From positions 1-28,681 of the IMG/VR virus record IMGVR_UViG_3300008050_000213: a stretch of DNA of 28,681 bases; one strand, written 5' to 3'. A program made the translations under genes and the position numbers. Positions 1 to 28,681 of the stretch are shown here, piece after piece (position 1 is the stretch's first letter; every line of letters begins with the position of its first letter). The DNA is from a virus. The notes under the pieces were generated by a model. It ran no database searches and had not been told where the DNA came from. It saw only the letters and a list, made by a program, of their open reading frames with translations.

Positions 1-2358
1 TCCTTGACATGGGTTATTAGGGTCAAGCCAGAATACTAGTCCACCACCAGGACCAGTATCACCAGTTGTTATAGAACAAGGTACTGACGTTCCAGTAGGT
101 GGTAACGCAACGGTTCCACCTGTTATGTTTGTACCACTTAATGGTATATCATCACAGCAGCAATCATTAACGATTGTTGTACCTGTAAGGATTACTGGTG
201 GTTGGTCGAACGTACAACCGACACCATCCCAATACACATTAATCATATCAGCGCCTTGAAGGTCGTTATATTCGGTTATACCACTCATAAGAATGTTACA
301 ATTAGTTTCACCTGTAACGGTACCACTATAGTTAGTTAGTATTTCGGTAGCATTTGACCAGCATCTATCTCGGTACCAATCTATGGTACCATCATAATTA
401 CCCACAATCCAAGCTCCAATAAACCTTGTTGGGCTGGTATGAGTTGCAGTTATATTGATTTCATGTATGAATGCACATTCACCATCATATTGAGTGGTCG
501 TGACCGCACTTGCTGGATAACCTCCTTGACCCCATGCAGCCTGACTCATTCTAAGTATTGTTATTCCGAATTGTGGGTCTTCACCCATATTAGCACCCAC
601 CAATGGTGTGGTTCCACCAGTCCAATTCGTATTACCAGTTAATGTACCGACACATGTAGTGGCAGTAGTAATAGTAGTCTCATATATCGGTGTACATGGC
701 TCCAAGATACATGGGTTATCATTCACATAACACCACACGTCAGTCTCGATACCATTATCAATTGATACGTTAAGGTCTACCTCTTTTGTATTAAGAACCA
801 ATCGACTATCATTTACATCATAGTCGGTGTTCCTCATGAATAGGTTATAATCTCTTTCCTCTGGGGTTGACTTAACCACCCAAGATTTCTTGTTATCACA
901 TTCCTTTCTTAAATCAAACGATGGGTTCTTACTTACAATTATCTCATTGTTGACCACTCGTTCGCATACCTTATTCATCTCAACACGGTCTATCAGAATT
1001 GAGAAGTTAACACATGAGTCTGCAATCTGTAAACTCAAGTTTACGTACCCATTAGTCATACCACTTATAACCGACTGGTCAGTTATTGTTCCACTATAAT
1101 GTACCCATCTAGGATTGAATGCGCCTGTTCCCACCAATTCAAGTAATTGATTGTATTGGGAGAAGAATGTCGTTCCAGTTATTAATTCAGCCTCAAGTGC
1201 TTGGTCAATCATTTGTTGGGCTAGGATTGTAGCCAAATCATCACAAGGAGAATGGTCACAAGTCATCCAATCGAAACCTTCAACATATAATGGATTTTGT
1301 CCATTATGGTATAGGTACTCCGTTAAATTACCCTCACCGACATTGAATATCTCTTCAGTATAAAGGGTATTCACAATATTAGGTTGATTAGGGTCTTGTA
1401 GGTCGATAGCCATATTCACCACCAACTCTTCGAATGTATCAATAGCGTAGATGCAATTCTCAGCTTCTTCAGCTAAAATGGTGTTAATCTGCTCCGTAAG
1501 ACTATCAATCTCTGCTGTGCAGGTCTCTAACGTCTCAAGATAACCATTATAAGCGATAGACCACTCCGTTGAATCGGCAGCTAATTGTTCACCATCCTCA
1601 GTACAATCATTGTAATATAAACCTTGATTTTCTTGGTTAGCAACAATCATTTCATCCGTAATCGGTTGTGGGAAGTTAAGTGAGCTATATGTACCAAGTA
1701 AGAACTCGTTCCACGCAAGAGGGTTCCAATCGGTAACCAAACTCTCCAATAATGGAAGTCCAGCCTCAGTTACACATAAGAACGTTGTACCCTCATTGGT
1801 TGAGTTAGTTAGGACGTAATGTAAACCACCATCTAGGTTATCCAACGCTTCCTGTGTTGCATTACAGGTATTGGTTGCATCACCCAATTGGTTATATAGG
1901 TCAGTGAGATGGTCTGAAACGCTATCAGCTTGTACATCCAGAATATCTTGACAATCAAACTTGAACATGTAGTCGAATTCGACATTCAATACACATGTTT
2001 CACCATCTTGCACCTCAAATTCGGCACCAAAATCGTCTTGTGGGTTTAATACCACACTAATTGGTGGTAAGTCATCACAATCAACATATTCTAACCATCT
2101 ACACTCTTGTCTATCCTCATCCCAAGTGTATGTATGTCCAGTTGTACTAGGATGTGGCGTATATGTAGGTTCACCAACCTCGTTAGCCTCATTTATAAAA
2201 GCACAACAGAATGCACCTATTGGGGTTGGAACGTAGGTACCATTGTTGAGGATGAATACCTCAATAGTACCGTCAGATAGATTATTAAAAATCGCATCTT
2301 CGTTCGGTGTCCCCCCAAGGAGGCACTGTTGATATCCGTATTCGTTTATATTAGGCAT
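1..2358 (-). CDS. Large cysteine-containing structural protein, C-terminus beyond left edge
   Basis: I translated this frame by hand: it stays open from the ATG at 2358-2356 to base 1, giving 786 residues with no stop, so the 3' end lies outside the window. I do not recognise the family. It has paired-cysteine motifs near the N-terminus (FCCAF) and near the visible end (NDCCCDD), a mid-region that could form helices (about residues 260-300), and Thr/Gly-rich beta-type sequence towards the end. The last visible stretch contains DTGPGGGLVFW, resembling a G-P-x-G-G-x-V-F motif I associate with bacterial surface proteins. It is the last visible gene of the structural operon, 33 bases after the preceding stop, so a tail-fibre or baseplate-peripheral role is inferred from position. 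The leader is A-rich with no Shine-Dalgarno. The reading frame is certain; the function is not. Confidence 0.82.
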   Translation of the reverse strand, partial: MPNINEYGYQQCLLGGTPNEDAIFNNLSDGTIEVFILNNGTYVPTPIGAFCCAFINEANEVGEPTYTPHPSTTGHTYTWDEDRQECRWLEYVDCDDLPPISVVLNPQDDFGAEFEVQDGETCVLNVEFDYMFKFDCQDILDVQADSVSDHLTDLYNQLGDATNTCNATQEALDNLDGGLHYVLTNSTNEGTTFLCVTEAGLPLLESLVTDWNPLAWNEFLLGTYSSLNFPQPITDEMIVANQENQGLYYNDCTEDGEQLAADSTEWSIAYNGYLETLETCTAEIDSLTEQINTILAEEAENCIYAIDTFEELVVNMAIDLQDPNQPNIVNTLYTEEIFNVGEGNLTEYLYHNGQNPLYVEGFDWMTCDHSPCDDLATILAQQMIDQALEAELITGTTFFSQYNQLLELVGTGAFNPRWVHYSGTITDQSVISGMTNGYVNLSLQIADSCVNFSILIDRVEMNKVCERVVNNEIIVSKNPSFDLRKECDNKKSWVVKSTPEERDYNLFMRNTDYDVNDSRLVLNTKEVDLNVSIDNGIETDVWCYVNDNPCILEPCTPIYETTITTATTCVGTLTGNTNWTGGTTPLVGANMGEDPQFGITILRMSQAAWGQGGYPASAVTTTQYDGECAFIHEINITATHTSPTRFIGAWIVGNYDGTIDWYRDRCWSNATEILTNYSGTVTGETNCNILMSGITEYNDLQGADMINVYWDGVGCTFDQPPVILTGTTIVNDCCCDDIPLSGTNITGGTVALPPTGTSVPCSITTGDTGPGGGLVFWLDPNNPCQG

Positions 2359-2391
2359 TTACTTTAAATATTCGTTTCAATTCTTTTTATC

Positions 2392-5130
2392 TTAGTGCGG
2401 TCCTACTAATATGTCTGGTTGTGTCCATACCCAAGTACAATCTTCATCACCATTAAATCGTCCCGCATAGGTTAACATTATTATATTACCACCACCACCT
2501 GTATACCAGTCATTGTTGTCTATCTTACAACCAATACCCTCAACGCCTGTATATGGGTCTGTTACTGGTACTTTGGTTGAAGGTTCAGCGCAATTGCAAC
2601 CATCAGGGCTACCTACCCTATATTCACCCAATGGGTTAACAAACCTCAAGTATGTCTCACCATCAATAATTACCGTATTGGATTCAAAGGTACTACCAGT
2701 TAATCTCCAATTACACGTTGCGAAACACACGCAATCAAGCATATAATCACCGTTATAGGTCTTACAGCAAATACTACCAGTTTGTAGACCCCCAGTTTCA
2801 CCATACTGTTGAACCACTTCTAGTGGTGTTAATGTAGTGTCAGGTTGACCATTAGAAGTGAATATGTTCATATCCACATACTCAACTGGCATCCCATCAG
2901 TCGTAGTTGGTGAGCAACACTCTGAGTTGATATATGGACTATTGTAGAATGGTGGTGAAGCTGGATTACCATTAATATCAAATAGTGGGTATTGGAATAC
3001 ATAGTACCCTTCACCCACAAGACTATAAGGGTTGAAATTCGGTGGATAAGCGCCATAATATAAAGTAGGACAATCTACTGAAGTAGCCGAGAATGATAAA
3101 TCAATCTGTATTGAGTCATCATTATCCTCTATATCGCACCCACAATCAGTGACCTCAGCCGTAGGGTCGGGGTCTTCGATTACATAACTATCTATCGTCA
3201 CACAGTCATCCAAATAGTACCCCTCTGAAGCCATATCAACGTAAGTGTCACCAGTATAATTGTTTACCAACCCTTGGTTATAATTGGTGAATAATGCTGT
3301 TGTGTCTGTATTAACCGTAGTTGATGTTACCGTTACAGGATTAAAATCTGGTATCAAAGCTCTGAATTGGTCAATAAATTGTTGACCTCTATCATAAGGA
3401 CCTGAGTGAGGGTTATTACCCTCTAATACATATTTATTGGCGTTGGCTCCACCAGTCTCTCGGTACCATCCACCACCTTTTTGGAAGTACATACTTCGTG
3501 TGTTAGGTCTAACTGCTGGGAAACCATCATTATCAATATTATATAGTGATAGGTCTGTCTCCAAATCATTCAACCTCAATACCTCTTTGAATAAATCAAC
3601 ATCCAACGGTGCATCAGCCACATATACATGCTCATTGAACTCCATTAGACCATTTGGTGCCCCTATGAATTTGATTAGGAACTCAATCACCTTTCGTTGA
3701 CCTTTAGACTTCCAAATCCATGGTGAATTCATTATCAACCTTCTCCACATCTCATACTCAGATTCAATAGGGGTCATACCTCTGCTTTGACCTGAGAATG
3801 ATGCTCTTGGTGTTGTTACATAGTTAGCCAATAAGTTGTTCTCCAATATCGTTGATACCAAATCCCAACCCAATGTCCTAGCTAAATTCTTAAGAACTAG
3901 GTCTGGCGTATTATCTCTCTTATCATAGGTTACCACATTAGCAAATGCGATACCATCGATGTACCTCTTAATATCGTCAAACTCTCTACCGTATATCCTA
4001 AGCGTCTTAGTCACCTTCTGTGCGGCAGTTTCTTCTTCACTACCATCACAATGTGGGATAGTATCAAACTCACTTATAGAATCTGACGTTAAGAACCGCA
4101 CAATAAGGTCGGACTTGGTTAGGTCGGTGTTATTAGATAATTCAATTAATTTGTTTACATATTCCTCATACTCTTTAGTGTTGAAGTCTAAGTTATACCC
4201 ATCACTTGTTGTCCACCTTAGTTTAGTTGTCTGATATAAAATGATACCATCATCACTCTCCACAGGATATCTGAATGTAATAGTGTATTTAGGTTTAACT
4301 ACCGTATTCAATAAGCTACGTTGAAAGTCTGGTAAACCATTAAAGAACTTGTCTTCCTCAGCTTTATTCGGCTTTATGTGATAAGTAATGAACTGATTCG
4401 GTGAACCAACAAATGGTTTACCCGCCACCTTAATAGATAAACTACCAGAATCGGAACTCGTTAATCCAGTAAACCCGATTATATCATACTCAGTATCATC
4501 TAATAATACACTGTACCTCAAGTAGTTAAGTGTCATGTTACGAAGGGTATTACCCTCATTGAAGGTACCTAGAATGGAACCCGTAACCAGATAATTCAAT
4601 GAATAGTTATTGATTATGGATTCATATGGCACATTGAATGTGGACGTATTAGTATTAATATCATGAGAGTAGTTTGTTACCGTATAAGCAGTCGATTGAA
4701 GACCACTTGGTAGGGTGATAATAGGTGACATGTAAATGGCTGCTACCCAGTTTGTAATAATTTCCTCTAAGTTTACCCTAACGAATTCGGTTAATGAGCC
4801 AAAGTATGCGTGGTTCAATAAGTTCCTATCATCCAGATTCAATCTAGCTATTGAATTATCTGTCAGTAGTAATGCGGTTTCAGCCTCATCTACATTAAGG
4901 GTTGATAGGTCATAGAATTGACCATACGTCCCTGTATTGTGGTTGATACTTACGCTTGGGTCAAGGTTGGTCGTAACGGAGAAGTTCCCCATTGTGAACA
5001 ACGGTAAACCACCCTCACTTGTAAGTTGATTACCAACAAGGTCAGGTGAGAAATTTCTATATTCGATGCCATCATCGTAGAAAACCCTCTGAGCGTATCC
5101 AGGTACTCTTATTCTAGGATTCTCTGCCAT
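2392..5130 (-). CDS. Tail/baseplate structural protein with Cys-rich C-terminal region
   Basis: A 912-residue protein within the structural operon. Its ATG overlaps the stop of the upstream gene by one base (TAATG), suggesting coupled translation. Around residues 475-515 lies a segment with the pattern RRLIMNSPWIWKSKG followed by FLIKFIGAP. This resembles the 'N-LP-hydrophobic-K-x-KGT ... GIP' pattern I associate with large tail proteins of other marine phages; that match is from memory and tentative. Cysteine distribution is striking: one Cys in the first 640 or so residues, then about 15 in the last 275, including ECC, ICC, CVC, CNC and CGC motifs. This suggests a separate disulphide- or metal-stabilised C-terminal module. 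Length and position fit a baseplate or tail-fibre-attachment component. No enzymatic motif seen. Confidence 0.85.
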   Translation of the reverse strand: MAENPRIRVPGYAQRVFYDDGIEYRNFSPDLVGNQLTSEGGLPLFTMGNFSVTTNLDPSVSINHNTGTYGQFYDLSTLNVDEAETALLLTDNSIARLNLDDRNLLNHAYFGSLTEFVRVNLEEIITNWVAAIYMSPIITLPSGLQSTAYTVTNYSHDINTNTSTFNVPYESIINNYSLNYLVTGSILGTFNEGNTLRNMTLNYLRYSVLLDDTEYDIIGFTGLTSSDSGSLSIKVAGKPFVGSPNQFITYHIKPNKAEEDKFFNGLPDFQRSLLNTVVKPKYTITFRYPVESDDGIILYQTTKLRWTTSDGYNLDFNTKEYEEYVNKLIELSNNTDLTKSDLIVRFLTSDSISEFDTIPHCDGSEEETAAQKVTKTLRIYGREFDDIKRYIDGIAFANVVTYDKRDNTPDLVLKNLARTLGWDLVSTILENNLLANYVTTPRASFSGQSRGMTPIESEYEMWRRLIMNSPWIWKSKGQRKVIEFLIKFIGAPNGLMEFNEHVYVADAPLDVDLFKEVLRLNDLETDLSLYNIDNDGFPAVRPNTRSMYFQKGGGWYRETGGANANKYVLEGNNPHSGPYDRGQQFIDQFRALIPDFNPVTVTSTTVNTDTTALFTNYNQGLVNNYTGDTYVDMASEGYYLDDCVTIDSYVIEDPDPTAEVTDCGCDIEDNDDSIQIDLSFSATSVDCPTLYYGAYPPNFNPYSLVGEGYYVFQYPLFDINGNPASPPFYNSPYINSECCSPTTTDGMPVEYVDMNIFTSNGQPDTTLTPLEVVQQYGETGGLQTGSICCKTYNGDYMLDCVCFATCNWRLTGSTFESNTVIIDGETYLRFVNPLGEYRVGSPDGCNCAEPSTKVPVTDPYTGVEGIGCKIDNNDWYTGGGGNIIMLTYAGRFNGDEDCTWVWTQPDILVGPH

Positions 5131-6053
5131 TATACGTCAGTGATTGTATCGAAGTCCTTCGTGAAGTCAATATTAGTACGTTCCTCTCGAACCTCAAACA
5201 ATGGCTTACCAGTGTATTGGTCTTTAATTTCATACAAGTTATATTGCTTGTAAATGTTATTATCAAAGTTGTAGATAGTGTAAATACCATCTTCAAGTGA
5301 TTTAGTTTGGTTACCGAAGATACCGTAAGCAATTGTTTCAATATCGTGCTCAACCATTTCAATCTCAATCATAAGTGGATTGAAGAATGTGTTGGTGATG
5401 ATAACTTGTTGATTAGGTTGTCCAATAAATGGTAACACGTTAGGTCTTACATTAGATGCAGAGCTTGGTGATACTGTACAGAATATCAATGAAGAGTTAT
5501 CATTAAAGTTGTAACGAATTGCTTTTTGGTTCGTATTGGTAAGGTTTTGGTTAACTGGTTCTGCTCTGTTGTTTGATGTGACTATCTTAAAGAAGTTTCT
5601 CAACTTAGCATCAGCAACGCCAGTATCCGTATTCAAATATTCAATTCTGTAACCTATAAGGTTATTGTTTTCGAATTTATTTACATGTGCTGGTGGGATT
5701 GCTGCCGTATCAAATAGAAGACCTTTCTGGTCTGGGAACGCTGCAAGAACACCACAATCCACAATCCTAGTTCTAATCTCTATTGGCTTAATTACAATCG
5801 TGTAGATACCCTTAGCACTAAATTGTGCCACAGGTAGCTTCAGGGTATACATACCACCAAATACCTCAAATCCAGTTACGTTAGATTGAACCTTATTAGG
5901 GTTATCTATTTGTAATAGAACCTGTTGTGGGTCTAATTGTGAGATTGTTGTATCACCAGCAGTACCCCTATTTGGAGAGTAGTGTACCCAGATTTCACAA
6001 TCTTCTGGTAGTACATCTGCTGGTCTATTTATTCCGTATGTTCCTGTTGCCAT
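5130..6053 (-). CDS. Structural protein, unrecognised family
   Basis: A 307-residue protein with no recognised motif, beta-rich in appearance and with no signal peptide or membrane segment. The N-terminal half alternates polar and hydrophobic residues as in beta-sandwich virion proteins (for example GMYTLKLPVAQFSAKGIYTI). The ATG follows an A-rich leader (AGAATTAAAAC) without a Shine-Dalgarno. Its stop shares one base with the start of the next gene (TAATG at 5128-5132), so the two products are probably made in linked amounts and may belong to one assembly. It lies between other virion-type genes in an uninterrupted operon, so a baseplate or tail accessory role is inferred from context only. 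Confidence 0.8.
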   Translation of the reverse strand: MATGTYGINRPADVLPEDCEIWVHYSPNRGTAGDTTISQLDPQQVLLQIDNPNKVQSNVTGFEVFGGMYTLKLPVAQFSAKGIYTIVIKPIEIRTRIVDCGVLAAFPDQKGLLFDTAAIPPAHVNKFENNNLIGYRIEYLNTDTGVADAKLRNFFKIVTSNNRAEPVNQNLTNTNQKAIRYNFNDNSSLIFCTVSPSSASNVRPNVLPFIGQPNQQVIITNTFFNPLMIEIEMVEHDIETIAYGIFGNQTKSLEDGIYTIYNFDNNIYKQYNLYEIKDQYTGKPLFEVREERTNIDFTKDFDTITDV

Positions 6054-6064
6054 GTTTTAATTCT

Positions 6065-6808
6065 TTATAATCCTACTTTATAATAACCATTTCCGTAGTC
6101 AAGTAAAGCATCTAATCCTTTAATCTCACCCATTCTTAGGTGGTCTTCCATCACTGTTGTCGCACCTCTATCAATAAATATGTCACTCTGTACTTCTGGT
6201 GGGTATGCAATCCCTAATAAATATTCAGTTTTGGTCATTGCACTCAAATCCACGTTAGTTATATTCCAACCTTCACCAACATATCTCACATCGGTTCTAG
6301 GTTTTGCCACTTCATCACCATCAAAATCTGTGATAGTATAGGTCTCACCAGTGTAACTATTATACAACAATCCAGTTGTTTGACCATCGGTACCAATAAC
6401 CGTTAGGTTGTATTCAGCTTCGAGTGGAATCAGTGGGTCTCCACTAGCTTCAGCATCCACAACGTAGATATTAGGTTCACCTTCTGTAACAACCATAGTT
6501 ACACCACTATATACCGTATCATTGAAATAGTTTAGGTAGGTTCCCTCATCCAGAACCAAGTATGGTATATACAGGTCAGCCTCATTATAACTCCTAACCA
6601 TATTCAACTTGTCGTTGGTGAAGCCTGTTACAAATCCACCCGAATGATACCATTGGTCTACCGTGGCACCAGAATATCTGGTGTTAGGTGACATGTTGAT
6701 ATTGGATGTGGTAGCCGATAACATTGTAGGTGTTACACCAAACATGAATGGGAAAGTGTATCCACTTGCCTGTAATCGCTCTATTAATATGTCGTAGTTA
6801 ACGTTCAT
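6065..6808 (-). CDS. Structural protein, unrecognised family
   Basis: A 247-residue acidic protein rich in Thr, Tyr and Gly. I do not recognise a family. The C-terminal 40 residues contain a charged helix-like block (VMEDHLRMGEIKGLDALLDYG) ending in GNGYYKVGL, which looks like an attachment or oligomerisation helix after a beta-rich body. There is no signal peptide or membrane segment. It starts 9 bases after the stop of the upstream structural gene and ends 11 bases before the next start, so it is co-transcribed with its neighbours. A virion role is inferred from that position. The start has only a distant AGG upstream and no convincing Shine-Dalgarno. Confidence 0.78.
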   Translation of the reverse strand: MNVNYDILIERLQASGYTFPFMFGVTPTMLSATTSNINMSPNTRYSGATVDQWYHSGGFVTGFTNDKLNMVRSYNEADLYIPYLVLDEGTYLNYFNDTVYSGVTMVVTEGEPNIYVVDAEASGDPLIPLEAEYNLTVIGTDGQTTGLLYNSYTGETYTITDFDGDEVAKPRTDVRYVGEGWNITNVDLSAMTKTEYLLGIAYPPEVQSDIFIDRGATTVMEDHLRMGEIKGLDALLDYGNGYYKVGL

Positions 6809-6817
6809 CTTCTATAA

Positions 6818-7957
6818 TTATCCTGATTCGCCACCAGAACCTTCACCTTCCGCTATACAATTATCACCATTAGTAAACTGTACACAGATTACATTACTAT
6901 AGTATGGGTCACCACCTAATATTATTGGTTCGCATATACTACTAACAAACCCACCAAAATTACCTAATAGTGGTTCACTCATTCCAAAACATCCACCACC
7001 AGGACCAACTGTTATATTAATAGTAGTACTTCCACTATTCCAACGCCAATTAGAAAAGTATTGGTGGTTAGTTAAGGTTAATTGTATTACACCCTGTTGG
7101 CTATTAAGGTTATACGGACACACCACATATGGGTCATTAATCGTACCAGCACCTTGTGGGGAACCATCAGGCTTCTCTGATGGTATATTAGTGGCTGCTA
7201 TGACTGGTGTTGGTGTTGTTATAAATTCAAATGATTGAGATTCAGATTGTCCCTCACAACCCTCAGCATCTGAAACCACAACATGGTACGCACCATCAGT
7301 ACCGACACCAGTTAGTATTTGGTTAGTCTCACCCACCATTAATACACCATCCATATACCATTGATACGATGCAAATCCACCTTCAGCAGTTAAAGTTGCT
7401 GTTTCACCGACACATAATATCACTGGTTCTGGTAAAATACTTATTGGTTTCTCCTGACCAGAAGGTATAGACCCGATATCAGGGTGATAGTAATCAGTTG
7501 AGAATGAACCATATACGGTAGGGATAGCATTTTCAGATATTTCAACAGTACCAACCAAATTAATCACACACTCATTTGCATCAGTAATCGTTATTGCGTA
7601 GTCACTATTACCATATAACCCCGTTTTAACTAAGTCATTGCTACCATCGAATTCCCATAATACTTCGTAGGGTGCAAGTCCACCACTAATATCTATACTA
7701 ATTGCACCAGTATTTGGTATTTCACCGCTATTCCAATCAAAACATGTAACGTGGGTGATATCTAAATTGGCTACGAAGTCAGAACATATATCACCATGAG
7801 CTTTGAAGTCCAAATCAGTGAATATCCCCATGTCATCCCCACTCTGAATCAGGTCAACCTTAAGGTATAGATTATCCACAACAATTTCACCATACAATAA
7901 CCCCTCTTCAAAGGTCTTGAGTTCTCTAAGTGATATTTTACGTTTAATTACTCTCAT
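6818..7957 (-). CDS. Structural protein with SprB-like and Ig-like adhesin modules
   Basis: A 379-residue protein. After a basic N-terminus (MRVIKRKISL) and about 60 residues likely to anchor it in the particle, residues 66-141 match the SprB repeat pattern of Bacteroidota gliding adhesins: a short strand with Cys, then G-x-I-x-I-x-I-SGGLAPYEVLW, then Y-x-I-T-I-TDANEC. Residues about 170-245 form an Ig-like module of the kind seen in Bacteroidota surface proteins: CVGETATLTA, YQWYMDG, then G-x-Y-x-V-x-VSDAEGC. The C-terminal third is Gly/Cys-rich and ends in GEGSGGESG. The ATG overlaps the upstream stop by one base (TAATG). The modules suggest a surface-exposed host-contact or glycan-binding role; that is inference. 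It has no signal peptide, consistent with assembly into virions rather than secretion. Confidence 0.85.
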   Translation of the reverse strand: MRVIKRKISLRELKTFEEGLLYGEIVVDNLYLKVDLIQSGDDMGIFTDLDFKAHGDICSDFVANLDITHVTCFDWNSGEIPNTGAISIDISGGLAPYEVLWEFDGSNDLVKTGLYGNSDYAITITDANECVINLVGTVEISENAIPTVYGSFSTDYYHPDIGSIPSGQEKPISILPEPVILCVGETATLTAEGGFASYQWYMDGVLMVGETNQILTGVGTDGAYHVVVSDAEGCEGQSESQSFEFITTPTPVIAATNIPSEKPDGSPQGAGTINDPYVVCPYNLNSQQGVIQLTLTNHQYFSNWRWNSGSTTINITVGPGGGCFGMSEPLLGNFGGFVSSICEPIILGGDPYYSNVICVQFTNGDNCIAEGEGSGGESG

Positions 7958-8775
7958 TATGCCACCTTAATTTCATATAAATCCACATTAAATGTGTTAG
8001 CTGTAAATTCCACGTTGCTCTGTGTTGTATCTATATCGTAATAGAAGCCTGTGTTATCCCTTTTAAGCGTATATTTGGTATGTAACTGTCCTTGTAGGTC
8101 ATCGATGAATATCGGTGCGTTAGCATCGTATGGTGCGGTCATCATGTTTGTTGATTTGCCAGTCTTAGCATTGCTATATGTCGCCCTCATAAATAATTCT
8201 TTAGGGAGAAGGTTGGTTACCTCATCCTTGTAGTGGTAAATAAAGAACCCCTCACCGAAATTCTCGTTATTACCTAATGGGTTCATTAAAATGAAACTAA
8301 CTGGCTTATTTGCTGCTGGAATAACCTGACTGTTAGGTAGAATATCCCCTAATCTAATGTCTGGACTTATGTATATGATTGAAATCAGGTTCTGGTCGGT
8401 CACAATAGGTGAATCGTAGAAATCCAATCTCAAGAAAGACTTTATCAAGCTATTCTTCCTGAATTTAAGGTCATCATTAGTGTAACCTAAGTCAGAGAAA
8501 TATGTTGGGTTGAAATAGTCGGTATTGGGGGCATCCCAAAAGTGTGGAACATATTTAACCATATCGGCTAAGATTGTAACTTCCTTTGGTATGAATCTTA
8601 CCTTCTCATAATCGATTATCGGGTTGATGGATTTCTCCACCTCAACATCAACGAATTGTCGCTCAATAGTTTCCCCTTGGTCAACCAATTGGAAGTCCAT
8701 GTCTAATGGTACGTTGAATGTAGTCGCGGTACTGGTAGGTTCTGGTATTCTAAGTGTATATCTCTGTGCTGGCAT
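7957..8775 (-). CDS. Structural protein, unrecognised family
   Basis: A 272-residue protein with no motif I can name, no Cys-rich region and no membrane segment. It begins MPAQRYTLRIPEPTSTATT, and its opening resembles the start of short virion proteins that dock by an extended N-terminal arm. The body alternates beta-like segments with Asn/Asp-Pro turns. Its stop overlaps the start of the SprB-containing gene by one base (TAATG), so the two are probably translated as a pair and may act together, for example as docking protein and adhesin. It follows the 596-residue protein by 9 bases. The structural role is inferred from the operon. There is no Shine-Dalgarno at the start. Confidence 0.78.
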   Translation of the reverse strand: MPAQRYTLRIPEPTSTATTFNVPLDMDFQLVDQGETIERQFVDVEVEKSINPIIDYEKVRFIPKEVTILADMVKYVPHFWDAPNTDYFNPTYFSDLGYTNDDLKFRKNSLIKSFLRLDFYDSPIVTDQNLISIIYISPDIRLGDILPNSQVIPAANKPVSFILMNPLGNNENFGEGFFIYHYKDEVTNLLPKELFMRATYSNAKTGKSTNMMTAPYDANAPIFIDDLQGQLHTKYTLKRDNTGFYYDIDTTQSNVEFTANTFNVDLYEIKVA

Positions 8776-8784
8776 ATTAATCTA

Positions 8785-10575
8785 TTAACAATCTTCTTCA
8801 GCCGATTTAACGGTGAACTGATTACCTCTACCACTACCCACAATATCAAATGGTGGGAATGTTATGGGAACGTTATTAGGACTGAATCTAGGTCCGTAGT
8901 ATAAACCATACTGACCAAACGGGTCTTGTCTCCTAACTGGAATACAGAAATTCTGATACAAGTAATGTGCCCCATTCAAGAACGGATAGTTCAAGGTCAC
9001 ATATTGCCCATCATTCAACCCTATATCCAATAGGTCTCTCCATAACCATCTACCATCACCCAAATTTTCCGCATAATCTGGAATACCAAATGTATTACTA
9101 TCACCTTGCTCAACATAGTTTGAGAAGTCTCTAATCTTCATCTTATGGTGTGGGTGATAAAAATAACCCTCATGTCTAGGTCCTTTAGCCTTATTTCTAG
9201 GAAAAAAACTAGTCTCGTATAATGGTTCTGTTCTGTTGTTGGTATTGAATCTGTGTCCCACCATAGCCAACGTGTATTCCAAACACTCAAACTTATTGTA
9301 TTCCACAATATCACCATGATAGTAATCATCAGTTATATGTGCCGATGGGTTTAATGGTGTTGGGCTTATGAATGGGTCTTGTTGTGGGTCATCGACTGGC
9401 GCAATAACACCGTTCTCATGAAGTAATCTGAGGTGAGGTAACTCATCATCATTATGGATTCCATCAACGTTACCCATTTCCAACCCCACTTGTATCGGTG
9501 TGAAGAAATTGGCTTGGGTTTTAATCATAGTTATGAATATCTCACTCAGAGGTCTACCTAAATTATCTCTAAGGTCTTTGACCTCAATATCTTCGTTTAC
9601 AGCAAATTGACACACCTCATCACTGAATACCGTCTTAGCGAATGCTGTAGGGTATAGTTCGTAATCGTCATTTTCAATGATACCATTATTAATAGTGGTA
9701 TTCACCGTTCTAACCTTCTTAAATAATCGAATGTAGTATTCCGACTCCTGTCCACCCACAAGTCGCTTCATTCTAGTGTCTAATGCCGTATTAATGGTGA
9801 CATCATAATCAATGTTAACGGAAAAATAATACTCCTTGTCGTCACCATTATCAAGACCAGTTCTAACCACTCTATAATCACCATCAAATATTGGTAGGGA
9901 TAAACCTACCAATCTGACTCTATCACCTTGCATTAGATTATGATGTACTGGTGTATTGAACATCATTAAAGGTCTATCAGAAACTATTGATTCATTAGCA
10001 CCAATCAGTCTAAGCCCACCATTCGTATTACCAGAAACCAAATCATGTGTCGTGTCAGCAGACCAAGGGTACGTTACCGTTAATTCCCAGTTCTTCAGAT
10101 TTTGATTAACATCATTTGGTTTAAAGGAAAAACGCTCCTTCTTAGGTTCCATAGTATTGAAATCACATGAACCACTAATTATAATATTAGGGTCATAATG
10201 ACCGAACCAACCATCCTGTTCCTTCAAATTTTGGTCATATGATTGACCCCAAGTTAAAGGCTCTTGACCTGTATCAGGATTATCGTAAGGGTCATCAAGA
10301 TATGATGGTTCTAGAAAAGTATACCAACTATCGTTACCACTCACATTGAATAGGACGTTACTCATGATGGGTTTGAAATTACCTATAATTCGGTACTTGG
10401 TTGTGCTTTGTCTCTCGTTGTTGAAAACCTCACCAGCATCCACAATTCGATTAATATCGTTATAGGGTAATAGTCGTTCATTACCTTCTAACTGAACGTT
10501 GATGAATGTATCTGTATTTACACTGGTTTGAGACTCGGTACTGCGTAGTCTATATTTAACTCTATTTATACCCAT
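8785..10575 (-). CDS. Large structural protein, unrecognised family
   Basis: A 596-residue protein starting MGINRVKYRLRS. I do not recognise the family. The sequence is rich in Asn, Asp, Tyr and Pro with many short beta-like strands and only two or three cysteines. It has no signal peptide, coiled coil or membrane segment, which fits a folded virion protein. Size and place, after the gp6-like gene and beside a 1312-residue giant, are compatible with a baseplate wedge component such as a T4 gp8/gp10 equivalent, but no specific motif supports that, so I leave it unnamed. A 55-base gap upstream holds an AT-rich sequence with a TAAATAT core shared with other gaps in this window. Confidence 0.82.
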   Translation of the reverse strand: MGINRVKYRLRSTESQTSVNTDTFINVQLEGNERLLPYNDINRIVDAGEVFNNERQSTTKYRIIGNFKPIMSNVLFNVSGNDSWYTFLEPSYLDDPYDNPDTGQEPLTWGQSYDQNLKEQDGWFGHYDPNIIISGSCDFNTMEPKKERFSFKPNDVNQNLKNWELTVTYPWSADTTHDLVSGNTNGGLRLIGANESIVSDRPLMMFNTPVHHNLMQGDRVRLVGLSLPIFDGDYRVVRTGLDNGDDKEYYFSVNIDYDVTINTALDTRMKRLVGGQESEYYIRLFKKVRTVNTTINNGIIENDDYELYPTAFAKTVFSDEVCQFAVNEDIEVKDLRDNLGRPLSEIFITMIKTQANFFTPIQVGLEMGNVDGIHNDDELPHLRLLHENGVIAPVDDPQQDPFISPTPLNPSAHITDDYYHGDIVEYNKFECLEYTLAMVGHRFNTNNRTEPLYETSFFPRNKAKGPRHEGYFYHPHHKMKIRDFSNYVEQGDSNTFGIPDYAENLGDGRWLWRDLLDIGLNDGQYVTLNYPFLNGAHYLYQNFCIPVRRQDPFGQYGLYYGPRFSPNNVPITFPPFDIVGSGRGNQFTVKSAEEDC

Positions 10576-10630
10576 ATAAGATAAATATAGGTTATAAAAC
10601 TATTTTTTAAAGGGATATAGATTATTATTC

Positions 10631-13600
10631 TTAAGCCACGGTAACAGTAACCGTCTCACTAACACAACCATTATTATCTACTACCTTAATCTCATAGTCA
10701 CCTGCTGATAAGTTTTCGAATTGATGGTTAATCAACGTTACGTTAAATTCTGGGTTACCATCCAAGTAATATGTGTATGGATAATTCGCATTAGGTGCAT
10801 GTACCGTGATAGAACCATCATTACCTTGGTCTTCTGGAACCGTAGTATAAGTAGGTGTTAGTATAGATGGGTTGGCGATGTCGTATGGTATGGGACCTAC
10901 AGAATCGTTAGCACTATCCGTTACCGTGATTTGATACCACTCAGGGTGTGGTGGTAAATTATTAACAGCATTCCAACCAAGATTAATATTATTAAAGTCG
11001 GTTGATGAGAAGGTACCCAATGGTAATGGATTAAATGTGGCTGGACACGTAACCGTAACTGAATATGGTGGTTCACCTCCCAATGGGGTTATGAATATAA
11101 CACCGTTAGGTGTATCATGACATGTAGGTTGACCCTGTGATGGTGATTCCAAATAATTATTAGGGTCGGCTAGTTGTTCCGCAGTAGCATTAGGAGGACC
11201 ATCCCAAACACTATTAACCACAAAATTCAACCCGAATGGTTCTGTTATGGTCACCGTACTAGGGCATGGTGGTGTTGTTGGGTCACCATCCTCTATTGTT
11301 ATCGTATAAACGTCTGGGGGTAAGTTACTAATAGTCTCATAATTATTAGTGGTGGTCAGCGTTTGTATGGTACCATTAGCACCCTCAATGGTTATAGTAT
11401 AAGGGGTAGCTCCACCATTTACACTAATACTCATAGAACCATCTGGTATCTGTTGAGAATTAGGGTCGTAAGGTACCGTCAGAGGGAAACCTTCCACAAA
11501 GCATGATAGAACTGCTGGGTCATCCACAATGAATGTAGTTGTTACACTTACGCCACCATTATCAATTACTGTTAAGGTGTATGCACCACCCACTAATTCT
11601 TCAATATCGCCACCTTGGTTATCACCAGTATAGGTATGTACTGTACCATCAGGATACGTCCAATGGAAAGTGTATGGGTCAGTACCACCAATAACTGAAA
11701 TATCAATTCCACCAGTTGCTGGTGTTGTTGGTGATGGTGATATGGTTGTGTTGTGAGTTACGTCACCTATAACCACATAGTTAGGGTCGTCCAATACTGG
11801 ACATGGCGCAAAATACTTCTCCCTCAATTGGCTCAATGCCGTTGATGCAGCGTTCAAACCAAAATAGAAATAGAATGAATCATCCACCCTAGGGAATCGG
11901 TTAGTAGTTAATGTTTGCCCTATATTATTATATCTGAATATGTTATAATCGTCCGTACCTATGATATCACCACAATCAGGACCGTTAGCAGATACATACT
12001 GATTGGGTGGCGTTTCATTATAATCAATACTAAATTGAGCATCTAACCAGTCACAGTTTACGTCTGCTGGTGGTAACCCGTTGGGTGTTGGGTACGTATT
12101 GAATAACGTTTCGTTATTCATCCATGCGAATACATTTCTACTGAAATGGACATCGATATCCTCATTAGTTAAAAATTGATTAGGATATCTGAATAAACCT
12201 TGAGCATCTTCATCGAAATCATCAAGACCTACACCTAATTCACACTGTCGTCTGATGTTACCACACTGTTGAGAACGTGCTTGAATGCTAATACAATTAA
12301 TATCAACGAATAGTGAATTCACCATATCTTTAGATGGGCTATCTAAACCACTGGTTACCTTATCTAAATGGTTACCCACTAATGAATATTCAGGTAATAG
12401 TGGTGGCATCTTATAAGTGGTGTCAATCCATAGGTCTTGAACGAACGGTAAACCATCGTAATGACATTTAACCGATGAACCTAAAGTCACCAAATCGCTA
12501 GCGTATAATTTACTACCTAAATTTCTACTATATGGTACATAATATAAATTATCACCGTTCTTCTCTATGAACCCCTCATTAGTCTTTCTGGAACCAACGG
12601 TATTAATGCTACAATCACCATGGTAAACACAGGTCTCAATCAAATAAACATCGTTATAACAATTATTATCAAACGCATTAGAGTCTGATGGGTTTAGGTT
12701 GTTCACACCACCACCACCACATGTCCATTCACAGAATTTCTCCCTTTCTTCACCTAATTTACTACTCTTAAATTTGAATAGTGGTGCGTATAGTGTACCA
12801 TTAATCCAATCGTTATAGAAGTCAAACTTAAGTAAGTTCAAATCCTCTACCAAACTGGAAGCCACACAATGTGTATATCCAGCATCTCCTGGTATATCCG
12901 TGTCATCCCAACCATTATCTTCTGTCGAACCAACGCAGTAAGTACTTCCGTTTGGCGGACCACCTGCTGCTGTACAACCAGGTCTACCATTATCACATCC
13001 TGGCGCATAAGGGCGATTCTGACAATCTAAAGTAATACAAGCTATATATGCAATGGGGTCTACACCGAAAAAATCTAAAAAACCATTAATAACGCTAATA
13101 ATGTCATTTATTGGTCTAATGATACTCACATTTATCAGAATTATAATAGCTGAGAGTGCGATAACCAACCCACAAATGAAGTTGAATAAAGCATCTGACG
13201 CTATATGTAATCTATTGAATGGGAATGGAGTATACTTACCTCTGGCGCTATCAACGTCTTTAATACCCACGAAACTCCTTACCCCAGAGTCTGATGGTGC
13301 TTCCGTATGTTCGTATCTGGTTATTAGATTCTTAACGGTATATATAGTATTCCATTTAAGCGTAGCGAAACTGTGAGGTTTTGTTTGGGGTCCGAACTCA
13401 AAGTCCACATCACCTAATTGGTCAGGATTATGTGGAACCAAATATTGACCTCTGGTTCTTAATTTACCTTCACCACCAGTTACATTCATACCAATCCTAA
13501 ACCTTACATCGGCTCTGGTTGGAATCCCCTTATTAGGGTCATCCGTTGGTACTAGGTCACCGTATTCATCAGTAACTCTGTAATCTATATTCATAGGTAC

Positions 13601-14569
13601 TTGGTAAGCCCACACACCGTCCTTATCAATTAGTTCACCACCTTTCACATCGAAACGTTCGATAGCACCATCTATGGTCTTTCTAATCATTTCAATCTTA
13701 CCCCTACCTGTGGTTTGCCCATCCAATACTCCCATACCATTTCTTGGTCTACAGGTTGTATTGATAGAGTTTTCTTCATTATCACCGAAGATTGAGCCTG
13801 TGAATATTGCGCTTGGTGTGACCCGAACCTTCATGTCGATATCCCTTCTGGTTATCATCACATTACAGTTATCCTCATCACCCCAGAATGGTTGAACGTC
13901 AAGTCCTATTGGACTTCTGTTGATGATGTGGTTCATTGCGTCCAGATTGTCTTCTTTTCTGAACTTACTTGTTGAATCGAAGTTCTCTGATGATGAACCT
14001 AATCGTATGTAATCGTATGGTTTTTGGCTTATTGCACCAATGTCTGACATATCAGCTTCAGCGTACATGATTTGGGCACCTGATGGTACACCGAATATCA
14101 TATAATCACCAGAAGCGTTTGTGGTTGTAGTGAACTTATAATACTTACAATACACATCCAACATCTCATCATCATCCAAGAATTGCCTCTTGTTTGGGAA
14201 TGTACCTACTGGTGTATAACATTCATCGTTAGTGTCGTTATTACCTGAAAGTAGGTTATACCTTACACCTTCACTATCAAGGTCTGCAATCGTCTCGAAA
14301 GGGTACTCACCATATATCTCTGGGTCTAACTTGTCATCTTCAGAGATTGGTACGAATACACTTACTTTAGCATTTGGAACACCGAAACCGTTATTCACGG
14401 TGACTCTACCCACAATAACACCATAATCAGCACAGAACTTAGTATAAAGCTCCTTCTGAGTTAGTTTCAACGACAATATCTCAACAAAATCGAAATCTTG
14501 TTCCATATTGATTTTGACGAACTTATCATCACCGTTAGGGGTTGTACGTATTCTTATGCTTTTACTCAT
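10631..14569 (-). CDS. Giant structural protein: beta-sandwich N-terminus, hydrophobic core segment, C-terminal SprB-like repeats
   Basis: A 1312-residue protein, the largest here. The N-terminus (about residues 50-75 and 145-180) looks like a carboxypeptidase-regulatory/Cna-B-like sandwich: GRVTVNNGFGVPNAKVSVF, later ASGDYMIFGVPSGAQ. Around residues 461-484 is a strongly hydrophobic stretch (CGLVIALSAIIILINVSI) that scores by eye as a transmembrane helix, with a second hydrophobic stretch up to about 512. Residues 510-700 are Cys-rich. The last 360 residues hold four SprB-like repeats of about 65-85 residues with cores GGTDPYTFHW, GGATPYTI, GGEPPYSV and NYPYTYYL, the last closing with Y-E-I-K-VVDNNGC. 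The ATG overlaps the stop of the small membrane protein gene by one base (TAATG). A host-surface or membrane-contact role is inferred. There is no N-terminal signal peptide. Confidence 0.87.
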   Translation of the reverse strand: MSKSIRIRTTPNGDDKFVKINMEQDFDFVEILSLKLTQKELYTKFCADYGVIVGRVTVNNGFGVPNAKVSVFVPISEDDKLDPEIYGEYPFETIADLDSEGVRYNLLSGNNDTNDECYTPVGTFPNKRQFLDDDEMLDVYCKYYKFTTTTNASGDYMIFGVPSGAQIMYAEADMSDIGAISQKPYDYIRLGSSSENFDSTSKFRKEDNLDAMNHIINRSPIGLDVQPFWGDEDNCNVMITRRDIDMKVRVTPSAIFTGSIFGDNEENSINTTCRPRNGMGVLDGQTTGRGKIEMIRKTIDGAIERFDVKGGELIDKDGVWAYQVPMNIDYRVTDEYGDLVPTDDPNKGIPTRADVRFRIGMNVTGGEGKLRTRGQYLVPHNPDQLGDVDFEFGPQTKPHSFATLKWNTIYTVKNLITRYEHTEAPSDSGVRSFVGIKDVDSARGKYTPFPFNRLHIASDALFNFICGLVIALSAIIILINVSIIRPINDIISVINGFLDFFGVDPIAYIACITLDCQNRPYAPGCDNGRPGCTAAGGPPNGSTYCVGSTEDNGWDDTDIPGDAGYTHCVASSLVEDLNLLKFDFYNDWINGTLYAPLFKFKSSKLGEEREKFCEWTCGGGGVNNLNPSDSNAFDNNCYNDVYLIETCVYHGDCSINTVGSRKTNEGFIEKNGDNLYYVPYSRNLGSKLYASDLVTLGSSVKCHYDGLPFVQDLWIDTTYKMPPLLPEYSLVGNHLDKVTSGLDSPSKDMVNSLFVDINCISIQARSQQCGNIRRQCELGVGLDDFDEDAQGLFRYPNQFLTNEDIDVHFSRNVFAWMNNETLFNTYPTPNGLPPADVNCDWLDAQFSIDYNETPPNQYVSANGPDCGDIIGTDDYNIFRYNNIGQTLTTNRFPRVDDSFYFYFGLNAASTALSQLREKYFAPCPVLDDPNYVVIGDVTHNTTISPSPTTPATGGIDISVIGGTDPYTFHWTYPDGTVHTYTGDNQGGDIEELVGGAYTLTVIDNGGVSVTTTFIVDDPAVLSCFVEGFPLTVPYDPNSQQIPDGSMSISVNGGATPYTITIEGANGTIQTLTTTNNYETISNLPPDVYTITIEDGDPTTPPCPSTVTITEPFGLNFVVNSVWDGPPNATAEQLADPNNYLESPSQGQPTCHDTPNGVIFITPLGGEPPYSVTVTCPATFNPLPLGTFSSTDFNNINLGWNAVNNLPPHPEWYQITVTDSANDSVGPIPYDIANPSILTPTYTTVPEDQGNDGSITVHAPNANYPYTYYLDGNPEFNVTLINHQFENLSAGDYEIKVVDNNGCVSETVTVTVA
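10634..11719 (-). repeat. Four tandem SprB-like protein repeats (coding)
   Basis: This is the coding region of the C-terminal repeats of the giant protein, roughly residues 951-1015, 1042-1110, 1150-1235 and 1248-1312. Each begins with a G-x-I-x-I/V strand, continues with a G-G/N-x-x-PY turn and ends with a Y-x-I/L-T/K-V-x-D strand. The repeats are diverged at DNA level, so they are old protein-level repeats rather than recent duplications. Boundaries are approximate. Confidence 0.72.
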
Positions 14570-14907
14570 TACTTAATCGGTAGTTCCTCTATTTCCGCTT
14601 TTGAGATTAGTTCCATTACATCATCCTCATCCATAGGTTCAACATCTTCTTCCTTCTCCAAAACAGTTTTAGCCGCTTGACTAACCGCCTTAAACATTAG
14701 TATAGCGTCCAACCTATCGTTCTTAATGATACCCTTGTAGAGTGCCCATACGACCAATGGTGGTGCTATGATTGGTGATAGAATAGCCAGAGTGATGAAG
14801 ATACTCCACTTCACAACTGTATTCATATTAGCATTAACCTTTGATGTCTGAACATCTTTGACTCCTGGTATCTCAAAATTGTTGTCTTTTTTACATCCAC
14901 ATCCCAT
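14569..14907 (-). CDS. Small membrane protein with MGCGCKK N-terminus
   Basis: A 112-residue protein. It starts MGCGCKK, followed by about 23 polar residues and then a hydrophobic block at residues 31-61 (FITLAILSPIIAPPLVVWAL) broken by a Pro-Pro turn, compatible with one long membrane helix or a helical hairpin. The C-terminal 50 residues are charged and strongly acidic (EKEEDVEPMDEDDVMELISK). The Cys pair is not in a lipobox, so lipoprotein processing is unlikely by the usual rule. Its stop overlaps the start of the giant 1312-residue protein (TAATG), and that protein also has a membrane-like segment, so the two may act together at a membrane. A holin is possible but unsupported, since lysis genes are elsewhere. 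Function unknown. Confidence 0.8.
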   Translation of the reverse strand: MGCGCKKDNNFEIPGVKDVQTSKVNANMNTVVKWSIFITLAILSPIIAPPLVVWALYKGIIKNDRLDAILMFKAVSQAAKTVLEKEEDVEPMDEDDVMELISKAEIEELPIK

Positions 14908-14956
14908 AATAACTTGTTTTTCTTAATATAACTAATTAGGTTGATTAAATCAATTA

Positions 14957-16777
14957 TTAATTGGTTTTCACTCTGACTTTAATATCCACACTTGGCTTCT
15001 TAATCTCAAACATGCTGATAGGGCTACCCATCAAAGCATAGTTTGGTGCCAAGTTTATTTCTCTGGAACTATCATCCAATAATGGTTGTGCTATCTCATT
15101 AAGTGAATAACCATCACCCACTTTATTGAATACCTTCAACTCCATTACGTTCAATACTCCACCCACATTGTTGATATTCTCAATCAATTGGCTCATATAG
15201 ATGTTCTCACCCATATTCCAATTATCAATGTTGAAGTATTCTTGAACTTTACTGATAACTTCTGCAATAATTTGACTTTCTGGAAACTCCTTCTCGATAT
15301 ACAACCCAACTTCAAAAGCTAAGTTAATTATTTGACCATTGGTTACCTCTACGTAATCATTCATCATTCTGTAATCACTCAAGTATGTGCCAATATTATC
15401 TCTTAAGGTACTGGTAGATTGATTAGTCAATGAACCATCACTACCCAAGGATAGAATATATATCGCAACTTTATTCTGATTCTCCAATACACCACATCTA
15501 AATGGTATTCCGAACTCACCATCCATTAAAGCAATTCTGGTTTGATAATCCTTTATGGTTACACACCGTTCCTGTGAAGCGAAATTGTAACGGGTTAGGT
15601 TACGTATTTCCTCAACTGAAGGTTCATCCTTTCCTCCCAATGCTGGAAGTGGGTTATTCACCGACAGTGAACCTCTAACTTGTTGGTTTACACCATTATC
15701 CACACCGCTTACAGTCATATTAAGATTATTAACCGTATTCAGAACGTTAGGACCGATGTTGGTAGATTTACCACCACCAACTCTATAGCTAATGAACATT
15801 GTTGTACTTGGGCTTGGTGTCACACCCATACTTAGGTTGTTAATGAAGTCACCAATCCTACTCACCAACGCTGGGTCAACATCAAAATCACATAGTGAAC
15901 CGATATCTTGTGAACCACCACCGAAGATTAATTTAGTAAAACCTTTGTCGGTATATTCACGAATAAATCGCTGGTCTACCTTAATCCACTGTCCAACTTC
16001 AACAGAATTGTTGTCACTAACCAGTGTGTTATTTACAACGAAAACCTTATCTTCTGCCAATGCATTCATTTCGTACCATCTTAGGTCACTATCTAAATAT
16101 TGGTCAACTGTAGGCGTGGAAGTAAAATTGGTTCCTTCAAGTGTTATGATTGAATTAATTGAGATTACATCAGTATCTGGTAATATCAACTCAAAAAATG
16201 GTATCACATCACCTTCACTCATAACTCTCTTGAATGTCTTGGTCACACCATTGGTGACTAGCTCCCTTTTTGTTATGGTATAATTTATTATGTTATTTGA
16301 AGCGTCTATATTTGGGATAATCAATCTATTTGGTATACCCCCTGCCGCAAATGGTGATGAGAAATCTATATCATCTGTGGTCTCGAAAACCTTTCCAGCA
16401 CCTGATACTTGTGCACCTCTTCTAATAATTGGAGCGTAGGTGATGTCCCACGTATCACCGAATACTGGTACCGTAACGCTGAAGTCGCATATGGTAACTG
16501 ATGGTCGTTTACCTGGTATTTTAAGACCAAATGTACGTGCCATACTCAATACGCTGGATTTTTCCTGTGCGTAGTTAATTTGAGTTTCTTGGAACATCCT
16601 GTCGGTGTGGAATGATAACATATCACCAACCGCAGCATTAAGTTCCAATAGCATCATACCAACAGAGGCATCATTGAAATCATTGAAGATGTCTGGGTAG
16701 TATTGTCTAGCGTAGTTGACCAGTTCACTTCTAACATCAGCGAAGTTTCTAGCAAAATAGGGTATTTTTTGAGCCAT
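14957..16777 (-). CDS. Baseplate wedge protein, gp6/baseplate-J-like
   Basis: A 606-residue protein; T4 gp6 is about 660. The opening matches the gp6/baseplate-J family style: IPYFARNFADVRSELVNYAR, then YYPDIFNDFNDASVGMMLLE, then LNAAVGDMLSFHTDRMFQE, where the plate-joining helix and the 'D-x-S-x-G-M-x-L-L-E-L' block are characteristic. A beta-rich middle (RRGAQVSGAGKVFETTDD) and a later region (EIRNLTRYNFASQERCVTIKDYQ) match the family pattern in which the domain resumes after 'A-R-x-R-A-V-T-x-x-D-Y'. In T4 this protein dimerises to link wedges around the hub. It is the first gene after the RNR terminator and heads the structural operon, preceded by a 15-base motif shared with another intergenic region. 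The ATG is chosen because the family N-terminus starts here. Confidence 0.9.
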   Translation of the reverse strand: MAQKIPYFARNFADVRSELVNYARQYYPDIFNDFNDASVGMMLLELNAAVGDMLSFHTDRMFQETQINYAQEKSSVLSMARTFGLKIPGKRPSVTICDFSVTVPVFGDTWDITYAPIIRRGAQVSGAGKVFETTDDIDFSSPFAAGGIPNRLIIPNIDASNNIINYTITKRELVTNGVTKTFKRVMSEGDVIPFFELILPDTDVISINSIITLEGTNFTSTPTVDQYLDSDLRWYEMNALAEDKVFVVNNTLVSDNNSVEVGQWIKVDQRFIREYTDKGFTKLIFGGGSQDIGSLCDFDVDPALVSRIGDFINNLSMGVTPSPSTTMFISYRVGGGKSTNIGPNVLNTVNNLNMTVSGVDNGVNQQVRGSLSVNNPLPALGGKDEPSVEEIRNLTRYNFASQERCVTIKDYQTRIALMDGEFGIPFRCGVLENQNKVAIYILSLGSDGSLTNQSTSTLRDNIGTYLSDYRMMNDYVEVTNGQIINLAFEVGLYIEKEFPESQIIAEVISKVQEYFNIDNWNMGENIYMSQLIENINNVGGVLNVMELKVFNKVGDGYSLNEIAQPLLDDSSREINLAPNYALMGSPISMFEIKKPSVDIKVRVKTN

Positions 16778-16791
16778 AGTTTTTAGTTCTT

Positions 16792-16806
16792 AGTTATAAA
16801 TATCAA
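16792..16806 (-). promoter_or_regulatory. 15-bp intergenic motif, copy upstream of gp6-like gene
   Basis: The plus-strand sequence AGTTATAAATATCAA is identical over 15 bases to 25954-25968, in another minus-strand leader. On the transcribed orientation it reads TTGATATTTATAACT and ends 14 bases before the ATG. It may be a phage promoter or regulator site. The T4 late box TATAAATA is present but on the opposite strand to the genes, so a simple T4-late reading does not fit. Confidence 0.5.
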
Positions 16807-16822
16807 TTAACACATTATTTAC

Positions 16823-16830
16823 CAAAACTA
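16823..16830 (-). promoter_or_regulatory. Possible Bacteroidota-type -7 box upstream of gp6-like gene
   Basis: On the minus strand this reads TAGTTTTG, matching the Bacteroidota TAnnTTTG -7 consensus. It lies between the RNR terminator and the gp6-like ATG, where a promoter is expected. No good TTTG or TTGACA element is found at the right distance upstream, so the call is weak. Confidence 0.25.
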
Positions 16831-16844
16831 AATAGTTAACACAC

Positions 16845-16871
16845 AAAAAAAGGTGGGACAAGCCCACCTTT
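16845..16871 (-). terminator. Rho-independent terminator after the RNR gene
   Basis: In minus-strand orientation this is a stem AAAGGTGGG / CCCACCTTT with a 5-base loop CTTGT, followed by a run of Ts. It starts 26 bases after the RNR stop codon and separates the replication/nucleotide operon from the structural operon. Confidence 0.85.
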
Positions 16872-16896
16872 CAACTCAAATTTGATATGTTGATTA

Positions 16897-18891
16897 CTAT
16901 TTAAGTAATTCAGTAATATCTACATCTACTTCGCAAGCACCGCCTCCGCAAGCCACCTCTCCAGATAAATCTGTGTTATCATCCATCTCGATTACTTTAG
17001 TTAAATCTACGCTATGAAGTGATTTATACATCTCATCGTAAACTTCCTTAGTACAATCTTCAAAAGGGGCTTGAATATAACTTCCACCATTGAACGGTAG
17101 AACTGCAATACCATTGAAAGTATCACGGTTAGCCCACATCCATTCACCTACTGAACCCCACTCGTTGATTCTGTATATGATATTACCTTCCTCATCCTTC
17201 TTAGGTTCGAAAACAACTTTACCATCAGTACCCTTAATAGGCTTTCCAGCGTCATCCTTAACGGAGACCATTTCAGCTTCCTTCTTGATTGATACTGTTA
17301 CCGATACGTTGTGAGTATTCTGACCATCGATATGACCTGTTCTCACCCACTCAGTATTGAATTTCTTAACCCTATCCAATAACTTCATTGGGGATTCAAA
17401 TCTAAGAATCGAACCTTCTGGTGCCTTTTGAGGTACGGAAATTACCGCTTGCTCGTTTGGTCTGAAGAATTCATCCTCAATCAACTCTGGGTGATAAATC
17501 TGCAAGTACGTGTAGATAGACTCGTTCTTACCCACTCTGATTCTACGAATGTAGTGCTCATTGTGCCAAGCATGAATACCTGATGACGTACCTAGAACCA
17601 ATGAACTGGTTCCCGATGGTTTAACTGTTGTAGTTCTAGCTGCTGGATTGATGTGAATCAAATTAGCTACTCTAGCATTCTCTTTAATCACTGCTTCACC
17701 AGCAGCAACTAGGTCATACTTAAGAACTTCACCTGAACCGATACCAGTCATTCCTACGCCCACTAGGGCATCTTTCTCTGTGGTGCGCTTCCAGATATCA
17801 CGTAAGTAATGAAAATCCGTGTAACCTGCTTGTAACGTACCTATAAAGGCTGCTACCTTAACTCTCGCTTCCAAATCCTTTTGGGATGTTAGGTTTGAGG
17901 CGTTAATCTCGTTCAAGTTACAGAATTGATTCGGGCGTAGCCCTATCTCACAACATGGGTTGGTTCCCCAATCCTTGTCATTTGAGAAGTAAACTCCAGG
18001 TTCACCAGCGTTACTTTCCTCTACTTTCTTCCATAGGTCGAAGAACTTATCCTCAGTGATTTTATGTCGTAACATAACTGCTGTGTTATTAGACCTACCT
18101 CTCTGTGGGTTAAGCTCATACCATTTACCGAACTTACATGTAAGCATTTCGTTATCATCCAATGAGAATAGCGAAATCAAGGCTGCTCTACGGATACCAC
18201 CTGCCAATACTGCATCAGCAATATAACATATGATATCATGAACCTCTAAGGTTGATAATTGGTCACCATCATTCTTTGTGTCAAGAATCTTCTTGATATT
18301 GTGAACACAGTCCTTTAATGGTTGCGGTCCTGGTGCTTTACCACCACTTGTTACCAATGCTGCACCTTTTTTTCGAATATCAGAGAAATCGAAGTCTGGT
18401 GTTGACATACCTTCAAAGTATGCTCTCATCAGTATTTTTATCGCATCAGCCCATCCTTCTATAGAATCTCCGATTAAGTATCGTCTTCTTCTATTAGCGT
18501 TAGGCTTTCTTATTTCTGGTAATTGTTCAACGTGATGACGTTGTACTGAGTAACCTACTCCTGTTCCACCTAATAGTAGGAACATAGTTTCACTGAATGC
18601 TTTCCAGTGGTCTATTGGTAGGTATGCGCAGTTATATATTCTGTTAGGGCTAATTTCGATTGGTTTGCCCCCGAACTGTAAGCTTCTCATTGAAGGTAAA
18701 ACTTTCTTATCGTAAACCATCTTGTAAGCTTCCTCTATCTCATCGTGAATGTGAGAATATTTGCGTTGGTGCATCTCTTTATTTCTTGTGACCAACTCTT
18801 CCCATGTCTCTCTACGTTTCAGGTGCGGTAAGTACTTGGCGTACTTCATATGCACTGTAATGTCGGACATGATACTACTTGATAAATCCAT
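16897..18891 (-). CDS. nrdJ: Class II adenosylcobalamin-dependent ribonucleotide reductase
   Basis: A 664-residue enzyme that reduces ribonucleotides to deoxyribonucleotides using adenosylcobalamin as radical source. It resembles the monomeric Lactobacillus leichmannii type (739 residues). Visible signatures: SMRSLQFGG, YNCAY with Cys88, LLLGGTGVGYSVQR, NPCCEIGL with Cys313 and Glu315, and FCNLNEIN with Cys324. Cys313, Glu315 and Cys324 keep the spacing of C408, E410 and C419 in the Lactobacillus enzyme, and Cys88 corresponds to C119. The C-terminal shuttle pair Cys648/Cys653 (ACGGGAC) has the spacing of C731/C736. All catalytic residues therefore appear intact. No small subunit or activase gene is adjacent, as expected for class II. 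It is the last gene before a terminator, 86 bases after the gp25-like gene. An internal ATG at residue 8 is an alternative start. Confidence 0.93.
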   Translation of the reverse strand: MDLSSSIMSDITVHMKYAKYLPHLKRRETWEELVTRNKEMHQRKYSHIHDEIEEAYKMVYDKKVLPSMRSLQFGGKPIEISPNRIYNCAYLPIDHWKAFSETMFLLLGGTGVGYSVQRHHVEQLPEIRKPNANRRRRYLIGDSIEGWADAIKILMRAYFEGMSTPDFDFSDIRKKGAALVTSGGKAPGPQPLKDCVHNIKKILDTKNDGDQLSTLEVHDIICYIADAVLAGGIRRAALISLFSLDDNEMLTCKFGKWYELNPQRGRSNNTAVMLRHKITEDKFFDLWKKVEESNAGEPGVYFSNDKDWGTNPCCEIGLRPNQFCNLNEINASNLTSQKDLEARVKVAAFIGTLQAGYTDFHYLRDIWKRTTEKDALVGVGMTGIGSGEVLKYDLVAAGEAVIKENARVANLIHINPAARTTTVKPSGTSSLVLGTSSGIHAWHNEHYIRRIRVGKNESIYTYLQIYHPELIEDEFFRPNEQAVISVPQKAPEGSILRFESPMKLLDRVKKFNTEWVRTGHIDGQNTHNVSVTVSIKKEAEMVSVKDDAGKPIKGTDGKVVFEPKKDEEGNIIYRINEWGSVGEWMWANRDTFNGIAVLPFNGGSYIQAPFEDCTKEVYDEMYKSLHSVDLTKVIEMDDNTDLSGEVACGGGACEVDVDITELLK

Positions 18892-18955
18892 ATTTTAATT
18901 TTTCTTTTATTAACTTTATAATGGACTTTGTGGAAACAACAAGACACAGCTATAT

Positions 18956-18963
18956 CAAAGATA
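18956..18963 (-). promoter_or_regulatory. Possible Bacteroidota-type -7 box upstream of RNR
   Basis: TATCTTTG on the minus strand fits TAnnTTTG and lies in the 86-base gap before the RNR gene, about 65 bases upstream of its ATG. No clear -33 element is present, so this may be chance in AT-rich sequence. Confidence 0.25.
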
Positions 18964-18977
18964 CGTGTGTTTTTTCT

Positions 18978-19364
18978 TTAGATGTTAATGACCACAAAGT
19001 CGGTTTCAACGAAGACATCTTCGGTGATACTGTAATCGATTCTTATAGTAGCTTTGTGCTCATTATTGGTGTCCCGATTGACCTCAACCTCGTTTATAGT
19101 TAGGTTGGGAATATATTTGGTTACGGTTTCTTGAATGTCTGATTTTATTTCTGATTGTAATTTCGAATCGTTAGGTTCAAAAATGAATTTCATTAAATCA
19201 GTACCAAAGTCTGGCATGTATAACCGTTGACCTCTCTGGGTCAGAATTAGGTGCATGAGGTCTGCTTTTACTGCTCTTGAATCTGTGTCGTTCAATTGTA
19301 AAAAGAAACCTTTATCACTGTCCTTAAACGGATAATCGATGTTTATATACTTGCCTGCTGCCAC
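18978..19364 (-). CDS. Baseplate wedge protein, gp25-like
   Basis: A 128-residue protein; T4 gp25 is 132. It belongs to the GPW/gp25 family, which forms part of the contractile-tail wedge core with gp6 and gp53 and triggers sheath assembly. Family features seen: a short N-terminal arm, DADLMHLILTQ-type helix (here KADLMHLILTQRGQRLYMPDFGTDL), then FIFEP and a C-terminal beta-alpha-beta region. The conserved 'L-L-T-x-x-G-x-R-x-x-x-P-x-F-G-T-x-L' block is the strongest evidence. The start is GTG; no in-frame ATG lies upstream and the family N-terminus begins here. It sits 38 bases after the helicase stop, inside the replication operon, which is an unusual place for a baseplate gene. Confidence 0.9.
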   Translation of the reverse strand: MAAGKYINIDYPFKDSDKGFFLQLNDTDSRAVKADLMHLILTQRGQRLYMPDFGTDLMKFIFEPNDSKLQSEIKSDIQETVTKYIPNLTINEVEVNRDTNNEHKATIRIDYSITEDVFVETDFVVINI

Positions 19365-19402
19365 TTTTTGAATGTCTTTAATATAAATAGGGTAGTCACT
19401 TA

Positions 19403-20914
19403 TTAAACTACCTCTGCTTCCTCGGTATTTGTCGTATCTTCCTCGCTATTTGTCGTATCATCCTCATTATCAGTCGAGTCATCAGCCGAATTATTTTCCT
19501 CTAATTCTTTCTTTCTTCTCTCTTCTTCTTCTCTCTTCTGACTAGCTATCTTCATAATGGCTTTTATCTTATCCTGTGTCTCGGATGCTTTTTCAACATT
19601 CTTCTCCATAAAACTCTGCCCAGAATTACTTTGTGTAACATCAATTTGGATTGTTGAGTTATCGAATGTAATGTCTTGGAAGATGATACCATCCTTACCG
19701 AAACGTGACTTAAGAATTGCCATCGTAGCGATAGCCGCTTCCTTTTGAATCAACGTCTTAGCAATAGAGACAATGAAGTGACCAATTTGACCTTTCTTGA
19801 TAGAACCACCCATTTGGTCAGCTTCTACCACATCGGCACCAATAGAACTTCTGTTACCTTGGACTGCTGTCCAACCCGCAACATCGAAATCACTTAGCAT
19901 GGTTTCATATTGACGCATAACGTTACCCTCACCTGCATATACATCCTTGAATTCCTTAGATGGTTGTACACAATCTATGTAATCCACCAATATGATATCT
20001 GGTCGGAAACCTTGTGATATCTTCTTCTTAATGTATTGGCGTATCTTAGGAATGGTAGTACCATCACTTGAGAACTTCTTAAGTATAAGTTTACCTTTAC
20101 CCTTACCTTGTTCTTCAATCTCCTTATCCAATCTATCTCGCCATTGTGGGTCTGATAATTCATTCAAAGGTATTGTAGTCCAACATGATAGGTGTTTACG
20201 CTTGATTACTTTTGGGTTATCTTCGAAGAAAATCTGAAGTACGTTATGACCATCAGCCATAGCCGCATTAGCCAATTTGGTAATCATTGTTGTCTTACCA
20301 ACGCCAAACGGAGCCAGTATAAGCCCTAACTCACCTCTAGCCAGTCCACCATCCATTAATTCGTCTAAACCCATTATACCAGTAGATATAGGCTTCCTGT
20401 AGTCTGCTGCGAGTACTTCTTCCAATCCCTCTAACACATTTGTGTCGTCTTCGGTAGTATCACCAGCTTCAAGCGCTCGTCTGATAAGGTCAGCACATTG
20501 GTCATAATCTTCTAGGTCACCCCTTTCGATGATACCTTGAATGTCTCTCACCGACCTTACAAGCTCCTGTTGTTTACAGAACTTGATAGCCGTTTCCTGA
20601 ACGAATGTGGCATCATTTTCATTAGCCGACACCACTCGGTCAACCTGTGACATGATTAACTTTAAGGAAACCTCATTGTCAATCTTACTTCTGATACGCA
20701 TCTTAAGACTTTCCACATCGGGGATAGCCTCGTATTGCTCGTGAGCATTCTTAATTGTAACTGCAATCAATCGTAAGTGTTCATCCGTGAAGTACTGAGG
20801 ACTTATTATGTCCACAATCCTTTCGGTAAATTTACGGTCTTCTAAAAATTGTTTAAGTAATCGTTCTTGAAATTCTAGTCCTAGGAAATTGAATCCGTTT
20901 TGTAGTTTTGCCAT
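19403..20914 (-). CDS. Replicative DNA helicase, DnaB/T4 gp41-like
   Basis: A 503-residue RecA-fold hexameric helicase that unwinds DNA at the phage fork. Residues 1-150 form a helical N-terminal domain. The ATPase core starts near STGIMGLDELMDGGLARGEL, with Walker A APFGVGKTT (residues 201-209) and Walker B IILVDYID (307-313), then a QGNRSS segment that fits the H3/Q-loop region. After residue 445 there is a charged helix (REEEERRKKE) and a tail of Asp, Glu, Thr, Ser and Asn ending EEAEVV. The tail contains tandem heptads encoded by 21-bp DNA repeats. The gene follows an unrecognised gene by 33 bases with a CAA-rich leader, and precedes the gp25-like gene. T4 gp41 is about 475 residues, so the acidic tail is the extra part. 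No primase domain is fused. Confidence 0.92.
   Translation of the reverse strand: MAKLQNGFNFLGLEFQERLLKQFLEDRKFTERIVDIISPQYFTDEHLRLIAVTIKNAHEQYEAIPDVESLKMRIRSKIDNEVSLKLIMSQVDRVVSANENDATFVQETAIKFCKQQELVRSVRDIQGIIERGDLEDYDQCADLIRRALEAGDTTEDDTNVLEGLEEVLAADYRKPISTGIMGLDELMDGGLARGELGLILAPFGVGKTTMITKLANAAMADGHNVLQIFFEDNPKVIKRKHLSCWTTIPLNELSDPQWRDRLDKEIEEQGKGKGKLILKKFSSDGTTIPKIRQYIKKKISQGFRPDIILVDYIDCVQPSKEFKDVYAGEGNVMRQYETMLSDFDVAGWTAVQGNRSSIGADVVEADQMGGSIKKGQIGHFIVSIAKTLIQKEAAIATMAILKSRFGKDGIIFQDITFDNSTIQIDVTQSNSGQSFMEKNVEKASETQDKIKAIMKIASQKREEEERRKKELEENNSADDSTDNEDDTTNSEEDTTNTEEAEVV
19418..19480 (-). repeat. Tandem 21-bp repeats encoding acidic heptads in helicase tail
   Basis: Units at 19418-19438 and 19439-19459 differ at one base of 21; a third, more diverged unit occupies 19460-19480 with about 14 of 21 matches. 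They encode the heptads DTTNTEE, DTTNSEE and DSTDNED. The near-identity of two units suggests recent slippage or duplication. Confidence 0.8.
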
Positions 20915-20947
20915 TTATTGTTGTTTTGTTTAGTAGCCATTATTTTT

Positions 20948-21424
20948 TTATCTAGAGAATGAATGTCTCACCTCTCTTAATATCTGAGGTATCAACCCTC
21001 GAATATCTATGTTGTATCGAACCTTTGGTGGGAAATAGTTCCCACTGAAAGCGGTCTTTGCGACAAGGTTACCATCGAACTTCAATTCAAAGCCTATGAT
21101 ATCCTCATTTTCGAATACATTTCTCCTATCAATCATCTCAGGGGTTTGCTTTTCGTAATACCTATGATTCTCCCATAGATAATCATTTGAAAGTTCTTTC
21201 AGATGATTTGGTATTAGACCTGAACGACCTACCGAATCGATATTCATTCCAGCCAGTCTATTCATCAATGGTCTAATCTGACTTACGTGCATATTAGCCT
21301 TTTTGAAATAGTTGATTGCGAATTCTCGTTGACAAATAAGATTATCGTTAATCGTCAGATTAAACTCAAACCTATTATCATCATCATTCCTTTCATTAGT
21401 TCTGTTGTTTGTTGTTGCTTCCAT
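20948..21424 (-). CDS. Unrecognised protein in the replication operon
   Basis: A 158-residue protein. I see no known motif. The N-terminal 20 residues are rich in Asn, Thr, Arg and Asp and look disordered. The middle has a helix-like basic region (CQREFAINYFKKANMHVSQI) and the C-terminus another basic helix (GLIPQILREVRHSFSR), which could suit nucleic-acid or protein contacts. Its ATG overlaps the exonuclease stop by one base (TAATG), so it is probably translated together with the exonuclease. It precedes the helicase gene, the position of a replication accessory factor such as a helicase loader, but nothing in the sequence proves this. Confidence 0.78.
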   Translation of the reverse strand: MEATTNNRTNERNDDDNRFEFNLTINDNLICQREFAINYFKKANMHVSQIRPLMNRLAGMNIDSVGRSGLIPNHLKELSNDYLWENHRYYEKQTPEMIDRRNVFENEDIIGFELKFDGNLVAKTAFSGNYFPPKVRYNIDIRGLIPQILREVRHSFSR

Positions 21425-22482
21425 TATGTTACTTCTTTACTCATTCTCCTTTCCCTATCTTTTAATTTTTTGAAGGGTAGGAAATAATCTGTCATACGAT
21501 ACTCAAGAATCATATCGTCAACTCCGTCTCGTTCGAGCATACTGTAAACCTCTTTAAGGTTACGGTCTGTACTCAGTGGTGTACTGATAACATCGTTGTA
21601 ATGTTCAATACTGGCATTGGTCATCATTGGAGTTGATAAATCAACCAATACACTATTAATTTCATAAAGTCTGTCACCTTGAAGACCAACCGTGTTACAT
21701 TCAAGTAAATTAGTTAGCGCAATCAGTGGTTTCTTCTTATTAGCTTTCCTCTCGGTTTGTATTCTCATCGCCTCTCTCAGAATTTCCAGTAGGTCCGTTT
21801 TCCTTTCAGCTATAAATGGAAAATGCTCTAATAACTTTTTCTCCTTCACACCCTTAATACCTTTGATAGTATCTGAGACATCACCCTCAATCGTCTTAAC
21901 CAACACCATGTTGCTGATATGGTGGTCGAAGTGGTCATTGTAATTCTTAGGTGTTAGATAAACCCTTTTATCCAATAACCATATCTTAACATCGTCACTT
22001 ACTAACTGGCAAAGGTCTCTGTCACTGGTACAGATTGTAATATCCTCATTCTTCTTCTTACTGTTAGTGTAATACGCTATATAATCATCTGCCTCTACTA
22101 CTGTATCCTCTATTTGGCGAATAGATAAGTGATAGAGATATTGCTTAACTATGAATTGTTGAAGCTTCTCATTTACATCGTCAGGCTCCGTTCCGTTAAT
22201 GTAATCCTTACCTCTATCACCCTTGTAATCTTTGTATATCTCCCACCTTAGTTTACCACTGAATCTACCATCCCAAAAGACATAGACGTTATGAAATACG
22301 TCCTTCTTAAGTAACATTCTGAGTACGGTAATGAATTGGTAGATGCCACCTACATGGTCACCATTCTCATTATAAGCATCGTGACTACCATGGTACCCTC
22401 GTTTAAACAAGGCGTTACCATCAACTAGTAATGTGTTAATTCTATCTATTCTTACACCAGTTCTTGGTGGTAGCTTGGGCAT
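21424..22482 (-). CDS. 5'-3' exonuclease / RNase H of the FEN (T4 rnh) type
   Basis: A 352-residue protein of the PIN/FEN superfamily that removes RNA primers and 5' flaps during lagging-strand synthesis (T4 RNase H is 305 residues). Metal-binding acidic residues appear in family order: LLVDGNALF (Asp21), YVFWDG (Asp71) followed by the basic RWEIYKDYKGDR, VVEADDYIAYY (Glu130, Asp132, Asp133), CTSDRDL (Asp154, Asp156), and EGDVSDTIKGIKGVKEKK (Asp201, Asp204 and the helix-3-turn-helix DNA-binding loop). It lies 32 bases after uvsX and overlaps the next gene by one base. A short inverted repeat (CTCATA-AGAA-TATGAG) ends directly at the start codon. The extended C-terminal 100 residues have no clear motif. 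Confidence 0.9.
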   Translation of the reverse strand: MPKLPPRTGVRIDRINTLLVDGNALFKRGYHGSHDAYNENGDHVGGIYQFITVLRMLLKKDVFHNVYVFWDGRFSGKLRWEIYKDYKGDRGKDYINGTEPDDVNEKLQQFIVKQYLYHLSIRQIEDTVVEADDYIAYYTNSKKKNEDITICTSDRDLCQLVSDDVKIWLLDKRVYLTPKNYNDHFDHHISNMVLVKTIEGDVSDTIKGIKGVKEKKLLEHFPFIAERKTDLLEILREAMRIQTERKANKKKPLIALTNLLECNTVGLQGDRLYEINSVLVDLSTPMMTNASIEHYNDVISTPLSTDRNLKEVYSMLERDGVDDMILEYRMTDYFLPFKKLKDRERRMSKEVT

Positions 22483-22498
22483 CTCATATTCTTATGAG
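22483..22498 (-). promoter_or_regulatory. Small inverted repeat abutting exonuclease start codon
   Basis: A 6-bp perfect stem CTCATA/TATGAG with a 4-base loop ends exactly one base before the exonuclease ATG at 22482. In mRNA it could hide the start region. The stem is short and AT-rich, so functional importance is uncertain. Confidence 0.3.
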
Positions 22499-22514
22499 GG
22501 TTAATAACAATTGT

Positions 22515-23663
22515 TTAAGCGTCTTCACGCAATGATTTGAATGTATCCAATGCATCTACTGGGTCGTACCCATCTGTTGGGTCTTCCGTGATAATTTCCA
22601 TTTCAACATCACTATCGTGGGTGTGACCCATCAACTCCAAGAAGTATTTCTTGTTGTTCTTTTGATATTCAGGTAAATCGTCTGGATGAACAAAACCGTG
22701 AGGTGTTGAACAAAGTTCACCTTTGGTTGTAACCGCATTGATTTGGTTCTTGATAACCTCTACTGGTGCTTGCACCGCAAAGTTGTGAACCGTACTTCCC
22801 ACTTTGAAGTTCTTTCGTCTAGCACTTGCTGTGGTCTTACCACCCATGTGTACGATAAATCTATTGTAGAATCTCCAAGCCTCACCACCTGATTGTTTAA
22901 CGGTTGGTGCACCTATAGCGTTAGGTGATAACCAAATCTTGTTCACTGATACCAAACTCATACTGTGAGGGTAATCGTGCTTCTTAGTTCTAGTTAATTT
23001 CTTGAAGAACGATTGGAACGCACGTTTCATAATACCAGCATTCCATTGGTTGTTGCTTGTATGAGAAATAACTGATTGGAAACAATCCAATGAGCCTACT
23101 GAATCCCAAACAAATAGTATGCTTCGGTCTAATTCACCACTCAATTGCTTATCCGCAAAGTGGTTGAACACTCTTGCAACATCTTCGATTACTGCTTCAA
23201 ATCGTGTCGGCTTAGTTGTTTCTTTACCAGTCTTATAATCATAGTTCTGGTACATATCTAAAAGGTCGTCATCTTGGAAGAATAAGAAATCTCCTGTAAT
23301 ATCAGGTTCACCTGTTTCAGGGTTAACGGATTCTTCGAATTGGAAACCAATGCTCTTGGCGTATTCCCAACTCCAATTACCTTCTGTATCAATAATGATA
23401 GGTAAGTGACCTATCTTCTGTGCCGCAGCAATCGCCTCATAAATACCAGTTGATTTACCAGTATCACTAAAACCAATGAATTGTGAACCACAGAACATTG
23501 GAATGCCTGGAACTCCTGTAGCTTTTGCGTAGCCATCTGAGAATTTATACCATGTATTTTCCTTATGTTTTTGTGATTTTGCACTAATTCCGTTTTCCTT
23601 CTTAAAGGTGTGGATATCATACGTTTTATTAGCCGTATTCTTCTTACTTGGTCGTTTTGCCAT
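22515..23663 (-). CDS. uvsX: UvsX/RecA-like recombinase
   Basis: 382 residues from the chosen start (T4 UvsX is about 390). It forms ATP-dependent filaments on ssDNA and promotes strand exchange for recombination-dependent replication and repair. Seen: Walker A GFSDTGKST (residues 64-72), catalytic-type DTEG (92-95), Walker B ILFVWDSVGS (182-191), and the IKNQINAVTTKG-type region near the C-terminus, followed by an acidic tail (MEIITEDPTDGYDP). The frame is open to an ATG at 23726, but that start lies inside the gp32 terminator hairpin and adds a hydrophobic, non-family extension (MASCHFFFTLTII). The ATG at 23663 gives MAKRPSKKNT and a CAA-rich leader. The gene heads the replication operon; no clear promoter is visible in the 40 bases after the terminator. 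Confidence 0.93.
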   Translation of the reverse strand: MAKRPSKKNTANKTYDIHTFKKENGISAKSQKHKENTWYKFSDGYAKATGVPGIPMFCGSQFIGFSDTGKSTGIYEAIAAAQKIGHLPIIIDTEGNWSWEYAKSIGFQFEESVNPETGEPDITGDFLFFQDDDLLDMYQNYDYKTGKETTKPTRFEAVIEDVARVFNHFADKQLSGELDRSILFVWDSVGSLDCFQSVISHTSNNQWNAGIMKRAFQSFFKKLTRTKKHDYPHSMSLVSVNKIWLSPNAIGAPTVKQSGGEAWRFYNRFIVHMGGKTTASARRKNFKVGSTVHNFAVQAPVEVIKNQINAVTTKGELCSTPHGFVHPDDLPEYQKNNKKYFLELMGHTHDSDVEMEIITEDPTDGYDPVDALDTFKSLREDA

Positions 23664-23702
23664 TGTGAAACTTGTTTGTTGTTGTGTTATTATTGTTAGG
23701 GT

Positions 23703-23732
23703 AAAAAAGAAGTGGCACGAAGCCACTTCTTT
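23703..23732 (-). terminator. Rho-independent terminator after gp32-like gene
   Basis: On the minus strand there is an 11-bp stem built on AGAAGTGGC / GCCACTTCT with loop TTCGT, followed by six Ts. It begins about 20 bases after the gp32-like stop and lies between it and uvsX. Confidence 0.88.
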
Positions 23733-23751
23733 CTATCCTTGTTGTTGTTAC

Positions 23752-24714
23752 TTAGAAAGGCATGTCATCATCCACTTCCTCGGTAACTGTTGTTGTGGTT
23801 GCAGGTGCTGTCGCTGTTGCCACTTCCGCTACTGCTTCAGTTTTTACAGGTGCTGCTTCTGCAACTGGGGTTTCGGCTACTAAACCTGAGTCAGTGTTTC
23901 CTACACTTAACTCATTATCTAAACTTTCATTGTTGGTTGTTGTTGGTACACCATCTGCTTCCAGAGTAGCTTTATCAACCCAACAGTCCTTAACCTTATC
24001 GTAAGCTGGCGTACCACCTTCGATTATGATTTCCAAGAACTTGTAGTCTTTGATTGCATAAACGTCCTTCCACGTTCTCTTGTCACCCAACCACTCTGCT
24101 TGTAGAGCAGCGTCAGTTGACAACACAGATTTCTCTGGTGCTGGTAGGATAGTTTGCACGATAGGTGTCTTGTTGGAATTTCTAGCGATATCAATCACTA
24201 AATCTTGACCATGCTTTGCGGTAGCATCAGACATATCACCTTTCATAACTTTCATCAAATTGACGATTTTATCAAGGGTTCCTTGCTTTTGCCAGTTGTC
24301 TCGGAATCTCCAAAACTTGATACCGTGAGCTTCATTCTCTCTATCGATTACTTTACACACATAATACTTACGTGCTCGGAACTTTTTCGCTGTTTCCTTA
24401 GCGTCTTCTGTACCATCGGCAAGTAAACCTGCTCTGGTATCACAAAATGGACACGGCTCATCATTCTCATGCTTCAAGCATGCATACGTTTTCCAATCGC
24501 CATTGGCAATCTGATAGTTATGCGCCATTAGCTCAGTGAACGGTGTTTCACCTTCCACATCAGACGGTACTATTCGAATGGTTCTTGTTGCTGTGTCAAT
24601 ACCTTTTTGTAGGTACGTTGAGAAGTAGTTGTTTAAGTCATACTTCTTTGCTCCTGAATCAGAGCTACTAGTAGATTTCTCATACTGGTTTAAAATTGCA
24701 TCTAAATTACTCAT
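23752..24714 (-). CDS. Single-stranded DNA binding protein, T4 gp32-like
   Basis: A 320-residue protein (T4 gp32 is 301). It coats ssDNA at the fork and organises recombination and replication proteins. The zinc site is clear: His65, Cys79, Cys88 and Cys91 (MAHNY, YACLKHENDEPCPFC), closely matching T4 His64, Cys77, Cys87 and Cys90. The OB-fold core follows. The N-terminus (MSNLDAILNQYEK) provides the cooperative self-association segment. After residue 255 comes a low-complexity Ala/Val/Thr/Glu linker, and the protein ends VDDDMPF. That tip is almost the bacterial SSB tail (DDDIPF), not the T4 gp32 end. It is flanked by its own promoter and terminator, implying independent control. Confidence 0.94.
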   Translation of the reverse strand: MSNLDAILNQYEKSTSSSDSGAKKYDLNNYFSTYLQKGIDTATRTIRIVPSDVEGETPFTELMAHNYQIANGDWKTYACLKHENDEPCPFCDTRAGLLADGTEDAKETAKKFRARKYYVCKVIDRENEAHGIKFWRFRDNWQKQGTLDKIVNLMKVMKGDMSDATAKHGQDLVIDIARNSNKTPIVQTILPAPEKSVLSTDAALQAEWLGDKRTWKDVYAIKDYKFLEIIIEGGTPAYDKVKDCWVDKATLEADGVPTTTNNESLDNELSVGNTDSGLVAETPVAEAAPVKTEAVAEVATATAPATTTTVTEEVDDDMPF

Positions 24715-24774
24715 ACTTTGTTGTTTTTGTTGTTTTTGTTAATTTTACTTTGTTAGTTACTTTGTTCGAACATA

Positions 24775-24785
24775 TATAAATATCA
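24775..24785 (-). promoter_or_regulatory. Partial copy of the TATAAATATCA intergenic motif in gp32 leader
   Basis: The 11-base core TATAAATATCA (plus strand) is shared with the two longer copies at 16792-16806 and 25954-25968. Here it lies about 60 bases before the gp32-like ATG, inside the leader. Confidence 0.4.
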
Positions 24786-24839
24786 TTCTACACCCCAAAA
24801 AGACCAAAAGATAGCTACTTTTTTACTCTTATTTTCGTT

Positions 24840-24871
24840 GTTAAAATCAACCCATGTCCGAATGTTTTAAC
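24840..24871 (-). promoter_or_regulatory. Possible 5'-terminal hairpin in gp32 mRNA leader
   Basis: The arms GTTAAAA and TTTTAAC form a 7-bp stem around an 18-base loop, and would lie within the first few bases of a transcript from the promoter at 24877-24907. T4 gene 32 mRNA carries a 5' leader structure used in autoregulation, so a regulatory role is conceivable. The stem is AT-rich and weak. Confidence 0.35.
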
Positions 24872-24876
24872 TGATA

Positions 24877-24907
24877 CAAATATACTACAACTTTCCTAAC
24901 TTGTCAA
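24877..24907 (-). promoter_or_regulatory. Strong promoter for the gp32-like gene
   Basis: On the minus strand: TTGACA, 17-base spacer, TATATTTG. The second box fits the Bacteroidota -7 consensus TAnnTTTG exactly, and the pair also fits the sigma-70 layout (TTGACA, N17, TATATT). It lies just after the preceding terminator and about 160 bases before the gp32-like ATG, where a promoter is needed. Confidence 0.75.
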
Positions 24908-24916
24908 CCCCTAAAC

Positions 24917-24945
24917 AAAAAAAAAGTGAGAAAATCTCACTTTTT
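24917..24945 (-). terminator. Rho-independent terminator after the acidic repeat protein gene
   Basis: On the minus strand an 11-bp stem AAAAAGTGAGA / TCTCACTTTTT with a 3-base loop is followed by a run of nine Ts. It begins 25 bases after the stop of the acidic protein gene and closes the upstream unit. Confidence 0.87.
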
Positions 24946-24970
24946 AATTTATACAATGTTACATAACTTA

Positions 24971-25738
24971 TTAGTATTCAACCTCATCCTCTTCGAAATT
25001 ACTGAAACTATTTTTTACGTCTGTTGGTGAATAATCATCAACGTCCTGTTTAGTTAACGTATATTCTTTGGTACCACCATCCTGTTCTGATGATGGAATC
25101 GCCAATTTATCTTCCTTTTCCGACCAATAATCACTCAATTTAATGTTGTATGGGTAAGAATCTAACGACCTCATCTCAATTTGTTCTTCAGGTGTTGGGT
25201 TACGTCTCTCAATATCATGCTCCAATTCTACCACCTTGTTTCCAAGGTCATCAATCTTAGCACTTGTTTGTTGCATAGCACCCATTTGGTTTTGTAATTC
25301 AGCAAATCCATTAACAAGAGCATCCAGTTTCTGGTTAGCCATATCTGAAGATTGTTTAGCTTCTTCTGTACTATCTACTAGTTCAGTTACATCCAATTCC
25401 ACTTCATCTTCTGCTGGTTCCATAGGTTCATCCATTGGCATCTCATCACCACCGAAACCACCTTCGTCTCCACCTTCTTCATCTCCAAATCCTTCATCGT
25501 CTCCCAAACCAAGTTCGTCTTCCATTCCAGCAACCTCATCACCACCTAAATCTTCACCACCTTCTTCGTCACCGAAACCACCTTCATCACCAGCATCATC
25601 TGCTGGGGCTTCATCACCAAACCCTTCATCATCTGCTGGGTCTTCATCGTCTTCAGTCGTAACACCGTAGTATGAATACTCGGTGATATTCATCATTCGC
25701 TTTGCTTCCTCCATAAGGAGTTTATCTTTATTCTTCAT
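24971..25738 (-). CDS. Highly acidic Gly/Asp/Glu repeat protein with C-terminal coiled coil
   Basis: A 255-residue protein in three parts. Residues 1-30 form a short helix (MEEAKRMMNITEYSYYG). Residues 31-115 are almost entirely Asp, Glu, Gly, Phe, Ala, Met and Pro, with irregular repeats of GFGDE and GGDE and no basic residues. Residues 116-180 form a likely coiled coil (VTELVDSTEEAKQSSDMANQKL through IDDLGNKVVELEHDIE). The rest is a polar tail ending EEDEVEY. This resembles scaffold or prohead-core proteins and also DNA-mimic proteins, but no specific family is recognised. It starts 5 bases after the 60-residue gene and ends at a terminator. The opening residues MKNKDKLLMEEAKRMM resemble the N-termini of cleaved phage core proteins; cleavage is speculation. 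Confidence 0.83.
   Translation of the reverse strand: MKNKDKLLMEEAKRMMNITEYSYYGVTTEDDEDPADDEGFGDEAPADDAGDEGGFGDEEGGEDLGGDEVAGMEDELGLGDDEGFGDEEGGDEGGFGGDEMPMDEPMEPAEDEVELDVTELVDSTEEAKQSSDMANQKLDALVNGFAELQNQMGAMQQTSAKIDDLGNKVVELEHDIERRNPTPEEQIEMRSLDSYPYNIKLSDYWSEKEDKLAIPSSEQDGGTKEYTLTKQDVDDYSPTDVKNSFSNFEEDEVEY
25439..25624 (-). repeat. Irregular GFGDE/GGDE-coding low-complexity repeat
   Basis: The region encodes at least four GFGDE or GGFGGDE units separated by acidic residues. DNA units are short and imperfect, so this is low-complexity coding sequence rather than a tandem-repeat element. Confidence 0.7.
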
Positions 25739-25743
25739 TGGTA

Positions 25744-25926
25744 TTACATTAATAATTGTCTCCCATCTTGGGTTATTACTTTCTTGTTCAATCTCTCCAC
25801 GATACTTTTATCGTTTTTGATAATACACACATCATCTTTACATTCGATGGTTTGGTGCTCAGTATCTTCACCTAAGAAATCATCTAGGTTCTTGTCAATG
25901 TCTTTTTTTGTTATCTCTTTATCCAT
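25744..25926 (-). CDS. Small unrecognised protein
   Basis: A 60-residue charged protein: a Lys/Asp-rich N-terminus (MDKEITKKDIDKNLDDFLGE), a central pair of cysteines (TIECKDDVCIIKND) and a basic C-terminal helix (VERLNKKVITQDGRQLLM). No known motif. It is accepted as a gene because it lies in the same strand and operon, 5 bases before the acidic protein gene, and is preceded by the 15-base motif shared with the gp6 leader and an A-rich leader. Function unknown; a partner of the acidic protein is possible from the tight spacing. Confidence 0.62.
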   Translation of the reverse strand: MDKEITKKDIDKNLDDFLGEDTEHQTIECKDDVCIIKNDKSIVERLNKKVITQDGRQLLM

Positions 25927-25953
25927 GATAATAGATTTTTGTTCTTGTTATAT

Positions 25954-25968
25954 AGTTATAAATATCAA
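25954..25968 (-). promoter_or_regulatory. 15-bp intergenic motif, copy upstream of the 60-residue gene
   Basis: Identical over 15 bases (AGTTATAAATATCAA, plus strand) to 16792-16806. It lies in the 50-base gap before the small gene, with the transcribed strand reading TTGATATTTATAACT. A phage promoter for the small gene and acidic protein gene is a possible reading. Confidence 0.5.
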
Positions 25969-25976
25969 CTAAAGCC

Positions 25977-26381
25977 CTAAAATATGCGTTCTATCTCATT
26001 TATTACAAGATTTTCACCATCTGCCAGTATCATTCGATTCTGATATTTAGTCCAATCAATCTTAACATCGCTGTAATTTAGGTTACCGATACCATCTACA
26101 TTCTCAGATTCAATTAATTTATTCAACCCATTGATAGTATACAGAGCATCACCTTTTTTATGTATCAGCAAAGCATTAGGAAACACCTCACTGAAATTGA
26201 TATTATCGTTGCTGTGTATACTGAATCTGAAGGTTAGGATAAACATATCAGGGTCTTCAATTTGACTGTACTTGAAAATGTGCTTCTGTTTAATGTCATG
26301 CTTACCTTCCATATACCCATAGAACCATTCCACCCTATCTGAGGGCATAAATGATGCGAATAAAACGTGTCTAATTGACAT
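25977..26381 (-). CDS. Unrecognised protein
   Basis: A 134-residue soluble protein with no motif I can name. It begins MSIRHVLFASFMPSDRVEWFYGYMEG, alternates strands and helices, and has no Cys, signal peptide or membrane segment. It overlaps the 3' end of the preceding gene by 11 bases, which supports both genes being real and co-translated. The two unrecognised genes lie between the cell-wall hydrolase and the acidic protein, a position that could hold baseplate, hub or assembly factors, but nothing proves this. Confidence 0.72.
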   Translation of the reverse strand: MSIRHVLFASFMPSDRVEWFYGYMEGKHDIKQKHIFKYSQIEDPDMFILTFRFSIHSNDNINFSEVFPNALLIHKKGDALYTINGLNKLIESENVDGIGNLNYSDVKIDWTKYQNRMILADGENLVINEIERIF

Positions 26382-26994
26382 ATGACATTATAGAATATAG
26401 ATACGGAAGATACATCTTATCGTGATTGTATTCTTCCATGAAATCGTTATATTCTATAAGTATCTCTTCCGTATTAAGAAAGACAGTTGAAAATGCTTTT
26501 ACTCGTGCTAATAATTTTGTTCTATCCAATCCCATGAACTGATAGAACATTAGGTTTATACCATAAGTTGTCGTACCATCATAGATGTATACCATGTCAC
26601 CTACGTTGCAAGTAATCAGACGTTCTTCTCCCTTAACTTCATTGAACTTCTTGGTGTGTTCCTCATCCGATAGTAATAGTGGGTCTATGAATTCGTACTT
26701 AACGTCTGCTATTACTCTCTCGTAACAGAACCGCTTAAAGTCGTATAAATCGTTCGTGTGATAGCTTCGTTGTTCCTTTCTACTAAATGTCCAGAATTCA
26801 ATCTCATTCATACGTCTGGTCAAGATATCCAACTCAATATCGTACATACCCTCAAATAATCTATTGGTATAGGTCATACCGACATATAAGGTAGGAATGG
26901 TTGGTTCTTCTATTATGCCTACAGAACCAACGACACATTCGAATCGTTTCCCAACGTCAATGTCCGTTTCTGATATAATCCTACCAAGTAGCAT
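26371..26994 (-). CDS. Unrecognised protein
   Basis: A 207-residue protein with many Tyr, Glu and Asp and no recognisable domain. The N-terminus is beta-like (CVVGSVGIIEEPTIPTLYVG), the middle and C-terminus helical with aromatic-rich patches (YGINLMFYQFMGLDRTKLL). It has no signal peptide or coiled coil. It starts 38 bases after the hydrolase stop and overlaps the next gene by 11 bases. Codon use and orientation agree with the neighbours. A tail or hub assembly role is possible by position only. Confidence 0.75.
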   Translation of the reverse strand: MLLGRIISETDIDVGKRFECVVGSVGIIEEPTIPTLYVGMTYTNRLFEGMYDIELDILTRRMNEIEFWTFSRKEQRSYHTNDLYDFKRFCYERVIADVKYEFIDPLLLSDEEHTKKFNEVKGEERLITCNVGDMVYIYDGTTTYGINLMFYQFMGLDRTKLLARVKAFSTVFLNTEEILIEYNDFMEEYNHDKMYLPYLYSIMSYVN

Positions 26995-27032
26995 TCTACG
27001 AACATACTTAATTTAATTGAGACTTTCAAGTA

Positions 27033-28681
27033 TTAGACAGAATATGCTGTAATTAACCCACTTGAAAGTGCCGAATAGGATTCTGCTCTTTCTGAACTAC
27101 CTTCAGTACCACCAGTTGGGTGCCATGATATGTGGTAGTGGGCGCCACCAGCACTTGTGCTACCTAATGTGTACTCGTCCAAGTAACCAGGTTTAGGCTT
27201 ATCTGGTCCTGCTTGGAACCCTTGTATAATCGCCTTAATACTATCCAACAATGCTTTGTCACCATTATCTGTCCTATAAGTGTTATGTTTTGGTGGTTTA
27301 CTACTATTTCGTTTTAAGTAAGGGTGATTAGTATGTCTAACCTTAGAGTTATCGTTCTGGTTTTGGAAAACAATAAAGTCAATTGCATTACCCTTAGCGT
27401 GTCTACTACTACTACTCATAGAATGAGAGTGGTCGTTACCACCTGTCACCTCAATTTTCACCTCTGGGTGAGCCGCCTTTATCCTCTTGAAAAGGGCGCT
27501 GGCAAATTTCTCAATCTCCGTACTAATATCTTTACCACTACTTGTCAACTCAGACAGGTCATGCTCAGGTTTCTTTCTCTCGACATATCCCAACTCATGC
27601 AATACCTTTCTAAGTTTATTAGCGTTAGCGAATGGGTCATAAGTGGATACATGACTAGGCTCTATTTTGTCGAATATGGCGGTTGTCCAACCATTCCAAC
27701 CTTGGTACCATTGTTCAAATGTGTATCCCTTACCTGAATCATCCATCGGAACGTTAACTCTATCGTAAGGTGGTGTGTTACCAGTCAAAGATGTTCTAGT
27801 AACAACCTTATTAAGCGGATTACTCTTTACAATACCCAGACCACTTTTACCTTGTTGGTGAGCTAAGTATGCATCAGTAAGAACTAGACCATCACCTTGA
27901 CCATCACCGTCACTATCGCCAGTTATATCTATTGGTGCTAGACCTGTGTTTTGAATAGCATAATAAGCCGACCCCATAGCACTGATGTAATCATCAAACA
28001 TTGAGTTGGTTTCCTTATTGTTTACGGTATTATCTGTTGAACTCCACGTACTTGGCATTAATATTTTTTGCTGGGTTGTGGTTGAAGCACCAAAGAATTC
28101 TATATCACTATTAGCTGGTGTAAAGGTGACAGCTTCTATGCGACTTTTAACATCAAGAGTTGCTTTCCTACCGAATTGCATCAACCCAACATAACCTTTG
28201 TAATTCATACCGTCATTACCTTTAGCCACAGTATTTTTATTACCTGCACCTAATTTATCTTTACCAATGGTTGATTCAATCACCGCTAGAGTTTGTAATG
28301 TCTTAATCGGTACATTAGTGGCAGCGTTGACCGCCTCAAATATTTCATTATAAGTCATAAAGACTCCATTTCTCTTAGTATTAGATGGAAGGTCAAAGTC
28401 ACTGTTACTGAACTGCTTACTACGTGTATAAGCCCACTTATAGAAATCTTGGGTATCCTCGTTTAATACGATAATTGGTTGAACTGTAGAATCATCATCA
28501 CCATCATCATCTCGTATTTCTTCATGTGTGGGGGTTGCCATAGCCGTATCAGAATAACCTAACTCAGCTTTAGTATATTTCAATCCAGTATCACAACTAG
28601 TAGTATCCGCTAATAAACTCATTAACTCAAATGATGATTCGTATATAGGCGTTTTAACGTCCCGTATTCTAACACCCTTAA
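27033..28681 (-). CDS. Cell-wall hydrolase: lytic transglycosylase plus M15 peptidase, N-terminus probably beyond right edge
   Basis: The ATG at 28622 gives 529 residues. In that numbering the first domain has the SLT signature: Glu116 (LAVIESTIGKD), GYVGLMQFG (144-151) and AYLAHQQG (251-258), a lysozyme-like fold that cuts glycan strands. The C-terminal domain is peptidase M15-like: SRHAKGNAID (His408, Asp415) and AHYHISWH (His495, His497) give the zinc ligands for cutting peptide stems. The frame stays open upstream of the ATG to the window edge (reading KGVRIRDVKTPIYESSFEL), and that ATG has no A-rich leader like its neighbours, so the gene probably extends further; I place the end at the edge. 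It may be a tail-associated hydrolase used on entry or an endolysin. No membrane anchor or signal peptide is seen. Confidence 0.85.
   Translation of the reverse strand, partial: KGVRIRDVKTPIYESSFELMSLLADTTSCDTGLKYTKAELGYSDTAMATPTHEEIRDDDGDDDSTVQPIIVLNEDTQDFYKWAYTRSKQFSNSDFDLPSNTKRNGVFMTYNEIFEAVNAATNVPIKTLQTLAVIESTIGKDKLGAGNKNTVAKGNDGMNYKGYVGLMQFGRKATLDVKSRIEAVTFTPANSDIEFFGASTTTQQKILMPSTWSSTDNTVNNKETNSMFDDYISAMGSAYYAIQNTGLAPIDITGDSDGDGQGDGLVLTDAYLAHQQGKSGLGIVKSNPLNKVVTRTSLTGNTPPYDRVNVPMDDSGKGYTFEQWYQGWNGWTTAIFDKIEPSHVSTYDPFANANKLRKVLHELGYVERKKPEHDLSELTSSGKDISTEIEKFASALFKRIKAAHPEVKIEVTGGNDHSHSMSSSSRHAKGNAIDFIVFQNQNDNSKVRHTNHPYLKRNSSKPPKHNTYRTDNGDKALLDSIKAIIQGFQAGPDKPKPGYLDEYTLGSTSAGGAHYHISWHPTGGTEGSSERAESYSALSSGLITAYSV

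Follow-up and report, generated by a model that had tools for sequence, protein, structure and literature searches.

The SprB repeat family (Pfam PF13573) is known from the Flavobacterium gliding adhesin SprB and from other T9SS-exported surface proteins, and the locus described here raises the question of what such repeats are doing at the end of a large phage protein. The window analyzed, the whole 28,681-base virus record IMGVR_UViG_3300008050_000213, comes from an uncultivated T4-like phage. It contains an ORF for a 1312-aa protein (10631..14569, minus strand, as are all window features given below), composed of a core and a C-terminal Ig-like tail, in which a first-pass annotation had recognized four tandem SprB-type repeats.

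Profile searches of the tail confirmed that assignment. When residues 941-1312 of the proposed 940-1312 span were searched, PF13573 matched over four stretches (E = 5.8e-11) with 42.3 bits against a cut-off of 28, and the match to the entire 1312-aa protein had an E value of 1.2e-8. The single repeats are weak, at 16.7-20.3 bits each, and the cut-off is passed only by their sum. We also built a bacterial SprB profile, using 14 repeats taken from two SprB-type ORFs of bacteria; it scored 74 bits on the tail compared to 10 bits for the best of 3000 shuffled tails. Five SprB places were found in the window. Four of these (11657-11719, 11378-11443, 11060-11131, and 10754-10825) fall within the 1312-aa ORF, and the fifth (7655-7714) lies in a second ORF encoding a 379-aa protein (6818..7957) with two SprB/Ig-like domains at residues ~68-133 and ~180-239. 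The bacterial profile gave the latter protein 41 bits, weaker than its score on the 1312-aa tail. The 379-aa protein has a gene of its own, chiefly in the close clade. It was recognized in 17 of 78 related loci, in some of them within an ORF that also matches the 247-aa neighbor, and its homologue in locus L035 has Ig_7 and SprB matches just under cut-off. No direct repeats were found at the DNA level in the tail, in keeping with the earlier remark that the four copies have diverged.

Structure prediction likewise bore out the repeat assignment. The AlphaFold2 models were produced from alignments of 34 and 20 sequences, and that of the tail was all-beta, with tandem Ig-like folds at a pLDDT of 79 and four beta-sandwich units of about 75-90 residues. 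D1 (residues 930-1019; 11513..11782), D2 (residues 1021-1111; 11237..11509), and D4 (residues 1235-1312; 10634..10867) were modeled confidently, D3 (residues 1147-1234; 10868..11131) was partly of low confidence, and the linker joining D2 and D3 (residues 1112-1146; 11132..11236) had a pLDDT of about 45-60. The array had originally been placed at 10634-11719; its extent stands except for the start, as D1 begins at 11782, about 60 nt before 11719. The best Foldseek matches of the tail model were to units of the Aureispira grappling hook protein GhpA (4.3e-11), and VIA-align placed it among tandem FN3/Ig proteins with Z of about 10-11. Across the whole array TM-scores were low and rmsd high, as expected if the angles between domains differ. 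The bacterial SprB profile matches GhpA too, but this is a 5898-residue bacterial appendage with about 16% identity, and the likeness is one of fold and profile.

We then considered what membership in the SprB family signifies here. A profile of nine phage tails, searched against solved structures, matched phage decoration proteins (T5-type, at 4.5e-7), followed by a neck whisker at 0.0014 and Hoc at 0.015. The bacterial SprB profile matched GhpA (7e-7) together with the neck whisker and the decoration proteins found by the tail profile, and it gave a weak match to RemZ (E 0.1); tblastn with two bacterial SprB repeats found RB43-type fibritin whiskers. Judged by these profiles, bacterial SprB repeats and phage Ig decoration domains overlap. 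Because they cross-match, "SprB" in this protein denotes an Ig-like family and not a gliding adhesin, the identity suggested in the first-pass annotation. That identity is further contradicted by the lack of a T9SS sorting domain in the 1312-aa protein, where CHU_C was not found and TIGR04183 reached 15.8 bits versus a cut-off of 23 at a position that was not C-terminal. Weak Por_Secre_tail matches in the tails of relatives proved to be internal Ig strands. The tail shares with PF13573 proteins an over-cut-off profile match, tandem Ig-like repeats, and the G-x-I, GG-x-x-PY, Y-x-I-x-V-x-D pattern, but differs in its baseplate operon, its four diverged repeats, the missing sorting domain, and its cysteines. 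All 14 bacterial repeats have an invariant pair (C7 and C57), whereas the phage tails have a conserved pair in D2 only (C98 and C177), with one cysteine in D3, one in D4, and none in D1. With the T5 decoration protein, T4 Hoc, and RB43-type fibritin whiskers it has in common Ig-like domains carried on a phage protein and similarity at the profile level. Unlike them, it is attached to a core from the baseplate operon that has no known relatives, and its domains are of the SprB subtype and not of the Big, I-set, or FN3 classes listed for phage Ig-like domains (PMC9022992). The label "SprB repeat" is already attached to one phage protein in the BFVD/UniProt tables.

The T4-like setting noted in the first-pass annotation was supported by gene content. 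PHROG matches identified a gp25-like baseplate wedge protein (18978..19364; 1.6e-21), a gp6-like baseplate wedge protein (14957..16777; 6e-18), ribonucleotide reductase, DnaB-like helicase, UvsX-like recombinase, exonuclease, and ssDNA-binding protein. The 1312-aa ORF is bordered on either side by genes for the phage baseplate and replication, in place of a bacterial gliding-gene neighborhood. The nearest cultured relatives of the window gp6 are those of Flavobacterium phage immuto (28% identity) and Microcystis phage Mel-JY01 (27%). In all 78 related loci gp6 adjoins the gene for the 1312-aa-type core, and the order gp25-gp6-core-596-272-247-307-912 is retained in loci of sufficient length. 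The last of these genes encodes a 912-aa protein (2392..5130) that is a remote homologue of a large Mel-JY01 protein (hhalign probability 96%, E 2.3e-9). Immuto gp109 (L098:19267-23064) is also a remote relative of the 912-aa protein, and when a small set was searched with the Ig tail profile, the C-terminal part of gp109 gave a weak match (E 0.0038).

The core itself (residues 1-925; 11795..14569) defines a family of uncultivated T4-like phages, with relatives in 78 IMG/VR loci at alignment identities of 64-32%. It closes with the motif DSFYFYFGL..STAL...REKYFAPC (11801..11884), of which FYFYFG...YF..C is near-invariant among homologues. A tblastn search of 50,697 phage records found nothing for the 1312-aa protein, a distant member of the family was likewise negative, and the sole full-length match to the core was the uncharacterised A0A8S5LA66 of Myoviridae sp. 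ctPuP5 (BFVD, E 1.7e-80), a member of the same core family with a TM-score of 0.7 and 30% identity. The AlphaFold2 model of the core had a pTM of 0.81. Within it, a subdomain at residues ~48-250 (13820..14428) is similar to the transthyretin-like, regulatory-like domain found in carboxypeptidases, with 82 residues aligned by VIA-align at rmsd 2.4 and Z 9.4. At E<=0.01, Pfam CarboxypepD_reg recognized 18 of the 34 cores, and its match to the window protein was under the cut-off. The whole core had no match in the PDB, although its fold may still be a known one. Equation of the core with the T4 wedge proteins gp7, gp8, or gp10 was rejected, as ten T4 tail proteins, each represented by a single sequence, gave hhalign probabilities of <=1.5%, and the core was not homologous to the gp6-adjacent proteins of immuto or Mel-JY01, which match the window 912-aa protein instead. 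Since there is neither a recognizable T4 homologue nor a whole-core match in the PDB, the place of the core in the particle is deduced from its operon position.

Two conserved features of the core count against a baseplate protein. A long hydrophobic, transmembrane-like helix is modeled at residues 460-500 (13070..13192), with a maximum 19-residue Kyte-Doolittle mean of 2.81 at residue 461 and similar values in nearly all homologues, and about ten core cysteines are near-invariant. These features are unexplained by a baseplate role. They would fit a membrane protein of the infected cell, displaying its Ig tail on the cell surface and forming no part of the virion, and the gene directly upstream (14569..14907), recognized in 15 of the 78 loci, encodes a 112-aa protein that likewise contains a hydrophobic stretch. 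We nonetheless consider such a protein quite improbable, as the gene adjoins gp6 in every relative and the protein has neither a signal-peptide-like N-terminus, by eye, nor a T9SS sorting domain.

Comparison of relatives showed that the core-plus-tail anatomy is modular and that the tail is the faster-evolving part. The slot after the end-of-core motif held SprB in 24 of 34 tails (E<=0.01), BACON in locus L047, and nothing in L036, so that a conserved phage protein carries an Ig-like fold at its end in some relatives and lacks it in others. The L036 protein, of 954 aa, stops at the end-of-core motif, and its core and neighboring genes are retained. The L047 protein (L047:11538-14423) belongs to another sub-clade, and its tail ends in a BACON domain over cut-off in place of SprB repeats. 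In all diverged Ig-tailed pairs the tail diverged faster than the core, by 66 versus 42% for the window protein and 78 versus 41% for L046/L047; the reverse held for L051/L052, where the tail measures just 41 aa. In the pair L054 and L056 the cores are identical and the tails are 232 and 690 aa, possibly owing to a frameshift or an assembly difference.

The age of the domains was estimated with profiles of D1-D4 built from nine close tails and run on tails left out of the building; these are few profiles and not a tree. Among 17 held-out Ig-bearing tails, the D1 profile was the best for the first domain in 16 and the D2 profile for the second in 11. The third and later domains vary and often score best with the bacterial SprB profile, reaching 65 bits in the third tail domain of L040. 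D1, and largely D2, appear to predate the radiation of the clade and to be old in the phage lineage.

A Bacteroidota host is likely for this phage, since among the three phyla sampled SprB repeats exceeded the cut-off only in Bacteroidota. Of 148 genomes drawn from the phylum to which a Paludibacteraceae MAG belongs (Bacteroidota, going by its title), 33 had such repeats, compared to none among 295 others, 146 from the phylum of a Prochlorococcus genome and 149 from that of a Clostridiales genome; the phylum labels were taken from record titles. Two other routes to the host were set aside. Bacteroidetes-type promoters were uninformative (1 match versus 0.88 expected), and the MAGs matching the core were too mixed, including Bacteroidales, Paludibacteraceae, Clostridiales, Prochlorococcus, Mycoplasmatota, and Wolfebacteria.

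The concentration of SprB repeats in Bacteroidota, together with the preference of the third tail domain of several relatives for the bacterial SprB profile, would be consistent with capture of the repeats from a Bacteroidota adhesin, to be employed as receptor-binding or host-mimicking modules. The first-pass annotation had described the repeats as host-derived, but the phage clade as a whole has D1, and D2 for the most part, as positional orthologues. Capture by this phage, and a recent capture from the host in particular, is therefore not supported. Nor did composition indicate a recent gain of the tail, whose GC (41.5%) and GC3 (28%) are ordinary, inside the spread of the other window genes. 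T9SS signals are absent, and transfer could have run either way, given that the SprB profiles find decoration and whisker proteins of phages too. We regard capture as improbable.

We favor, at a probability of roughly 0.6, the interpretation that the tail forms an exposed array of accessory Ig domains carried by a baseplate protein, with a probable role in adsorption. The 1312-aa protein would most likely be a structural component of the baseplate or tail, in which assembly would be the task of the conserved ~925-residue core, with the four SprB-family Ig-like domains projecting from it as a C-terminal rod. The rod would probably make weak, low-specificity contact with surface polymers of the Bacteroidota host or with the matrix surrounding it, raising the chance that the true receptor-binding fibers engage. 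Phage Ig-like domains occur on tail fiber, baseplate, tail tube, and capsid proteins, are considered to help adsorption, and are non-essential where tested (PMC9022992), and they can increase infection efficiency or bind mucin glycans (PMC9022992; PMC9853417). The tail-less L036 protein is suggestive of a dispensable tail. The tail may reach the cell surface or glycan layer, as was first supposed, and a slot with SprB, BACON, or nothing is compatible with such a role.

The way D1 and D2 keep their positions would also suit a structural role, in which the Ig domains would act as spacers or docking sites that place the 379-aa Ig protein or a fiber and would make no host contact. D1, and for the most part D2, remain the same domains in the same order even in distant relatives, close relatives share a conserved junction of core and tail, and the 379-aa protein provides a second Ig protein in the same operon. 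However, L036 is missing the whole tail yet keeps the core and its neighbors, and tail length and the distal domains are variable; we judge a purely structural role to be somewhat unlikely. A further possibility, which we consider highly doubtful, is that the phage displays host-adhesin-type Ig repeats that bind adhesin filaments or their ligands like-to-like, with moving gliding adhesins as the first attachment site. In the literature collection searched, no papers linking sprB mutants to phage resistance were found.

Under the accessory-array interpretation, the SprB subtype joins the Ig-like domains already catalogued in phages, and does so in a clade of uncultivated T4-like phages that is widespread. 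The profile comparisons also show, at that level, a kinship between a Bacteroidota adhesin repeat and the decoration domains of phages. The large uncharacterised baseplate-operon family, with its variable C-terminal slot, makes adsorption through accessory domains testable in environmental Bacteroidota phages.

SprB repeats were also found within another phage genome. The 642-kb phage record LR756502.1 encodes a 1670-aa protein (L100:6207-11219) with 13 strong SprB repeats, PKD, and a C-terminal CHU_C domain, seemingly a T9SS-exported surface adhesin, whose gene neighbors include topoisomerase II and a PHROG 35217 member. It differs from the window protein in its 13 close-to-bacterial repeats, its PKD and T9SS sorting domains, and its lack of a core-family match. 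We searched for hypervariability generated by a DGR, and no RVT_1 was detected in 23 records (the window and 22 relatives, which may be fragments); the control was positive in three genomes. Elsewhere in the window, the 255-aa protein at 24971-25738 has one half that is a very acidic, Gly/Asp/Glu-rich low-complexity sequence encoded by short DNA repeats.
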